Source: a bacterium
GTDB lineage: Bacteria > Hydrothermota > Tepidihabitantia > SM23-42 > JAOAFX01
Assembly (NCBI GenBank): GCA_036382775.1
Contig: DASVHD010000012.1
Location: 1-64,000 of the forward strand
Direction of reading: 5' to 3'
Length of the DNA: 64,000 bases
Shown in pieces: positions 1 through 64,000 of this stretch (position 1 is the first letter of the stretch; every line of letters begins with the position of its first letter). The notes under the pieces are model-generated. The model searched no databases. It was not told the DNA's origin and saw only the letters and a program-made list of their open reading frames with translations. The translations under genes and the position numbers were made by a program.

Positions 1-132
1 CTAAACGGCAAGCGTGGGGAAATCATTCAGAGGCGAACAGAAAAACTGGCTCTGGCCAGGGTCAAACGGTCGGAATATTATAACCAATTTTCCACCTTAA
101 ATCCGACCCCTGTTTTGTCCGATTCCCGCTGA
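1..132 (+). CDS. C-terminal end of an unidentified protein, cut by the window edge
   Basis: Frame 1 is open from the first base to a TGA at 130-132 and encodes 43 basic residues (for example RTEKLALARVKRSEYYNQ). The gene would begin to the left of the window. The tail resembles ends of some transposase-like proteins, but I cannot name a family. It may also be a chance open stretch. The rest of 133-293 shows no convincing gene. Confidence 0.25.
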   Translation, partial: LNGKRGEIIQRRTEKLALARVKRSEYYNQFSTLNPTPVLSDSR

Positions 133-293
133 ACCAGTACAGCGGTACTACCCAGCCAGCCGGTAAACAAAATCAATATCCCGAACAAACGGCAAAAACG
201 AATAAATGACAATAGGCCTTTATTTGTTATAAGCATATATGTATTCAATCCTCCGGATCTATTACATGCATAATCCATGCCTGATAAAACCGC

Positions 294-384
294 AAAAAGT
301 TGTGATTTTTCTATCTATTCGGAGCGAGAGGTGTCTCAGCTGTTAAACCTGTCTCAAAACGATACAATGAATAAATCCTCCAAT
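294..384 (+). repeat. Direct repeat C, copy 1
   Basis: About 90 bases that recur at 4896-4986 with only scattered differences, in the same orientation. The two copies flank the giant repeat-protein gene. Each contains the heptamer TGTCTCA twice, 18 bases apart (332-338 and 350-356 here). The remaining bases to 481 are AT-rich and hold no gene I can support. Confidence 0.85.
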
Positions 385-481
385 TACTAATTACGTAATC
401 GTATAATTACTTTCATTTATCCAGTGCCACGCAGAGGAACGCGGGTTTAGTGTTTACGTAGCAGTGAATCGATCGTTATCG

Positions 482-3400
482 TTATATCTTAAGCGCCTTC
501 ACTACGAACTGATGAGTTCTTTTGCTGCCTTCACGAACTTCCATCATCAGGAAATAAACACCCGGTGATAATTTGTCACCATAGCTGATCTTGTGATATC
601 CAGGCGAAAATGTTCCTTCGCAGATCTTATCGATCAATCGGCCCGAAATATCATAAACCAGCAACTTCATCCACGCCGGCGCGGGTAATGCCAACCTGAT
701 CACGCCTTTTTCATAAAATGGATTGGGGACAAAACCGGTCAGGGAGAATTCCGTAGGCACTGCGTTCGCAGGAGTTTCCATGATGCTGAGCGCTTCGATG
801 ACAAAAGAATCGCTGGTATAGAAGATCGCAGTATTGCTGCTGTTCGTGAGTTTTATCCGGGCGTCCATGGACGTTGCACCGCTCGGTATAGTCCACTCAT
901 AATTACCCTGATTTGTCAGGTTGGCAACGATCTGAGTATAGCTGCCACCGCCATCCAGGGAATACCCCAGGGTGACCTGCGCAATGCCGCCAAGCTGGTT
1001 CCACGTAATATAGTACTTGCGTGATGTGAACCATACATTGCCCAGAGCCGGTGAGGTGATAGCGAGTATCGGAGGAATAATGTTAAACGTATCACTCAGT
1101 CCACAAACCGAAGGAAGCGCCGTATTGGCAACCTTTATCCTGCTTACATATGAGAAGACTTCTGGTAGCGTCCATTCGTAATAACCGGAGTTTGTGACAT
1201 TCGTCGCGATTGACGTCCACGTCTGTCCACCGTTCAGAGAATAGGAAATATCAGCATTGCTGAAGGAACCGACGGTCCGCCATGTAATGTAGTATTTCCT
1301 GCCGGAAATAAAGATATCGGCAGATGTCGGCGTGGTTATATCTATTATCTGTGGATGTATTGAGAAAAGTTCACTTTCATCATTGACAATCGGATTTTGG
1401 ACGTTGATAACCTTTACCAGACAGACATCGGAGCTGACAGTTGGTGCCGTCCACTCGTAGCTGCCGCTATTGGTAACGTTGTTAACGATGTTTATCCAGC
1501 TGCCGCCGTTATCCGTTGAATACTGGATATTCACCGTCGCGATGGTTCCAGCCCATTGCCAGACGATAAAATATTTCCTACCCGAGATCATGTGGTCGCC
1601 GGTTTTTGGCGAAGTGACATTGATCATCTGCAGGGGGATCTGGAATATATCGCTCTGATCATAGACCGCGAGATTACTGTAGTTGGTGACTTTGACCACA
1701 CAGTTATTCGAAGGCGTATTGGGAATGGTCCATTCATAACTGCCGGAATTAGTAACGGTCTCAATGATCGTGTTCCAGACATTGCCACCATCGGTCGAAT
1801 ATTCTATCTTAACATTCGCAAATGCGCCGGTATACCACCAGGTAATGTAGTATTTGCGGCCGATTATCCACTGGACGTTCAGAGCGGGTGATGTCACAGT
1901 TATCGTCTGCGGAATTATGGCAAAAGTATCGCTCCAGCCAAAACAGTCAGTATTGGCGGCGTTTATTACCCGAACGACCGCGAGATCGGTTGGCGTATTG
2001 GGAATGGTCCATTCATAGTATTGGCTGTTAGATATATTGGTCGCGACCTGAGTCCAGTTCAAACCGCCGTCGATCGAGTATTCGATATTGACCAAAGCAA
2101 ATTCTCCCTGGTAATCCCACGTAACGTAATACTTCCTGCCGACAATGAAATCATCACTGGCTATCGGATAGGTGACATTTATTGTCTGTGGCCATATGGT
2201 GAAAGTCTCGCTGATGGCTTCAACGCCGGGATTTTCATAGTTTCTGATGCGTATCAGACACTCATTAGAGGGAGCATTCGGGATCGTCCATTCGTACTCA
2301 CCGTCATTGGTTGTCGGGGACACGATATTTACCCAACTGAAACCGCCGTCATAGGAATAATCGATTACGGCACTTACAAAAGTACCGTTCGTTTTCCAGA
2401 TAATGAAATATTTCTTACCTACGACCCAATAGCTTGCCGCCGTCGGGTATAATATCTGGATCTGCTGGTGAACTATTGAAAAATACCCGCTTTCAAAAAA
2501 ATCGGAGCCACTGGTGTTTTGGACCCTGATCCGGCAACTATCGGTCGTATAATTCGGGACGTCCCACAAATAACTGCGCTGGGTATTACTCACCGTGGCA
2601 ATACTGATCCAGGGACCGTTGTTGATTGAATATGAGATGGTTACCTGATTGGGCGCTGTAAAATTCTTACTGTACCAGGTTATAGGGCACTTTGCGCCGA
2701 CCAGGAATGTATCGCAACTAAGCGGCGCGAGAACTCTGATCTGATATGGTATGAGCGAAGACGTATCCGCGATAACGAATTGATCGCTTGCGTCCCATAT
2801 AGCTGAATTTTGTGCATTACCGACGTTTATAACGGCATTCGTCAGCGGAAAAGTATCGCAAGTCCATACATAATAGCCGGTATTCGGCGCGGACAATGTG
2901 ATATTCCCCAGCGTATATGTTATCCATACGTTCGGGAACCCGCCGGCCCATTTCCACCTTATCGGATGCTTGTTTTTAATGAAGAACGTATCTACCAATG
3001 CTGGTCTGGTGACTGTGATCGTACCGTCACCTATCACGAATGTCGTATCACTCATGTCGTAACAGTCAATGTCGCTCGTATTTATTACTTTCAAAAGGCA
3101 GGTCGCCCAGACGCAGCTCGGGACTTCCCACAAATAATCGCCATCGTTAGCCGTACTGGCTATGATCGTCTGCCAGTTCAGGCCGCCGTCGATCGAATAC
3201 TGCAGCATCACATTGGCAAAGCTTCCATTTGCATTCCAGTTAATCTGCATGCTGTCGCCCTCAATGAGAAATTCACCGCCGTTCGGATGGGTCACGGTTA
3301 TGGTCGGTCGCACAATCCTGAAAACTTCGCTCAGATCATAGCTGTTCGCGTCGTCGTTACTGGTTATCTTTATACCGCAGGAATCGGAAATATAATAAGG

Positions 3401-4774
3401 CAACGTAACAATATAGCTACCGTCATTGGCAGTGCCGGCAGTGATCAGCCACCACTGTACTCCGGATTGGGTCTTATACCATAGTTCAAGTTTCACACTG
3501 CTCACGTTGCCGCGCCAGTTCCAATGGATGGGATAGATTTCGCCGGCTACCAGAGATTTTCCGCTGTCCGGGTCGAATATAGAAAATGTCGGGATCTGGA
3601 CCGTGAAATTGCCATCACTTGCATCCCAGCAGTTGATATCGGCAGTATTTGTTATCTTGACGCGGCACTGATTCGATGGAATATTGGGAACCGTCCAGAC
3701 ATAATCACCATCATTTGTCGTCGATGCCACGATCTGATTCCAGTTTAGACCGCCATCCGAAGAGTACTCAAGCTTGACTGCGCTGATCGTACCGGTCCAG
3801 TACCAGTGTATCGGGCAGAGGTCTCCCACGACATAATTCTCCCCTCCATTAGGTGTTATGACCTGTAATCCGGTCGACAATATCGAGAAATTCGCATCGC
3901 TCATGTCAACACAGCCTGGATCTGCCGTATTTGACACCTGGACGCGGCAGTTATTGGAAGGCGTGTTTGGGGCAGTCCAGAGATAGCTTCCGTCATTTGG
4001 CGTAGAACCGACGATCGAAATCCATGTCGAACCGGCATCAGTCGAATAGTCTATCTTTACATTCACAATACTACCGGTCCAATCCCAATAAATTGGATAG
4101 GAATATCCGGCAGTATAACCTTCGCTGCCGTTAGGCGCGATCACCGTGATCGTATTGGACGAAATAGTAAAATCACCATCGCTTGTACCATAGCAATTCG
4201 CGTCAGTTGTGTTAGTAATTTTGATACGGCAGTTCGGCGAAGGGGCATTGGGAACCTGCCAGATATATTCACCGTCGTTTGGCGTCGATGCAATAACCGT
4301 TGTCCAGGAACTCCCGCTGTTCGTTGAGTACTCGATCATGACATTGGTAAACTGACCGGTCCAATCCCAGTGGATCGGGAAGTATTCGCTGATCCTTATG
4401 ACATTACCTCCATCAGGTTTCTTGACATCGATCGTCGGACGCGCGACAGTAAAACTACCGTCGCTGAGATCATTAATGGCAGGATTTGCAACACTCGCTA
4501 CTCTTACAAAACAGTTTGTCGAAACGGTATTAGGGATCGTCCACAAATAATCACCATCATTTGAGGTTGATGATGCAATAAGGAGCCAGTTACCACCCCC
4601 GTCGGTCGAATACGCGATCTCTACGTTGGTAATTGTTCCTTCCCAGTTCCAATGAACCGGATGTTTATTGCCAACAATCCACGATTCGCCTCCATTAGGC
4701 ATTGTAACAGTGATACCTTGTCCCACGGCTACAACCATGGATATCAATACTAAAACAATCATCTTTTTAAACAT
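482..4774 (-). CDS. Giant secreted surface protein with 14 tandem Ig-like repeats and a C-terminal sorting domain
   Basis: The 1430-residue product starts with a signal peptide (residues 1 to about 20). Fourteen repeats of roughly 95 residues follow. Each opens with a variant of ITVTxPNGGE, then a G..YPI.W.W core, S.DGG..W, NDG.Y.W..P and CR.....N, like the beta-sandwich repeats of Kre9/Knh1-type and other bacterial surface proteins. The last 85 residues (NPF, VYDISGRL, LSPGVYF) match a Por-secretion (type A) sorting or FlgD-like domain. It is probably an exported adhesin or surface layer component. The start has an AAGGAGG ribosome site at 4780-4786. Repeats 1-6 keep the NGGE-type motif, while repeats 9-14 share a GRKYYITW motif, suggesting two rounds of duplication. 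Confidence 0.85.
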   Translation of the reverse strand: MFKKMIVLVLISMVVAVGQGITVTMPNGGESWIVGNKHPVHWNWEGTITNVEIAYSTDGGGNWLLIASSTSNDGDYLWTIPNTVSTNCFVRVASVANPAINDLSDGSFTVARPTIDVKKPDGGNVIRISEYFPIHWDWTGQFTNVMIEYSTNSGSSWTTVIASTPNDGEYIWQVPNAPSPNCRIKITNTTDANCYGTSDGDFTISSNTITVIAPNGSEGYTAGYSYPIYWDWTGSIVNVKIDYSTDAGSTWISIVGSTPNDGSYLWTAPNTPSNNCRVQVSNTADPGCVDMSDANFSILSTGLQVITPNGGENYVVGDLCPIHWYWTGTISAVKLEYSSDGGLNWNQIVASTTNDGDYVWTVPNIPSNQCRVKITNTADINCWDASDGNFTVQIPTFSIFDPDSGKSLVAGEIYPIHWNWRGNVSSVKLELWYKTQSGVQWWLITAGTANDGSYIVTLPYYISDSCGIKITSNDDANSYDLSEVFRIVRPTITVTHPNGGEFLIEGDSMQINWNANGSFANVMLQYSIDGGLNWQTIIASTANDGDYLWEVPSCVWATCLLKVINTSDIDCYDMSDTTFVIGDGTITVTRPALVDTFFIKNKHPIRWKWAGGFPNVWITYTLGNITLSAPNTGYYVWTCDTFPLTNAVINVGNAQNSAIWDASDQFVIADTSSLIPYQIRVLAPLSCDTFLVGAKCPITWYSKNFTAPNQVTISYSINNGPWISIATVSNTQRSYLWDVPNYTTDSCRIRVQNTSGSDFFESGYFSIVHQQIQILYPTAASYWVVGKKYFIIWKTNGTFVSAVIDYSYDGGFSWVNIVSPTTNDGEYEWTIPNAPSNECLIRIRNYENPGVEAISETFTIWPQTINVTYPIASDDFIVGRKYYVTWDYQGEFALVNIEYSIDGGLNWTQVATNISNSQYYEWTIPNTPTDLAVVRVINAANTDCFGWSDTFAIIPQTITVTSPALNVQWIIGRKYYITWWYTGAFANVKIEYSTDGGNVWNTIIETVTNSGSYEWTIPNTPSNNCVVKVTNYSNLAVYDQSDIFQIPLQMINVTSPKTGDHMISGRKYFIVWQWAGTIATVNIQYSTDNGGSWINIVNNVTNSGSYEWTAPTVSSDVCLVKVINVQNPIVNDESELFSIHPQIIDITTPTSADIFISGRKYYITWRTVGSFSNADISYSLNGGQTWTSIATNVTNSGYYEWTLPEVFSYVSRIKVANTALPSVCGLSDTFNIIPPILAITSPALGNVWFTSRKYYITWNQLGGIAQVTLGYSLDGGGSYTQIVANLTNQGNYEWTIPSGATSMDARIKLTNSSNTAIFYTSDSFVIEALSIMETPANAVPTEFSLTGFVPNPFYEKGVIRLALPAPAWMKLLVYDISGRLIDKICEGTFSPGYHKISYGDKLSPGVYFLMMEVREGSKRTHQFVVKALKI

Positions 4775-4827
4775 AACAACCTCCTTGTTCTATAAAACTA
4801 TAGCTTTATAGTTTTACAGCTATATAA

Positions 4828-4855
4828 AATATAACCATTCACGCGGTATTGTCAA
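4828..4855 (-). promoter_or_regulatory. Promoter of the giant repeat-protein gene
   Basis: On the minus strand TTGACA (4850-4855), a 16-base spacer and TATATT (4828-4833). The predicted 5' leader is about 47 bases and holds a perfect 9-bp hairpin (AAAACTATA, loop GCTT, TATAGTTTT; 4794-4815) before the Shine-Dalgarno site. Confidence 0.7.
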
Positions 4856-4895
4856 TATCTCGATTGAATGCATAATATATTCCCAAAACGCTCAT

Positions 4896-4986
4896 AAAAA
4901 CTTACGATTTTTCTATCTATTCGGAACGAAAGGTGTCTCAGCTGTTAAACCTGTCTCAAAACGATACACCGGTCAAATCCTCCAGT
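4896..4986 (+). repeat. Direct repeat C, copy 2
   Basis: Second copy of the 90-base repeat at 294-384, with the TGTCTCA pair at 4934-4940 and 4952-4958. Here it ends two bases before the -35 hexamer of the downstream LamG gene, while copy 1 has no promoter after it. Confidence 0.85.
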
Positions 4987-4988
4987 GC

Positions 4989-5016
4989 TTGACATTATTT
5001 TTCACGCAGATATAAT
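4989..5016 (+). promoter_or_regulatory. Promoter of the LamG-like gene
   Basis: TTGACA (4989-4994), a 16-base spacer and TATAAT (5011-5016). The start ATG is 21 bases past the -10, leaving a short leader with GAGGTGAG as ribosome site. Confidence 0.75.
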
Positions 5017-5037
5017 TATCAGCGAGGTGAGAATACC

Positions 5038-6033
5038 ATGATAGTTGACACACTTTTATTATCCACCGTTTTAATGATCTCCAGCGGTTTTGCTTTTGAA
5101 AATGACGCGCACACGGTCGCTTTGTGGCATTGCGACGAGGGCAGCGGGAATATTCTCAGGGACGCGAGCGGCAACGATCATGACGGCGAATTGAACGGCG
5201 GCGCCGGCTGGGACACAAAGGGCGCCTCCGGATCGTGCCTTTCGCTGGATGGCATCAATGATTATGTCGAAGTACCTACAAAGGACGATCTTATTCCGTT
5301 GAAGGAATTGACCCTTGAACTCTGGGTCAAGATCTCGGACTATCCTCCCACTCATTTCGCCCTTCTGTCCAAATCAGACAATTACCACGGCGGCAGCGGA
5401 TATTTATGGGGAATTGAAAATACCGGCAAACCCAAATGCTATTTTAGAACCACCGACTGGAAATTTTCGCAGACCCAGGTGCCTCTTGATGAATGGGTAT
5501 ACTTAGCCGTGACGATAAGCCAAAAAAAGCTGCGGTATTATCTGAATGGCAAGGAAACTGACCATTTCGCTGTAGATACCAAAAACGATAACGCCTCCAC
5601 GGAACTAAAAAACAACGATTTTCCGCTGATCATCGGTCGCACGGAGAATACCAATATTTATTTTTTGAATGGCCTGCTCGATGAGATACGAATATCCGAC
5701 ATCGTCCGTTCAGCCAAAGAAATCAACGACACATGGCTGCGCAATAAAGGTTTTAAACAAAAAACGTCTGTCATATTCCTGAAAAACGGTGATAAAATTT
5801 CCGGTGAAATAATAACGCCGGTCAAAATCGCATTTGAGACACCATACGGATTATTGGATGTGCCACTTATAGAAATAACAACGGTCGAATTTGGAGACAA
5901 TCCAGGAACCGACCTGATGATAGTCCCTTCCGGGCAGTTCCAGGGTTCAGCTAAGGCAGATTCTTTCTATATTCAGAGCGATTACGGAAAGATGACAGTC
6001 CGCAAAGAGCAGATCCAAAGAATAGAACATTAA
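5038..6033 (+). CDS. Secreted LamG/concanavalin-like protein with two C-terminal small beta repeats
   Basis: 331 residues. A signal peptide covers about residues 1-20. Residues about 28-230 form a LamG-type jellyroll (WHCDEGSGN, LDGINDYVEVP, LTLELWVK, LDEIRIS), which usually binds sugars or calcium. The last 90 residues hold two related short units, one around FLKNGDKISGEI and VPLIEITTVEF, the other around PSGQFQGSAKA and VRKEQIQRIEH, resembling small barrels seen after LamG domains. The gene diverges from the giant repeat protein and both are probably exported. The ligand is unknown. Confidence 0.75.
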   Translation: MIVDTLLLSTVLMISSGFAFENDAHTVALWHCDEGSGNILRDASGNDHDGELNGGAGWDTKGASGSCLSLDGINDYVEVPTKDDLIPLKELTLELWVKISDYPPTHFALLSKSDNYHGGSGYLWGIENTGKPKCYFRTTDWKFSQTQVPLDEWVYLAVTISQKKLRYYLNGKETDHFAVDTKNDNASTELKNNDFPLIIGRTENTNIYFLNGLLDEIRISDIVRSAKEINDTWLRNKGFKQKTSVIFLKNGDKISGEIITPVKIAFETPYGLLDVPLIEITTVEFGDNPGTDLMIVPSGQFQGSAKADSFYIQSDYGKMTVRKEQIQRIEH

Positions 6034-6062
6034 GTCCTTTTACCCTTAATTATTTTTAGGTA

Positions 6063-6120
6063 GTTCTCGACCCGCCAAATAGTGTGGCGGGCTCGAATAG
6101 TATTAACCTTCGAGTAGATT
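6063..6120. repeat. Palindromic repeat B, copy 1
   Basis: Matches 10603-10657 and, inverted, 19999-20057: GTTCTCGAC, a variable hairpin arm, GCTCGAA, AGTAT and CCTTCGAGTA. This copy has an internal CCCGCC/GGCGGG stem. Because it follows the LamG gene it could act as a terminator-like hairpin. Confidence 0.7.
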
Positions 6121-6135
6121 TTGTGTTCCTTACCG

Positions 6136-6181
6136 GGAATTAACTCGTAAGAGTTTTATAAAAGCCTTACGGCTTAACTCC
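6136..6181. repeat. Palindromic repeat A, copy 1
   Basis: A 46-base near-perfect dyad centred on TTTTATAAAA with CGTAAG/CTTACG and TTAA arms. Copies are at 10544-10589 and, inverted, 24547-24590. It lies just after repeat B. Confidence 0.75.
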
Positions 6182-6234
6182 ATGACATTGAATAACCCAA
6201 TTTCCAATTACATAATTACCGATTACTTAATAAC

Positions 6235-7062
6235 TTATTTTTTCTCCTTTTCCAGCGCCACGCCGATGGGCGTGATCGAGGTTGTATGGGGCGGCCCCTC
6301 CCATCCCCAGTGCGACAATACCAAGGGAATGAAAATAACATTGGGATCGAACGGATCCTGGATAAATCCGGGTATGGAAAATCCGATCGCGACGTAATCA
6401 CTGTATTTATCATAGATCACCTGACCGGAACCGCTCTGCCCGGACGTGCTCAGCGTAATTGCCAGGGAATCATAACAGGGAAATCCGTACGGGCTGCTGT
6501 CCGCTTCGACCCAATTCGTATCCGCACTCCACATGATGGTATCGTTTCTGTTATCATGCTTTGATACGATAGGGAATTTTAACAGTCTGATCATGCTCTT
6601 CTGCTGGATGAGTCCAAAACTGTCCAGCAGCCGGCTAAAAAACTTTTTGTTCTCGCGCCAGATCGTATCGAACGGAGTTTCAGTCCAATACTCTTTTTCC
6701 GGAGACAGCTGAACCAGGATCGTGTCATTCTTCGCGTCAAAAACATAAAGCGTCAGCCAGGCCATGCCGCTCGCGTCATAATCGTCAAAATAAGTAAAAT
6801 ATGCGAATTTACCCTGGCGCGACCAGCCGACCGGGAAGAACCTTGTCTCCATGAATGAGCCATACACGTTACTCGTATCACTGGCATCGACCGGCGGACT
6901 GTTATCATAAAAGCTGACTTCTTCAGGCTGCCGGTACATCATCGCCGATGTTTTCTGAGCCCACGCTGCTGGTGCCATGAAGATGATTGTGACAGTAACG
7001 GTGGTCGTGACTAAGATCATATTATGAAAATAACGTCGATACCTCATATACCCTTTTCGCAT
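6235..7062 (-). CDS. Secreted protein of unknown function
   Basis: 275 residues with a basic N-terminus, a hydrophobic segment (about residues 15-30) and a probable signal peptidase site after AAWA. The mature part is rich in Trp, Tyr, Asp and Ser and matches no family I recognise. A -10 element lies five bases before this ATG, so translation probably begins here on a leaderless message. A second in-frame ATG at 7047 has AAAAGGG before it and is the alternative start, giving a shorter signal peptide. Confidence 0.6.
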   Translation of the reverse strand: MRKGYMRYRRYFHNMILVTTTVTVTIIFMAPAAWAQKTSAMMYRQPEEVSFYDNSPPVDASDTSNVYGSFMETRFFPVGWSRQGKFAYFTYFDDYDASGMAWLTLYVFDAKNDTILVQLSPEKEYWTETPFDTIWRENKKFFSRLLDSFGLIQQKSMIRLLKFPIVSKHDNRNDTIMWSADTNWVEADSSPYGFPCYDSLAITLSTSGQSGSGQVIYDKYSDYVAIGFSIPGFIQDPFDPNVIFIPLVLSHWGWEGPPHTTSITPIGVALEKEKK

Positions 7063-7067
7063 TTATC

Positions 7068-7095
7068 ATTCTAATCTACGGATAGCCGTTGTCAA
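7068..7095 (-). promoter_or_regulatory. Promoter placing the start codon at the transcript end
   Basis: Minus strand TTGACA (7090-7095), 16-base spacer, TAGAAT (7068-7073), then five bases to the ATG at 7062. Confidence 0.65.
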
Positions 7096-7179
7096 CCAGT
7101 TGAATGTATTTGAGATTGCTTCGACTCCCTCGACAAACACGGGATCCTGCGATGACAGAACAACCGCGCCACGATAGCA

Positions 7180-7208
7180 TTGACAGAGCATGCTTTTCCG
7201 GGTATCAT
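7180..7208 (+). promoter_or_regulatory. Promoter of the GT4-GH130 operon
   Basis: TTGACA (7180-7185), a 17-base spacer and TATCAT (7203-7208). The expected transcript start is at or just before the ATG of the seven-codon ORF at 7217. Confidence 0.6.
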
Positions 7209-7216
7209 AGATAAAC

Positions 7217-7240
7217 ATGATGATCAATAGAAAGATATAG
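7217..7240 (+). other. Seven-codon ORF overlapping the start of the GT4 gene
   Basis: ATG at 7217 encodes MMINRKI and stops with TAG at 7238-7240. The last G of the stop is the first base of the GTG that starts the glycosyltransferase. With the -10 ending eight bases upstream this ATG would be close to the transcript end, so ribosomes could load here and re-initiate at 7240. The alternative is that it is only part of a short leader. Confidence 0.3.
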
Positions 7241-9522
7241 TGGAACACACGAAGAAAAAGAAAGTAAAACGCATAGCTTTTATCGGCAACTATTTACCGC
7301 GTAAATGCGGTATCGCCACTTTCACAACCGATCTATGCGAATCCATCGCTTCCGAATTCAACAAATCAACCTGTTTTGCCGTGGCAGTGAATGACGCGGA
7401 TTCCGCTTACACGTACCCGCCGCGGGTCCGATTCGAGATAACCGAAAGCGATATTGTATCCTACCGCCGGACCGCCGATTTTCTGAACATTAACAACGTG
7501 GATGTTATTTCGCTGCAGCATGAATACGGCATCTTCGGAGGCGTAGCAGGCAGCCACATACTCGCCCTGCTGCGCGAGCTGCGCATGCCGCTGGTAACCA
7601 CCCTCCATACGGTTCTTCGCCAACCCGATCCCAATCAACGCAAGGTGGTGGAGGAACTGATCCGTTTGTCGGACCGGATGGTGGTCATGAGCCACAAAGC
7701 GGTGGAATTCATGCATGATGTCTACAAAGCGCCCCGGGAGAAGATCGAACTGATCCCCCACGGCATCCCTGATATTCCCTTTGTCGACTCGAATTTTTAC
7801 AAAGACCAATTCGGCGTTGAGGGAAAGATGGTCCTGCTCACCTTCGGGCTGATGTCCCCGAACAAGGGCATCGAGAATGCGATCAAAGCCTTGCCTGCCA
7901 TCCTCAAGCAGCATCCCAACACCGTGTATATCGTAGTGGGCGCCACGCATCCCAACACCCTGAAAAACGAAGGCGAAGCTTATCGTCTCTCGCTGGAACT
8001 TCTGGCCGAGGAATGCGGCGTCGAAAAGGGAATTATTTTTCATAATCGTTTTGTGAGCCTGGAAGAACTCATCCAGTTCATTTGCACGACTGACATCTAC
8101 ATCACGCCCTATGTCAATCCGGAACAGGTCGTCTCGGGAACTCTGGCCTACGTTTTAGGCGCAGGAAAACCTGTGATCTCGACCCCATACTGGTACGCGC
8201 AGGAGTTGTTGGCTGACAACCGCGGCGTACTGGTTCCCTTTAATGACCCCGAGGCAATCGCCACTCAAACGATTTCCCTGCTGGAGGATAATATTAAACG
8301 TCACGCGATCCGAAAGCGCTGCTATCTATATGGACGGGAAATGATCTGGCCGATAGTTGCCAGTCGTTATATGAAATGTTTTGAAAGCGCTTATGAAGAA
8401 CGAATGAGGAAGAGACGATCCATTTTCGTGGCTAAAACCATGAGCCAGAGACCGCCCGATCTGCCGGTTCTGAACCTTAATCATCTTTTTTCATTAACGG
8501 ATGATACCGGCATGCTCCAGCATTCTGTTTCGATCGTACCCAACTATGGAGAGGGATATACGACCGATGATAATGCCCGCGCATTGATCCTGACCACGAT
8601 GATCGAAGAAATAACGCAAGACACAAGGCAGAACGTCGACAAGCTGGCGATCCGTTATCTGGCTTTCCTCCAGTATGCTTTTAATCCCAAACTCGGCCGG
8701 TTCCGCAATTTTCTTGCTTACAATCGCACGTGGCTGGAAGAATCAGGTTCCGAAGACAGTCATGGACGAGCCTTGTGGGCGCTGGGTATAATGCTGGGTC
8801 GGTCAAAATCTCAAAAGCTGCGCAACCTGGCCGGACTGCTCTTCAGCACCGCCTTACCCGCGTCAGTCAAATTCAGCAGCCCGCGCGCTTGGGCTTTCAC
8901 GCTTATCGGCATCAATGAATACCTGCGACGTTTTGCAGGAGACCGGGCAGCCCAGAATGTTGAAGGGATCCTGGTCGAAAAACTAATGGAGCTGTACCGT
9001 AATAACAACACTGCGGATTGGCCGTGGTTTGAAGATATTCTCTCTTACTCCAATGCTAAGCTGTCCTATGCCATGCTTATGTGCGGACAAAGGTTGTCAA
9101 GGAACGACCTGAAAGACATCGCGTTCAAAACCCTTGATTGGCTGACAAAAATCCAGCAATCCAGGGAAGGTTACTTCGAACCCATTGGCAGTAATGGATT
9201 TTACCGCCGGGGTGGTGAACGCGCGTACTTCGATCAGCAGCCGATCGAAGCTTACGGCATGATCCTCGCCTGTCTCGAAGCGTTCCGTGTCACCGGCGAG
9301 AACCGCTGGTATAAAGAAGCCCAACGGGCGTTTGAATGGTATCTGGGCAGAAACAGCGGGCGGCTCCCGCTTTATGATTCAGTCACAGGCGGCTGTTACG
9401 ATAGTCTGCATTCCGACCGGGTCAATGAAAATCAGGGTGCTGAATCTACGCTGTCCTTTCTGCTTTCTCTGCTTGAAATGCGCCAGGCCGAACATGTTAT
9501 TATCACCCCAGCGTCCGAGTAG
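7240..9522 (+). CDS. GT4 glycosyltransferase fused to an (alpha/alpha)-barrel-like domain
   Basis: 760 residues. About 1-400 is a GT-B fold family 4 glycosyltransferase: IAFIGNYLPRKCGIATF at the N-terminus, TLHTVLRQPDP, IPHGIP, TFGLMSPNKGIE and a donor-site stretch around SGTLAYVLGAGKPVIS. In the usual E-x7-E motif the second Glu is Ala here. About 430-760 looks like an alpha-helical toroid related to six-hairpin glycosidases (SYSNAKLSYAML, FDQQPIEAYGMI, NQGAESTLSFLL). The start is GTG with a weak ribosome site. The GH130 gene six bases downstream suggests beta-mannoside metabolism, but donor and acceptor are not known. Confidence 0.8.
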   Translation: MEHTKKKKVKRIAFIGNYLPRKCGIATFTTDLCESIASEFNKSTCFAVAVNDADSAYTYPPRVRFEITESDIVSYRRTADFLNINNVDVISLQHEYGIFGGVAGSHILALLRELRMPLVTTLHTVLRQPDPNQRKVVEELIRLSDRMVVMSHKAVEFMHDVYKAPREKIELIPHGIPDIPFVDSNFYKDQFGVEGKMVLLTFGLMSPNKGIENAIKALPAILKQHPNTVYIVVGATHPNTLKNEGEAYRLSLELLAEECGVEKGIIFHNRFVSLEELIQFICTTDIYITPYVNPEQVVSGTLAYVLGAGKPVISTPYWYAQELLADNRGVLVPFNDPEAIATQTISLLEDNIKRHAIRKRCYLYGREMIWPIVASRYMKCFESAYEERMRKRRSIFVAKTMSQRPPDLPVLNLNHLFSLTDDTGMLQHSVSIVPNYGEGYTTDDNARALILTTMIEEITQDTRQNVDKLAIRYLAFLQYAFNPKLGRFRNFLAYNRTWLEESGSEDSHGRALWALGIMLGRSKSQKLRNLAGLLFSTALPASVKFSSPRAWAFTLIGINEYLRRFAGDRAAQNVEGILVEKLMELYRNNNTADWPWFEDILSYSNAKLSYAMLMCGQRLSRNDLKDIAFKTLDWLTKIQQSREGYFEPIGSNGFYRRGGERAYFDQQPIEAYGMILACLEAFRVTGENRWYKEAQRAFEWYLGRNSGRLPLYDSVTGGCYDSLHSDRVNENQGAESTLSFLLSLLEMRQAEHVIITPASE

Positions 9523-9528
9523 TCCGCG

Positions 9529-10500
9529 ATGACCATGGATTCCCAGTCTAACGAACTAATCCAACGGCATCCTAAAAACCCGATCCTCACGGCCCAGGAT
9601 TGGCCTTACCCTGTCAACAGCGTTTTCAATCCCGGGGCAGTACTCCTCCCTGACAAAACAACGCTGCTGTTATGCCGCGTTGAGGACCGAAGCGGGCGTT
9701 CCCACCTCTGCGCCGCCCGTTCGCCAAACGGCGTGGATTCCTGGCAGATTGATCCAAAACCTACTCTGCTGCCCGATCTTGATTCTCATCCGGAGGAGAT
9801 CTGGGGCATCGAGGACCCGCGCATTACCAATGTTCCAGAACTTGGAAAATATATGGTCGCTTACACATCCTATTCAACGGGCGGACCAGGCGTGTCGCTG
9901 GCTCTGACTACCGATTTCCGCCAATTCGAGCGGCTTGGTTTCATCATGCTCCCGCCGGACAAGGATGCGGCTCTCCTGCCGCGGCGGATTGGCGGTCACT
10001 GGGCTTTGATCCACCGGCCGATGACAACTTTTGGAAACCACATCTGGCTTTCCTATTCACCCGACCTTTATCACTGGGGCAGACATAAACTGATTCTCAA
10101 AGCCCGGCGCGGCGCCTGGTGGGATGCTGACAAAATCGGTCTTTCTCCACCGCTGATCGAAACGTCAAAAGGATGGCTCATGATCTACCATAGCGTCCGG
10201 CAGACGGCAGGCGGTTGTCTCTACCGGTCCGGGCTCGCTCTTTTAGCGAGTGATAACCCGGAACGCTGCATCCTGCGCAGTAACACATGGATACTGGGGC
10301 CCGAAACACCCTATGAGCGCGGGGGTGATGTACCAAACGTAACTTTTTCCTGTGGCTGCACGATCGCGCCGGACAATGATACGCTCAACCTTTACTATGG
10401 CTGTGCGGATAGCTGTATCGCCCTTGCCCGGATGAGTATTAAATCTCTATTGGATTGGCTGAACAAGAACGGAAGCTCTCCTGAAGAATGCCAGGAATAA
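9529..10500 (+). CDS. GH130 family beta-mannoside phosphorylase or mannosidase
   Basis: 323 residues with the family 130 five-bladed propeller signature: FNPGAVLL, RVEDRSGRSH, GIEDPRIT (its Asp is the expected catalytic acid), KDAALLPRR, LSYSPDLYHWG, GLSPPLIETSKGWLMIYH and the late YERGGDVPNVTFSCG. Family members phosphorolyse or hydrolyse beta-1,4- or beta-1,2-mannosides. I see no signal peptide, so it is probably cytoplasmic. It sits six bases after the GT4 gene and is likely translated from the same mRNA. Substrate and phosphorylase versus hydrolase activity cannot be decided by eye. Confidence 0.85.
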   Translation: MTMDSQSNELIQRHPKNPILTAQDWPYPVNSVFNPGAVLLPDKTTLLLCRVEDRSGRSHLCAARSPNGVDSWQIDPKPTLLPDLDSHPEEIWGIEDPRITNVPELGKYMVAYTSYSTGGPGVSLALTTDFRQFERLGFIMLPPDKDAALLPRRIGGHWALIHRPMTTFGNHIWLSYSPDLYHWGRHKLILKARRGAWWDADKIGLSPPLIETSKGWLMIYHSVRQTAGGCLYRSGLALLASDNPERCILRSNTWILGPETPYERGGDVPNVTFSCGCTIAPDNDTLNLYYGCADSCIALARMSIKSLLDWLNKNGSSPEECQE

Positions 10501-10543
10501 GAAAGCGCTGAAAAAGTTGCAGGGATGACGGGAAGTAGAAAAA

Positions 10544-10589
10544 GGAGTTAACTCGTAAGAGTTTTATAAAAGCCTTACGGCTTAACTCC
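10544..10589. repeat. Palindromic repeat A, copy 2
   Basis: Best copy of the 46-base dyad: eight-base arms GGAGTTAA/TTAACTCC, inner arms CGTAAG/CTTACG, centre TTTTATAAAA. Only two dinucleotide pairs break the symmetry. Confidence 0.8.
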
Positions 10590-10602
10590 AACGCTTAACG
10601 AA

Positions 10603-10657
10603 GTTCTCGACTTCGCTCGAACAGTATAAGAAAAAATCATAACCTTCGAGTAAGTCA
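10603..10657. repeat. Palindromic repeat B, copy 2
   Basis: Same element as 6063-6120 and inverted 19999-20057. Here repeat A precedes B, while in the first locus B precedes A, so the two elements move or are copied independently. Confidence 0.75.
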
Positions 10658-10689
10658 TGTGATACAAGACGCATCGAGAAGTACCTAAG

Positions 10690-10800
10690 ATAATATTTTT
10701 AAGGTTTTCATCACTGCGCTGACATTGGCGTCCTTTTTCATCCATTTAGAATTCTATCTGAAAAATAGGGTAATCTTCAGTAAATCACTGTCATCATAGA
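10690..10800 (+). pseudogene. Decayed coding remnant related to 17836-17985
   Basis: One frame reads KVFITALTLASFF, IHLEFYLKNRV and then a stop. The region at 17836-17985 reads KTLITALPFASYI and INLEIYDKKRG in the corresponding frame but has about 50 extra bases in the middle. They look like two decayed copies of one membrane-protein segment. Each lies just upstream of a strong promoter. No ribosome site or full gene is visible. Confidence 0.35.
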
Positions 10801-10822
10801 TTTCTGGTAATGCTGGAAATCT

Positions 10823-11000
10823 ATAACAAGGGTATTGATGACAAAAAAAATCACTCTTTGCGGGGATCAATACTACATTTATCTTTAAATAATTCTTGAA
10901 TGATAACAAGGGTATTGACGACCTTAAAAAAATCCTGTTAAACTGGAGTCAATACTACATTTATCTTTAAATAATTCTTGAATGATAACAAGGGTATTGA
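10823..11000 (+). repeat. Tandem array upstream of the first cold-shock gene
   Basis: Two identical 52-base units (10867-10918 and 10949-11000) begin TCAATACTAC and end ATAACAAGGGTATTGA, so the unit ends form an inverted repeat (TCAATAC/GTATTGA). A third copy of the 16-base right end is at 10823-10838. Spacing is about 80 bases. The last TTGA is part of the -35 of the cold-shock promoter. Probably a regulator-binding array. Confidence 0.75.
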
Positions 11001-11024
11001 CTTTTATCAGTATTTATGTATAAT
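10997..11024 (+). promoter_or_regulatory. Promoter of cold-shock gene 1
   Basis: TTGACT (10997-11002), a 16-base spacer and TATAAT (11019-11024). The leader to the ATG at 11172 is about 141 bases. Confidence 0.75.
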
Positions 11025-11030
11025 TAATAA

Positions 11031-11171
11031 TAATAAGCGCACTAGATGTTTATTTATGTGCATGTTTGTAAAAGTTGGAATAAAATGGTAATTAGTGGTT
11101 AAAACCCCAATTTATCATTACTAGATCAACCCCAAACAGAATAAACTGACAGCAAGCTTGAAAGGAGAAAA
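11031..11171 (+). promoter_or_regulatory. Conserved 5' leader of cold-shock gene 1
   Basis: The leader is strongly conserved with that of the second cold-shock gene (13111-13245). Shared blocks are ACTNGATGTTTATTT, AATGGTAATT, GGTTAAAACCC, TTTATCATT, TCAACCCCAAACA, AATAAACTGACAG and AAGCTTGAAAGGAGAAAA. A hairpin pairing AATGGTAATT with ATTTATCATT (11084-11119) is present in both and encloses GGTTAAAACC. Long structured leaders are typical of cspA-type thermosensing mRNAs. Confidence 0.65.
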
Positions 11172-11378
11172 ATGCCTACACTAGGTAAAGTAAAGTGGTT
11201 TGATAGCCGTAAAGGCTATGGCTTCATCGAAAAAGAAGATGGCAGTGGCGATGTGTTTGCCCACTTCCAGGAAATCGTCGGTGAAGGCTATCGTTCACTT
11301 TCCGAAGGCGATCATGTGAAATTTGAAATCACAGCCTCGCCCAAGGGTGAAAAAGCCACAAAAATCGAACGTGTGTAA
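11172..11378 (+). CDS. Cold-shock domain protein
   Basis: 68 residues, the normal length of a CspA-type OB-fold protein that binds single-stranded RNA or DNA. RNP1 is KGYGFIEKE and RNP2 is [24 protein letters not shown] at the N-terminus is diagnostic. Start ATG follows AAAGGAG. It is about 90% identical to the product at 13246, and the flanking arrays and leaders are duplicated too, so the duplication covered control region plus gene. Confidence 0.95.
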
Positions 11379-11414
11379 TCTGTCGATAGACAGAGAATAC
11401 GCGTAAGACAAAAC

Positions 11415-11464
11415 AGAAAACCCCGCACGCCAGCACTTAAAGTGCAAAGTGTGCGGGGTTTTCT
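11415..11464 (+). terminator. Terminator of cold-shock gene 1
   Basis: Perfect 14-base arms AGAAAACCCCGCAC (11415-11428) and GTGCGGGGTTTTCT (11451-11464), with a smaller inner GCACTT/AAGTGC hairpin. T-rich on both strands, so it may work in both directions. Confidence 0.85.
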
Positions 11465-11603
11465 ATAACAACAACATAGTTGACTAACGCCCAAAAATAC
11501 GTATATTTTCACATGCATCCATTCATCAACATGCGAATCACTTGCAATCCCTTTCTATCAAGGATACGCGGGCTTTGATCAGGCAGCTCAGCCTTAAAAC
11601 ACC

Positions 11604-12938
11604 GTGAAAGTCCTCCTGGTTTCTCCCCGTTCTTCAGATGACAGAGCACCGGTGGGGTTTGTAATCCCGCAGCTGGCGCTCCATGTCCTGGCGGCCTTGA
11701 CGCCGGACGATGTACTTGTGGACATTGTTGACGAGCAGTTCAGTGACGTTGATTTTTCCGCCAGCTACGACATTGTTGGGATCTCGGTCATGACGGCCAC
11801 CGCAATGAGAGGCTACCGCCTGGCAAAAGCATTCAGGGATAAAGGAAGCACGATAGTTTTCGGTGGTATTCACGCGTCGGTAATGCCCGAAGAAGCCATC
11901 AGGTACGGGGATGCCGTAGTGATCGGAGAAGCCGAGAATTCCTGGCCCGCCCTAATCGAAGATTTCAAGAAAAATTCTTTGAAGAAATTTTATAAAAGCG
12001 AAGCGCCCGACCTGGCTAAAGCACCTTTGCCGAAAAGAAACATGAAGATCGATAAAAAAGTCCTCGGCTACCGGTGGCCTGGTTTCTACACCACTAAAGG
12101 GTGCCCGTACAACTGTGAGTTCTGCTCGGTCAGCAACGTGTATGGCAGGAAAATCCGCCACCTGCCGATAGCCGCAGTTATAAAGGATATTGAAAATGCA
12201 AAGTCAAAAATTTTCCTTTCGCTCGATGACAATATCGCGGCAAACCCCGCTTACGCAAAAAACCTTTTTAAAGCCATGTCCCACCTGAACATCAAATGGG
12301 GCGGTCAATGCACCGTTAAGATCGCTGACAACAAAGAATTACTAAAACTGTGTTTTGAATCAGGTTGCCGGGGTCTTTTTATCGGACTGGAATCAGTTTC
12401 GCTCGCGTCAATGGGCAGAATGCATAAAACATTCAAAACGATCCAGGAAAACGAAGACGCGATCAAAAAGATCCAGGATACCGGAATCATGTTCCATCCT
12501 TCATTTGTCTTTGGTCTGGATGATGATACAAAAGCGGTTTTTGATGACACATTGAGTTTTCTGTACAAAAACAAGATCATGAACGCGACGTTCAATATCC
12601 TCACGCCTTATCCGGGAACGAAGCTGTATGATCGGCTGAAAATGGAAGGAAGACTCCTCTCGGAGGATTGGAGCCTGTTCAACCATTCGAGCGTCGTGTT
12701 CCGTCCGAAAAACATGACGGGCAGAGAACTCTCTGAAGGTTATTTTCATCTTAAGAAAGAATTTTATTCATTGAGCAATATCTGCAGGCGTATCACAAGG
12801 TTCAGTGAGATCCCCCACCCGGGTATCCCCCAGTTTTTCTATATGCTTTTTAATAATATTGCGGGGGCGCAAACACTGTATGAAGCGTACAAGACCATGA
12901 ATATTTTCAAAAAAAAGGACCAGGCAGCCGTTAATTAA
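11604..12938 (+). CDS. B12-binding-domain radical SAM protein
   Basis: 444 residues. Residues 1-140 have the fold of a cobalamin-binding domain (MKVLLVSPRSS, VGISVMTATAMRG, VFGGIHASVMPEEA, VIGEAE). The radical SAM cluster motif is GCPYNCEFCSV with Cys167, Cys171 and Cys174, followed by SLDDNIAAN, IGLESVS and FVFGLDDDT. Such enzymes perform methyl transfers or other radical chemistry on lipids, antibiotics or cofactors. The substrate is not predictable here. Start GTG at 11604 lacks a clear ribosome site. It stands alone between the two cold-shock loci. Confidence 0.85.
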   Translation: MKVLLVSPRSSDDRAPVGFVIPQLALHVLAALTPDDVLVDIVDEQFSDVDFSASYDIVGISVMTATAMRGYRLAKAFRDKGSTIVFGGIHASVMPEEAIRYGDAVVIGEAENSWPALIEDFKKNSLKKFYKSEAPDLAKAPLPKRNMKIDKKVLGYRWPGFYTTKGCPYNCEFCSVSNVYGRKIRHLPIAAVIKDIENAKSKIFLSLDDNIAANPAYAKNLFKAMSHLNIKWGGQCTVKIADNKELLKLCFESGCRGLFIGLESVSLASMGRMHKTFKTIQENEDAIKKIQDTGIMFHPSFVFGLDDDTKAVFDDTLSFLYKNKIMNATFNILTPYPGTKLYDRLKMEGRLLSEDWSLFNHSSVVFRPKNMTGRELSEGYFHLKKEFYSLSNICRRITRFSEIPHPGIPQFFYMLFNNIAGAQTLYEAYKTMNIFKKKDQAAVN

Positions 12939-12945
12939 ACCGGGG

Positions 12946-13080
12946 TCAATACTACCGTGATCCTTTAATGATTTTTAAGTGTTACAAAGGTCTTGATTAC
13001 ATTGTTTATAAACTATTTATGCGGATATCAATACTTCATTGAATCTGGTAATATTGTTTGAGTGTTAACAAAGGTCTTGA
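12946..13080 (+). repeat. Tandem units upstream of the second cold-shock gene
   Basis: Two diverged units of 51 and 53 bases (12946-12996 and 13028-13080) start with TCAATACT and end with AACAAAGGTCTTGA or close variants. They are homologous to the array at 10823-11000, and the last TTGA again forms the start of the -35 hexamer. Confidence 0.65.
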
Positions 13081-13104
13081 CAAAGTATAATATTTGTATA
13101 TAAT
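13077..13104 (+). promoter_or_regulatory. Promoter of cold-shock gene 2
   Basis: TTGACA (13077-13082), a 16-base spacer and TATAAT (13099-13104). The spacing and overlap with the repeat end are identical to cold-shock gene 1. Confidence 0.75.
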
Positions 13105-13110
13105 AAATAC

Positions 13111-13245
13111 AATTAAGCGTACTTGATGTTTATTTGTTTGTCAGCGTTGGATTGGAATGGTAATTCGCGGTTAAAACCCAGTTTATCATTGCTCAGGTCA
13201 ACCCCAAACAAAAATAAACTGACAGAAAGCTTGAAAGGAGAAAAA
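13111..13245 (+). promoter_or_regulatory. Conserved 5' leader of cold-shock gene 2
   Basis: Homologous to 11031-11171, including the hairpin at 13156-13190. An in-frame upward extension of the cold-shock ORF to 13123 is open here, but the homologous leader of gene 1 is interrupted by stops. The conservation is therefore of RNA, not protein. Confidence 0.65.
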
Positions 13246-13458
13246 ATGCCTACATTTGGTAAAGTAAAGTGGTTCGATAGCCGCAAAGGCTATGGCTTCA
13301 TCGAAAAAGAAGATGGCAGTGGCGACGTGTTTGCCCACTTCCAGGAAATCGTCGGTGAAGGCTACCGCACGCTTCAAGAAGGCGATCGTGTGAAATTTGA
13401 GATCACGAGCACGCCTAAGGGTGCCAAAGCCACAAAGATCGAACGCGTAACCGAATAA
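13246..13458 (+). CDS. Cold-shock domain protein, second copy
   Basis: 70 residues with [22 protein letters not shown]1 KGYGFIEKE and RNP2 DVFAHFQEI. It differs from the first copy mainly near the C-terminus ([12 protein letters not shown], extra TE at the end). I place the start at 13246, after AAAGGAG, because this matches the other copy and the family length. Confidence 0.95.
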
Positions 13459-13518
13459 CCAATGCTATCGGATAAGACAGCAATGTTCTAATCCTGATGT
13501 ATTGAAAAATACGCAAAG

Positions 13519-13548
13519 CAAAGCCCCGTGCGAAAGCACGGGGCTTTG
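13519..13548 (+). terminator. Terminator between convergent genes
   Basis: Perfect 13-bp stem CAAAGCCCCGTGC, GAAA loop, and GCACGGGGCTTTG, followed by TATTTT. It ends the cold-shock transcript and probably also the convergent gene that ends at 13576. Confidence 0.9.
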
Positions 13549-13575
13549 TATTTTATGAAACCACTGCCCTCAATA

Positions 13576-16500
13576 TCACTCGACCAGGATCGTCTTGACC
13601 GTCTTCTGATATTCCCCGGTTTCAATGGTAACGAAATAGATACCGGCTGACAACCCCTTACCGTTCCAGTCAAAACTATAGTACCCTGCTTCCAACTGCC
13701 GGTCCGCGATCTTCCCGGTTAACCGACCGCTGGCATCGTAGACGAATATTTTTACGTACTGCCGCTGCGGCAGTTGCAGCCGCATATAGAATTTATCTGT
13801 CCAGGGGTTTGGAGACGGACCGTATACGGCAAAATATCTGGGTATTGATCCATCCTGCAAGATACCTACCTGGCCGATGATAAAGAGGCTGTCGCTGACA
13901 TCGTATGCCGAGTTGCCGGCGACATCGTAGCTCGTGACCCGGATCAAGCATTCGTAGGAAGTCGTTTCGGGTATGGTCCAGTCGTAGCTGGAGTCATCAC
14001 CCGCGATGTGCACCACGAAAACCGGGTAGGTCGCGCCGCCGTCGAGGGAAAGATAGATATCGGCGCTGTCGATCCCGACGTTATCCATGGATAGCCACTG
14101 GATCGCGTGCACTTCGTTCCAGTACCAAACCTCGCCGCCATTGGGAACCAATACTTCCACAAAGGGCATCCCCGTATCGATGATCTTGAACAAAGAATCG
14201 GAGACATCGTCAACGCCGTTGTTGCTCAGATCAAAAGCTTCAGCTTTGATCAGGCAGCGCTCAGAGTGCACATAAGGCACGGTCCATTCATGCATTGTGT
14301 CGGATACCGGCGGTGAAACCAGATATGTCCAGTTCTGTCCGCTGTCCGGTGAAAACAAGAGCGCGACCGAATCCAGACCGATATTGTCCGTCGCCAGCCA
14401 GCGGATCGTATCGATCTCGCCCGGCGAGAATTCTTCTCCACCGTTCGGATAATGGACTGTGACGACAGGCGATATCGCGTCCCGGATCGTGAACACCGCA
14501 TCGGAAACATCCTCGGCTGCATTAGGAAACTTGTCATAGGCGACCACCCTGACCAAGCACTGTTCTGATGGCGTTGCCGGGACTGTCCAGGCGTATGCCT
14601 GCGTATTAGCCAACCCGTGGGCAACGTTTATCCAGGAACTGCCGCTATTGGTCGAGTACCACAAGGATACGGTATCCACCGCCACGTTGTCCGTTGCGGT
14701 CCACCGGATCGTATCAACATCGCCGACATTCCAGATCTCGCCGCCATTAGGCATAACCACTGTGACTTGGGGAGGGATCAGGTCCGAAAGGATGCGGCTG
14801 GCGTAGATATCCCAGCTGCCATTCCGATTCGTCTGCCACAGCACCCAAACATACCCCGAATCATCCAGTGTTACCGCCGGCATGATATCCTTAAACGTGC
14901 TCGCGCTGATCACCGATGAATCCTGCCAGGCATCGTCCCGGTAGAACTTCGCCATCACCTCCCACTCGCCGGAACGGTCTGACTGCCAGATGCACCAGAG
15001 ATAGCCGTCTCGATCAGTCACCAGTACCGGGTGTTCATCCCTGCCAGAATCGCTGACCACGGGCTGAGCGTTCGACCACGATACGCCATCGTAATGGCTT
15101 CCGTAAATGTCGGAATTACCGTTCCGCCAGGTGGTCCAGACAACCCAGACCGTACCGCTGCCATCAACGCAGATCTTCGGATCCTGGTCCTGACTTTGAT
15201 TGCTCGTCAGCCGCCTTAGGTTCTCCCAATGTCCGGAAGCGGGATTGTAATTTTTCACATAGATATTTCGATTATATTCCCAGCGTTCACTCGTCCATGC
15301 CACCCAGGCGATGCCTGAACTGTCGGTCGCCATTGAGGGACGATAATCGTTCGCCGAATCAACGGTCACCGCGAACATGGGTTGCCATGTTGATCCATCG
15401 TAGTAACGGCAGTATATATCACCGTTGAGGTGGGTCCACCGTTCCAGCGTCACCCAAAAGCGCTTATCGCCGTCCAGGGTCATAGCCGGATACATATCGT
15501 TGGCTGCCCTGCTGCTTACCATCGTCCCCGTGCTCCAGGCGGAACCAGTATAATATGAATTGAAAACATCGTAATTCCTGCCGAAACAACGCGACCAGGA
15601 AACGGTCGCCCGGCCGAGCGAATCACAGTACATGAATGGAGAAAAATCCCAGTATTCGAACGCGTCGACGATCGCCGGCGTGGTCCATGATCCGTTGGCC
15701 TGGCGGCGTGACGCGCATATTTCCGTGCGGCCGTAAGTGGTCGACCGCCCGGTGACCCAGGACGCCCACAACCGCCCTTGACCGTCGACGATAGCGCTCA
15801 CGAAGGCATCGGATTCCGCGTGCAGGTCAACCGGCTGGGGACTCGACCAGGAAAGAAGGCTGCTGAAGCCAGCTGGTCTTCGCGGGGATTTTACAGCATA
15901 ATAACCGGTCTGTTTCGGCTTCAGGAGCGGATCTCCGCAAATGCACATTCCATAGAACCAGTCGACATCGGTGATCCCCCACTGGGCAAACCATGCCTCA
16001 AAAGCCTCGCCGATCGATATGCCGGTGTCGAGCCGCCCATAAAAATCGCTGAAATGGAGCATGCTTCCCACCTTGGCGGATCCGATCGCCAGCAATCCGT
16101 TCATTGTATTGTAAATGTAGCAACCGCCGATAAAATTTTCCTCCACGAACCTGGTGCCGCTGCACTGGAACAGGTTAACGAATAGGAATGTTGGATCGGC
16201 AAACCATTCTTCAAAATTGAAAACCGTGCCGGCATAACCGGAATTATTCTTGAACGTATTAGCCCATGGCGATGAATGACTGTTGATTTGCACCCACTCG
16301 TAAGGATCATTAAACCGGTTCCGGAAATCAGCGGCGGTCGTCGTGTTGTTACTGTTCACCACAACGACAGTATCATAAAGATAATCCAGATCACAATCGC
16401 CGAAACCGCTCCAGTCGTCATCATCATAAGCAAGAGCTTTTTGCGGCATGCCGAAACCGCCGGTGCGGTACCGGTGGATCTTGGACAGATAGTTGTTCGT

Positions 16501-17124
16501 CAGAGAGATCTCGTTGCCCCAGGTCATCACGGCGCAGTTGATCCGGCCCACCCATATTTCCGGCGCCCGGTCGCCGGTGTGACCATCATAAACACAATCC
16601 GCATCGCTGTCGACCCATGTTCCGTCAAGATCCATGAGGAAAAGCTCGATCGGGAACTCTTCACGTCCCTCGGCACTTTCGTATTCGTACCAGGCGAACG
16701 GCACGTTGCCAATGAAAACCGCTCCCACCAGTTCGCTGTCCAGCAGGGCTGCCAGGTGACTTCTCAGGCCCGTGGCGTTCCAGCCCCGGACCGTGTCGAC
16801 GCGCACGTCATACGCTTCAAGGACGATATCACTGACATAGAGGTTTAATGAATCAAGGATATAGGGATAAAGAGGGGCATAAACAACGATGTCAACTAGC
16901 GGCGCTCGGCCTCCATTGCCGGACAGACGGGCAGATGCCGCCTTGCCGATGGCAAAAGGCTCCTGGATGAGCCGCTGATTCTTCAGGCACCATTCCTGGT
17001 AAGCCGTCTGCGGCTGTTCATAAGGATCCGTGTATCGCAGCCGTGTTATGCCGGCTTGACTGAATATCATTCCCGGCATGATAAAAACAGCCGTGCATAT
17101 CAAAATATAAAATGACCTTTTCAT
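13576..17124 (-). CDS. Secreted gingipain-like (C25) protein with propeller, Ig-like repeats and sorting domain
   Basis: 1182 residues. Signal peptide about 1-23. Residues about 60-410 look like a C25 (gingipain/caspase-fold) peptidase: APEIWVGRINC, QINSHSSPW (candidate catalytic His), NLFQCSGTRFVEENFIGG (candidate catalytic Cys), GLLAIGSAK and GDPLLKPK. Residues about 430-800 repeat W.VWQ.DRSG.W.I.., like a beta-propeller. Three MPNGGE.W..G..D.IRW repeats follow, related to those of the protein at 482. The last 80 residues are a Por-type sorting domain (NPW, VYDASGRL, LSAGIYFV). It is probably secreted and processed. Start has AAGGAGG upstream. Confidence 0.8.
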   Translation of the reverse strand: MKRSFYILICTAVFIMPGMIFSQAGITRLRYTDPYEQPQTAYQEWCLKNQRLIQEPFAIGKAASARLSGNGGRAPLVDIVVYAPLYPYILDSLNLYVSDIVLEAYDVRVDTVRGWNATGLRSHLAALLDSELVGAVFIGNVPFAWYEYESAEGREEFPIELFLMDLDGTWVDSDADCVYDGHTGDRAPEIWVGRINCAVMTWGNEISLTNNYLSKIHRYRTGGFGMPQKALAYDDDDWSGFGDCDLDYLYDTVVVVNSNNTTTAADFRNRFNDPYEWVQINSHSSPWANTFKNNSGYAGTVFNFEEWFADPTFLFVNLFQCSGTRFVEENFIGGCYIYNTMNGLLAIGSAKVGSMLHFSDFYGRLDTGISIGEAFEAWFAQWGITDVDWFYGMCICGDPLLKPKQTGYYAVKSPRRPAGFSSLLSWSSPQPVDLHAESDAFVSAIVDGQGRLWASWVTGRSTTYGRTEICASRRQANGSWTTPAIVDAFEYWDFSPFMYCDSLGRATVSWSRCFGRNYDVFNSYYTGSAWSTGTMVSSRAANDMYPAMTLDGDKRFWVTLERWTHLNGDIYCRYYDGSTWQPMFAVTVDSANDYRPSMATDSSGIAWVAWTSERWEYNRNIYVKNYNPASGHWENLRRLTSNQSQDQDPKICVDGSGTVWVVWTTWRNGNSDIYGSHYDGVSWSNAQPVVSDSGRDEHPVLVTDRDGYLWCIWQSDRSGEWEVMAKFYRDDAWQDSSVISASTFKDIMPAVTLDDSGYVWVLWQTNRNGSWDIYASRILSDLIPPQVTVVMPNGGEIWNVGDVDTIRWTATDNVAVDTVSLWYSTNSGSSWINVAHGLANTQAYAWTVPATPSEQCLVRVVAYDKFPNAAEDVSDAVFTIRDAISPVVTVHYPNGGEEFSPGEIDTIRWLATDNIGLDSVALLFSPDSGQNWTYLVSPPVSDTMHEWTVPYVHSERCLIKAEAFDLSNNGVDDVSDSLFKIIDTGMPFVEVLVPNGGEVWYWNEVHAIQWLSMDNVGIDSADIYLSLDGGATYPVFVVHIAGDDSSYDWTIPETTSYECLIRVTSYDVAGNSAYDVSDSLFIIGQVGILQDGSIPRYFAVYGPSPNPWTDKFYMRLQLPQRQYVKIFVYDASGRLTGKIADRQLEAGYYSFDWNGKGLSAGIYFVTIETGEYQKTVKTILVE

Positions 17125-17200
17125 AACAACCTCCTTACATGATTAATGGACAAAGGGTCAAAATAACAATATACCGATATCGGTTGTTGTCCATCTCAAT

Positions 17201-17228
17201 ATTATAATTCCAAATACGTTATTGTCAA
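17201..17228 (-). promoter_or_regulatory. Promoter of the C25-like gene
   Basis: Minus strand TTGACA (17223-17228), 16-base spacer, TATAAT (17201-17206). The leader is about 70 bases and ends with AAGGAGG. Confidence 0.75.
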
Positions 17229-17270
17229 CAGACTTAATACTCGGAAAGCCGGCGCTATTACCAGACCTCC

Positions 17271-17771
17271 TCAATAGACGCGGTACTCAACCGTTGTCTT
17301 TTCGAATGAATCCAGGACATCCCTGCGCTTGATATATCTCAAGCCGAACAGCATGATGGCGAGACACGGCGATAAAAGTACCAGTATGGCAACGGTAATG
17401 AATATACTACCGCCCAGACCGTGTTTTCCCGCAAATGATATAATCGAGCAGAACGCCAGCACGCCCAGGAATGATTTGGCAGCTTTAGGGTAAAACTTCA
17501 GAGCCCAGCGCGCCCGCATCGCGATGCCCAAGACCGCCAGCGAGACCACCAGATGGTAAACCAGCGGAATATACATCAGACTGAACCTGAACGACACCGT
17601 ACTGCTTGAGGACGGCGTTAAGATCGGGAAAATGAAGATCAGGGCACCGATCAGCAGGTAGACAAGTACAACGGCAAAATATGCGATCATGAACCGGTCC
17701 TGATAGACGGCTATTTCAAAATCCCATTTTCCTTTTTTCTGCGGGTCATTACCGGCATTACCAATTGTCAT
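17271..17771 (-). CDS. Four-helix membrane protein of unknown function
   Basis: 166 residues with four hydrophobic segments, at about 30-50, 64-84, 99-114 and 120-145, and a charged tail (IKRRDVLDSFE). No recognised family motif. It is a separate unit upstream of the C25-like gene on the same strand. The fragment at 37250 ends with a similar FLKRSDVRKVF tail, so both may belong to one loose family. Confidence 0.6.
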   Translation of the reverse strand: MTIGNAGNDPQKKGKWDFEIAVYQDRFMIAYFAVVLVYLLIGALIFIFPILTPSSSSTVSFRFSLMYIPLVYHLVVSLAVLGIAMRARWALKFYPKAAKSFLGVLAFCSIISFAGKHGLGGSIFITVAILVLLSPCLAIMLFGLRYIKRRDVLDSFEKTTVEYRVY

Positions 17772-17780
17772 TTACCAGTA

Positions 17781-17809
17781 ATATTAGCACAACAAATGAT
17801 AGATGTCAA
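17781..17809 (-). promoter_or_regulatory. Promoter of the membrane-protein gene
   Basis: Minus strand TTGACA (17804-17809), 17-base spacer, TAATAT (17781-17786), nine bases before the ATG, so the leader is at most a few bases. Confidence 0.55.
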
Positions 17810-17835
17810 GGTGTCAAGGTTATGTAAAAAAGAAT

Positions 17836-17985
17836 TTTTAAAAACCCTTATTACTGCGCTGCCATTTGCGTCTTACATCATTCTCGTTTTTGCCAAAATA
17901 TTGAGTATCCCTTACCGGGGCCGTTTCATCAACTTAGAAATCTATGATAAAAAACGGGGTAATCATCCTTATATCACTGTAATCT
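17836..17985 (+). pseudogene. Decayed coding remnant related to 10690-10800
   Basis: A frame opening at 17796 reads KTLITALPFASYIILVFAKI and continues through INLEIYDKKRGNHPYITV past the promoter at 17989. A similar decayed segment precedes the first cold-shock gene. There is no ribosome site, so I treat it as a remnant and not a live gene. Confidence 0.3.
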
Positions 17986-17988
17986 CAA

Positions 17989-18016
17989 TTGACATCAGAC
18001 TTTCTTTTGTTATAAT
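17989..18016 (+). promoter_or_regulatory. Promoter of the ABC export operon
   Basis: Consensus TTGACA (17989-17994), 16-base spacer, TATAAT (18011-18016). The ATG of the 23-codon ORF lies six bases after the -10, at the expected +1. Confidence 0.75.
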
Positions 18017-18022
18017 CTGGCC

Positions 18023-18094
18023 ATGGACGCCGAAATGATTGAGAAACTCGCCCGGCAAACACAGATCGTTAAAAACGGGTTGCCGGACAAATGA
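18023..18094 (+). CDS. 23-residue leader ORF coupled to the membrane-fusion protein
   Basis: MDAEMIEKLARQTQIVKNGL plus three more residues. The stop TGA shares bases with the ATG of the next gene (ATGA). The start sits at the predicted transcript end, so it would be read as a leaderless message and could deliver ribosomes to the downstream gene. It may be a true small protein, a regulatory leader peptide, or the remains of a regulator N-terminus. Confidence 0.45.
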   Translation: MDAEMIEKLARQTQIVKNGLPDK

Positions 18095-18984
18095 AGTTGA
18101 AAAAAAAGACCATTGCGCTCGTAGCCGGTATCGCCGCTTTCATTGCCGTATTATTGCTGCTTATCTTTTGCGTTTTCAATAAGAAATCACGCGGTATTAC
18201 CGGTTCAGGCATGATCGAGGTCTTGGAAATACAAATTTCTGCAAGGGTCGGGGGTCAGATCCAGTCGCTCAAAGTTAAAGAGGGCGACAGCATCAGGGAA
18301 GGGGATACTATAATGATCCTTGACCACCGCGAACTGATAGCCCGGGAAAAAGCAGCATCCGCCGGTCTGGTTATCGCCGAACAATCCATCCAGGAGATCA
18401 AGGCGAAGAAAAACGATCTGGAAAAGAATGTTGAACGCTTCCGCGGGCTTCACGATTCCGGTGATGTTCCGGACAATGAATACGAAGCCATCCTGACCCA
18501 GTGGAAAGTCATCCTGACGCAGGAAACCAGAGCAGATGCCAGCCTAAAAGCAGCCCGGGCGCAGCTTGAACTGATCCAGACCCAGATCGCCGATGCCTAC
18601 ATTGTCTCACCGCTATCAGGCGTGATCCTGGCGCTCAACTATGACAAAGGAGAAACCGCCTTTCCGGGATTCGTGCTCGCGAAGATCGGCGATCTCCAGA
18701 CCGCAACGCTAAAGGTCTTTGTGCCGGAGCAGGATGTCGGAAAGATCACCCTTGGACAAAGCGCGCGGGTCTTCGTTGACGCCTACCCGGCTCAAATTTT
18801 CGACGGAAAAGTTACCTGGATCGCCAGTGAATCGGAGTTCACGCCCAGGAATATCCAGACCAGAGATGAACGCGCCCAGCTTGTTTTTGCGGTCAAGATA
18901 ACAATCCCCAACAAATCACAAAAACTGCTGCCGGGGATGCCAGCTGACGCCGAGATCGTGGACCATGGCAATAGTCGCCAGTAA
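18091..18984 (+). CDS. HlyD/YbhG-type membrane-fusion protein
   Basis: 297 residues. One N-terminal membrane anchor (about 8-30), then a split lipoyl domain (GMIEVLEIQISARVGGQI, VKEGDSIREGDTIMILD), a coiled-coil hairpin (about 85-165), the second lipoyl half (SPLSGVILALNYDKGE) and a beta-barrel (VFVPEQDVGKITLGQSARVF). It should link inner-membrane ABC permeases to the outer membrane. It opens the operon MFP, ATPase, ATPase, permease, permease and overlaps the next gene by 20 bases. No TolC-like gene is seen nearby. Confidence 0.85.
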   Translation: MKLKKKTIALVAGIAAFIAVLLLLIFCVFNKKSRGITGSGMIEVLEIQISARVGGQIQSLKVKEGDSIREGDTIMILDHRELIAREKAASAGLVIAEQSIQEIKAKKNDLEKNVERFRGLHDSGDVPDNEYEAILTQWKVILTQETRADASLKAARAQLELIQTQIADAYIVSPLSGVILALNYDKGETAFPGFVLAKIGDLQTATLKVFVPEQDVGKITLGQSARVFVDAYPAQIFDGKVTWIASESEFTPRNIQTRDERAQLVFAVKITIPNKSQKLLPGMPADAEIVDHGNSRQ

Positions 18985-19894
18985 TGGTCTATACAAGACA
19001 TTCCAGCAAACAACCGCTGTAAGCAACATAGATCTTTCCATAAATAAAGGAGAGATATTCGGGATCATCGGTCCGGACGGCGCCGGCAAAACGACCCTGC
19101 TCAGATTATTGACCGGCATCCTCAGACCCGACCGCGGCAGCATCCAGCTCTGCGGTATCGATATCGCCGCCTCGCCCGAAGCGATCAAAGAAAAGATCGG
19201 CGTGGTGCCCCAAAATTTTTCCTTATATCCGGACCTGACGGTCGATGAAAATCTGTCGTTTTTCGGGCAGATCTACCAGATACCAAGGAGCGACTTCCAT
19301 GAACGGCGGCAAAAACTCCTGCAAATAACCCGTCTGGAGCAATTTACACGGCGCCGGGCGGAAAAATTGTCCGGTGGCATGCAGAAAAAACTGGCGCTGA
19401 TGTGCAGCCTGCTCCATACGCCCGAGGTGCTCATCCTTGATGAACCGACAACCGGCGTTGATCCCATATCCCGGCGCGAGCTGTGGGATTTTCTGTATGA
19501 GCTTCTCGCCGGCGGCATAACCATCATCGTCTCAACCCCCTACATGGACGAAGCGGAACGATGCTCGCGCGTCGGATTCCTGTACCAGGGCGAACTGCTC
19601 TTGGTCAGCACGCCCAATGAGGTCAAGTTGGGATACCCATACTCGCTGTACGAAGTCGAGCTGAAAACCGGTGATGTCACGGCGCTGGTCCAGGATCTGC
19701 GCGCGCAAAAGGAAAGCATCGTTGACGCCTACCCGGTGGCGAGGACCATTCATATGGTTGTGCAAAAAGACGGTCAGCACGCCGTGGAAAAACTGCTTGC
19801 AGCCCGGCCCGAGCATCCGGATTTCAGGCAAATGGCACCGAATTTTGAGGATGTGTTCATCTCGGTCATCAGGGGGAAAAATGCCAGTGCGTGA
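18965..19894 (+). CDS. ABC transporter ATP-binding protein (first half of a YbhF-like pair)
   Basis: 309 residues. Walker A GPDGAGKT (36-43), Q-loop VVPQNFSLY, signature LSGGMQKK and Walker B VLILDEPTTGVDP are all intact. The C-terminal 80 residues are the extension typical of drug or sodium export ATPases. In E. coli YbhF two such ATPases are fused. Here they are separate genes, split by a repeat-B copy. Confidence 0.9.
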   Translation: MAIVASNGLYKTFQQTTAVSNIDLSINKGEIFGIIGPDGAGKTTLLRLLTGILRPDRGSIQLCGIDIAASPEAIKEKIGVVPQNFSLYPDLTVDENLSFFGQIYQIPRSDFHERRQKLLQITRLEQFTRRRAEKLSGGMQKKLALMCSLLHTPEVLILDEPTTGVDPISRRELWDFLYELLAGGITIIVSTPYMDEAERCSRVGFLYQGELLLVSTPNEVKLGYPYSLYEVELKTGDVTALVQDLRAQKESIVDAYPVARTIHMVVQKDGQHAVEKLLAARPEHPDFRQMAPNFEDVFISVIRGKNASA

Positions 19895-19998
19895 TCAGGA
19901 ACAAGGAGCTTCTCCCGTTATGCGGGATACTCGGTTTTGTAGCCCAATCACAGATTTGGGTAAAAACGGTATCGATGCGTCCCCCAATCAGCGTGGCG

Positions 19999-20057
19999 GA
20001 CTTACTCGAAGAATAAAATGTTATACTGTTCGAGCGAACAAGGTGAGTCGAGAACTT
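19999..20057. repeat. Palindromic repeat B, copy 3 (inverted)
   Basis: Reverse complement of the element at 10603-10657: CTTACTCGAAG, then TTATACTGTTCGAGCGAA, GTCGAGAACTT. It lies inside an operon, between the two ATPase genes, so it cannot be a strong terminator in this orientation unless the operon is attenuated here. Confidence 0.75.
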
Positions 20058-20069
20058 CCTTGATATAAC

Positions 20070-20984
20070 ATGAAAGCGATCGAGGTCAAAGAGTTATCCA
20101 AACATTTTAATCGGTTCACGGCGGTGGATAACATCACTTTTGCCGTTGACCAAGGAGAGATCTTCGGATTCCTGGGCCCGAACGGCGCTGGCAAAACGAC
20201 CACGATCAGGATGCTTTGCGGTATTCTCAAACCGACATCAGGCAGCGGTCATGTCGCTGGCATGGACATCGTGCGTGAAAACGAGAAGATCAAGGCACAT
20301 ATCGGGTACATGACCCAGAAATTCTCGCTGTACCAGGACCTGACGGTCGAGGAGAACATAGCATTTTTCGCCAGCATTTACCACATCGATCCTGAAAAAA
20401 TAGATACCGCAAAAAAGCGCGCATTGGAGACCGCGGGGTTGATCAATATGAAAAAGCACCTGACCAGGGATCTGCCCGGAGGGTTCAAACAGCGTCTATC
20501 GCTGGCATGCGCGCTCATGCATTCGCCGTCCATCGTCTTCCTGGACGAACCAACCGCAGGCGTCGACCCGCTGGCGCGGCGCTGCTTCTGGGACATAATC
20601 TACCGCCTTAAGAACGAGGAACACACTACGGTCTTTGTGACCACGCATTATCTGGACGAAGCCGAGCATTGCGAACGGATCGCGCTTATCAGACAGGGCA
20701 GGATCGCCGCCCTGGGCTCGCCCGCCGATCTGAAAAGCCGCGTTCGTGACAGGGTCATGGTTGTGCAAGGAAACCCGTTCGCCTCAATGAAGCATTTTTT
20801 TGAAAAAGAACCCGGGATCACGCAAGTCATACCGTATGGTCTATCACTGCACGTTTTTACCCGCGATGACAAAGATCCAGATGACCTGAAGGCAGGGCTT
20901 CACAGATCCGGCGTTACGGTCTCTCGCCTGGAAGACATAAGTCCGTCACTTGAGGACGTCTTCATTTCCCTGTCATCGGAGTGA
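20070..20984 (+). CDS. ABC transporter ATP-binding protein (second of the pair)
   Basis: 304 residues with Walker A GPNGAGKT (36-43), Q-loop MTQKFSLY, signature LPGGFKQR (second residue Pro where Ser is usual) and Walker B IVFLDEPTAGVDP. It is closest in pattern to the second half of YbhF. The permease gene starts one base after its stop. Confidence 0.9.
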   Translation: MKAIEVKELSKHFNRFTAVDNITFAVDQGEIFGFLGPNGAGKTTTIRMLCGILKPTSGSGHVAGMDIVRENEKIKAHIGYMTQKFSLYQDLTVEENIAFFASIYHIDPEKIDTAKKRALETAGLINMKKHLTRDLPGGFKQRLSLACALMHSPSIVFLDEPTAGVDPLARRCFWDIIYRLKNEEHTTVFVTTHYLDEAEHCERIALIRQGRIAALGSPADLKSRVRDRVMVVQGNPFASMKHFFEKEPGITQVIPYGLSLHVFTRDDKDPDDLKAGLHRSGVTVSRLEDISPSLEDVFISLSSE

Positions 20985-20985
20985 C

Positions 20986-22116
20986 ATGCGCACGATCGCG
21001 ATCATCAGAAAAGAAATATATCATATCCGCCGGGACATCCGCGTCCTTTATTTCGCTTTTGCCTGGCCCGTGATGCTGCTGATGCTTTTCGGCTACACGG
21101 TCAGCTACGACCTCACGAACATCCCGATCGTATTCTGCGATCTGGATAGAACGAGCGTCAGCCGCGGATTAATCGGCAAGTTCGACGCGACCGGGCTTTT
21201 CAATGTCAAGCTAAAGGACCGGTTCTCGTGGGAAATAACCCGGTCCGTGCTAGACCGCGGCGTGGCCAAAGCCGTTATTATAATCCCTTCAGGTTTCAGC
21301 AGAAAACTCGACCGGCTTGAACCGGCGGATCTCCAGATCCTCGTCGATGGCAGCGACAATAACAGCGCCGGCGTCCTGCTCGGTTATTCAAACGGCATTA
21401 TCCAGGATTTTTCGACCCATAATACTCAGGACGAGTTCAACCATCATGGTCTGCGGGCCGGATCAACGCCGCCCGTTTCCCTGGACATGAGATTTCTTTA
21501 CAACCCGTCGCTGAAAAGCCAGAATTTCACCGTGCCCGGGCTGATCGCGGTCATCATGATGATCATCGGCACACTTCTGACCTCGCTGACGATCTCCACT
21601 GAATGGGAACGAGGCACCATGGAGCAGTTAATGTACACGCCGGTGAAACCTTACGAGCTGATCATCGGAAAACTCGCGCCCTACCTGGCGATCGGTGTGC
21701 TGCAGATGACGCTGGTCCTTTGCATCGGCATCTTCGTTTTCGGCGTTCCCTTTAAAGGCAATCTGCTCCTCTTTTACCTGAGCTCGTTCCTGTTCCTCGG
21801 TGGCGCTCTTGGTGTGGGTCTGTTCATATCGCTTATTTCCCGGTCGCAGCAGCTCGCGGCTATGATCTCGTTTTTAACCGCTTTCCTACCCGCGTTCATG
21901 CTGTCAGGTTTTATCTTCCCGATATCGAATATGCCCCTGGTCCTGCAGGGACTGTCCTATCTTGTGCCGGCACGGTACTTCCTGCATATCGTGCGCGGAC
22001 TGTTCCTAAAGGGTTCGGGACTGGATATCCTGTGGCCGGAATTCCTTGCCATGCTGATATTCGCGTTGGTATCCGTCATCATCAGCGTCATAAGGTTTAA
22101 AAAAAGGCTGGCCTGA
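20986..22116 (+). CDS. ABC-2 type permease, YbhS/YbhR-like, first
   Basis: 376 residues starting MRTIAIIRKEIYHIRRD. One N-terminal membrane helix (about 22-42), a large extracytoplasmic domain (ending near LYNPSLKSQNFTVPGLIAVI), then five more helices. I choose the ATG at 20986, just past the stop of the ATPase gene, over an in-frame upstream start at 20950. Likely partner of the permease that follows, exporting drugs or lipids. Confidence 0.85.
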   Translation: MRTIAIIRKEIYHIRRDIRVLYFAFAWPVMLLMLFGYTVSYDLTNIPIVFCDLDRTSVSRGLIGKFDATGLFNVKLKDRFSWEITRSVLDRGVAKAVIIIPSGFSRKLDRLEPADLQILVDGSDNNSAGVLLGYSNGIIQDFSTHNTQDEFNHHGLRAGSTPPVSLDMRFLYNPSLKSQNFTVPGLIAVIMMIIGTLLTSLTISTEWERGTMEQLMYTPVKPYELIIGKLAPYLAIGVLQMTLVLCIGIFVFGVPFKGNLLLFYLSSFLFLGGALGVGLFISLISRSQQLAAMISFLTAFLPAFMLSGFIFPISNMPLVLQGLSYLVPARYFLHIVRGLFLKGSGLDILWPEFLAMLIFALVSVIISVIRFKKRLA

Positions 22117-23246
22117 TGAAAATACTCGCGGCCTTTATAAAAAAGGAGCTGACGCAGACCCTGCGCGACACCAGGATGAGGTTCGTGCTATTCGCTGCAC
22201 CCCTGATCCAGCTCATCATCTTCGGCTATGTCGCGACAACCGACGTGAAAAACATCGCCTTTCATGCCGTTGACTTCGACCGCACATCGGCCAGCCGCAC
22301 CCTGGTCTCCGCTTTTACGGCCAGCGGCTATTTCAAGGAGATCCTTGCTGATGACGACAGTCGAAAGAACGTAAATGCCGATCCGGAAATTGCGCTGCGC
22401 TCCAATCAGGCCGACGTAGTCCTGGTCATACCACCTGACTTTTCACGGAAGTTATCAACGAACATCACCGCTCATATCCAGGCTCTGGTCGACGGCTCTG
22501 ACGGTAATGCCGCCACTATTATCAAGGGGTATATCGAACAGATCTTTTATGAATGGACACAAAAACAAATAATGGCCAGCCTGCACTCCCGCGCCACAAC
22601 GCCGTCCATCAATCCCCGGATAACGGTCCTTTTTAACCCCGAGCTAAAGAGCTCGCATTTCATGGTGCCAGGCCTTATCTGCATGATCCTTTTGCTGTTG
22701 ACCGCCATTCTGTCCGCGATGGCGATAACGCGTGAAAAGGAACTCGGTACATTGGAGCAGATCCTTGTTTCACCGCTCAAGCGCTGGGAGTTCATCGTAG
22801 GTAAGACCCTGCCATTTGTGCTGGTCGGTTTTGTTGATGTTCTGTTGATCCTGGGCGTGGCAAAACTGCTTTTTGACATACCGGTAAGAGGCAACCTGCT
22901 TTTGCTGTCTTTCTCAAGCCTTATATTTCTCTTCACAAGCCTGGGTATCGGGCTGATCGCGGCGACCGTCTCCAGAACCCAGGCGCAGGCGATGCTTACG
23001 GTCATGCCCATTATGATGCCAGCATTTTTATTATCCGGACTTTTCTTCCCCGTTGCCAGCATCCCGGAGGTCCTCCGCTGGATCCCCTATATCAATCCCA
23101 TCACGTATTTTCTCATCATCGTACGGGGGATCCTGCTCAAAGGCCTGGGTATCGGCATGCTGTACCGAGAAATATCAGTGCTCATTGTTTTTGGCATCGG
23201 TTTCCTGACCATCAGTTCGATGTTTTTCCAAAAAAAACTCGGATAA
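22116..23246 (+). CDS. ABC-2 type permease, YbhS/YbhR-like, second
   Basis: 376 residues with the same topology: N-terminal helix, outer domain ending in LFNPELKSSHFMVPGLICMI and a five-helix C-terminal half with EKELGTLEQILVSPL. The start codon shares its first base with the stop of the previous gene, so translation is coupled. Last gene of the operon. Confidence 0.85.
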   Translation: MKILAAFIKKELTQTLRDTRMRFVLFAAPLIQLIIFGYVATTDVKNIAFHAVDFDRTSASRTLVSAFTASGYFKEILADDDSRKNVNADPEIALRSNQADVVLVIPPDFSRKLSTNITAHIQALVDGSDGNAATIIKGYIEQIFYEWTQKQIMASLHSRATTPSINPRITVLFNPELKSSHFMVPGLICMILLLLTAILSAMAITREKELGTLEQILVSPLKRWEFIVGKTLPFVLVGFVDVLLILGVAKLLFDIPVRGNLLLLSFSSLIFLFTSLGIGLIAATVSRTQAQAMLTVMPIMMPAFLLSGLFFPVASIPEVLRWIPYINPITYFLIIVRGILLKGLGIGMLYREISVLIVFGIGFLTISSMFFQKKLG

Positions 23247-23264
23247 TCCGTCATCTGATTATCC

Positions 23265-23317
23265 GTCATTCCATGCTTGACACGGAATCCATGGATTCCC
23301 GCCTCCGCGGGAATGAC
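23265..23317. repeat. Palindromic intergenic repeat with GTCATTC ends
   Basis: Begins GTCATTCC and ends GGAATGAC, with inner GGAATCCATGGATTCC and CCCGCCTCCGCGGG palindromes. This type of repeat is scattered in many bacterial genomes. It lies between convergent genes and may help end both transcripts. Confidence 0.6.
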
Positions 23318-23365
23318 AAGAAAATAAAAGCTGCGGGGTTATGGGGATACGTAGAACGCACGACA

Positions 23366-24526
23366 TTAAATAATTAGCATCGAATCACCATAAGAAAGAA
23401 AACGATACTTGTTCTTCACCGCTTCCTTGTATGCCTTGAAGATCAGCTCTTTACCGGCAAAGGCGCAGACCAATAAAAGCGGCGTGGAACAGGGCAGGTG
23501 AAAATTGGTGATGAGATGGTCAATAACCTGGAACCGGTGCCCGGGAAAGATGAACAGGTCGGTAAAACCGGAAAATGCAGCTACTGCTTTATCCCTGCAG
23601 TTGTCGCCGAAGCCACGGTTTGCGTAGGGCAAACCTTCAGGTTTGCATTCAATTTGGTTGCCCTTTTTATCAGCAAGGCTAAAGCCCCGCTGCGCGGGAT
23701 CATGACCTTGCCCTACATTCCCCCTTTTGGATAAGAGGATATCAGGGGGATTTGATAAAATTGACTCCAACGTGCGTGTGACCGAGGTCCCGACCCCGAT
23801 CACTCTCCTGGCAGCGTTGATCGCGTCCGCTGTTTCCTGAGATATTTCCGCGTATTCGGCGTCCATGACATGCCGCTCGATATCTTGAGTCCGGATCGGC
23901 TTGAACGTCCCGGGTCCGATATGCAGGGTCAACTGGCAGATCTTCGTGCCTTTTTTCTCGATCTCTTTAAGGATCTCTTTCGTAAAATGCAACCCGGCCG
24001 TGGGCGCAGCGATCGAACCTTGGGGATCCGCGTACACGGTCTGGTAGGTCTGCTCATCCTGCGGCACGGTATGGCGCCGGATATAATGCGGCAGAGGGAC
24101 GATGCCGTATTTCTTAATCATCTCCATAGCTGGCGCGTTAAACTCGACCACGCACCTTCCGGGCATTTTGTTAACGACAATGGCAAAGCTTTTATCATCG
24201 AAAAAGATCTTGGTGCCGATCTTGAGCCGTTTACTGCTGTGAACAAGAACTTCCCAATTCCCTTTTTCAATTTCGCGCACCAGGAGCATTTCCACGTTCC
24301 CACCAGTCTCCTTTTTTCCCTTCAGGCGCGCCTTGAAAACCCTGGTATTGTTCAGAACCAGGACATCTCCGGGTTCGAAGAATTCAGCGATCTCGGAGAA
24401 ATGCCGGTGCCGGACCTCACCGGACTTTCGGTCGAGCACCAGCAGCCTTGACTGATCCCGCTTATCCAGCGGGTACTGGGCGATAAGTTCCGGTGGCAGT
24501 TCGTAAAAAAAATCCTGAAGTTTCAT
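23366..24526 (-). CDS. queA: S-adenosylmethionine:tRNA ribosyltransferase-isomerase (queuosine synthesis)
   Basis: 386 residues from the ATG at 24526, the start that matches the family N-terminus (MKLQDFFYELPPELIAQYP); a GTG six bases upstream is the alternative. It adds the epoxycyclopentane ring to preQ1 in tRNA using SAM. Conserved blocks: RDQSRLLVLDR, GDVLVLNNTRVFKARL, GSIAAPTAGLHFT, LHIGPGTFKPI, GVGTSVTRTLES, TDLFIFPGHRF and ITNFHLPCSTPLLLV. Between LES and TDLFIFPG there are about 66 residues where about 16 are usual. The extra stretch is encoded by palindromic repeat DNA (23582-23752) kept in frame. All core motifs remain. Confidence 0.95.
   Translation of the reverse strand: MKLQDFFYELPPELIAQYPLDKRDQSRLLVLDRKSGEVRHRHFSEIAEFFEPGDVLVLNNTRVFKARLKGKKETGGNVEMLLVREIEKGNWEVLVHSSKRLKIGTKIFFDDKSFAIVVNKMPGRCVVEFNAPAMEMIKKYGIVPLPHYIRRHTVPQDEQTYQTVYADPQGSIAAPTAGLHFTKEILKEIEKKGTKICQLTLHIGPGTFKPIRTQDIERHVMDAEYAEISQETADAINAARRVIGVGTSVTRTLESILSNPPDILLSKRGNVGQGHDPAQRGFSLADKKGNQIECKPEGLPYANRGFGDNCRDKAVAAFSGFTDLFIFPGHRFQVIDHLITNFHLPCSTPLLLVCAFAGKELIFKAYKEAVKNKYRFLSYGDSMLII
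23582..23752 (-). repeat. In-frame palindromic element inserted in queA
   Basis: Encodes about 57 residues from NPPDILLSKR to CRDKAVA in a non-conserved loop. The DNA is built of nested palindromes: terminal GTAGGGCAA (23624-23632) and TTGCCCTAC (23708-23716), hairpin GCAAACC/GGTTTGC (23629-23646), CCCGC/GCGGG (23686-23698), and a second module bounded by CCCCC (23720-23724) and GGGGG (23745-23749). It resembles the protein-coding palindromic elements known from Rickettsia. Confidence 0.75.
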
Positions 24527-24546
24527 CTGCACATCACAATTTCATA

Positions 24547-24590
24547 GGAGTTAAGCCGTAAGGTTTTTAAAACTCTCACGAGTTAACTCC
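24547..24590. repeat. Palindromic repeat A, copy 3 (inverted)
   Basis: A 44-base, slightly decayed reverse-complement copy of the dyad at 10544-10589. It lies 20 bases upstream of queA, between queA and the methyltransferase gene. Confidence 0.75.
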
Positions 24591-24646
24591 TTTAAAAATC
24601 GCAGGAACCGCGATTCGCATAATTCACTGTCATTCGGTGTCCTCGC

Positions 24647-25474
24647 TTATATTTTTTGTAGTAAAACATAGGTTCTTCTACCTTCCTTGAATAATATTCG
24701 CAGAAATCTCGAGAATCCGAAAACATCAAGGGCCTGGAATATGTTAAGCTCCAATTTATGAATCGCTCTCAACAGCAAGTAATTCAGTTTTGAATATGGA
24801 AAAAGCTTCGTGCCCAGGAAAGCAGCCATGTTCGAAAGCATGACCAGAAGTCTGTTCCAAACCCTCATTTCATGTTCGAATCCACCCGATTCCTTGACCG
24901 CAAACCCGGCCTGCTTAGCCATAGATGCCAACTCACCGGGTTTATAAGCGGTATGCAGGTAGCGGTCACCGGTACCATCGGGCCCTTTCCGAATCCCGAA
25001 ACTCCTTACGATTCCAAGCTCCAGGTACTTGGGGCGAGTACGCGAATAACCCGGGCAGGTGACCAAAACCTCTCCCCCGTGTTTCATGGCTTTATACAGA
25101 CCCTTCAGGAATTCGCGCGGCCGGTCGAGATGCTCGATGACCTCGATCACGATCGCGCTGTCCATGGTCATGGGTTTTAGAAAATCCAGGTTCCGCGCGT
25201 CGCCGTTGACGAAGTTGACCAAGGGAAATGCGCGTTTTCCCACACGCAGAAGGCTCAGCGAGATATCAACGCCAAAAATAGCGCCTCTTTCCCAGTGTGA
25301 GCCGAGCCGGCCGATATTGCAGCCGCAATCCAGGAGGCATCCGGCAGGCATTGTGTTTATTTTATTGAGGACCCATTTTTTACGGATGATGCCGCTCAGA
25401 CTGGAATAAGTTATTTCGTCCTCGGGATAATATCTCCCTGCCATTTCGTAAAAAGAACCGTATTTGTCGCTCAT
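24647..25474 (-). CDS. Class I SAM-dependent methyltransferase
   Basis: 275 residues. SAM-binding motifs LLDCGCNIGRLG (about 41-52), IFGVDIS, VNGDARNLDF and AIVIEVIEHLDRPREFLKG. The pattern resembles ubiquinone- or lipid-type methyltransferases of the Methyltransf_11 group. The C-terminal 70 residues are partly hydrophobic and may touch the membrane. It follows the two envelope genes 25481-28958 with six bases between, so it is probably co-transcribed. Substrate unknown. Confidence 0.75.
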   Translation of the reverse strand: MSDKYGSFYEMAGRYYPEDEITYSSLSGIIRKKWVLNKINTMPAGCLLDCGCNIGRLGSHWERGAIFGVDISLSLLRVGKRAFPLVNFVNGDARNLDFLKPMTMDSAIVIEVIEHLDRPREFLKGLYKAMKHGGEVLVTCPGYSRTRPKYLELGIVRSFGIRKGPDGTGDRYLHTAYKPGELASMAKQAGFAVKESGGFEHEMRVWNRLLVMLSNMAAFLGTKLFPYSKLNYLLLRAIHKLELNIFQALDVFGFSRFLRILFKEGRRTYVLLQKI

Positions 25475-25480
25475 GATATC

Positions 25481-28228
25481 TTAAAACCGGATCCGCGTCT
25501 GGAAATTCAGGGTCTGGGAATAATCATCACCGGACGGAAATCGGACCCAGTAAGCCAGGTTCAATACCGTGTTGCTGCCGACGCCGATGCCGATCACGAC
25601 GCCAAGATTTTTGCTCAAGCCAGGCGGTTCTGTTGCAGTAAAGAAATAAGGCACATCAGTGCGGTCATACAGGCGGTGGACGAGTTCACCGGTCACCTCA
25701 ACCCGTCCGGTCTTCTTAAATGGATAGATGACCGTCAGCATAAGCTGCGGCGCGCGCAGCACCAGGTCCAGGGATTCAAAAAACTGCGAATACAGGTAAG
25801 AATGGGTGTAGCCCGCAAGCGGTCGCAGGATCGGTTTCTGAAAAAATTCCACCGAGACATCGCTCCGATAATCGGTCCTTCGCTCTTTCAAAAAATCCCC
25901 CTCTTTTTCGATCTGCTCCTCTTTTTCGGCATGAGCGTGCGCACGCCGGTATGAAGGATCGATCCGGTACGAACGTCTTGTCAGGATGTTAGCGGCCAGC
26001 GCGTACCGCGCATCGTTTGAAAAATCCTGGCTCGCTGCCAGGACGAGTTCGGCAGGGTCGCCCGACAGGGAAACCTGTGCCTCCTCGGCGTGGCTGTAGA
26101 AATCCGTTTCCCGGGCATAGTCAAACCGGCACATGCCGTCATAAAATCCTCGTGTATGGCCCATTTCAAACCCGGCATTCCGTGTCGTCACGCGCTGGTA
26201 ATCTTTGAGCAGGATTATCCTCCTAATATGATCGCCGCCTTGTTTCGGTATGTAACTCTGGGTCGTGCTGTCATACACATAACTGCCGGTCCCGTCGTCG
26301 ACCTTGAAATAAGCCTCGTCTTTTTTCTGGGAGTACGACTGGGTCTGCTGGACCATGCCCATCAGCCGGAAGCCGCTGTACAATAGCGTCAGCGTGGAAG
26401 CGCCGAAGAGAAAGGTCGTGTCATTATAATTGCGGTGGCCGACCGACACGCTCAACGGCACGCTCGCGAAATCCAGCCGGGATGTTATCCCCCGCTCCCG
26501 CTCGTTACGGTCGTATTCGCCGCTGAAACCAACGCGGCTCTGGCCGCCCAAAGCATACTGCACTGCGTACAGGGCATATTGCGCGCCTCTGGCATATTCG
26601 TACCGTGAGCTGACCGAGTATGACCGCCAGGTGGTCGCCATGCCGGCGAAATAGCGGTTCAGGGTGTCGATCATGCTGAAGCCGAAATATGAAAACCACG
26701 GCTTGACCATTATCGATTTCCGGTGGTGGCTTTGGTTCAGTACTCCGTATGCCAGGTCCGCTCCCAGTACCGGCACGGGTTGAATGCCCAGGTTCACCTG
26801 CGCCAGTTTCTGAAGAGTATCAGACGTATTCCATTCATTGTTGAATCCGATGTATTCGCGGGAACGCGGCAGCGCGAGATCATGGTCATAACTTAAATAA
26901 GTACCGTCCAGCGAGAGATATTTCATCTGCCTCTGCAAATTGATCTCAAACCCCATGGCACCGTTATCAGCGTCCTCCAGAGGCGAAAAGGTATTCTGGT
27001 CAAACTTCGAGCTGTATAAGGTTGTGGTCAGCGTGTTGTAACTAGTCAAGCTTACGCCATAGAACTGCTGGTCCTGCGGGAGCGGCGTGAACCGGGTGGG
27101 TGAATAGTTGCCCAGTCCTGCACCCTGGTATACAAATCCATTACTGACTGGATCATAAGCATAATCGCCCTGGTTTTCACCGGTATAAAAGAAGGTTACG
27201 ACATAATGCCCGCTGCCTTCGCCTACGAACACGAAGTGCCCGTTCTCCAGATCATAACTGCCCTGCGACGATGTATCGTAATAAACGTGGGCGTACGTTA
27301 TGCTGTCACCGGCTGCCTGCAGGCTCTCGATCTCAGCCGGGCTCAGAACGAAACCCATCGGGTCGGTGCGGTCATCCATGGTCCTCCGAACCATCGCGGT
27401 AACCGAGAAATTGTTCAATGCGGTCCGCGTATCAAGTTCTGAAAATATCCTCGGATATGTACTTGTCGCTTCGGTATACTCGACCGTGATGCGCGACCGG
27501 TTCGTTATTATGACACTATTCGTGAACGTTATGATCGCCTGCTCGTAGTCGATAAGATAGTCGGCGTCCCGCTTGAGCAGCGCCGGGAGCTCGAATCCCT
27601 GTGTGACATAGACGCGTTCGGTGCCGGCGACTACCCGTCCATCAAGAATATAGGGACCCTGCTTGCCTTCACTGCCGCTGAATTCCATTCTCCGGAAAGA
27701 ACCGCGGTTCAATGCGTAAGCTGCGTTCACGCAGTTCTTGGAATCCCAGGTGGTCATACCGATCCTTCCGCCCTGGATCTCGTCCTGGATGCCAAAGGGA
27801 AGAGGCAGTGTCAGGTCGCCCAGACCGGCGTTGAAATTAGCGGTCGAAGCCCGCAGGCTCATCTTCTCGATATCACTGATCTGCATGGTCTGCGAAGGCG
27901 CAGCCTGGTCAGAAAGATTCCCTTCGACCTTAACTCCTTCGATCTCGCCGTTAACGGCAATGCTAAGTCCCTGATCGAACCCTTCGTTGGTGTCGAAAAA
28001 AAAGTCCTTGACCCCGCTGAGACGCAATCCCGCTCCGGTCTCATCAGCCGGGAGTTCCGGACCGGCTGCCCCAGGTTCGAAAACAAGCGCGGCGGAGTCA
28101 CGCTTAGCGCTGTCCATTATTACCCGGTAACGGTAATAAAGCGTATCGAGCTGAAACGCTGACCAGCCCGAATCAGGGACCGGATCAGAATTCTGACCAA
28201 TTATAAAACAGCAAATGAGTGCCAGCAT
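25481..28228 (-). CDS. Large predicted outer-membrane beta-barrel protein
   Basis: 915 residues with a short signal peptide (MLALICCFIIGQ). The N-terminal third includes a barrel-plug-like region and a domain with DGRVVAGTERVYVTQG and DYLIDYEQAIITF. The remainder has alternating hydrophobic strands ending in aromatic residues, closing with LNFQTRIRF, the usual C-terminal F of outer-membrane barrels. No named family. It overlaps the upstream gene by 44 bases. The pair may form one surface complex. Confidence 0.65.
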   Translation of the reverse strand: MLALICCFIIGQNSDPVPDSGWSAFQLDTLYYRYRVIMDSAKRDSAALVFEPGAAGPELPADETGAGLRLSGVKDFFFDTNEGFDQGLSIAVNGEIEGVKVEGNLSDQAAPSQTMQISDIEKMSLRASTANFNAGLGDLTLPLPFGIQDEIQGGRIGMTTWDSKNCVNAAYALNRGSFRRMEFSGSEGKQGPYILDGRVVAGTERVYVTQGFELPALLKRDADYLIDYEQAIITFTNSVIITNRSRITVEYTEATSTYPRIFSELDTRTALNNFSVTAMVRRTMDDRTDPMGFVLSPAEIESLQAAGDSITYAHVYYDTSSQGSYDLENGHFVFVGEGSGHYVVTFFYTGENQGDYAYDPVSNGFVYQGAGLGNYSPTRFTPLPQDQQFYGVSLTSYNTLTTTLYSSKFDQNTFSPLEDADNGAMGFEINLQRQMKYLSLDGTYLSYDHDLALPRSREYIGFNNEWNTSDTLQKLAQVNLGIQPVPVLGADLAYGVLNQSHHRKSIMVKPWFSYFGFSMIDTLNRYFAGMATTWRSYSVSSRYEYARGAQYALYAVQYALGGQSRVGFSGEYDRNERERGITSRLDFASVPLSVSVGHRNYNDTTFLFGASTLTLLYSGFRLMGMVQQTQSYSQKKDEAYFKVDDGTGSYVYDSTTQSYIPKQGGDHIRRIILLKDYQRVTTRNAGFEMGHTRGFYDGMCRFDYARETDFYSHAEEAQVSLSGDPAELVLAASQDFSNDARYALAANILTRRSYRIDPSYRRAHAHAEKEEQIEKEGDFLKERRTDYRSDVSVEFFQKPILRPLAGYTHSYLYSQFFESLDLVLRAPQLMLTVIYPFKKTGRVEVTGELVHRLYDRTDVPYFFTATEPPGLSKNLGVVIGIGVGSNTVLNLAYWVRFPSGDDYSQTLNFQTRIRF

Positions 28229-28958
28229 TATCCAGCATCACCATGGTTGAATCGAGCACGGCCAGGTCGCGGATCGATCTGCCGAGCTCGATCTTTCTCC
28301 ACGATCCATCAGTGGTGTCATGATCCGAAGCGCGGTCATCATAAGTATAAAAATAGTCCCTGGCCTGAGAAAAAAGGTACAGTTTGTGGCCGGCTGCATA
28401 CAGCCGTTCCAGGCTTTCAGGCAGCGAAATTTCGCCCGTGCTATTCCCGTATTCGTCGCATCTTATGATCTTCTTTCTGGTCAGTGCGTAAACCATCTTC
28501 TCACCGCTTTTGACGTCGATTACGGCGACATCGCTGAGCCTGTTCATTACCCTGGCGTTGGTATTCAGGAAGACCAGCTCTTCTTGCCCGTAGTCCGCAT
28601 AGCATATATCCCAGAAGCCGGTCAGGGTGAAAGAAGAAATCTGCTCGCCCTGGCAAACGGTTTCGGTTGTGCCCGCGGAAAAAAAATATTTTTCGATCGT
28701 TTTCCCGTTGTTGATAAAGATGAAAAATGGCGTTACTTCAAACTGCAGTATCCGGTAGTTTTCCTGACGGGTAAAGTTCAGGGGTTCCATGTTATCGGCC
28801 CGAGACTGTCCGCGTACCGGTTGAAAGCGATAAATACCTGCCCCAAAAAAAGGCGCTACGTAGACCAGGCTATCATGTACTTCCAGCACCCCATATTCCG
28901 CGGGCATCGTTATCACGAACGCTGGATCCACGCAGAACACGAATAACAGCACCGCCAT
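28185..28958 (-). CDS. Secreted beta-propeller-like protein of unknown function
   Basis: 257 residues with an N-terminal signal (MAVLLFVFCVDPAFV). The mature part has repeated short strands such as HDSLVYVAPFF, EKMVYALTRKKI, GHKLYLFSQA and LAVLDSTMVMLDNAG, which look like propeller blades. It is the first gene of the unit that continues with the barrel protein and the methyltransferase. The start codon lies seven bases after a -10 element, so the mRNA should be leaderless. Confidence 0.55.
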   Translation of the reverse strand: MAVLLFVFCVDPAFVITMPAEYGVLEVHDSLVYVAPFFGAGIYRFQPVRGQSRADNMEPLNFTRQENYRILQFEVTPFFIFINNGKTIEKYFFSAGTTETVCQGEQISSFTLTGFWDICYADYGQEELVFLNTNARVMNRLSDVAVIDVKSGEKMVYALTRKKIIRCDEYGNSTGEISLPESLERLYAAGHKLYLFSQARDYFYTYDDRASDHDTTDGSWRKIELGRSIRDLAVLDSTMVMLDNAGTHLLFYNWSEF

Positions 28959-28965
28959 GCGATAT

Positions 28966-28993
28966 ATAATAGTGAAAATCGCCCGAAAGTCAA
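28966..28993 (-). promoter_or_regulatory. Promoter of the propeller-barrel-methyltransferase unit
   Basis: Minus strand TTGACT (28988-28993), 16-base spacer, TATTAT (28966-28971), seven bases to ATG. Confidence 0.65.
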
Positions 28994-29062
28994 TCCGGTT
29001 TCATGATTTATACGGAAACCGGTGATTACAGCGATTTGGCATTTTAAGATCACCGTCATCTT

Positions 29063-29091
29063 AAGGGCGATAACTTTGTTTTATCGCCCTT
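29063..29091. terminator. Perfect 11-bp hairpin upstream of the tRNA gene
   Basis: AAGGGCGATAA and TTATCGCCCTT enclose a seven-base loop. No long T-run follows. It lies between divergent units, so a terminator role is uncertain; it may block transcription or bind a protein. Confidence 0.4.
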
Positions 29092-29096
29092 TGATA

Positions 29097-29124
29097 TTGA
29101 CAAGTGCACCATAATATATACAAT
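29097..29124 (+). promoter_or_regulatory. Promoter of tRNA-Ala
   Basis: TTGACA (29097-29102), 16-base spacer, TACAAT (29119-29124), with 21 bases to the mature tRNA end. Confidence 0.65.
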
Positions 29125-29145
29125 ACAGATTAGATTGATTTTGAT

Positions 29146-29218
<73 letters not shown>

Positions 29219-29243
29219 TTTTTCACTCACAAAGGAACTAATT

Positions 29244-30476
29244 ATGCACGCGGATCTGAATTTATCAAAGAACCATCGGTGCACGGCGATCGCATGTATC
29301 GGCATCTGCCTGAGTATTATGCTTTGCTGCACGTCGGGCAAAGCAACGATGCCCGGCACCCCGGGTAGAGAGCCATCCGCGGACGCGAAACTCAAGGCGG
29401 AAGAGGAATATTCGATCGGTTACGAATATATGAAACAGACGCGTTTTGCCGAAGCAGTCCCGCATTTCCGGACCGCGATCGAACTCTGGCCCGCTTACTA
29501 CGGCGCTTATATCGCGCTCGCCCAGGCATACCGCTCACAGGGTGATTTTACCAACGCCGAATCGACCTACACCAGAGCAAAGGGCATCGACCCTGCCGAC
29601 ACCAGAGCATATGAGGGCATGGGCGTTCTTTATTTTTCAGATCTCAAGAAATATAATGAAGCGCTCGCCGAATACCATGCGGCCCTGGCTCTTGATACAA
29701 CGAATGTCAATATTTTGAATAGCATCGCTTCGATCTACGCCATAATGAAAGATTATGACAACGCTTTTGCTTTTTACAACCGAAGCCTTTTCTACGAACC
29801 CGAGAATATATCCAGTAGTTTCGCCGTGGCCAAGCTCTACGTTGAAAAGGGGGAACCGGAAAAAGCCGTCAGTTATCTGGAGACGCTGAAGGCGAAAAAA
29901 CCGGAAGTCTCCGAGATCAGAAAGCAACTGGGTGAAGTCTACCTGCAGATGAAAAAATACGACGAAGCCACAAAGGAGTACGATTGGCTGCTAGTCAAGT
30001 ACCCGGACAACGCATACTACCATCTGCAGCTCGGGCTTATCCTTCAAAAACAGAAAAAATACCAGGCCGCGCTTAAGGAATACGAAGAGGCGCGTCGGCT
30101 TGCACCCGGCGATGCGGCCGCGCTTTATTATCTGACGGACCTGAACATCGTACGCGGAAAATACGCACAAGCCGAGGCCCGCGTCCGCGAAGCGCTTGCG
30201 CTGGCGTCGGACAGCTCCTACGCGTTCATCCTGCTGGGCGATATCTACGAACGCAAGGGTTACAATGCCAAACTTGCCTGGGAGAAGAAAAAGATCAAAG
30301 AGAACCAGTCGTCGGGGATCTCGGCCGTGGATCTCCTGAACCAGGCGATCGCCTACTATGGCCAGGGAAAAAATAACGGCCAGTACGCTTCATATGCGTC
30401 GGCGGAGATCGACCGATGCGGTACTTGGGTCAAGCAGATCAAGGAAGAATTATGGTACATAGGAGTCAAACCATGA
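29244..30476 (+). CDS. Secreted or lipid-anchored TPR protein
   Basis: 410 residues. N-terminal hydrophobic stretch (about 14-30) ending in LCCTSG, which could be a weak lipobox. Then at least eight TPR units from about residue 50 to 345 (for example YSIGYEYMKQTRFAEAVPHF, EVYLQMKKYDEATKEYDWLL). TPR arrays hold protein complexes together. Start ATG follows AAAGGA. It lies 25 bases after the tRNA, so read-through from the tRNA promoter is possible. Its stop overlaps the next start (ATGA). Confidence 0.75.
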   Translation: MHADLNLSKNHRCTAIACIGICLSIMLCCTSGKATMPGTPGREPSADAKLKAEEEYSIGYEYMKQTRFAEAVPHFRTAIELWPAYYGAYIALAQAYRSQGDFTNAESTYTRAKGIDPADTRAYEGMGVLYFSDLKKYNEALAEYHAALALDTTNVNILNSIASIYAIMKDYDNAFAFYNRSLFYEPENISSSFAVAKLYVEKGEPEKAVSYLETLKAKKPEVSEIRKQLGEVYLQMKKYDEATKEYDWLLVKYPDNAYYHLQLGLILQKQKKYQAALKEYEEARRLAPGDAAALYYLTDLNIVRGKYAQAEARVREALALASDSSYAFILLGDIYERKGYNAKLAWEKKKIKENQSSGISAVDLLNQAIAYYGQGKNNGQYASYASAEIDRCGTWVKQIKEELWYIGVKP

Positions 30477-30835
30477 AACCAAAGGGCATATCGGGAATCG
30501 CAGCGATCATCATTATCATCATATTACTGCTGATTGGATACGTGGCGTATCAGATGGGACGCTTACAATTCACCTATAGCGCGGTCAAGGAAAAAGTTAC
30601 GGATGCCGCCAAGATCGGGCTCGCGCAAAGTGACCAATCGATCACGGAAGAGCTTATTAAAGAGTCGAAAGATCTCCACGTTGTGCTGAAACCTGAACAG
30701 ATCTATGTCGATCACGGCATCTTTGATTCACTGCGGATCTACGTAACCTACGATGATTCATCGAATATTTTCGGCATGATATACCACAAGAGCTTCGTGA
30801 TCGATGTCATCCAGCCGATAAAGGTCCGGTACTAA
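30473..30835 (+). CDS. Single-pass membrane protein of unknown function
   Basis: 120 residues from the ATG at 30473, which has TAGGAG in front and overlaps the TPR gene stop. One Ile-rich membrane helix (about 8-28), then an outer domain of about 90 residues. No known motif. Coupling to the TPR gene suggests a joint role at the cytoplasmic membrane. Confidence 0.55.
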   Translation: MKPKGISGIAAIIIIIILLLIGYVAYQMGRLQFTYSAVKEKVTDAAKIGLAQSDQSITEELIKESKDLHVVLKPEQIYVDHGIFDSLRIYVTYDDSSNIFGMIYHKSFVIDVIQPIKVRY

Positions 30836-30848
30836 AGAGAAACAGGCG

Positions 30849-31355
30849 ATGCTGCATAATCCAGTTCTCCTTCTTAACCAGAATTACGAACCACTCACCG
30901 TGCTCAAGGTTAAGCGGGCGATCACCCTCTTATTCCTGGGCAAGGTTGACCTGATCGAAAACGCGGATGGGAAGATGCTGCACGCCATCACCATGAACTT
31001 ACCCGTACCCTCGGTCATCAGGCTCCGCTACTTCGTCCAGATAAAACGCAAAGAGATCCCTTTGACCAAGAAGAACATCATTAAACGGGATAACCACGAA
31101 TGCCAGTATTGCGGTAAGAGAGCCGGCATGATGACGACCGACCATGTCAATCCCAAGGCGCTGGGCGGCGAAGAATCATGGGAGAACCTGGTTTGCGCAT
31201 GTCTGGAATGCAATAATAAAAAAGGGAACCAAACATTACAGGCCGCGGGTCTCAAGCTGGTCAAAAAGCCCAAAAAGCCGAATTATTTCACTTTTGTACT
31301 ACGGGAACTCGGTAATCCCAATGATAAGTGGCGGCCTTTTCTTTTTCAATCTTAG
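30849..31355 (+). CDS. HNH endonuclease family protein
   Basis: 168 residues. The C-terminal half holds a zinc-type HNH nuclease: CQYCGKRAGMMTTDHVNPKALGG, with NLVCACLECNNKKGN giving the second Cys pair. The N-terminal part (HNPVLLLNQNYEPLTVLKVKRAI) is typical of a widespread stand-alone HNH family found near housekeeping genes. DNA substrate unknown. The next gene starts inside its last 35 bases. Confidence 0.85.
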   Translation: MLHNPVLLLNQNYEPLTVLKVKRAITLLFLGKVDLIENADGKMLHAITMNLPVPSVIRLRYFVQIKRKEIPLTKKNIIKRDNHECQYCGKRAGMMTTDHVNPKALGGEESWENLVCACLECNNKKGNQTLQAAGLKLVKKPKKPNYFTFVLRELGNPNDKWRPFLFQS

Positions 31356-32661
31356 CGTATCTATTTTTACCGCATCGGTACCATCCGTTCCTGTCAAAAT
31401 CGCACTTTCCGGCAACAATTTTTTTTCTTCATCTTATCTACTCCGGAACAACCGTGACCTGATGTCCGCCGCCGATGTGGAAAAAACCATCAGCCGCATC
31501 CTGGATCTCTACGCAGAAGCCGGTTTTGCTTTGTGCTCGGTCGTACCCGTGGTAAACCATAATGACAGTGACCGGATATCGGTGCTCCTTGAAATCAATG
31601 AGGGCGCGAGAATAAAAGTGAACGATTACGAATACCGGGTGACCGGCAAAACATCGCCCGCTGCCCTGCGACGGATCTCCCTGCTGCACGACGATGTCTA
31701 TTTCAACCTCAGGGATATTGAAAAGGCAAAATCCATATTCCTGAACACGGGCGTGTTCAGCTCGGTCAGCGAGCGAATCGTGGAGAAACAGGATGACTTT
31801 TTCGTTGTCTTCGACCTGGTCGAAAACCCGGCCGACTACATAAATGGATCCGGCTCGATCGCGCAGGACAATGTGATCCTGGGCGCGGCTTACCAGACCG
31901 CCAGCATATTGGGCACGCTCCGGCGATTTTCCTTTATCTATGAATCGGGCACACTTACCGACGTACCGGGACAGCTGAAGAACCTTTTTGCCCTTTCATT
32001 CTCTGATCCAGTATCGATCGCGCCGGTGATCCTGGATATTAACTTTTCCCTGACCGCCTATGATACGGCCCGTCTTTCCCTGATCAGCGGCCGGGTCGCG
32101 GCGCCGGTAGGCGCTCATGTGAAAACCTCGGTGCTGTCAGGACTGGAAATAGTCGACTATCTGGTCGATACATCGCGCCCGGGCTACCGCAACAGTCTCG
32201 TGGGGCTGGGCATGGTCGCATCATTCAAGAATGATGCCGCAGAATTGACGCAGAATTTCGATATTGATTACCTGTTCAGGTCCAGCGACCGTCTTCGGTT
32301 CAGGTATGACGGCTTGCTTGCATGGCAATCGCTCGACTTAAGACCGCACGCAGTCTGGACATGGACCGATCGTTTTGAATTTTTCGATTACTGGCGTCTC
32401 GGTGGCGCTCGTGATATCCGCGGTTACCAGGATAACGAATTTGTGGTGGCACGCGCGGGCTGGTTGAACATTGAATATAAAAAACTGCCCATATATCCGC
32501 TGCTAGACATGGCGTGGCTGGACAGCGGTTTTTTCTACGCATATGGATTGGGAATAGACGCGAAAAGCAGCTTTGCCGATGCGACGCTGGTCTTTGCCTG
32601 GCCCAAAGACGGGTCATGGAACGATGGCAAGGTTCATTTTATGCTGCAAAAGGGATTATGA
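31321..32661 (+). CDS. Omp85/BamA-like outer-membrane protein with POTRA domain
   Basis: 446 residues from the ATG at 31321, which gives a signal peptide (MISGGLFFFNLSVSIFTASV); a longer upstream reading would lie antisense-free but inside the HNH gene and lacks a signal. About 55-185 look like POTRA-type units (MSAADVEKTISRILDLYAEAGF, LNTGVFSSVSERIVEKQD). The rest is a barrel with WRLGGARDIRGYQDNEF, the RGY-type motif of Omp85 proteins. Expected to insert or export outer-membrane proteins. Confidence 0.75.
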   Translation: MISGGLFFFNLSVSIFTASVPSVPVKIALSGNNFFSSSYLLRNNRDLMSAADVEKTISRILDLYAEAGFALCSVVPVVNHNDSDRISVLLEINEGARIKVNDYEYRVTGKTSPAALRRISLLHDDVYFNLRDIEKAKSIFLNTGVFSSVSERIVEKQDDFFVVFDLVENPADYINGSGSIAQDNVILGAAYQTASILGTLRRFSFIYESGTLTDVPGQLKNLFALSFSDPVSIAPVILDINFSLTAYDTARLSLISGRVAAPVGAHVKTSVLSGLEIVDYLVDTSRPGYRNSLVGLGMVASFKNDAAELTQNFDIDYLFRSSDRLRFRYDGLLAWQSLDLRPHAVWTWTDRFEFFDYWRLGGARDIRGYQDNEFVVARAGWLNIEYKKLPIYPLLDMAWLDSGFFYAYGLGIDAKSSFADATLVFAWPKDGSWNDGKVHFMLQKGL

Positions 32662-32695
32662 ATATAGACCGTGATGGGTCGGAATGGAGGCTAAC

Positions 32696-34051
32696 ATGTT
32701 GATCCTGGCAGTTTTGTTCGGTTACCTGCTTCCCCTGGATTCGCCAATGATGGAGAATATGGACTATTTGTTCATAAAAGGATTCCTGCGTTATTCGCTC
32801 ATCAAGCCCTATGATATAACGGAATTGATGCCGCAGTTTGATGAACTCGTTGCCGGCGAATATTTTTATGACCGGACTGACAGCCGCATGATCTCGCGAT
32901 TTAACCGGCTATTGGTCAAGCGTAATGATTATACCTGCCTGGTACAGTTCAACTCAAACTATGACCGCGAAACAGGATCGTGCTTCTACTTTGATGAAAT
33001 GATGGGAGGACGGATCATCTCAAACCTGTCATGGAATCAGGCGATCCGGTTCAGGTTCGCCGGCGAGATCGACAGCCTGGGCCCGAATCCATGGAAAGAT
33101 GCTGCGCAGGCATATCTGCGGGAAGGCAACCTGTATCTGGATACAGACCGGTTCAAGGCACTTTTCGGCCGCCGTAATTACCTGCTTGGTCCGGGTGATG
33201 ATTACGGGTTATTGTTATCACCGGCCAAAGAGGGCTATGACGGCCTTATGATCAGGATACCGGCAAAGTATTACGAATTCTACACTCTTTTTTCCATCCT
33301 TGACGCTTTTGACCGGCGGTACCTGTCGGTCCACCGTCTGGGTTTAGACCTGAAGAACTTCACTTTAGGTTTCTCCGAATCGATCTTGTTCACGCATGAC
33401 CTTGAGCCGCTTTACCTCAATTTCCTCCTTCCCTATTATCTGAGCCAGTGGGGTCTTGACCGCGACGACAATATCATGTGGAACCTTGATATCGGTATCC
33501 GCGCCTTCAACACGTATTGCTACGGCGAGCTGCTCATCGACGATTACATGTATGAAGATGACCCGCATCCCAGCAAGTTAGCTTACCAGGTGGGCTTCAG
33601 ATCCCTGATCGCGCGCTCTTTCTTGATAAAAGGAAATTACGGGTTCGTCGACAAATGGGTCTACACACACGAGGATGCGTGGAATACCTATGAAAATAAC
33701 GGTATGCCCCTGGGTTTTCCCCTTGGCAATGACTGTGATCGTTTGTCCGGATCGGTATCGTTCATCCACTGGCTGGGGATCACGCCCTCGGTCATGGTGA
33801 ACTTCACGCGTCAGGGCGAGGGTAGCATATACCTTCCCTATGAGACCGAAGGTGGTAACTGGAATCCACCCTTCCCCTCGGGTGTCGTGCAAAAAACCCT
33901 GGGCGTCACATTTTCAGCCGAGTACAGCGTCCAGGGGATAGTCTTCGTCAAAGCCGGTGTGGGAAAAGAGTTCGTCACGAACCAGGATCACGTACCGGGG
34001 AATGACACGGACGACGTGACCTTGAATGCCAGTCTCTGGCTGGTGTACTGA
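32696..34051 (+). CDS. Wzi-like (capsule assembly) outer-membrane protein
   Basis: 451 residues from the ATG at 32696, which has GGAGG five bases upstream (an ATG at 32684 is less well placed). The features YLFIKGFLRYS, FGRRNYLLGPGDDYGLLLSPA and alternating strands up to LNASLWLVY resemble the Wzi family of 18-stranded barrels that tether capsule polysaccharide. Its neighbour upstream is the Omp85-like gene. Assignment is by pattern only. Confidence 0.6.
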   Translation: MLILAVLFGYLLPLDSPMMENMDYLFIKGFLRYSLIKPYDITELMPQFDELVAGEYFYDRTDSRMISRFNRLLVKRNDYTCLVQFNSNYDRETGSCFYFDEMMGGRIISNLSWNQAIRFRFAGEIDSLGPNPWKDAAQAYLREGNLYLDTDRFKALFGRRNYLLGPGDDYGLLLSPAKEGYDGLMIRIPAKYYEFYTLFSILDAFDRRYLSVHRLGLDLKNFTLGFSESILFTHDLEPLYLNFLLPYYLSQWGLDRDDNIMWNLDIGIRAFNTYCYGELLIDDYMYEDDPHPSKLAYQVGFRSLIARSFLIKGNYGFVDKWVYTHEDAWNTYENNGMPLGFPLGNDCDRLSGSVSFIHWLGITPSVMVNFTRQGEGSIYLPYETEGGNWNPPFPSGVVQKTLGVTFSAEYSVQGIVFVKAGVGKEFVTNQDHVPGNDTDDVTLNASLWLVY

Positions 34052-34060
34052 AAAACCAGC

Positions 34061-34194
34061 AAATCCGAAACTCGAAATACTAAATTCTAAACAATACTCA
34101 AGCACAAATGTTCAAATTTTAAAACGTTTTGAACATTAATATTTTGGATTTGGGATTTGTCTAGGATTTCGATATTAGGATTTAGTGCTTAAAT
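34061..34194. repeat. Long imperfect inverted repeat
   Basis: A giant hairpin centred near 34122, with a perfect inner stem AATGTTCAAA/TTTGAACATT (34107-34116 and 34128-34137). The outer arms are made of AAATCC- and GAAAT-type words. Such simple-word palindromes are seen in several candidate phyla. It could terminate the operon that ends at 34051. Confidence 0.55.
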
Positions 34195-34279
34195 GTTTGC
34201 CGGGATAAGGCCTTACCTCACATGCTGATACAAAACCACTGATCCCCATATCCACCGATCCCCTGATCCACTAATCCCC

Positions 34280-34326
34280 GCCTCCCTTACCCTCCCCCTC
34301 GAGGGGGGAGGATCAAGGTGGGGGTG
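34280..34326. repeat. Repeat D, copy 1, CCTCCCCCTCGAGGGGGGAGG palindrome
   Basis: Central CTCCCCC TCGA GGGGGAG dyad with flanking TTACC and GGTGGGGGTG. A second copy is at 60188-60238. It lies four bases beyond the stop of purH, where it could stop transcription. Confidence 0.7.
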
Positions 34327-34330
34327 AAAA

Positions 34331-35773
34331 TCAGTGCCGGAAATGCCGGAAGCCGGTAAAGACCATGGCGATGTTGTTCTCATTGCACGCCGTTATCGAC
34401 TCCTCGTCTTTCTTTGAACCACCGGGCTGGATGACCGCGGTCACGCCCGCTTTCACGGCCGCGTCAATGCCATCCCGGAACGGGAAGAACGCGTCCGAAG
34501 CCATGACAATCCCTTCCTGCTTGCCGCCGGCGTGCTTTGCCGCCAGTTCCACAGCGCCGACCCGTGATGTCTGTCCGCCGCCGATCCCGACGGTCCTGCC
34601 TTTGATCGCGAAAACGATCCCGTTCGACCGCACCCACTTGACGACCTTCCATGCGAACTCCAACGCTTCGGCTTCGTATTGACTGGGCGCGCGTTTGGTC
34701 GCGACCTTCCAGTCGGTAAAATCCTGCCGATCATTATCCTGCACCAGGATGCCGCCGAACACTGATTTGAAGACAACCGACTGGATCAGGCGGGGATGTG
34801 CCTGCACGATCCTTAAGTTCTTTTTTGTTTTGAGTATTTCCAGGGCCTTGGGCTCGTAACCGGGCGCGATGACCACTTCATAAAATATTTTGGCGATAGC
34901 TTCGGCGGTATTGACATCAACATTGCGGTTCATGCCGACGATCCCGCCGAACGCGGATACCGAATCGGCCATGTACGCCCGTTCGTACGCTTCACCCAGA
35001 TCGGCGCCGATCGCCACTCCGCAAGGTGTCTGGTGCTTGATGATCGCGCACGCAGTATCCGAATAATCATGGGCGCAGGCGAACGCGATCTCCGCATCCA
35101 GGATGTTATTGTACGATATTTCCTTGCCCCCGTGGATCGCGAAATCCTCCTGCAAAAGACGGTTGAGATAAAATGCGGCTTTCTGATGCGGGTTCTCGCC
35201 GTAACGCATGGGGATGAACAGTTCGGCGCCGCTCGAGAAAAACTCTCGCTTACCCGATGCCTTGTTGAAATAGTCCGATATCACCGCATCATACCAGGCG
35301 ATATAATCAAAAACTTTTCGGGCCAGGTTCAAGCGGTACTCTTCATCATACTTATTGTTTTTCAGTGCATCGATCAGGCTGTCATACTGCGACGGGTCGA
35401 AGACGACGCCGACATTTTTGTAATTTTTCGCTGCCGCGCGGATCATGGTCGGACCGCCGATGTCGACGAATTCGATCATTTCATCAAGGGTCTTGTCCTT
35501 CTGGGCAAAGAACGGATAAAGATTGCAGACGACCAGACTGATCTCCCCGGTCTCGAGTATCTCCTTGGCAACCCGCTGGCTCAAGGTCTTCACCCGCTCG
35601 CTTTCGGTGCCGCCCGTGTAATCGCCGATCTTTACGGCTTCGATCCCGTTATCCTGGAGCAATTTTTGGGTGCCGCCGGTGGCGATCAATTCAAAACCAA
35701 GTTTCTTCAATTCCCCGGCAAATTCCACGATCTTTTCTTTATTGGCAACGGATATTATCGCTTTTTTGTTCAT
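34331..35773 (-). CDS. purH: Bifunctional AICAR transformylase / IMP cyclohydrolase
   Basis: 480 residues, short for the family (usually 510-530). Last two steps of purine synthesis to IMP. N-terminal MGS-like domain: AIISVANKEKIVEFA, ATGGTQKLL, CNLYPF and VDIGGPTMIRAAAKN. C-terminal domain: MRYGENPHQKAAFY, SAFGGIVGMNR, NGIVFAIKGRTVGIGGGQTSRV, SDAFFPFRDGID and QPGGSKKDEE. The usual KTLHPKIHGG segment is replaced by KTLSQRVAKEI and is shorter, so the cyclohydrolase site is altered. AAGGAGG before the start. It follows apgM by 66 bases. Confidence 0.93.
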   Translation of the reverse strand: MNKKAIISVANKEKIVEFAGELKKLGFELIATGGTQKLLQDNGIEAVKIGDYTGGTESERVKTLSQRVAKEILETGEISLVVCNLYPFFAQKDKTLDEMIEFVDIGGPTMIRAAAKNYKNVGVVFDPSQYDSLIDALKNNKYDEEYRLNLARKVFDYIAWYDAVISDYFNKASGKREFFSSGAELFIPMRYGENPHQKAAFYLNRLLQEDFAIHGGKEISYNNILDAEIAFACAHDYSDTACAIIKHQTPCGVAIGADLGEAYERAYMADSVSAFGGIVGMNRNVDVNTAEAIAKIFYEVVIAPGYEPKALEILKTKKNLRIVQAHPRLIQSVVFKSVFGGILVQDNDRQDFTDWKVATKRAPSQYEAEALEFAWKVVKWVRSNGIVFAIKGRTVGIGGGQTSRVGAVELAAKHAGGKQEGIVMASDAFFPFRDGIDAAVKAGVTAVIQPGGSKKDEESITACNENNIAMVFTGFRHFRH

Positions 35774-35839
35774 AAAGATGTTTCCTCCTTATCTCCTATC
35801 CACCCATCCCCATATCCACATATCCCCATCTTATATTTA

Positions 35840-37033
35840 TCACGCTCCATATTTCTGCAATTTCAAGGCATTCGCCAGCAGCAACGGCATGACATCCAGG
35901 GCATTCATAGTACCGAGATTTCCCTGGCTGCAATTTTTCTCGGTCAGGGTCATATTGTCCGGGATCACGTACGGCGAATGCAGCACCAGTGGATTGGGAT
36001 GCCATGAATGCGAGTGCAGAACTGTCGGTGTTGAATGATCGGCGGTCACGCACAGCACATCGGGTTTCAGACCGGTGATCCCGGGTACGACGGCGTCAAA
36101 CGCCTCAATCGCCCTGATCTTAGCCGCGGCATCCCCGTCTTCTCCGGCTTTGTCCGTTGCTTTGTAGTGCACATAAAAAAAATCATACTTCGTGTAATTG
36201 CTTTTCAATACCGTGATCTGATCGGCCAGCGTATCACCCACCGGCAGGACGTCCATTCCGGCGATCATCGCCAGCCCCTTGTACATCGGGTAGTTCGCGA
36301 CCGCCGCGGTGCGTAGACCGTACTTAACGTTCATGGATGGCGGGCTTGGAAAACGTGCGTATCCTCTCAAAAGAATTGAATTTGCTTTCTGTTCATCCTT
36401 GAGCACGACCTGGACTTTTTTTATAAAGGAATTGATGATATCGGCGCTGGGCTTGGCTGAAGGCGAAAGGGCTTGAGCAAATACGGGTGGTTTGTTGTCC
36501 TTTTGAGGATCGGCATCGGTAAGCTCTTCAGACAAGTTACCTTCCTTGAAGACCACAACAAAACGGTGCTCTTTAGCCGGTTTTATGATGACTTCGATCC
36601 CCTGGATTTCCTTGACCGCATCCTGCAGTTTAGCGCAGAGCCTTGCGCATTCATCAGTGGAGATCCGGCCGGCCCGGCGGTCAATGATTACGTTGTTTTG
36701 CATCGTGGCAAAATTCGCCCGGATCGCCAGATCACCGTCTTTGATCTGCATGCCGATCCCCAAAGCTTCCAGTACGCCTCTGCCGATTTTATTTTTCAAC
36801 GGATCATACCCGAAAAGCGCAAGGTGCGCCGGTCCTGAACCAGGCGTGATCCCGGCACCGATCGGAACGGTCAGTCCCAGGGCGCTGCACTGCGCGAGCT
36901 TGTCCAGGTTTGGCTTGCGGGCAAGTTCCAGAGCGGTCTTGTCGGGATGCGGCAGGTCACCCAGGCCGTCCATGACGATCAGGATGATCCGGCTGTCATT
37001 TTTACTTATAAGTTCGGGTAAAATATCCTGCAT
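35840..37033 (-). CDS. apgM: Archaeal-type 2,3-bisphosphoglycerate-independent phosphoglycerate mutase
   Basis: 397 residues. Alkaline-phosphatase-fold enzyme that converts 3- and 2-phosphoglycerate. Motifs: [66 protein letters not shown]-like [15 protein letters not shown] and [21 protein letters not shown]. These belong to the ApgM family common in archaea and some deep bacterial lineages, not the GpmI type. Ribosome site AAAGGAGCC. It is first in the unit with purH. Confidence 0.92.
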
Positions 37034-37076
37034 TTGGCTCCTTTGGCATTGATCAATGATCTCAAACGACAGGCTA

Positions 37077-37104
37077 ATATTACACTAAAACACGCTAAAG
37101 TCAA
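37077..37104 (-). promoter_or_regulatory. Promoter of apgM-purH
   Basis: Minus strand TTGACT (37099-37104), 16-base spacer, TAATAT (37077-37082). The leader is about 38 bases with a Shine-Dalgarno site. Between here and 37249 I see no gene. Confidence 0.65.
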
Positions 37105-37249
37105 TCCTATTAAGGATAGATAGTTGGCGGTTGTTAAACATGACAGCCAACATATATGCTAATATCGTTACCAGTAGTAGACGAGAATGGTCCCAACCTT
37201 GTCAACTAGTTTCTAATTTCGAGGGCTGACCCCATATTCCATACTCCCC

Positions 37250-37444
37250 TTACTTACTAAACACCTTACGTACATCACTACGCTTTAAAAAAACTATCCC
37301 GTATACGCAAAACAATATCCATAATCCATTGAGAACAATTACATAAACCAGATATTGCATTGCTGAAACAACATCAATCCTATGAGTAATAATACGCATT
37401 GTGTATAAACTAGCAATAGCAGCCAAACCACAAATACAACTCAT
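37250..37444 (-). pseudogene. Small two-helix membrane protein or 5'-truncated fragment
   Basis: 64 residues from an ATG at 37444, with two hydrophobic helices and the tail FLKRSDVRKVF. The frame stays open about 65 bases further upstream (reading FGSIGLTLRKEWGRILYI) with no start codon, and those residues look protein-like, so the original gene was probably longer. No ribosome site is seen. Base composition is more AT-rich than around it. Confidence 0.35.
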
Positions 37445-37514
37445 TATATAAAGTATGCGCCCCCATTCTTTGCGTAACGTGAGACCAATGCTACCAAATC
37501 TTGGTTTTCAATCA

Positions 37515-37542
37515 TTGACGTCTTCGGCTTAATAGATATACT
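37515..37542 (+). promoter_or_regulatory. Promoter of the LpxH-like gene
   Basis: TTGACG (37515-37520), 16-base spacer, TATACT (37537-37542), eight bases before the ATG at 37551. No Shine-Dalgarno site. Confidence 0.65.
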
Positions 37543-37550
37543 AATCTACA

Positions 37551-38255
37551 ATGCATGTTTTTATCAGCGACGCGCATATCCGCAAGGACGACAGCCCAAG
37601 GGGTGAGAAGCTCATCCGGTTTTTGACCGAAATGAGGCCAAAACTGACATCCCTTTATATCCTGGGCGACCTGTTCGAATTCTGGTTCGAGTACAACGTC
37701 GTTATTCCCAAGGATTATTTCCGGACGCTGGCGACCCTGTACAACCTGATCCAGGACGGCATCCCTGTCCATTACGTGTTGGGCAATCATGAGGTTATGA
37801 TCGGTGATTTTTTGAAATATTTCGGATTCATCGTGCACAATGACACGGCCGTGCTCACCATCCACAATAAGAAGGTCTTCCTCGCCCATGGCCATAATAT
37901 CGATAAGCGGCTGTGGACGTCCATCTGGCAGCAGTTCCTCACATCGAAACTGAACCACGAGCTCTACCGCATGCTCCATCCGGATATCGGCGTATTCATT
38001 GCCCAGGCTATCGCCTACCTCTCCCGCAAGCAAAAACGCAATACTAATATTGCCAGCGGATTGGAACATTACGGACTCAAAAAACTCAATGAAGCCGGCT
38101 CCGGGTTGGATGTCGTCATACTCGCCCACTCTCACATCCCGGAAATAAAAAAATATGTAAACGGGAAATATTACATCAATACCGGCGACTGGATCGACCA
38201 TTTTTCGTACGCGGTCATGACCGGCGACGACATATCGCTGCGCTACTACAAGTGA
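37551..38255 (+). CDS. LpxH-like metallophosphoesterase
   Basis: 234 residues. Metal-site motifs in order: SDAHI (D-x-H), GDLFEFWFEY, GNHE, AHGHN and LAHSHIPE. The GDLF-FWFEY block is typical of UDP-2,3-diacylglucosamine hydrolase LpxH and relatives in lipid A synthesis. The usual GNHD is GNHE here and GDLFDFWFEY is GDLFEFWFEY. No lpx genes are nearby, so another phosphoester substrate is possible. Start at the predicted transcript end. Its last 10 bases overlap the convergent cyclase gene. Confidence 0.75.
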   Translation: MHVFISDAHIRKDDSPRGEKLIRFLTEMRPKLTSLYILGDLFEFWFEYNVVIPKDYFRTLATLYNLIQDGIPVHYVLGNHEVMIGDFLKYFGFIVHNDTAVLTIHNKKVFLAHGHNIDKRLWTSIWQQFLTSKLNHELYRMLHPDIGVFIAQAIAYLSRKQKRNTNIASGLEHYGLKKLNEAGSGLDVVILAHSHIPEIKKYVNGKYYINTGDWIDHFSYAVMTGDDISLRYYK

Positions 38256-40252
38256 CCGCTTCCCCCGACCGCGTTCTTGGCGATCATGATCTTGTCCCGG
38301 CCGGTCTCCTTCGCCACGTAAAGCGCCTGGTCGGCTTTTTCAATGAGGTCCATGCGGGTCTTCGCGTGCCGCGGGCAGTGCGCGATCCCGACTGAAACGG
38401 TGATCTTTATTTTAATTTGATTGTATCTTATATCCGCCTTGATCAAGTGGTCTTTAAGCTTCACCGCAGTCTTGATACCTTTATCCAAATTGACGCCAGG
38501 CAGGATCAGGGCGAACTCCTCGCCTCCATATCGTGCGGCAATGCCGGTCTGAGACACTAAGTGGCCAAGAAATTTCAAGACTTCATCTCCGGCTTGATGA
38601 CCATAGGTATCGTTGACCATCTTGAAATGGTCGATATCGAACATGATCAATACGAGTTCCCGGTGTTTCTCAAGTTCCTTTTCAAGCGCTTCCTGAAAAT
38701 GGCGGTGATTATACAAGCCAGTCAGCCCGTCACGGATGGATTGCTCTTTAACCCGCTCGTGAAGGATCGCCCTCTGCCAGGCCAGGGTTAATTGCGAAGC
38801 CAGCATGTTCAAGGCCTTGAGATCGTCTTCATTGAACCTTTTTCGACGATGATCTTCAAGCCAGATAACACCGAGGAGTTCATCGCTCTCTTTATTCGTC
38901 GCTCCGGCGAAGATGGGGACCCCGACAAAAGAACCGGTATTGCTTTTCTGACCTTTTTTTAGCACGACAAAATCGCCATCGCCGAGGTCTTCTTTCAAGA
39001 TATAATTTTTATGCCGGCCGATCAAACCCACCAGACCGTCGTCAAAAGAAAACCTGGTGTTCTCCTTGACGCGCGTTGACTCCAACACGACCCCCTCTTC
39101 GTTCAGTTCGTCCATGGATGCGATCGACATATCATCGCATTTCAGAACATCTTTGAACGCCTTTACCGTATCAGCCAGGATCTCCTTCAATTCAAGCCCC
39201 CGCTGCAATTCCTTCACCAGCGTGGCGATCGATTTCAAATAGGTCGCTTCGTAGCGCTCCTTTTCATAAAGCCGGAGCATGGCGAGCAAGAATCCGGTCC
39301 CCAGAGCGGCTTCATCGAACCGCATCTTTTCCTCTTCCGTGAACTCCCCATCCTTGCGGTCAATGACAAGCACGCCCTCGATGCGATCCATGATCATGAT
39401 CGGTGCGATGATCGCGGACGATATTTTCAATTCACCTTTATAGTAACCTAGTTCTTCGGGATTTTGGGTGAATTCCCTGATCAATACCGATTTCTGCTCG
39501 GCAATGATCTGCCGGTACAGACCGGACCTGAGATCGACCACGGCCTGCGGCTGGAATAATTCCGATCTTGAAAATCCCTGGATCAGGGCCAGGTTGTTGT
39601 TGTGATACGCGAAGATCGCGGTCGAATACGCGTGAAATGATGAGTGGATGAATTTTATGAAGTAAAGCAGGGGACGCTCGATGCCCGGGTGGCGGTCAAT
39701 ATCCTTCATCGAAGTGATGATCGATTTCACCTCGAAATCGGCCGGGCCGAAAAACTGGTCCCTGGTCTCGTACTTTATGAGCGCGCGCCGGATCATGAAC
39801 TCTCGGTCCAACCATTTTTTGCCGATGACACCGGCGATGACCGCACCGGTCGCCAGCAGCACCACGGGCAATGTGACGAAAGAATGCCGGAAGATCGATG
39901 CCAGCACCTCGATCCCCGTGATCCCTGATGCCACGATCCAGTAATCGCGGTACGTGTCTTTATATGCGACGACCGGCACGATAAGCAGGTATAGCGGGAA
40001 TATCGCCGAACCCAGTCCGCCCGTGACCTGCACGCAGGCATTTGTCAGCATGCCCAGCAGCATGCTGTCGTGTAGTTTTACTTTCCTCTTAGCAGCATAA
40101 AGTAGAGCGCAAATCGCGCAAAAGACCGCAAGGACATACACAAATTTACCATCCAGCGCCGGTCCAAGGCGCGGGGTCAGGGACTGGACGATCCCGGTCG
40201 CACCAAGAACCGTGTACACAAAGGAAATAATAAAAAAGATCGTTATTCCCAT
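38246..40252 (-). CDS. Membrane diguanylate cyclase with GAF domains
   Basis: 668 residues. Five or six membrane helices (about 1-140), then two GAF-like domains (about 180-335 and 345-490) and a GGDEF domain (about 505-660) with DGLTGLYNHRHF, FDIDHFKMVNDTYGHQAGD and an intact RYGGEEFALILPG active site. No RxxD inhibitory site stands five residues before GGEEF. It should make cyclic di-GMP in response to a ligand. The start overlaps the end of guaA by 10 bases, so the genes are translationally coupled. Confidence 0.88.
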   Translation of the reverse strand: MGITIFFIISFVYTVLGATGIVQSLTPRLGPALDGKFVYVLAVFCAICALLYAAKRKVKLHDSMLLGMLTNACVQVTGGLGSAIFPLYLLIVPVVAYKDTYRDYWIVASGITGIEVLASIFRHSFVTLPVVLLATGAVIAGVIGKKWLDREFMIRRALIKYETRDQFFGPADFEVKSIITSMKDIDRHPGIERPLLYFIKFIHSSFHAYSTAIFAYHNNNLALIQGFSRSELFQPQAVVDLRSGLYRQIIAEQKSVLIREFTQNPEELGYYKGELKISSAIIAPIMIMDRIEGVLVIDRKDGEFTEEEKMRFDEAALGTGFLLAMLRLYEKERYEATYLKSIATLVKELQRGLELKEILADTVKAFKDVLKCDDMSIASMDELNEEGVVLESTRVKENTRFSFDDGLVGLIGRHKNYILKEDLGDGDFVVLKKGQKSNTGSFVGVPIFAGATNKESDELLGVIWLEDHRRKRFNEDDLKALNMLASQLTLAWQRAILHERVKEQSIRDGLTGLYNHRHFQEALEKELEKHRELVLIMFDIDHFKMVNDTYGHQAGDEVLKFLGHLVSQTGIAARYGGEEFALILPGVNLDKGIKTAVKLKDHLIKADIRYNQIKIKITVSVGIAHCPRHAKTRMDLIEKADQALYVAKETGRDKIMIAKNAVGGSGHL

Positions 40253-41751
40253 TCGATCGTTGCCGGAGGCTTTGAGGTGATATCCAACACCACCCGGTTG
40301 ATGCCCTTTACCTCGTTGGTGATGCGGCGGGAGACCGCGGCCAGAAATTCCCTGGGCAGACGCACCCAGTCGGCGGTCATGCCGTCCTCGCTTTCTACGG
40401 CCCGGATCGCGATGACCGAATCATATGTGCGCTGGTCGCCCATGACGCCCACGCTGCCCAGCGGTAAAAGTACGGTAAATATCTGCCATATCGCGTGATA
40501 GTGTTTTAACTTCGCGGCTTCTTCGAGCAGTATCCGGTCGGCCTGCCTTAATATCTCCAGGCGCTGGGGCGTGACCGGGCCGACAATGCGGACCGCCAGA
40601 CCAGGACCGGGGAACGGCTTGCGCTCGATGAACGATTTGGGGATCCCCAATTTTTTGCCGAGCTTTCTCACTTCATCTTTGAAGAGCATACGCAGTGGTT
40701 CGATGACCTTCAGCCTCATGCGGCTGGGAAGGCCGCCGACATTATGATGGGTCTTGATGGTATCGGACGGACCGATCCCCATCCCTGATTCTATAACATC
40801 GGGATACAGGGTGCCCTGGACCAGATACTTTATGCCCTGGATCTTGTCCGCTTCCCGCTCGAAGACCCTGATGAATTCCCGCCCGATGATCTTTCTTTTC
40901 CGTTCCGGGTTCTTGACGTTGGCCAGTTTCTTTATGAACTGCTGCCGGGCGTCCACGATCCGCACGCGGACGAAACGTGAAATGATATTCTTCACTTCAC
41001 CTTTTTCGTTGTGCCGGAGCAATCCGTTGTCCACGAACACGCCGATGAGGTTCTTGCCGACCGCCCGGGCGGTCAGGGTCGCGGCTACGGTCGAATCCAC
41101 GCCGCCGCTGATCGCGCATAATATTTTCCCGTCGCCGGCCTGGATCTTGATCTCCTGCACAGTGTCATGGATGAATTTTGACATGGTCCAGTTCTTGCGG
41201 GCATGGCAGATCAGGGTAAGAAAATTCTCGATCATCTTTTTCCCGCCCTCGGTATGTTTCACTTCGGGATGGAACTGGATGCCGTAAAAGTTGCCGCGCT
41301 GGAAACCGGCGACCGGTGTCGTTTCGGTCCGGGCGATGATCCTTGAACGTTCCGGTGCTTTCATTACAGTATCCCCGTGGCTCATCCAGACTCGTATCGA
41401 TCCCGGCAGACCGTAAAACAAGGGACTGGCGTGTGTTCTGATAATGGCCGGTCCGTATTCCCGCGTACTGCTTCGTTTAACCCGTCCACCGTAGATCTGC
41501 GCGGCGAGCTGCATGCCGTAACAGATGCCCAGCACCGGGACGCCGAGACAAAAAAGCGATCGGTACCGTCGGTGATCAACGCGGTATACGCTGGCTGGCC
41601 CCCCGGAAAGGACGATGCCCTCGGGTTTCAGGCGGCTGATGGTTTCTGCATCGGTGTGGCAGCTGAATATCTCGGAGTATACGCGGCACTCGCGGACCCG
41701 GCGCGCGATCAGCTGCGTGTACTGTGAACCAAAATCAATGATCGCTATCAT
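40243..41751 (-). CDS. guaA: GMP synthase (glutamine-hydrolysing)
   Basis: 502 residues, the family length. Glutamine amidotransferase domain: VLSGGPASVY, LGICYGMQLAA (nucleophile Cys) and IQFHPEVKHTEGG. ATP pyrophosphatase domain: CAISGGVDSTVAATL P-loop. Dimerisation domain: KPFPGPGLAVRIVG and the C-terminal PPATIEWE. Makes GMP from XMP. It overlaps the HEAT gene upstream by four bases and the cyclase gene downstream by ten. Confidence 0.97.
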   Translation of the reverse strand: MIAIIDFGSQYTQLIARRVRECRVYSEIFSCHTDAETISRLKPEGIVLSGGPASVYRVDHRRYRSLFCLGVPVLGICYGMQLAAQIYGGRVKRSSTREYGPAIIRTHASPLFYGLPGSIRVWMSHGDTVMKAPERSRIIARTETTPVAGFQRGNFYGIQFHPEVKHTEGGKKMIENFLTLICHARKNWTMSKFIHDTVQEIKIQAGDGKILCAISGGVDSTVAATLTARAVGKNLIGVFVDNGLLRHNEKGEVKNIISRFVRVRIVDARQQFIKKLANVKNPERKRKIIGREFIRVFEREADKIQGIKYLVQGTLYPDVIESGMGIGPSDTIKTHHNVGGLPSRMRLKVIEPLRMLFKDEVRKLGKKLGIPKSFIERKPFPGPGLAVRIVGPVTPQRLEILRQADRILLEEAAKLKHYHAIWQIFTVLLPLGSVGVMGDQRTYDSVIAIRAVESEDGMTADWVRLPREFLAAVSRRITNEVKGINRVVLDITSKPPATIEWE

Positions 41752-43793
41752 CCAAGACGCTTGAGCGCGGCTGATGCCAGGTTGGCGAGCATCTTGTCTT
41801 TGGCCTGGCTGAGTTCCTCAAGACAGAGCTTGGCCATGGGTCCGCCGATCCGGATGATTGTAGACACGCCCAGTTCGCGCAGTGACTGCGCGGTCGTATC
41901 ATTCCGCGCCTCGAGCGCCTGCAGCATGTCGGTGATGGGAGTTATTGCCTCGGGCAGTTTCTTTTCGCTGACGATCTTCAACAATTCCAGATGGATACTA
42001 TCGCCTTTTCCATTGAACAAAGACAACAGCTCAACGATTTTTTCCCTGGGCATATCTTTTTTCATACTACGGAGGACCTCAGCCCTAACCTCCTGCGAGA
42101 CATCGTTCATGCATTTTTCCAGCCCTTCTTCGTAGTTCAATTTACTATAGGTCCTAACCAATTCGAGCCTGACCCGGTCGTCCGGATCATCAGCCAGGTG
42201 TATGAGTTTCGGCGCCACGTCCTGGTCGCCAATGTCAGCCAGCATCGCAATGATATTGCGTCTTAAAAACCATTCTGAAGCATCCAGATTATTCAGCAGG
42301 ATTGTGGTTGCCTCCGAGCCGATGTTTTTGATGATATCAACCAGCTTCATCCTGAGAGAATAATCCTCGGCTTCTTTAAGCGTCATGAGCGCCTCAAGAA
42401 CCGCATCTTTACCGAATTTGATAATTGCCGCACGCACGTCGGGATATATGCCGACTTCCCACAGGAAGGTAAATAATACAGGCAACGCTGTGTGGTGGCC
42501 GGTATCGCTTAAAAATTTAATACCCGCTTTTTTAAAATGCACCGATATGCCGGGCCGACCCATCATCTTGCCATAGGGTTCAATAAGCAGCTGGCACAGT
42601 TTATCCTGGTTTCTCTCGCGGCATGCCTGGTATAAATCCTGGATCGAATCCATGACGTGTATAACAATCTCCTCGACCGCTTCCTGTGCGATCGCGGCGC
42701 AGATGCGGTTCGCGATATCTTCGGCCAGCGAGTCGTTCCCCTGCTTGACAAAACGTGTGGCCAGGGTTAACAGCGACCGCAACGCTTCTTCCCTGACTTT
42801 GGCGTTGGGCGTGTCCAGCATCGCGTAGTAGGGCCGGATCGAAATCTCCAGGTCTTCGCGCGAAACATTCGACGTGATTTTTTCGCTGAGCAGCAGACCG
42901 ACCTTGGCAAGGTACTCATAAATATCCGGGACCAGCGGCTTGAGTTCCGGCAGCATTGTCGAAAGTTTATCTTCGCCCATCGCGCTGATTATCGGACCGA
43001 TATCACTCTGCTTTTGCCCCTCAACCTTGGAAACCACCAGCTGCTTGATGGTCTCTTCGTCAACATTGGCCAATACTTTTAGAACGAATGATTTAAGCTC
43101 GGCGTTTTTGAGAATGTCAAGGCGCTGCTCCTTGGGTAGGCCCATGATGATCTTGGCTACAGCCTCGCTATAAGGCTGAAGGTTCTGGTCCGACATCCCC
43201 TCGGTGCTGGCAGTCAGGGAAATGAGTTGTTCCTGGAACGTCAGCGTGGAGATGCCTTTTTCCACGAGGTCCTTGAGGCCGCGAATCGAATCGATGATAT
43301 CTTTTTCCATGTACTGCCTGGTCACGGCCTGCGCTTCCTGGGCGTTCTGCACCGCGCTGCCGCCCTGGATGCCGAATTTGACGGCGTTGATCCTGATACG
43401 CTCGGTCCCTTTGCAACTCAGCATGGTCGCGGCATCCCCGTATTCCTTGATCTTGAGTTTGCCGCTCGTCATGACTTCATACAGGTTCTTCAAATCGCCA
43501 TTGTTCACGCTGGGCGCGAAGGTCAGGCTGTTAATATCACTTTTTCTCAGTGCCTCCAGCAGCGACACCACGGCGATGTTTTTCGAAAGATCGATACGCT
43601 CATCCTGGAAGATCAGCGTCTGCTCCAGGAAGTAAAGGGAAAACCCGGGATATTTGTTATACAGCTTGTTAAGCACGGCAAGTGTGCTGCTTACAACTTT
43701 TTCCATAACCGGATGTTCAGGGGGATATGATTTGGCGGATTTATATCCGACCGCAATTTCTTTCAAAAAATCAAGGATTAACGACTGCTCCAT
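41748..43793 (-). CDS. HEAT-repeat protein of unknown function
   Basis: 681 residues. The N-terminal 110 residues (YKSAKSYPPEHPVMEKVV, FSLYFLEQTLIFQDERI) resemble the helical domain seen before HD-GYP and other signalling modules. From about 300 to the end there are HEAT-type helix pairs (EALRSLLTLATRFV, IIAMLADIGDQDVAPKLIHL, DDPDDRVRLELVRTY). It probably acts as a scaffold. First gene of the HEAT-guaA-cyclase operon; the ATG sits five bases after a -10, so the mRNA is probably leaderless. Confidence 0.75.
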   Translation of the reverse strand: MEQSLILDFLKEIAVGYKSAKSYPPEHPVMEKVVSSTLAVLNKLYNKYPGFSLYFLEQTLIFQDERIDLSKNIAVVSLLEALRKSDINSLTFAPSVNNGDLKNLYEVMTSGKLKIKEYGDAATMLSCKGTERIRINAVKFGIQGGSAVQNAQEAQAVTRQYMEKDIIDSIRGLKDLVEKGISTLTFQEQLISLTASTEGMSDQNLQPYSEAVAKIIMGLPKEQRLDILKNAELKSFVLKVLANVDEETIKQLVVSKVEGQKQSDIGPIISAMGEDKLSTMLPELKPLVPDIYEYLAKVGLLLSEKITSNVSREDLEISIRPYYAMLDTPNAKVREEALRSLLTLATRFVKQGNDSLAEDIANRICAAIAQEAVEEIVIHVMDSIQDLYQACRERNQDKLCQLLIEPYGKMMGRPGISVHFKKAGIKFLSDTGHHTALPVLFTFLWEVGIYPDVRAAIIKFGKDAVLEALMTLKEAEDYSLRMKLVDIIKNIGSEATTILLNNLDASEWFLRRNIIAMLADIGDQDVAPKLIHLADDPDDRVRLELVRTYSKLNYEEGLEKCMNDVSQEVRAEVLRSMKKDMPREKIVELLSLFNGKGDSIHLELLKIVSEKKLPEAITPITDMLQALEARNDTTAQSLRELGVSTIIRIGGPMAKLCLEELSQAKDKMLANLASAALKRLG

Positions 43794-43798
43794 GCGTA

Positions 43799-43826
43799 AT
43801 ATTAATTATATTTTCAGTGTTGTCAA
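43799..43826 (-). promoter_or_regulatory. Promoter of the HEAT-guaA-cyclase operon
   Basis: Minus strand TTGACA (43821-43826), 16-base spacer, TAATAT (43799-43804), five bases to the ATG. Confidence 0.7.
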
Positions 43827-43877
43827 TGACACGTAATTCTTGAAAAAATATTTACCCGAAAGCGCCCTGTTAGACGC

Positions 43878-43905
43878 TTGATTCGGCTTCGTTTTTGTGT
43901 ATAAT
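43878..43905 (+). promoter_or_regulatory. Promoter of the nucleotide-sugar dehydrogenase gene
   Basis: TTGATT (43878-43883), 16-base spacer, TATAAT (43900-43905). A leader of about 45 bases ends in AAAAGGAG. Confidence 0.65.
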
Positions 43906-43956
43906 GATCCTGGTAAATGATTAGTGTAAGACCGCTTAAATCAAAAGGAGCCATGC

Positions 43957-45264
43957 ATGCTGAAAGACCTTATTCTTAGCAAAAAAGCGAGCGTCGGGAT
44001 AATCGGCCTGGGCTATGTCGGACTGCCGCTCGCCATAGAGATATTAAAAAAAGGCTTTTCCGTGATCGGCGTGGATATCGACAAAACACGAGTCGCGCGG
44101 ATAAATCAGGGCCGTTCGTTCATCGACGATGTTGAATCACGCGCGCTTAAAAGTTTTGTCCAGACAAAAAAATTGCGCGCGACCACAGATTATAACCAGC
44201 TACGCAAATGCGATATCATCATCATCTGTGTTCCCACACCGGTCAATGCCAACAAGGAACCGGACATGGAACCGGTTATTGCCAGCGCCCGCGGCATCCA
44301 GAAGATACTGAGGAAACAGCAGCTGGTGATATTAAAAAGCACGACGTATCCGGAGACCACTGAAAAACTGGTCCTCCCTATCCTCAGCACGACCGGTTTG
44401 AAGGTTGGCACTGATTTCTACCTTGCCTTTTGCCCGGAGCGTATTGACCCCGGCAACAAGAGGTTCGGCGTGGCGAACACGCCGACCGTGATCGGCGGGG
44501 TCACGCGCAAATGCACTGACATGGCTTGTCTTTTTTACCAGCAGTTCATCCGCCTTGTGCATCCTGTTTCCTCGGCGCGGACCGCGGAAATGACCAAAAT
44601 CCTCGAGAACACGTTCCGCAACGTCAATATCGCCCTGGTCAACGAATTCGCGCAACTCTGCGAGCGGATGGGCGGGATCGACATATGGGAGGTCATTGAC
44701 GCCGCCAAGACTAAGCCTTTCGGCTACATGCCTTTCTACCCGGGACCAGGAGTGGGCGGGCACTGCATACCGATCGACCCTTATTACCTATCGTGGAAGG
44801 CAAGGGAGTATGATTTTCACACGGTCTTCATTGAATTATCGGCGCGGATAAACGAAGAAATGCCGTTTTTCGTGGTCAATAAGGCGATCGACGCGATCAG
44901 CCGCTCGGGCGGCTGCCCGGCAAAGGCGCGCGTCTTGATCCTCGGTATGGCTTTTAAAAAAGATATTTCGGACCTCAGGGATTCGCCGGCGATCCGCGTT
45001 TTCGAGATCATCAAACCCAGGGTCAAAAACGTACGGTACAACGATCCCTTCGTGCCCAGTTTTCACTCGGGCGACGGTAAAGCGGTCAGATCGGTCAGAC
45101 TGACGCCGCAGGAATTAAGAAAAGCCGATGCGATCCTGATCCTGACCGACCACTCGGCATATGATTACCGGTTTGTCGTAAAGCACGCGCGGCTCGTCAT
45201 TGACACGCGCAATGCTGTAAAATTCAAGTCAGCCAAGGTCAAAAAACTGGGCAGCGGTCTGTAA
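43957..45264 (+). CDS. Nucleotide-sugar dehydrogenase (UDP-GlcNAc / UDP-glucose type)
   Basis: 435 residues. NAD-binding VGIIGLGYVGLPLA and VIGVDID at the N-terminus, then ICVPTPVN, LKSTTYPETTE, FCPERIDPGNKRFG, KILENTFRNVNIALVNE and the catalytic Cys in PGPGVGGHCIPIDPYYL. C-terminal LILGMAFKKDISDLRDSP. It oxidises the sugar 6-OH twice with NAD. The FCPERIDPG and GGHCIPIDPYYL pattern is closest to WbpA-type UDP-N-acetylglucosamine dehydrogenases, which feed surface polysaccharides. Start ATG at 43957; another ATG lies three bases upstream out of frame. Confidence 0.9.
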   Translation: MLKDLILSKKASVGIIGLGYVGLPLAIEILKKGFSVIGVDIDKTRVARINQGRSFIDDVESRALKSFVQTKKLRATTDYNQLRKCDIIIICVPTPVNANKEPDMEPVIASARGIQKILRKQQLVILKSTTYPETTEKLVLPILSTTGLKVGTDFYLAFCPERIDPGNKRFGVANTPTVIGGVTRKCTDMACLFYQQFIRLVHPVSSARTAEMTKILENTFRNVNIALVNEFAQLCERMGGIDIWEVIDAAKTKPFGYMPFYPGPGVGGHCIPIDPYYLSWKAREYDFHTVFIELSARINEEMPFFVVNKAIDAISRSGGCPAKARVLILGMAFKKDISDLRDSPAIRVFEIIKPRVKNVRYNDPFVPSFHSGDGKAVRSVRLTPQELRKADAILILTDHSAYDYRFVVKHARLVIDTRNAVKFKSAKVKKLGSGL

Positions 45265-45278
45265 GTCTAACCGGATCA

Positions 45279-45307
45279 TTGACAATAGCTTTCTTTTTTA
45301 TTATAAT
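45279..45307 (+). promoter_or_regulatory. Promoter of the FBPase gene
   Basis: TTGACA (45279-45284), 17-base spacer, TATAAT (45302-45307). The leader is about 54 bases with an AAGGAGG site. Confidence 0.7.
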
Positions 45308-45367
45308 TCATCTGCGACATGTTTATTGAAATATACGCCACGTTTATCAAAACTGCAAGGAGGATAA

Positions 45368-46456
45368 ATGGCTAAAATAACGATCAGCGTCATTAAAGCT
45401 GATGTCGGAGGATATGTCGGTCATTCCAGCATGCATCCCAGTTTAATGGCTCGCGCCATCCAGTCGCTCGATGGGCATAAGAAGAAGGGCACGGTCGTGG
45501 ACTTCCATGTCAGTCATTGCGGCGATGACCTGGAACTGATCCTGACCCACCGCCTGGGCAATGACAACAGCGATATCCACAAGTTGACCTGGGACATCTT
45601 TGTTGAATGCACCAACGTCGCCAAGGAACTCAAGCTTTACGGCGCCGGCCAGGACCTGCTGGCGGACGCCTTCTCCGGTAATGTCAAGGGGATGGGTCCG
45701 GGCTGCGCGGAGATGACCTTTGAAGAACGCAAGAGCGAACCGGTCATAATTTTCGCCGCGGACAAGACATCGCCGGGCGCCTGGAATATGCCCCTGTACA
45801 AGATGTTCGCCGATCCGTTCAACAGCATCGGACTGATCATCGACCCGAGCATGCATGACGGCTTTGTCTATGAAGTACTCGACATTTTTGCGAACAAGAC
45901 CTGCAAGATGAATACACCCGAAGAAATGTATGACCTGCTCTGCCTGATCGGCGCTTCCGAGCATTACATCCTGAAGAATGTTTATAAAAAGAATGGCGAG
46001 ATCGGGGCCACGACCTCGACCCAGCGCGTCAACCTGATGGCTGGCCGTTATGTCGGCAAGGACGATCCGGTCATGATCGTCCGCAGCCAAAGCGGCCTGC
46101 CCGCGGTCGGCGAAGTGCTCGAACCATTCGCGTTCCCTTATATGGTAACCGGCTGGATGCGCGGCTCCCACTGGGGCCCGTTCATGCCGGTATCAGTCGC
46201 CCAGGCGAACCCCACCCGGTTCGACGGTCCACCCCGCGTGATCGCTCTCGGTTTTCAGATCTGTAACGGTACGCTGGTTGGTCCCCGGGACATGTTCGAT
46301 GACCCCAGCTATGACCATGTGCGGCAGAAGGCGAACGAGGTTGCCGATTATATCAGACGCCACGGGCCGTTCGAACCCCAACGCCTGCCGCTTGCGGACA
46401 TGGAATACACAACCCTGCCGCAGGTGCTGAACAAACTGAAAGAACGGTTTAAATAG
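45368..46456 (+). CDS. Class V fructose-1,6-bisphosphate aldolase/phosphatase
   Basis: 362 residues. Bifunctional gluconeogenic enzyme that joins two triose phosphates and dephosphorylates the product. ITISVIKADVGGYVGH at the N-terminus, HVSHCGDDLEL, GAGQDLLADAFSGNVKGMGPG, FAADKTSPGAWNMPLYKMFADP and GRYVGKDDPVMIVR (Tyr and Lys used for the Schiff base) are all family blocks. This family is found in archaea and deep-branching, often thermophilic, bacteria. It stands alone with its own promoter. Confidence 0.95.
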   Translation: MAKITISVIKADVGGYVGHSSMHPSLMARAIQSLDGHKKKGTVVDFHVSHCGDDLELILTHRLGNDNSDIHKLTWDIFVECTNVAKELKLYGAGQDLLADAFSGNVKGMGPGCAEMTFEERKSEPVIIFAADKTSPGAWNMPLYKMFADPFNSIGLIIDPSMHDGFVYEVLDIFANKTCKMNTPEEMYDLLCLIGASEHYILKNVYKKNGEIGATTSTQRVNLMAGRYVGKDDPVMIVRSQSGLPAVGEVLEPFAFPYMVTGWMRGSHWGPFMPVSVAQANPTRFDGPPRVIALGFQICNGTLVGPRDMFDDPSYDHVRQKANEVADYIRRHGPFEPQRLPLADMEYTTLPQVLNKLKERFK

Positions 46457-46554
46457 ATGGACAATGGGTTAGGGTTGGGATGCTTGAGATATGATATTTC
46501 CAGCTTCTCAACCCTTGCCCGATTACAAACGATGACGGCAGCTTGTACCTCATA

Positions 46555-47565
46555 ATGAAAAAATATATATTTCTGATTACGTTCTCGATCACGGTTTCTA
46601 TCTGTACAGCCCAGATCCTGGGTCCGGGTACCACTGCCTATACGTTCTTAAAACTAGGCGTCGGCGTCAGGCCGGTCGCCATGGGCAACGCCTTTACCGC
46701 GATCAGCGACGATGGCAACGCCGTGTTCTGGAACCCGGCCGGATTGGGTCTCATCCAGAGCTACTACGTCTCGGGCATGGCCATGAACCATCTGACTTAC
46801 TGGAATTATTATAACCTTACTTCGGCGATCATGCTGGGCAAAAAAGCCGGCGGGCTCGGCATCGGCCTGGCATATATTAGCGCTTATGATACCGAGTACG
46901 ACGAATTCGGCGAGATGGGTAATGATTTCAGAAATTCGGATATGCTGCTCAACGTCGGTTACGGGAACGCCATCGGCCGGAAACGGCAGGTGGCATTCGG
47001 CGCCAGTGTCAAGATCCTGCGCAGCCAGCTATATCACTACAGCTCATACGGCTTGCTGGCGGACGGCGGGATCGTGCTTAACCCGGTGAAGTACATATAT
47101 TTGGGTTCGGTCGTCAAGCATTTCGGCGCAAAAACCAATTACCTTGAGATGTGGGAATATGCGCCCGTGAACTTCCGACAGGGGATCGCTTTCAAGCTGC
47201 CGTTCCGCTTGAATCACTTCCTGGTGAGCATGGATTATTCATTATACCCCGATGTCAACCCGACTTTATCGGTCGGCGCCGAACTGCATATTCGGGAACC
47301 CAAGATCCTGCCCACGGCTACCAAGGCGGTATTTGGTCAGGACGCGAAAATTTCCGGATTTTCCTTGATGGCTGGCTATCAGTCGGGGTATCAGTCAATG
47401 GGCTGGTCGGGATTGTCGTTTGGTTTTTCGCTTGAGATAATGATGCTGGAGGCGCTGTATCTCGATATAGGAGGAGTATTTCTCTCATACGGGTATCTAG
47501 GCAATTCGGAACGGATCGGCATTGGATTAAATTACGCGCCCACCGCAAAGGGGTCCAAGAAGTAG
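46555..47565 (+). CDS. PorV/PorQ-like outer-membrane protein
   Basis: 336 residues from ATG 46555, which gives a signal peptide MKKYIFLITFSITVSICTAQ; a TTG twelve bases upstream is less likely. The mature N-terminus GTTAYTFLKLGVGVRPVAMG, NAFTAISDDGNAVFWNPAGL is the hallmark of the PorV/UPF0164 family, a FadL-like barrel that shuttles cargo of the type IX secretion system. This fits the C-terminal sorting domains of the proteins at 482 and 13576. Confidence 0.85.
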   Translation: MKKYIFLITFSITVSICTAQILGPGTTAYTFLKLGVGVRPVAMGNAFTAISDDGNAVFWNPAGLGLIQSYYVSGMAMNHLTYWNYYNLTSAIMLGKKAGGLGIGLAYISAYDTEYDEFGEMGNDFRNSDMLLNVGYGNAIGRKRQVAFGASVKILRSQLYHYSSYGLLADGGIVLNPVKYIYLGSVVKHFGAKTNYLEMWEYAPVNFRQGIAFKLPFRLNHFLVSMDYSLYPDVNPTLSVGAELHIREPKILPTATKAVFGQDAKISGFSLMAGYQSGYQSMGWSGLSFGFSLEIMMLEALYLDIGGVFLSYGYLGNSERIGIGLNYAPTAKGSKK

Positions 47566-48541
47566 AGTAGTTGCTTGCCGCATTCCAGATTAAAAAACCA
47601 TCTGCGTACGAACCCAGCAGGCCGTTCATTTGCGCCGAGATATATTCGTGACCGTAATCCTCGGCAAAAAGGTCAAAGCCCTGAACGAACGGGATGACCT
47701 TGACCGATAACGGCACTTTGACGAACGCCTCTCTCACCGAATCATAATAGATCCAGTAATTCCGCCAGTATTCGCTGACCTCCTTTAAAAATTTTGGGTG
47801 GAAATGCGACGGATACAGCATCGGGTAGAATACATCGGCGTATTCGCTCAGCGTATATATGTACTGACCGATGCTGGTGATCTCGTACCAGACAGCATAG
47901 CCGTATATGCACATGCCGATCTCCACGCCGGGCGCCATCTTGCGGATCTTTTTCAGCAAGCTGATGATCGGCTTGGAGCGCGGTCCCTTGACATTGGCAA
48001 GCTGGATCGCCTTGATATTCCCGTCGGTGGGGAACCGAATGTAATCAAGCGCGATGGATCTTATGCCGTGCTGGTCGAGTTCCTTGATCACGCTTACCAG
48101 GTAGTCGTTCACGCTGTCAACATAGGGGTTGACCCATGAACTGCCGGTGTTGTCCTTCCAGATCCTGCCCCGTGAATTCATCATGCCGAACTTATGATAC
48201 TTGGCAAGATAATTATCCCGGTAGCAGACCACGCGGGCGATCACCTTGATCCCATGCCGCTGCGCCCGCGCGACCAGGGAATCAAGGTCGATGTACTTTT
48301 TCACGGCTTTAATCTTCTTTGCCAGTTCCAGGTCCGTATCATAGCAAAGGTAGCCATAGTCGCTTTTGAGGTCGACCACGATCGCATTAATAAAGCCTGA
48401 ATCCGCCCGGGCATAAACGCCCTCCATGTAATCGCGGCGGCACGCCTTCCAGGGATTTATGTAGATCCCCCGGATCAGGCTGTCGGGGTCGTTATAACCG
48501 CTAAGAACGCCTAAGAGGACACTCAGTACATACAGGGTCAT
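47318..48541 (-). CDS. DUF4015 putative glycoside hydrolase with an overlapping C-terminal tail
   Basis: 407 residues from ATG 48541, which yields a signal-like N-terminus (MTLYVLSVLLGVLSG). The TIM-barrel-like domain runs from IRGIYINPWKA through VVDLKSDYGY, DNTGSSWVNPYVDSV, SIALDYIRFPTDGN and DVFYPMLYPSHFHP to DGFLIWNAAS. The last 75-80 residues are low-complexity, Thr/Pro-rich, and antisense to the end of the PorV-like gene (248-bp tail-to-tail overlap). The family normally ends near WNAAS, so a stop may have been lost. The start overlaps the DNA glycosylase gene by 41 bases. Confidence 0.75.
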   Translation of the reverse strand: MTLYVLSVLLGVLSGYNDPDSLIRGIYINPWKACRRDYMEGVYARADSGFINAIVVDLKSDYGYLCYDTDLELAKKIKAVKKYIDLDSLVARAQRHGIKVIARVVCYRDNYLAKYHKFGMMNSRGRIWKDNTGSSWVNPYVDSVNDYLVSVIKELDQHGIRSIALDYIRFPTDGNIKAIQLANVKGPRSKPIISLLKKIRKMAPGVEIGMCIYGYAVWYEITSIGQYIYTLSEYADVFYPMLYPSHFHPKFLKEVSEYWRNYWIYYDSVREAFVKVPLSVKVIPFVQGFDLFAEDYGHEYISAQMNGLLGSYADGFLIWNAASNYSTSWTPLRWARNLIQCRSVPNCLDTRMREILLLYRDTAPPASLSQAKNQTTIPTSPLTDTPTDSQPSRKIRKFSRPDQIPPW

Positions 48542-49157
48542 GTTTCTTGCAGTAGGTTTTCCCCACCCGAACAAGCAGGGCGTGATATTCATTATAAAAA
48601 CGGGAGACGGGCTTAAAACACCGGTTGAACAACGCCTGCATATTGTCATAAGTCATCGCTGCGTTCGCAATCCTGTGCCGCGATAGTATCCTCCTGGTGT
48701 AGGCATCGATCACAAAAACCGGCCGGTTGAGGGCATACAGGAGCATGGAATCGGCGGTTTCGGGTCCGATCCCCCAGACATTCAGAAGTTCTTTACGGAT
48801 AACGCCGGTCGGCCTTCGCTTGAGCCGTCGTAAATCGCCGCGGTAACGGGAAAGAAAATATTTCAGGAAGGCAGTCAGCTTTTTCACTTTTTGCCTGTAA
48901 AAGCCGGATGGTTTGATCAGCGCCGGCAAGCGGCGCCTGTTCAAGTACATCCTTTCCGGATTCATCAAGCGTGCTTTCTTTAAGTTGGTGATAGCTTGTT
49001 CCACATTCCGCCAGTTCGTGTTCTGTGTCAGGACCGCGCCGACCATGACCTCGAAGCGACTTTCTGCGGGCCACCAGCGCTGCGGGCCGAAACGCTCATA
49101 CAGCCGTGGATATGCGGTGCGCACGAAAATCCTTGCTGATGGTGAAAATCTTGACAC
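48501..49157 (-). CDS. Endonuclease III-like DNA glycosylase, MagIII-type
   Basis: 218 residues of the HhH-GPD superfamily: VGAVLTQNTNWRNVE, helix-hairpin-helix LNVWGIGPETADSM and catalytic Asp in VIDAYTRRIL. In endonuclease III a Lys stands in G-x-G-x-K-T-A; here it is Glu (GPETAD), as in the 3-methyladenine glycosylase MagIII, so a monofunctional glycosylase is likely. The iron-sulfur motif reads C-x6-C-x2-C and the stop codon falls exactly where the fourth Cys (x5 later) is expected. Confidence 0.8.
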   Translation of the reverse strand: MSRFSPSARIFVRTAYPRLYERFGPQRWWPAESRFEVMVGAVLTQNTNWRNVEQAITNLKKARLMNPERMYLNRRRLPALIKPSGFYRQKVKKLTAFLKYFLSRYRGDLRRLKRRPTGVIRKELLNVWGIGPETADSMLLYALNRPVFVIDAYTRRILSRHRIANAAMTYDNMQALFNRCFKPVSRFYNEYHALLVRVGKTYCKKHDPVCTECPLRRS

Positions 49158-49180
49158 TGGGTTGCGGATACCTGGTGTAC

Positions 49181-49864
49181 CTAATACAACTGATAATCGC
49201 TTAGGTTGAAGTCGCCCTCGTCATCGATGAACCGTACGAGCCCGATCCCGGGCGCGTAATATTCCTCGACTGAACTCGTACTGGCGATCGTCGTGTCGGG
49301 CGCAATGATAGTTTCTCTGGTATTGATGATTATTTTGTAAATATTACCGTACAGGCTATTATCCTCGTACTCGGAAACCAATCCATCGATCCGGCACTTT
49401 CCCTGGATAAAAACGCCGCCGACATTCACCGAATCACTCATCGAATCCGCATAAATACTGCCCTGGACCATAGGCAGCTTGATCCTGGTCAGAAACGACC
49501 GCGCGACAATATAATCATCGCCCCCGAAATCATAGATCAGTTCCTTGTATTCGCGGACCGCCCGTTCATCCCTGACAATATAGTGCACTACGCCGGAATA
49601 ACTCACCGGGTAACAATCCGTGTTCATCAGGGATGTCAGACTTTCAACTTCCACGTAAACCTGGTGCGGCTCATAGATGTTATCATCCGAATACCGCCAC
49701 CAACTGCCGGTTTCAATGGGGAAATAGTCGCTGGCTGCGCGCTCAATGATCCGGTTATCGCAGGAAATAAAGACCGCTGCGACAATCGCCCACCAGAACA
49801 ATAAATCCTTTCTTTGCGGTCTCTGCGCTTTATATTTCTGCGGTCTCCGCGTTTTAGAGTTCAT
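49181..49864 (-). CDS. Predicted lipoprotein of unknown function
   Basis: 227 residues. A basic N-terminus, a hydrophobic segment and VFISC, an acceptable lipobox, near residue 35. The mature part has FPIETGSWWRYS and a late EEYYAPGIGLVRF, a pattern seen in bacterial lipoproteins of the YYAPGVGLVR type. It overlaps the upstream barrel gene by 11 bases and precedes the glycosylase by 23. Confidence 0.65.
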   Translation of the reverse strand: MNSKTRRPQKYKAQRPQRKDLLFWWAIVAAVFISCDNRIIERAASDYFPIETGSWWRYSDDNIYEPHQVYVEVESLTSLMNTDCYPVSYSGVVHYIVRDERAVREYKELIYDFGGDDYIVARSFLTRIKLPMVQGSIYADSMSDSVNVGGVFIQGKCRIDGLVSEYEDNSLYGNIYKIIINTRETIIAPDTTIASTSSVEEYYAPGIGLVRFIDDEGDFNLSDYQLY

Positions 49865-50312
49865 ATAAGATCCTTAGTTTAAACGTGAAAAACCCACCTT
49901 GGGCAGCGAGATCAGAGACGCCCTCATAGCAGAATTTTGGATATATATGCAGGGATTCGTAACGGAATTTTATCATTAAGCCCAAACCATAGCCCAGGGT
50001 ATATCCACTTTCCGCCGCCTGATCGAGCTTACGCTGGCCGTAGTCAAATCCGGCATCCAGTACCGGTGAGATCCGCCAGTTATCTTTGTGCAGACCTAAC
50101 CTTGCTCCATAACTGGTGAACGAATAACCGGGATTTTCCCCGGGGATAAAAGAACCCTGTAATGCCATGGATAAAGCGAGATCATGGGTCTGACCCGAAA
50201 CTACCGCGTCGATCACCGAACCGGTTGCGAGATCATCGAACCCCAGGACCGGCGCTTGCATGCCGCCTTCGATGCCGATGGAAAGACTGAACATCAAGTA
50301 CGTATACAACAT
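49854..50312 (-). CDS. Small outer-membrane beta-barrel-like protein
   Basis: 152 residues. Short signal (MLYTYLMFSLSIGIEGG), then alternating strands such as SFTSYGARLGLHKDNW, VLDAGFDYG, LGYGLGLMIKFRYESLHIYPKF, ending FTFKLRILYEL. Probably an eight-stranded barrel. First gene of the unit leading to the DUF4015 gene. ATG five bases after a -10. Confidence 0.5.
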   Translation of the reverse strand: MLYTYLMFSLSIGIEGGMQAPVLGFDDLATGSVIDAVVSGQTHDLALSMALQGSFIPGENPGYSFTSYGARLGLHKDNWRISPVLDAGFDYGQRKLDQAAESGYTLGYGLGLMIKFRYESLHIYPKFCYEGVSDLAAQGGFFTFKLRILYEL

Positions 50313-50317
50313 GAGAT

Positions 50318-50345
50318 ATTGTACTAAATAATTTCTTTATGTCAA
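50318..50345 (-). promoter_or_regulatory. Promoter of the barrel-lipoprotein-glycosylase unit
   Basis: Minus strand TTGACA (50340-50345), 16-base spacer, TACAAT (50318-50323), five bases to the ATG. Confidence 0.7.
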
Positions 50346-50364
50346 GTGACGACCGGATAAACGG

Positions 50365-51453
50365 TCACTCGAATTTCCGCACGAAGCTCATGCCCGGCAG
50401 CTGTTTGATCAGACCCTTGATCTCAAGTCTGAGCAGGACCCCAAGGAGCTGGGGCGTGGATATCCGCAGTTGATCCGACAATTCATCGAGGATAACGGGA
50501 TCGCAGGATAATGCATCCCAGACGTTTTTTTCGTCCGGCGCCAGTTCTACTTCCCGTATTTCACGTTCCTGTCTGGTATATTTTATGCCCAGGGCTTCCA
50601 TGACTTCATCGGCCGATGTCACGGGTGTGGCGCCGTCCTTTATCAGTCGGTTTGTGCCCTGAGAGGTTTTCGCATAGATATTACCCGGTATCGCGAAGAC
50701 ATCTTTGTTCTGGTCCAAAGCCCAGCTGACCGTGTTCATGACCCCGGACTTCTCCTTGGCCTCGATAGCCACGATCCCCTTTGACAGGCCGGATATGATC
50801 CGGTTGCGCTTGGGAAAGTTCTGCGCCAGCGGCGGGGTGCCGATGTTGAACTCTGAAATGACCGCGCCGTGCTTGATGATCTCCGCCATTAGATCCCTGT
50901 TCTCGGGCGGATAGACGGTGTCCAATCCGCAGCCCAGCACGGCAATGGTCCGTCCTTTGGCGCGGAGCGCGCCCCAGTGGGCCGCGGTATCGATTCCGCG
51001 CGCCATCCCGCTCACCACGCTCACGCCGGATCCGGCAAAGTCACGGGCGAAAGTTTCAGCGATGTTTTTGCCGTACACTGTGGCGCCGCGCGTGCCGATG
51101 ATCGCGACCGCCACTGCATCATCGGGCAGGATATTTCCGCGAACGAAAAGCACGGGCGGGAAGTAATCGACCGCCTTCAGCCATTGCGGATAATCATCCG
51201 CGTAGTACGGGACCGCCCGGATATCGAGCTGTTCCAGCGTTTTGTATTTTTCCAAAATCTCGTTGTCCGTCTTGAGCGATGCTATGGACCGCGCGATCTC
51301 TTCGCCCACCACCTCGGCGCAGAGCGCGGGTGGAGACTGCAGGATACCCTGGGGTGTTTTAAACCGCTCCAGCAGGGCGAGCATCCTCGTTTCGTTAAGC
51401 CTGGCCATCGACATGAGGAGTACAAAATCCCGGCTTTCGTTTGGATCAGTCAT
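50365..51453 (-). CDS. dprA: DNA processing protein DprA
   Basis: 362 residues. Rossmann-like DprA core: IIGTRGATVYG, SGMARGIDTAAHWGAL, TIAVLGCGLDTVYPPEN, GAVISEFNIGTPPLAQNFPKRNRIISGLS, and VFAIPGNIYAKTSQGTNRLIKDGA. A C-terminal winged helix (about 300-360) is present. It loads RecA on incoming single-stranded DNA in natural transformation. It overlaps the HEAT gene upstream by 8 bases. Confidence 0.95.
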   Translation of the reverse strand: MTDPNESRDFVLLMSMARLNETRMLALLERFKTPQGILQSPPALCAEVVGEEIARSIASLKTDNEILEKYKTLEQLDIRAVPYYADDYPQWLKAVDYFPPVLFVRGNILPDDAVAVAIIGTRGATVYGKNIAETFARDFAGSGVSVVSGMARGIDTAAHWGALRAKGRTIAVLGCGLDTVYPPENRDLMAEIIKHGAVISEFNIGTPPLAQNFPKRNRIISGLSKGIVAIEAKEKSGVMNTVSWALDQNKDVFAIPGNIYAKTSQGTNRLIKDGATPVTSADEVMEALGIKYTRQEREIREVELAPDEKNVWDALSCDPVILDELSDQLRISTPQLLGVLLRLEIKGLIKQLPGMSFVRKFE

Positions 51454-52033
51454 TTATTTTTTCCGGGTACCGTGCATGATAGCGTTCCGAACCACGCGGT
51501 TGCAATGCCGGCATTTCCACGATCTCGCTTACGGTCTGGGCCAGACCGGGCTCGGCGCTTTGCAGTACATCCATGATCACGGCGCGGTCTGAGCCATCCT
51601 TTATACCCTCCGCGATCCGCCAGGCAGATCCCTGCGGATCTTTCAGCACGATCTTGACCAGCGCGATCCTTGCTTCCTTGGCCACGGTCGGGTTGTCATC
51701 TTTCAGAACAAGTTTCAGAATCGGCGGCAACGCCGCGGGATCGCCGATCTCACCAAGGCTCAAACAGGCCGCTGCCCGGGTGAACCAGTAACCCTTGGAG
51801 CACAACCGCATCAGGCGCGGCATGACTTTGGTGCCCAGCCTGGCAAGCTCATGGGCGCTCTTTTCCCTAAGGCACCAGGAACCGTTTTCCAGCACTTTGA
51901 GCAGGATCTTGGTCCGGTCGATCTCATTAAGGTCGTTAAGTTTGCTGAATACTCTTAGCTTTTTGCTCATTTCCGTATTCTTGAGCAGCTTGAGGATCGT
52001 TTCCTTGTCCGGCTTAAGCGTGATCTTCATCAT
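51446..52033 (-). CDS. Small HEAT-repeat protein
   Basis: 195 residues of HEAT-type helix pairs (NGSWCLREKSAHELARLGTK, GYWFTRAAACLSLGEIGD, DDNPTVAKEARIALVKIVLK). Probably a protein-interaction scaffold. It lies between obg and dprA on one transcript, 28 bases after obg. Function unknown. Confidence 0.7.
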   Translation of the reverse strand: MMKITLKPDKETILKLLKNTEMSKKLRVFSKLNDLNEIDRTKILLKVLENGSWCLREKSAHELARLGTKVMPRLMRLCSKGYWFTRAAACLSLGEIGDPAALPPILKLVLKDDNPTVAKEARIALVKIVLKDPQGSAWRIAEGIKDGSDRAVIMDVLQSAEPGLAQTVSEIVEMPALQPRGSERYHARYPEKIND

Positions 52034-52061
52034 GTACCATCGGCCTTGGGATCTTTTCCCG

Positions 52062-53009
52062 CTACGCCGGCATCAGATAGCCGATCAGCGTTTCCAGCCC
52101 CTGACGCTTCAGGGCGGAGATGAAACAGTTTTTTTCCTTGATCACAAAATCCGGCAATTTGTCCAGCAGGTCAATTTTGTTAAAAACCACCAGTCTTGGT
52201 TTTTCTACCAGGCGCTTGTCATAACGACGAAACTCATCCAGCAGGCCGCGGTACTGCGCCATTGGGTCGGGCGCCGAAACATCGATCAGGATGATCAGCT
52301 TTTTGGTGCGCTCGATGTGCCGGAGGAAGGTCAACCCCAATCCTTTGCCGGCATGCGCGCCTTCGATAATGCCGGGCATGTCCGCAAGGACAACGCTCTG
52401 CAGTCCCTGCTTTAAAACACCCAGGTTCGGCGTCAGGGTGGTGAATGGATAAGCCGCGATGCCGGGCTGCGCGTTGGTGATGGCTTTTAGGAGGGTTGAT
52501 TTTCCCGCATTGGGAAAACCGACAATGCCAATGTCCGATATGATCTTGAGCTCGATCCGGTATTCGTGTTTCTCTCCTGGTTCGCCGGGTTCGGCAATAC
52601 GCGGCGCCTTATTATACGATGAAGCGAAACTGCTGTTCCCGCGGCCGCCTTTACCGCCGCGCGCCACCAGTAACTGGTCGTGCTCGGTCAGGATCTCACC
52701 CGCGGCCTTCTCCCCCTCGTATACGACGATACCCAACGGTACCTTGATGCGGGCGTCGTCCCCGTTCCTTCCATGCATGCCCTTGCCCTTGCCGTGCAGG
52801 CCGCGGCCGGCCCGGTAATGCGGCCGCAGTTTAAAATCGTATAAGGTCTGGAGGGACCTGGTTCCAATTAGAAAGACCGAACCGCCGTTACCACCATGAC
52901 CGCCGTCCGGACCGCCCCGCGGCACGAATTTCTCGCGGCGGAACGACACGCAGCCGTTCCCTCCGGCACCGCCCTCGACTATTATTTTGGCTTCGTCAAC
53001 GAACTTCAT
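52062..53009 (-). CDS. obg: Obg/CgtA GTPase
   Basis: 315 residues, lacking the C-terminal OCT domain present in some homologues. Gly-rich Obg domain (FVDEAKIIVEGGAGGNGC, RGGPDGGHGGNGGSV, RGGKGGRGNSSF) and a G domain with GFPNAGKS, FTTLTPN, ADMPG, FNKID and SALKRQG. Acts in 50S ribosome maturation and stress control. ATG six bases after a consensus -10, so the message should be leaderless. Confidence 0.95.
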   Translation of the reverse strand: MKFVDEAKIIVEGGAGGNGCVSFRREKFVPRGGPDGGHGGNGGSVFLIGTRSLQTLYDFKLRPHYRAGRGLHGKGKGMHGRNGDDARIKVPLGIVVYEGEKAAGEILTEHDQLLVARGGKGGRGNSSFASSYNKAPRIAEPGEPGEKHEYRIELKIISDIGIVGFPNAGKSTLLKAITNAQPGIAAYPFTTLTPNLGVLKQGLQSVVLADMPGIIEGAHAGKGLGLTFLRHIERTKKLIILIDVSAPDPMAQYRGLLDEFRRYDKRLVEKPRLVVFNKIDLLDKLPDFVIKEKNCFISALKRQGLETLIGYLMPA

Positions 53010-53015
53010 TGGCAG

Positions 53016-53043
53016 ATTATAACGAATATCAGGGTAGTGTCAA
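53016..53043 (-). promoter_or_regulatory. Promoter of obg
   Basis: Minus strand TTGACA (53038-53043), 16-base spacer, TATAAT (53016-53021), six bases to the ATG at 53009. All twelve hexamer bases match consensus. Confidence 0.8.
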
Positions 53044-53144
53044 GAAATCGCAGTCAGCGTTGTTTATTTCTTTTTGCCTGGACATGGAAAATTCAACATT
53101 TTATGGCAGGGCGGAATATGGAGAAATCGTCAGATTGTCGTGGC

Positions 53145-54335
53145 TTACTTTTTTTTACCCAGCAGCGCAAACAGCAGCACCGCGGACATGAACGAAAGCG
53201 CGGCGCCGACGAGCAGCGCATGGCTGAACCCGACTTTCTGCCAGAGTAGACCCATGAGCAGGTTGGCGGGCAGCAGGGTGACGCCGATGATCGTGTGATA
53301 CACGCCAAACATAGTACCCCGGACGCCAGCCGGGGTCAGCTCGGCAACGTACGCTTTCAGGTTGCCTTCGGTCAAACCATAGTACAATCCATATATAACG
53401 AATATTATCCAAACACCGGCAGCGTGCTTCGTATACGCGAGCGCGCTATAGCATAATGAAAAAACAAGAAAACCCAGGACGATGGTCTTGTTCCTGCCGA
53501 TGCGGTCGGAAATGACACCGGCCGGGTACGACCACGCGAAATAGGAAATATTAAAGGCGAGCCAGAGCAGGGGGATATGGATCGCGCTGATGCCGATCTC
53601 CTTTGCTCGCAGCAGTAAAAAAGCATCGGATGAATTGCCCAGCGTAAAAAGCACAATAATGCAGAAAAATATCCGGAGCTGGCTGTTTACATCTTTTAGA
53701 GAAAACGAAAAAGCACGAGCTTGCGTTTCCGGGATCTTTTCCCTGACGCCGAAAATGATAATTAAAACCGCGATGATCCCCGGAACCAAAGCCAGGCCGA
53801 ATAACAGCCGATAGTTCTGAGACGATAACGCCAGGATCAAAAACGCCAGGGTTGGACCGAGCGCAGCACCCAGCGTGTCCAATGCGCGGTGGAAGCCAAA
53901 CGCCCTGCCCAGGTATTCTTTACTCGAGGAGTCGGCGATCAAAGCATCCCGTGGCGCTGTCCGTATTCCCTTGCCAAAGCGGTCGCCGAAACGGACGACC
54001 AGAACGTGCCATCCCTGGGTGGCGAACGCGAGCAGCGGTTTCACGATAGTGGACATGGTGTAGCCGACGAATATGAAGATCTTCCGCTTGCGGCACCGGT
54101 CTGATATATAACCGGAGAACGCTTTCAGCACGCTTGCCGTGGATTCGGCGATCGCTTCAATGAGCCCGATAAAGACCGGCTGAACCTTGAGGACTTCCTT
54201 TAAAAAAATCGGTATCACAGCATATGACATCTCGGTCGAGAGATCCGTAAAAAGGCTTACCAGCCCCAGACTCAGGATATTCCGGCCCAGCCAGGCAAAA
54301 TGTTTCTGGGATCTAGAAGGCTGTTCCACGATCAA
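53145..54335 (-). CDS. Major facilitator superfamily transporter
   Basis: 396 residues with about 12 membrane helices. The N-terminal LFTDLSTEMSYAVIPIFL, followed by DRFGKGIRTAPRDALIAD, is the MFS signature (R-x-G-K-G-x-R). SWAYPAGVISDRIGRNK marks the second half. The pattern is close to a group of uncharacterised bacterial MFS carriers. Starts at TTG 54335 or GTG 54329, three to nine bases after the previous stop, so it is coupled to the small gene upstream. Substrate unknown. Confidence 0.85.
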   Translation of the reverse strand: MIVEQPSRSQKHFAWLGRNILSLGLVSLFTDLSTEMSYAVIPIFLKEVLKVQPVFIGLIEAIAESTASVLKAFSGYISDRCRKRKIFIFVGYTMSTIVKPLLAFATQGWHVLVVRFGDRFGKGIRTAPRDALIADSSSKEYLGRAFGFHRALDTLGAALGPTLAFLILALSSQNYRLLFGLALVPGIIAVLIIIFGVREKIPETQARAFSFSLKDVNSQLRIFFCIIVLFTLGNSSDAFLLLRAKEIGISAIHIPLLWLAFNISYFAWSYPAGVISDRIGRNKTIVLGFLVFSLCYSALAYTKHAAGVWIIFVIYGLYYGLTEGNLKAYVAELTPAGVRGTMFGVYHTIIGVTLLPANLLMGLLWQKVGFSHALLVGAALSFMSAVLLFALLGKKK

Positions 54336-54338
54336 AAA

Positions 54339-54728
54339 CTATGGAGTTATGTAGTAGTCTATTGTGTCGGTTGGACCGTTTAGGTCAATATACTGATATT
54401 GAGAGGTATAGCCCGGATTATCCGTGCTGTCGATCAATATCCAGACGATCTGACTGCCCTGCATGCTGCTGGTGGCGTAGCATACGCTATCCATTTCGAA
54501 GAATCCATGCAACGAATCCGAGCTGTGAGCCGTGATAGTTTCACGGACCCTCATAATATCAGTGTCTTCCGGATCAATATCGCCGATCTTCAGAGTTAGG
54601 TCGTTGATCCCGGAGCCATTGGACTCAAGTTTGGCGAACCCATACATGTGGGTCCAGTACAGTACTTCCTTCTCGGTGCAATTGGTATAGACGCAGACCG
54701 CGCAGATCAAAGCAATAAAGTATTTCAT
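54339..54728 (-). CDS. Small secreted or lipid-anchored protein
   Basis: 129 residues with a short hydrophobic leader (MKYFIALICAVCVYTNC) whose Cys could be lipidated, although the lipobox is poor. The rest is an acidic domain with no recognised motif. Ribosome site AGGAGG. It leads the MFS gene. Confidence 0.5.
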   Translation of the reverse strand: MKYFIALICAVCVYTNCTEKEVLYWTHMYGFAKLESNGSGINDLTLKIGDIDPEDTDIMRVRETITAHSSDSLHGFFEMDSVCYATSSMQGSQIVWILIDSTDNPGYTSQYQYIDLNGPTDTIDYYITP

Positions 54729-54795
54729 CGCTTAACCTCCTAAGGATTTCACATCCTCGGCATGCCGGACATACATCGTTCAGCTGCCGTAGTTT

Positions 54796-54823
54796 ATTAT
54801 AGTTACTGCTCTTGAAATGTCAA
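54796..54823 (-). promoter_or_regulatory. Minus-strand promoter of the 54339-MFS unit
   Basis: TTGACA (54818-54823), 16-base spacer, TATAAT (54796-54801). Its -35 directly abuts the -35 of the plus-strand promoter at 54812-54839. Confidence 0.75.
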
Positions 54824-54839
54824 TATTAATTCATATAAT
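54812..54839 (+). promoter_or_regulatory. Plus-strand promoter of the glycosyltransferase gene
   Basis: TTGAAA (54812-54817), 16-base spacer, TATAAT (54834-54839), six bases to the GTG start. It overlaps the divergent promoter, so RNA polymerase can probably occupy only one at a time. Confidence 0.75.
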
Positions 54840-54845
54840 ATTTGT

Positions 54846-55928
54846 GTGAGGATCCTTGTGCTTGCAGTGCCGATCGGCGCTGGTCATATCAAGGCCGCGA
54901 CCGCGGTCACGGACGCGATCCAGATCCTTGATCCTTCGGTCAAGGTCCGTGTTGAAGATTGTTTCAAATGGGTATGGTCGGCGTACGGGCAAGCGTACAA
55001 GAAGATCTACGATTACGGCCAGCTTCATTCCCACCGCTTACTAAAGGTATTGTACAGCGGAGCGGACGTTAAACGGGGTTCCAGCCGGCTGCTGTCCTGG
55101 TTCCATAAAAAAACGGCCGTCAGGTTCCATCGGCTGCTGCTCGAATTCCAACCAGATTACGTCATCTGCGCTCATTTTTCACCGGCTTACTACGCGTCGG
55201 TCTATAAACGCGAGTTCGGGTATCGGCTGGGGGTCGTGGTTACAGATTACTACGTACACCCGCAGTGGATCAACGACCCCATTGACCACTTTTTTATCCC
55301 GCATGAAAGCCTGATAAAGCAAATGCTCAGGCTTGGAGCCAGATCCGACCGCATTTTTCCCCTGGGCCTGCCGGTAAACCCGGTTTTTGACTTAGGGATC
55401 GACGCTGCGAAAGCGCGGCAGCGTTTCGCGATCGATACCAACCGTATTGCCGCCATGGTCATGGGCAGCCGGGTATTCGGCGGCGAGTGGTTCGAACTCG
55501 TCCGCGAGATCGTTGATTTCGACTACGACCTGTTCGTCCTGTGCGGCGATAACAAGGCCGCCATGAACCAGATCAAACAGCTGAAGGGCCGCGCCCGGCT
55601 GACGACATTGGGTATGGTCGAAAAAGTGTACGAACTCATGGCGGCGAGCGACATTTTGATCACCAAGGCGGGCGGCATCACCTCCACCGAAGCTACGAAG
55701 ATCGGGCCGTGCCTGCTGTTCACTAATTCGATCCCGGGCCTGGAAGACAAGAACGAAGACTTTTTCATCGAGCACGGTGCGGCCCAGAGGATCACCGTGG
55801 CGAACGCGCGGTCGGTCATGGAAGGACTGCTGTCGCACCCCAATATCATGAAGGTCCTGCGGCAAAACCTTCTCCATATGAACAAGCGCCGGTCCGCTGA
55901 GAACATCGCGCGCGTCATCCTTTCCTGA
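54846..55928 (+). CDS. MGDG synthase/UgtP-like GT28 glycosyltransferase
   Basis: 360 residues. N-terminal VPIGAGHIKAATAV (GAGH-x4-A loop), VICAHFSP and VVVTDYYVHPQWI are typical of monogalactosyl- and diglucosyl-diacylglycerol synthases. The donor half holds VMGSRVFGGEWF, ITKAGGITSTEA and IPGLEDKNEDF. It likely adds a sugar to diacylglycerol at the inner membrane face. Start is GTG at the predicted transcript end. The zincin gene follows without a gap. Confidence 0.85.
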   Translation: MRILVLAVPIGAGHIKAATAVTDAIQILDPSVKVRVEDCFKWVWSAYGQAYKKIYDYGQLHSHRLLKVLYSGADVKRGSSRLLSWFHKKTAVRFHRLLLEFQPDYVICAHFSPAYYASVYKREFGYRLGVVVTDYYVHPQWINDPIDHFFIPHESLIKQMLRLGARSDRIFPLGLPVNPVFDLGIDAAKARQRFAIDTNRIAAMVMGSRVFGGEWFELVREIVDFDYDLFVLCGDNKAAMNQIKQLKGRARLTTLGMVEKVYELMAASDILITKAGGITSTEATKIGPCLLFTNSIPGLEDKNEDFFIEHGAAQRITVANARSVMEGLLSHPNIMKVLRQNLLHMNKRRSAENIARVILS

Positions 55929-56258
55929 ATGGATAAGGAAAATTTCGAACTGGCGGTAAAAAAAGCGATCAGCGCTCTGCCAGCGGTGCTCCGCAAGAAG
56001 CTCGAGAACATCGAGATCGTAATCGAAGATGAACCAATACCTCAGAAAAATCTCCTGGGACTTTACCAGGGCGTGCCGCTGAAGCACCGCAGCATCTGGT
56101 ACGGTAATGTCCTGCCGGATAAGATCACCATCTTCAAACAAAATATCGAGCGTATCGCGGGGAATGACAATGATATCCAGCGCATCGTCGAGGATGTCGT
56201 TTTCCACGAGATCGGCCATTATTTCGGGTTTGACGAGGAAGACCTGCAAAACTTATAA
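55929..56258 (+). CDS. Minimal zincin-type metallopeptidase (DUF1025-like)
   Basis: 109 residues, the size of the small zincin family PF06262. The active site HEIGHYFGFDEED (His93, Glu94, His97) has the H-E-x2-H-x2-G pattern and an acidic third ligand. N-terminal ISALPAVLRKKLENIEIVIED and GLYQGVPL are also family blocks. Cytoplasmic; natural substrate not known. Begins right after the glycosyltransferase stop. Confidence 0.85.
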   Translation: MDKENFELAVKKAISALPAVLRKKLENIEIVIEDEPIPQKNLLGLYQGVPLKHRSIWYGNVLPDKITIFKQNIERIAGNDNDIQRIVEDVVFHEIGHYFGFDEEDLQNL

Positions 56259-56309
56259 CGAATATGGCAAATGACAGCGAATTATGCGAATAATAACATG
56301 TAAACTATA

Positions 56310-56337
56310 TTACAAGGTAGGGTTCCCGATCTTATAT
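56310..56337 (+). promoter_or_regulatory. Weak promoter before the pseudo-lipase/TPR gene
   Basis: TTACAA (56310-56315), 16-base spacer, TTATAT (56332-56337). The leader is about 60 bases with CAGGAGG before the ATG. Confidence 0.45.
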
Positions 56338-56403
56338 AAAATCCGGACTGAACTTTTTGTTTAATAATAAGATTATACATTATATATCTCCAGGAGGCTG
56401 CAT

Positions 56404-58557
56404 ATGAAATACATTAAATTCATTATACTGGCATCTATGCTAATCCACTGCTCGGGCAAAATGGTCGAGCAGATGATAGCCGTCAAAGGTTCGACTATTA
56501 TCAATCTGAACAAGGCAAAACTTGTCATCCCTGAAGGCTGCGGTTTAGAGAGCACATTAGTCTCTTTTGAACAGAGATCCGTTCCCTCCCGGTCCTTCTT
56601 TGGCGGGTATCGCATGACCGGTCAGGCCTTTGTTATCAAACCCGACAGTCTGCTTTTCACCCAGCCCATCCGGTTCTCCTATCCGGTCGGGAGCCAGGCA
56701 AACGTCAAACTGGCCGTCCGGATCGCCCATGGGTTCGTGCCCCTTGCCGGGTCCGGGGTCGTGGGCGAAACCCTTCAGGCTGATATTAATCACGGCGGTG
56801 AATATTATCTCATTGAGGCGCCAGGAGAATACGGTATTATTGACGCTCAAAAAGCCGATTCAGCGTTGCTTATTATCAGTGATATTTATATCAGCAACTA
56901 CATTGAAAATTTCAAGAAAACTCTCGGGCGATCAGCCTACAAATATCCGATCTGGACCTTTATCAGTTCCCCTAATGCAACCATTGAAGAAAATGCAAAA
57001 AATCTTGCTTGGGAATTAAAAAAATCACACGAACAATTTGGCAGTTTCAGATTAGATGTCGTCAGTTTCGGAATTGGGGGATTGATCGCGCATCGGTATG
57101 TGGCCGACTCAACTCTTTATCAAAAAGATATTTCTTCTGCTATTATTGCGGTAGGAACACCATTTAAAGGAACAAATTTTGCTGATATAGATAGCGCAAA
57201 ACAGGGAAGCAGCCCTTTTAGATTCTTTTTTATCGATGGGTATGGCGATAAATCAGAGGAACTGAATCCTAACTCCGCATTGATAAAATGGATCGCGGAA
57301 AATTCAATTTTTCTCGGATTTTCCGAAAATGAGGATGAAACAAAAAATTTCGCTTCGATCAGAGGGAAAACGCAGTTTCTCGGCAGAATGCCAGAGGAAT
57401 CAGAAGGCGATGGACTCATTAGCGTTAACTCAACGTTTCTCACACCCGTAGAACCAAAACCATTTTTCGCAGATCACTTTGAGCTATTTGAACGCAATGA
57501 TGTGCTTAATAGTATCTGCGAATTCATTAATCTTTATCGCAGCTACACTTGGCCTTCTTTGTTCAGGGCAGTCTGGAAGGGACAAGAAAGCATCTCCAAA
57601 GTAGGAGAAACGTGGATAAAAGAAGCGAAACTGCACTATCCAGGCATCGATTTTGAAGTATTGCTCGAATGGGCAGAAAACTTATTAAGATCAACGCCTC
57701 AAGATGCAATATTGATAACAAACGGTGACAACGATACGTATCCGCTGTGGTACCTGCAATCACTTAAAGGAATAAGGAATGACGTGATCGTGGTTAATTG
57801 GTCGCTTCTAAATACTGCGCAATATATTCGGTATCTTATCAAGAATGGCTTGCCACTGGAAATAAATGATGCAGAGATCGACAGTCTTCGTCCCTATATG
57901 GATAAAAAAAATGATCGACCGGTATTCGTGGCCGATCAGATCATTTCATATCTTGTTGCGCAAAATAAAGGGCCCGTCGTGTTCTCAACAACTCTATATG
58001 ATCCGGAGAAACTGGGCTATCCCCTGTGTTTGACCGGCATTGTATATGAACTCAATAAAAACGGCGCAGAATGGGTTAACCGCTATGTAAACATTGAAAA
58101 AACAGAAAGACTGCTCTATGAATCGTTCAGCTACGATAAGTTCTTCTCGGCATCTTATGATTCGTTATGTACTGACATACAAGCCATTCTCAGCAACCAT
58201 GCATCTTCAGCATTTGCACTGGCAATGGTTTTGAAAAAGCAACAAAAGTATGACGAAGCGCTGAAGGCGATCGCATTCGGCAAAAAATTAGTTCCGCCCC
58301 AGATGATATCTTATTTTCTTCATCTGGAAGCATCAATATATCTTAAAAAGAATTCCATCGACAAAGCCGACAGCCTTTTCAATGAATTACTGGGCATGCC
58401 CGGCACTGAAGCTCGCCACTATAAAGAAACCGCCAGGATCTACCATGATGAACTAAATAAGAAAGACCGGGCAATCCTGATCCTTGCTGAAGCCCTGAAA
58501 CGATATCCTCAAGACAAGGAGATCACCGAACTGATCAAAAAATACCAGGAGGATTAG
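56404..58557 (+). CDS. Secreted multi-domain protein: pseudo-lipase, DUF2723-type tail and TPR
   Basis: 717 residues. Signal-like N-terminus ending HCSG. About 160-380 resemble an alpha/beta hydrolase (LDVVSFGIGGLIAHRYV, AVGTPFKGTNF, GDGLISVNST), but the G-x-S-x-G serine is replaced (SFGIGG), so it looks inactive. About 430-500 read ILITNGDNDTYPLWYLQSLK and VVNWSLLNT, matching the soluble tail of DUF2723 membrane glycosyltransferases, here without the membrane part. About 610-717 hold TPR units. The coding sequence is clearly more AT-rich than its neighbours. The sigma factor gene follows at once. Confidence 0.65.
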   Translation: MKYIKFIILASMLIHCSGKMVEQMIAVKGSTIINLNKAKLVIPEGCGLESTLVSFEQRSVPSRSFFGGYRMTGQAFVIKPDSLLFTQPIRFSYPVGSQANVKLAVRIAHGFVPLAGSGVVGETLQADINHGGEYYLIEAPGEYGIIDAQKADSALLIISDIYISNYIENFKKTLGRSAYKYPIWTFISSPNATIEENAKNLAWELKKSHEQFGSFRLDVVSFGIGGLIAHRYVADSTLYQKDISSAIIAVGTPFKGTNFADIDSAKQGSSPFRFFFIDGYGDKSEELNPNSALIKWIAENSIFLGFSENEDETKNFASIRGKTQFLGRMPEESEGDGLISVNSTFLTPVEPKPFFADHFELFERNDVLNSICEFINLYRSYTWPSLFRAVWKGQESISKVGETWIKEAKLHYPGIDFEVLLEWAENLLRSTPQDAILITNGDNDTYPLWYLQSLKGIRNDVIVVNWSLLNTAQYIRYLIKNGLPLEINDAEIDSLRPYMDKKNDRPVFVADQIISYLVAQNKGPVVFSTTLYDPEKLGYPLCLTGIVYELNKNGAEWVNRYVNIEKTERLLYESFSYDKFFSASYDSLCTDIQAILSNHASSAFALAMVLKKQQKYDEALKAIAFGKKLVPPQMISYFLHLEASIYLKKNSIDKADSLFNELLGMPGTEARHYKETARIYHDELNKKDRAILILAEALKRYPQDKEITELIKKYQED

Positions 58558-58558
58558 A

Positions 58559-59092
58559 ATCGCCGACTACGCTGATATCCCGCCGTTCCAACTGTACCGG
58601 CTGTACAAGCATGGCGATGATGGCGCTTTCCGCCAGCTATACGAGCTTTACAGCCCCGGGCTTTTCAATTACCTGGTAAGGCTCGTCAGCGACTGGCATC
58701 GCGCCGAGGATATGCTCGTGGAGACATTTACAAAACTGGCCCGGTCTGACCTTGATGAGCGGGGTACTGTTAAAGCCTGGCTTTACCGGGTCGCCACGAA
58801 CCAGTGTTACAAGTGGTTCCGAAAGAATAAGCACCAGGAAGTGGAGCTCAACGAGGACACATGGATCCCCTTGCAGCAGCGCGACCATATACCCCGGTTC
58901 GAACGGGAGATCAAGGTCCAGAAAATACTGCACCGATTGTCCGATCAGCACCGCGTGGTGATCGTTATGAAATTCTACAATGAAATGAGCTATCAGGAGA
59001 TCGCTGACGTACTGTGCATCCCGCTGGGAACGGTCAAATCCCGCATGCACGAAGCGATGAAAGCTTTGAGGAGGCTACATGAACTGCCGTGA
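58559..59092 (+). CDS. ECF-type RNA polymerase sigma factor with ATC start
   Basis: 177 residues if read from ATC 58559. Region 2: FRQLYELYSPGLFNYLVRLV, HRAEDMLVETFTKLAR and GTVKAWLYRVATNQCYKWFR. Region 4: LSDQHRVVIVMKFYNEMSYQ, EIADVLCIPLGTVKSRMHEA. The frame from the in-frame TGA at 58532 to the ATG at 58712 contains no ATG, GTG or TTG, yet clearly encodes region 2.1. AGGAGG (58547-58552) lies six bases before ATC 58559 and overlaps the previous stop region. A start at 58712 would delete half of region 2. It overlaps the anti-sigma gene by 14 bases. Confidence 0.8.
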   Translation: MADYADIPPFQLYRLYKHGDDGAFRQLYELYSPGLFNYLVRLVSDWHRAEDMLVETFTKLARSDLDERGTVKAWLYRVATNQCYKWFRKNKHQEVELNEDTWIPLQQRDHIPRFEREIKVQKILHRLSDQHRVVIVMKFYNEMSYQEIADVLCIPLGTVKSRMHEAMKALRRLHELP

Positions 59093-59519
59093 AGTCAACG
59101 AATATCTGGACGATCTTATACTGGGTGAATTATCACCGGAGATCGAGATCAAGATCCATGACCATCTTGAAACGTGCGCGTCGTGTGGCAAGGAACTCTC
59201 AGCCCGCGAAGCGGCAGCGGCATTTTTAAGAACAGGCAATACGCTAACGCCGGAAAGCCGGCTGTACACCCGCATTGCGCAGCAGCTGCCGCAGGCAGAA
59301 CGCAAACCGACGGGGGCGTCATCCTGGCCGAGAACCCTCGCCTTTGCGACCGCCACATTTGTGCTGGGCATAATCTGCATGCGCGCCGCCGATGTCTTCA
59401 TCATGAACGCGAAGCTTACGCCAACTGCCGAGGCCCGTTACCGGCCCGCTTTCCGCGCGCCCTTTTCCGACACGGTCCTGTTCCACGCGGCGCCGTCGAA
59501 ACACCTGGTGAAGCTCTGA
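59079..59519 (+). CDS. Zinc-finger anti-sigma factor
   Basis: 146 residues. N-terminal ZAS motif: CREVNEYLDDLILGELSPE and HDHLETCASCGKEL (H-x3-C-x2-C). A single membrane helix follows at about 84-103, then a 40-residue outer tail. It should hold the adjacent ECF sigma factor at the membrane until a signal arrives. Start overlaps the sigma gene, so equal synthesis is favoured. Confidence 0.85.
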   Translation: MNCREVNEYLDDLILGELSPEIEIKIHDHLETCASCGKELSAREAAAAFLRTGNTLTPESRLYTRIAQQLPQAERKPTGASSWPRTLAFATATFVLGIICMRAADVFIMNAKLTPTAEARYRPAFRAPFSDTVLFHAAPSKHLVKL

Positions 59520-59570
59520 TTGCGAATTCGACGAATTAAAATATACGAATGGGACGAATGTTTTCGGCGG

Positions 59571-60137
59571 TTATTCGAGTTCTTTCTTCGCGGATTCGGT
59601 GAGGATCTTGGCAATAACGGGGTGGTTCAAGAGGACACGCGCATCTTCGTATATTTCGGCATTTCTGTTTTTTAGCATATCGATGAAGTTCTTTATTTTT
59701 TTGTAGCTCGGCTCGATCTTTTTCAGTTCTTTCTGGATCTCCCTTAATTCTTCAACTATCAATTCTTTGAGATCATCGCTCAATTCGGGAAGGGTTTCAA
59801 CCTTCTCTGCCAGCTTTTCAAAATCCTTGAAAACATTCAGCTGGATCGATGTCGTGTCTTTGGGCACGGGAAAGAGCGTGTCGAACTTGTACTCGTCCTC
59901 GACCAGATCAATGCCGCGAACGGTGATCTTCGCGCCCACGAAGAGGCTGCCTTCGAGCGGTTTTTGAAGTTCGAGGTATCCTTTTTCCTCGAGGTAAATG
60001 ATATTGTAGTGCAGCTGCCGGATATCGATGCCGAGCGCGTCCTTGAACTCCTTCGGCGTGATACGGTAGTACGGATGCTCCTGGAAGCGCTCGTGGGTCA
60101 TTTCCAGGATCTTCCGCCGGATCTCGATGTTGGTCAT
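59571..60137 (-). CDS. Winged-helix-like protein of unknown function
   Basis: 188 residues. About 1-60 look like a winged helix (RRKILEMTHERFQEHPYYRI, TPKEFKDALGIDIRQLHYNI, IYLEEKGYLEL). About 95-160 is a charged helical, perhaps coiled-coil, region. Could be a DNA-binding regulator or part of an archaeal-like nuclease system. ATG lies nine bases after a -10. Confidence 0.6.
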   Translation of the reverse strand: MTNIEIRRKILEMTHERFQEHPYYRITPKEFKDALGIDIRQLHYNIIYLEEKGYLELQKPLEGSLFVGAKITVRGIDLVEDEYKFDTLFPVPKDTTSIQLNVFKDFEKLAEKVETLPELSDDLKELIVEELREIQKELKKIEPSYKKIKNFIDMLKNRNAEIYEDARVLLNHPVIAKILTESAKKELE

Positions 60138-60146
60138 CGTGTTCTT

Positions 60147-60174
60147 AGTGTACCCAAATTTGGCTGTTTGTAAA
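60147..60174 (-). promoter_or_regulatory. Promoter of the winged-helix gene
   Basis: Minus strand TTTACA (60169-60174), 16-base spacer, TACACT (60147-60152). Confidence 0.5.
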
Positions 60175-60187
60175 GGATTCCAATTAT

Positions 60188-60238
60188 CCCCCCCACCCTA
60201 ACCCTCCCCCTCGAGGGGGGAGGAAAAAGGAGGGGGTG
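60188..60238. repeat. Repeat D, copy 2
   Basis: Same CTCCCCCTCGAGGGGGGAG-type palindrome as 34280-34326, in the opposite or same orientation (it is symmetric), with CACCCTAACC and AGGAGGGGGTG flanks. Confidence 0.7.
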
Positions 60239-60317
60239 TATTGCAGCCATAAAGGGAGAGATCTAATGTCATAGAATTAAAACAGAATGCTGGGAAATTT
60301 AGGACTTGATCTGGAAA

Positions 60318-61223
60318 CTATTTCGGTTTTTCGCTGGAACGCTTGTCGCGGAACTGATAATACAGTGATACAAAAAGATTGACCAGGTTCTGGACACCGG
60401 GATCTTTGACAACGAACTCATCCTGGAGGTAGATCAAGGCCGTGGACACGATGAGCTTGTCCCGGAAAACGGCGATCTCATCGGCCTTCACCTTGTCGGC
60501 ATTGATAAGCCGGTCCAGGCACACGAACACGATCCTCATTTGCCGCTTTAAAGGCTCATCCTTTTTGTTGAACGCGGCGCCTTCCTTGACCTTTTTAATG
60601 GCGTCGCTCAGCGCGGTTTCAAAAAAGGTATACTCCATAGCGAGGGTAGCTTGATCGCTTTCCGAGATCTCGGGCGTTTCGTATTCAACGTTCAAGATCC
60701 GGTCTGATTGCAGCTGGCCGAAGACCGTCGCGCAATACACGACGTAATCATCCAGGGACGATGAAAATTTATCCTTCAAACCGGCATTGAACCATTTCAA
60801 GAGCAGCGCCAGCAGGATATATTCCTTCAGGTTCTCAAAAGTCGGTTTGCATTCCGCCTTGAGCGTTTTTTCGAGGATCGCGAACGATTTGTCATTTATC
60901 GGCGCGCTATCGCCCAATTTGTCCCGTAGGTAGCCGTACAGCTTCTGCACCCGAATGTCCTGGATCATGGGATCGAATCCGACATATGTACGATCGATAA
61001 AGAATCGTATGAGCTGAAGATCAAGTTTGAGCGCCTTGGGTACTTTCGGCGCGGACAGCACGAACTGCAGGTAGGAAACGAAATTCTGGATGTCACGGCA
61101 CAGCACCTTGAAATCGACCAGGACATGCAGTTTCGCGCCCATGACCTCGATCACCTGCTTGGACTTGATCTCTCCAAGCGCGTACGAAAGCAGTTCCTCC
61201 AGCCTTTCTATATGGTTTTCCAT
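60318..61223 (-). CDS. All-helical cytoplasmic protein of unknown function
   Basis: 301 residues, almost entirely predicted helix, no signal or membrane segment. No motif recognised. Own promoter with the ATG eight bases after the -10. It diverges from the RlmD-type gene. Confidence 0.6.
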   Translation of the reverse strand: MENHIERLEELLSYALGEIKSKQVIEVMGAKLHVLVDFKVLCRDIQNFVSYLQFVLSAPKVPKALKLDLQLIRFFIDRTYVGFDPMIQDIRVQKLYGYLRDKLGDSAPINDKSFAILEKTLKAECKPTFENLKEYILLALLLKWFNAGLKDKFSSSLDDYVVYCATVFGQLQSDRILNVEYETPEISESDQATLAMEYTFFETALSDAIKKVKEGAAFNKKDEPLKRQMRIVFVCLDRLINADKVKADEIAVFRDKLIVSTALIYLQDEFVVKDPGVQNLVNLFVSLYYQFRDKRSSEKPK

Positions 61224-61231
61224 CCTGTTAT

Positions 61232-61259
61232 ATTGTATCTAAAAAAACACCCTGGTCAA
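61232..61259 (-). promoter_or_regulatory. Promoter of the helical-protein gene
   Basis: Minus strand TTGACC (61254-61259), 16-base spacer, TACAAT (61232-61237), eight bases to ATG. Confidence 0.65.
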
Positions 61260-61288
61260 CGGGTGGTCATGTTAACGCATATTTGTTC

Positions 61289-61316
61289 TTGCCTTTCGCC
61301 TTTTTGCCGATATAAT
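61289..61316 (+). promoter_or_regulatory. Promoter of the RlmD-type gene
   Basis: TTGCCT (61289-61294), 16-base spacer, TATAAT (61311-61316), 12 bases to ATG; the leader is about six bases. Confidence 0.6.
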
Positions 61317-61328
61317 TGACAAATACCC

Positions 61329-62648
61329 ATGGCAACTACGAAGGAACTGAGGATCGAGAAGTTAACCCTGGGCGGGCAGGGCATCGGGCACATCGACGGC
61401 AAGATCTGCTTTGTCGACCGGGTCATACCCGGCGAGCTGGTCCAGGCCGAGATCGTGATCGAGAAAAAAGACTACAGCGTCGCCAACGCGCTCAACGTAC
61501 TAGAGCCATCGTCCCATCGGATCACGCCGATCTGTCCGGTATACAACCGATGCGGCGGCTGCCAGCTCCAGCATATCCAGTACGAGCATCAGGTCGAGCT
61601 GAAAAAAGCAATGTTTTCAGACGCGCTTAAACACATCGGGAAGTTCGAAGCCGCGACCGATGCCTTAGTCCATGACGATCCCTGGCATTATCGCAGCCGT
61701 ACCCAAATCCCGGTTCAGTTTCGCAACGGCCTGCAGATCGGTTATTACCAGTCAGGAACGCATAAGGTGATAAACCATGAGACCTGTCCCCTGCATGATC
61801 CCCTGATCAACGAGACCGAAAAGGTCGTAAGGCAAAACGTGATCGATTCCGGCATAACCATCTATGATGAATCCAGCGCGACCGGCGAACTGCGACACCT
61901 GTTGATTATGACCGGTGCCCGGACGCGTCAGGTGTTCATAACCTTTGTCACCCACGGATCAAATGTCCCGGTTACGCTTTATAAACAGCTTGATAAAAAG
62001 ATCCCCGGCCTTGCAGGCGTGATCCACAATATAAACCCCGCGCGCACCAACCGCATAACGGGTGACCGCGAAAACCTGCTCCTGGGCAGAACATATTATG
62101 AAGAAAAGATCGGTAATATGCTCTTGCGCATCAGCTCAGGGTCATTTTTCCAGATCAACACGCCGGTGTTCCAGCAGATCCTGGAGACGATCAAAAAGAA
62201 TACCCGGTTGACCGGCACAGAGACCGTCCTTGACCTGTACGCCGGCATGGGCGTGATCGGCTTGTATTGCGCGTGCGACGCCAAGCGGGTAATAGGTATT
62301 GAGGAAAACCCGGCGGCGATCCGGGATGGCCGCGACAATGCCCAGAGCAATAAAATGGGTAACGTGGAGTTTATGGAAAGCACGGTCGAGTCGGGTATCA
62401 ATAAAATAGCTGCAGCCGACATTGTCTTTCTTGACCCGCCCAGAAAGGGCGTTGCCGAACCCATCCTGGAAAAGATCACCGAACTGGGGGTTAAAACTAT
62501 CGTTTACCTTTCATGCAACCCCGCAACTTTTGCCCGGGACAGCCAGCGCTTGATGATCAGAAACTACAGAATAACCAATCTGCACCTTTTTGATATGTTC
62601 CCCCAGACCTATCACATCGAATCCCTGGCCTTCTTTGAAAAAACCTGA
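61329..62648 (+). CDS. RlmD/TrmA-family RNA (uracil-5-)-methyltransferase
   Basis: 439 residues. TRAM domain at the N-terminus (IEKLTLGGQGIGHIDGKICF), iron-sulfur Cys69, Cys75, Cys78 (CPVYNRCGGCQLQH) and Cys153 region (NHETCPLHD). SAM motifs FFQINTPVFQQ, VLDLYAGMGVIGLY, VFLDPPRKG and the catalytic Cys in YLSCNPATFARD. It methylates uridine C5 in rRNA or tRNA with SAM. Whether the target is 23S U1939, U747 or tRNA U54 cannot be told from motifs. Confidence 0.93.
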   Translation: MATTKELRIEKLTLGGQGIGHIDGKICFVDRVIPGELVQAEIVIEKKDYSVANALNVLEPSSHRITPICPVYNRCGGCQLQHIQYEHQVELKKAMFSDALKHIGKFEAATDALVHDDPWHYRSRTQIPVQFRNGLQIGYYQSGTHKVINHETCPLHDPLINETEKVVRQNVIDSGITIYDESSATGELRHLLIMTGARTRQVFITFVTHGSNVPVTLYKQLDKKIPGLAGVIHNINPARTNRITGDRENLLLGRTYYEEKIGNMLLRISSGSFFQINTPVFQQILETIKKNTRLTGTETVLDLYAGMGVIGLYCACDAKRVIGIEENPAAIRDGRDNAQSNKMGNVEFMESTVESGINKIAAADIVFLDPPRKGVAEPILEKITELGVKTIVYLSCNPATFARDSQRLMIRNYRITNLHLFDMFPQTYHIESLAFFEKT

Positions 62649-62711
62649 TTACATAGATAACGAAAAGATGACAGTGATAAAAACCGAATGATCACAACGA
62701 TAAAATAAAAT

Positions 62712-64000
62712 ATGACATTTTTATTTTTTTGCGCACTGATCAGCTGGTTTGACTGGCAGGTCATCAAAGATAAAAACTTCACGGTCCTATATAAACCCGG
62801 CTATGAGTGGGAAGCCCTGCAGGCGCTTGCCGCCGCAGACCAATGCCGCACTAGCGTCTGGCAGCTTACGGGCAGCAGACCAGCGCATCTGCCTTTGGTC
62901 ATCGAAGACATCGGCACATCTACCAACGGATTTGCCGATCCGGTTTTTTACTCCGTGCATTTATTCACGTATCCGCCGGCTGCCGGTTCTTCGCTGGAGA
63001 GTATTGAGAACTGGTATCGCACCGTCGCGACCCATGAATACACGCATATCGTTCACCTTACGACCACGACCGGAATTTCACGTTGCCTGACCGCGGTCAT
63101 GGGACGGCTTTTCCAGCCAAATATGTATTCGCCCGGATGGATCATCGAAGGCATCACAGTATATGCCGAATCCCAGACCTCTCCGTATGAAGGCAGGTTA
63201 AACGATGGCTTCTTTGAAAGTTTTATCAGCTGCCGGGCATCTGATGGCTCGTTCCCCTCAATCATCGAGGCCACGAATGAACCGCGCGCATTTCCTTCGG
63301 GCAAGATATACTTATACGGCGGGACGTTTTATGAGTATCTCACACAACAGTACGGAACCGATGCGCACGCGCGTTTCTTCAAGACTTACGGTTCTTATCC
63401 CTGGGCGCCCGTATCGGCCTTTTTCCCGGCCCTGGGCCTGGATATCGCGGCCCGGCGTATTTACGGTCGATCGTTCCCCGCGCTCTTTGATCAATGGCGG
63501 CAGTATGAAGAAAAAAGGAATGCGTCGTGGCATAACCAGGGAACAAAGATCACGCGGCACGGCTGGCATAACACATCGCTGGTCGAGAACAACGGGTTCC
63601 TCTACTTTGCATATACAATGCCGTTAGCGACCGACGCGTTCCAGGAGGTTACGGTCACGAAGATCATGGAATTGGATCCTGAAACCGGAAGGGAACGAAT
63701 TTTGTGCACGCTTGATAAGGCGATCACATCACCGCTTAAACTGCATGACGACCATCTCTATTTCACCACCCCGGAGATCCGCCGGGCCGCGAACGTGTCG
63801 GAACGCGGTTTCGGCATGACCTCGGTGCTGCACCGCCTGGACATTAAAACCGGATGGTTGGAGACTTTGTTTCGCGAGGACATCAGGGGGTTCTGCGTCC
63901 TGCCCGGCAATGCGGTCCTATATTCCAGAGACAGACCTCATGCATTCGGCTCTGAACTGTGGCGTTATGACAAGAATACCGGCCACCGGCAAATGGTCTT
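62712..64000 (+). CDS. Secreted gluzincin-like metallopeptidase with propeller, truncated by window end
   Basis: 429 residues are visible and the frame is open to the last base. A short hydrophobic start (MTFLFFCALISWFDW) is a possible signal. HEYTH (His108, Glu109, His112) and a downstream Glu146 in PGWIIEGITVYAE make a gluzincin zinc site, followed by GGTFYEYLTQQYG. From about residue 285 the sequence turns into short repeats (FLYFAYTMPL, MELDPETGRERIL, HLYFTTPEIRRA, LHRLDIKTG), like a beta-propeller. It starts 63 bases after the RlmD-type gene. Confidence 0.75.
   Translation, partial: MTFLFFCALISWFDWQVIKDKNFTVLYKPGYEWEALQALAAADQCRTSVWQLTGSRPAHLPLVIEDIGTSTNGFADPVFYSVHLFTYPPAAGSSLESIENWYRTVATHEYTHIVHLTTTTGISRCLTAVMGRLFQPNMYSPGWIIEGITVYAESQTSPYEGRLNDGFFESFISCRASDGSFPSIIEATNEPRAFPSGKIYLYGGTFYEYLTQQYGTDAHARFFKTYGSYPWAPVSAFFPALGLDIAARRIYGRSFPALFDQWRQYEEKRNASWHNQGTKITRHGWHNTSLVENNGFLYFAYTMPLATDAFQEVTVTKIMELDPETGRERILCTLDKAITSPLKLHDDHLYFTTPEIRRAANVSERGFGMTSVLHRLDIKTGWLETLFREDIRGFCVLPGNAVLYSRDRPHAFGSELWRYDKNTGHRQMV

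Follow-up and report, generated by a model that had tools for sequence, protein, structure and literature searches.

The queA gene of the DNA analysed here (a stretch of 64,000 nucleotides, hereafter the window) carries a long additional segment in its reading frame. Very probably, this segment is a translated inverted pair of GTAG-tagged REPs, a REPIN-like dimer, together with a second palindromic repeat, inserted into the gene and tolerated there. The positions of the features are given in Table 1.

Table 1. Features of the queA locus (positions in the window) and sorting-type-domain proteins carrying a REP
Feature	Position	Strand	Description
queA ORF	23366..24526	-	386 aa from ATG at 24526; tRNA preQ1(34) S-adenosylmethionine ribosyltransferase-isomerase
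Repeat-derived insert	23624..23752	-	129 nt = 43 codons, residues N259-Y301: NPPDILLSKRGN VGQGHDPAQRGFSLA DKKGNQIE CKPEGLPY
Module C	23719..23752	-	AATCCCCCT...AAAAGGGGGA, CCCCC/GGGGG hairpin; separate dispersed repeat family
Module A	23673..23716	-	44-nt GTAG-tagged REP, GTAGGGCAAGGTCATGATCCCGC..GCGGGGCTTTAGCCTTGC; 19 genomic copies
Spacer between REPs A and B	23647..23672	-	26 nt; in other copies e.g. 8, 26 or 31 nt
Module B	23624..23646	-	inverted 23-nt GTAG-tagged REP, GCAAACCTGAAGGTTTGCCCTAC
queA linker 3' of insert, probably ancestral	23576..23623	-	ANRGFGDNCRDKAVAA; from alignment, with a presumed exact boundary
Six sorting-type-domain proteins	C49:23558, C35:319914, C50:9586, C49:3558, C30:68106, C5:58217		in-frame REP; domain C-terminal

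The ORF translation gives queA as a single intact frame. Its product scores 427 bits against the NCBIfam model (cut-off, 324 bits), with family matches on both sides of a gap. Likewise, the structures PDB 1vky, 1yy3 and 1wdi align only before and after the insert (residues below about 260 and above about 316), the middle being skipped. In a protein search, a QueA match was found in 39 of 40 relatives, and residues ~261-309 were matched in none of these 39. Alignment with 31 relatives showed that the linker from LE to FSG, whose length varies within the aligned set, comprises 63 residues in the window QueA as compared to 15 in three same-family genomes. The corresponding 48 or so extra residues are absent from all 31. 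A first-pass annotation had reported about 50 residues in excess of the family norm, in a QueA whose frame and motifs survive, and both observations are borne out. With the closest relatives sharing only about 56% protein identity, neither a target-site change nor an empty site at the nucleotide level can be defined for queA.

A 48-residue insertion into a conserved enzyme could mean that QueA has been or is being inactivated, the ORF being a young pseudogene that is still in frame. This is very improbable, since there is neither stop nor frameshift, the segment following the insert is 71-80% identical to that of same-family relatives, the invariant motifs are intact and the insertion site is a linker of variable length. 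QueA would presumably have remained active. A misjoin caused by repeats was also considered, the assembly being a draft of 51 contigs and repeats being typical misjoin points. However, the same queA gene continues in frame on both flanks, the composite spans just 129 nt, and the same repeats occur in-frame in nine other ORFs, so that we regard such an artefact as extremely improbable. An intein was set aside, as the segment has a length of 48 residues and is built of dispersed repeats.

The insert can be broken down entirely into modules C, A, the spacer and B, plus two bases joining C to A. These modules account for 43 of the 48 additional residues, about five more lying outside any assigned repeat. 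The DNA is palindromic, as first noted: GTAGGGCAA and TTGCCCTAC pair at 9 of 9 positions, and the RNA folding energy is -56.1 kcal/mol as compared to -44.2 ± 3.9 kcal/mol for shuffled sequences (z = -3.0). An unpaired GTAG tag is present on both hairpins, A and B. The element had been placed at 23582-23752 by the first-pass annotation. Its part from 23624 to 23752 is indeed repeat-derived, whereas 23582-23623 is largely queA linker with counterparts in relatives; in the same-family relatives, the alignment places ..SKNKDGKKRVMP opposite the linker listed in Table 1. Similarly, the CCCCC/GGGGG module described as the second part of this element is present, but it belongs to a separate repeat family. 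What the annotation left as a palindromic element can now be given a more precise identity, the data supporting a GTAG-tagged REP anatomy for A and B in inverted, REPIN-type pairing. An Rfam scan around the queA locus gave no match. Directly 3' of the queA stop, at 23295-23314, lies an ATTCCC-N8-GGGAAT palindrome that is dRS3-like and resembles CGTC-type repeats. A single match of this kind in the window is reached by 31 of 100 shuffles and is therefore not unusual by chance; the wider sequence around it looks like a dispersed repeat.

To count copies, covariance-model and pattern searches of the genome were combined with inspection of fetched loci. BLAST with a 161-nt query gave 45 matches, most of them covering A and B separately. 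The covariance model of module A found 19 copies at E ~1e-5 or better (best E, 3e-17), plus short forms. The model of module B gave 41 matches at E<=0.02, including backward-read short forms of A and members of a 22-nt sub-family, GTAGCCGCA. After merging the A- and B-model matches, about 34 genomic places with GTAGGGCAA-type repeats remain, inside and outside genes. Neither of the two observations named by the first-pass annotation as refuting its reading (all near relatives having these residues in non-palindromic DNA, or a lack of further copies) was thus made. The C pattern made 33 strand-hits, corresponding to about 18 places, and its reversed control made none; the numbers of A copies and C hits are well above chance. 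Elsewhere in the 64-kb window, no further copies were found beyond chance. The modules occur as singlets, as inverted A-then-B pairs and as everted pairs, with variable spacers. The REPIN layout, two inverted REPs separated by a short spacer, was recognised in queA and at seven other loci (L002, L006, L016, L017, L018, L021 and L028).

Of 15 aligned A copies, 14 have GTAG (or GCAG) as their 5' end and one has GTAA, in each case outside the stem. In hairpin A, 98.5% of the cells are paired and compensatory changes affect 4 of 13 pairs, a value reached by 0 of 500 shuffles. The covariation events are nevertheless few, since most compensatory changes come from the GTAGCCGCAGG..CCTGCG variant. With the module A model, no match was obtained among 146 further genomes of this phylum (E<=1e-5), and one weak match, in genome G003, was obtained among 40 relatives. 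Therefore, the A family has expanded in this lineage.

Among the GTAGGGCAA-type places, about 24 of 34 lie outside long ORFs, so that the family is predominantly extragenic; the other ten (~29%) are in-frame inside ORFs of at least 390 codons. These ten are in queA, in six sorting-domain genes, in two paralogous exported proteins (L012 and L140) and in a kinase-type gene (L020). L011, L019, L128 and similar ORFs were rejected as hosts because they were judged spurious or antisense. All ten copies share one frame and one direction and encode, with slight differences, VGQGHDPAQRGFSLA or VGQGFSLA and/or KPEGLPY. In part, the sequence itself imposes this uniformity, since each strand of A has a single frame without stops (two of six). 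In L012 and L140, the insert directly follows the likely signal peptide, with a long A in one protein and a short A at the same site in the other, so that the inner hairpin may have been gained or lost. L020, on contig C20 near 16891, is a chain-length/polysaccharide-type kinase with GNVR and AAA_31 matches. Here, another repeat-like segment (HRGGGKRRGGDTKNDH) lies ahead of the in-frame REP A, and the two form a composite like that of queA. In addition, a DnaE-like polymerase (L147, genome G000, contig C32 near 28492) contains a CCCTCTCCC-type segment and a GTAGCCGCA REP in-frame (SPLTLPSPAKGEDKDVAAPFRV). Within the PHP domain, this REP occupies a variable loop; its reading strand is opposite to that of the other copies (VAAPFRV).

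The genome has about 100 detectable sorting-type domains, and Por_Secre_tail/FlgD_ig matches were obtained for both of the two REP-carrying proteins tested. In 30 fetched loci, we examined the loop that precedes (I/L)KIFDAAGRLVK. The loop is without insert in, for instance, L151, L155, L157, L160 and L166, and is filled by a REP in L150, L153, L154, L161, L164 and L167, by a C-type repeat in L163 and by a CCCTCTCCC-type segment in L168, L175 and L178. For one pair of filled and empty sites, L150 and L151, 176 of 222 aligned bases are identical (79%). Shared insertions may be the origin of several of the sorting-domain copies. The non-REP repeats of L163, L168, L175 and L178 encode peptides such as NPPLSPFTKGG and SPPPLPSPLEGEDKGG at the position held by the REP in paralogues. 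Simple repeats, for instance AACCATTTAACCATTCAACC (NHLTIQPFN) or CTACCTACTACCTACTCC, also code for a second loop of the sorting domains (L150-L179), which in some cases contains a CCGCCAA..TTTGGCGG palindrome. A limited literature search, itself weak evidence of absence, returned nothing on repeats in sorting domains.

An AlphaFold model of QueA, built from an 11-sequence alignment, has a mean pLDDT of 79.8. Residues 260-311 are below 50 and the rest is mostly above 75, so that the insert is predicted to form a disordered loop between helix 247-258 and strand 318-322, beside a well-predicted core.

These observations bear on whether the repeat might be domesticated at the protein level, the peptide VGQGHDPAQRGFSLA..KPEGLPY being useful as a loop and selection holding one frame across proteins. 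The common frame and direction of 10 of 10 GTAGGGCAA-type intragenic copies would fit such a use, as would the six copies sharing one sorting-domain loop and the long and short versions retained at one site in the L012 and L140 paralogues. However, the choice of frame is constrained by the sequence itself, and neither the sorting-domain copies nor those of L012/L140 count as independent, which leaves about four independent events. Moreover, the same sorting loop accepts unrelated repeats, the dnaE-like copy uses the opposite strand, and the QueA loop is predicted to be disordered. Overall, we consider domestication improbable. Also unlikely is the broader idea that several unrelated palindromic families serve in this lineage as routine sources of protein loops. 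They would build up in-frame, mostly in one direction, in a sorting-domain loop of secreted proteins that tolerates them, and would also reach housekeeping enzymes such as QueA and a DnaE-like polymerase, with selection for coding compatibility.

In the preferred reading, the palindromic repeats would have been inserted into the linker of queA as non-autonomous selfish DNA. For copying, an IS200-like transposase (Y1, RAYT-type) would recognise the single-stranded hairpin and act at the GTAG tag. Copies disrupting genes would be lost, while intergenic copies and those in flexible loops with an open frame would persist. The insert would be tolerated in queA because its length is divisible by three, the frame used is free of stops and it lies in a flexible linker as a predicted unstructured loop; it would be neutral.

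For GTAG REPs and REPINs, mobilisation by Y1 (RAYT) transposases has been proposed (PMC3733652, PMC3116915), and the genome contains nine Y1_Tnp matches, which would fit such a route. However, no GTAGGGCAA repeats were found within ~1.5 kb on each side of these nine loci, some of which are near contig ends. Thus, a cognate RAYT flanked by the same REP was not found for the GTAGGGCAA family among these loci. One Y1 transposase, L062 (C41:89290-90105), is flanked by GTAG-tagged hairpins and REP pairs of GTAGCGTCC type and, judging from sequence, likely has heterodisulfide-reductase-type genes as neighbours. Searching with one of the flanking repeats gave six occurrences, only on contig C41 and all within ~15 kb. 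L062 and these REPs apparently form a REPtron. As its REPs are of a sequence different from GTAGGGCAA, L062 was rejected as the cognate RAYT of the family. The absence of GTAGGGCAA repeats near the Y1 loci counts against the preferred reading, as does an intragenic share far above that of P. fluorescens SBW25, where 14 of 1,067 REP 16-mers overlap genes (Bertels and Rainey 2011, PMC3116915).

Intragenic GTAG-tagged REPs have been described in, among others, dnaE, dnaE2 and tRNA pseudouridine synthase genes, with clusters encoding 43-82 residues (Di Nocera et al. 2013, PMC3733652). The present repeats share with them an unpaired GTAG at one end, a hairpin stem (A, 44 nt and B, 23 nt, within the 20-60 nt of that class), dispersal as singlets and dimers, and some in-frame copies, including dnaE-type and tRNA-modification genes. 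They differ from them by the ~29% intragenic share, the fusion to an unrelated CCCCC/GGGGG repeat and the lack of a cognate RAYT among the loci found. The main text of PMC3733652 contains no GTAGGGC.. repeat, queA or sorting domains. As in REPINs (PMC3116915), two inverted REPs with a short spacer form one long hairpin in a genome with Y1 transposases. In contrast to REPINs, the two REPs of queA are unequal (A is long with an inner hairpin, B is short), many copies are singlets and no link to a RAYT was found; classic REPINs are, besides, nearly all extragenic (PMC3116915).

The first-pass annotation had cited Rickettsia palindromic elements (RPEs) as the precedent, and this comparison fits the behaviour of the repeats. 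RPEs are described as palindromic repeats of ~100-150 nt found in-frame in unrelated Rickettsia genes (Ogata et al. 2000, reviewed in PMC10969869). As far as that description goes, the likeness in behaviour lies in in-frame copies in unrelated genes (queA, sorting-domain, kinase-like, exported paralogues and dnaE-like) that add tens of residues while the motifs of the protein family are kept. The host lineage is another one, and the queA insert, unlike RPEs so described, is built of GTAG-tagged REPs and a CCCCC module. The GTAGGGCAA repeats are therefore a new family of an already known in-frame palindromic kind, with GTAG REPs and RPEs as precedents. Its unusual traits are a large proportion of intragenic copies, an insert in which two repeat families are fused, and a hotspot in sorting domains.

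The case is a clear and densely documented addition to the few genomes in which mobile palindromes write segments into working proteins, with filled and empty paralogous sites available within one genome. It bears on the question of whether REP elements are truly extragenic. Finally, repeat-encoded segments in the QueA, DnaE-like and sorting-domain proteins of such genomes can mislead homology searches.
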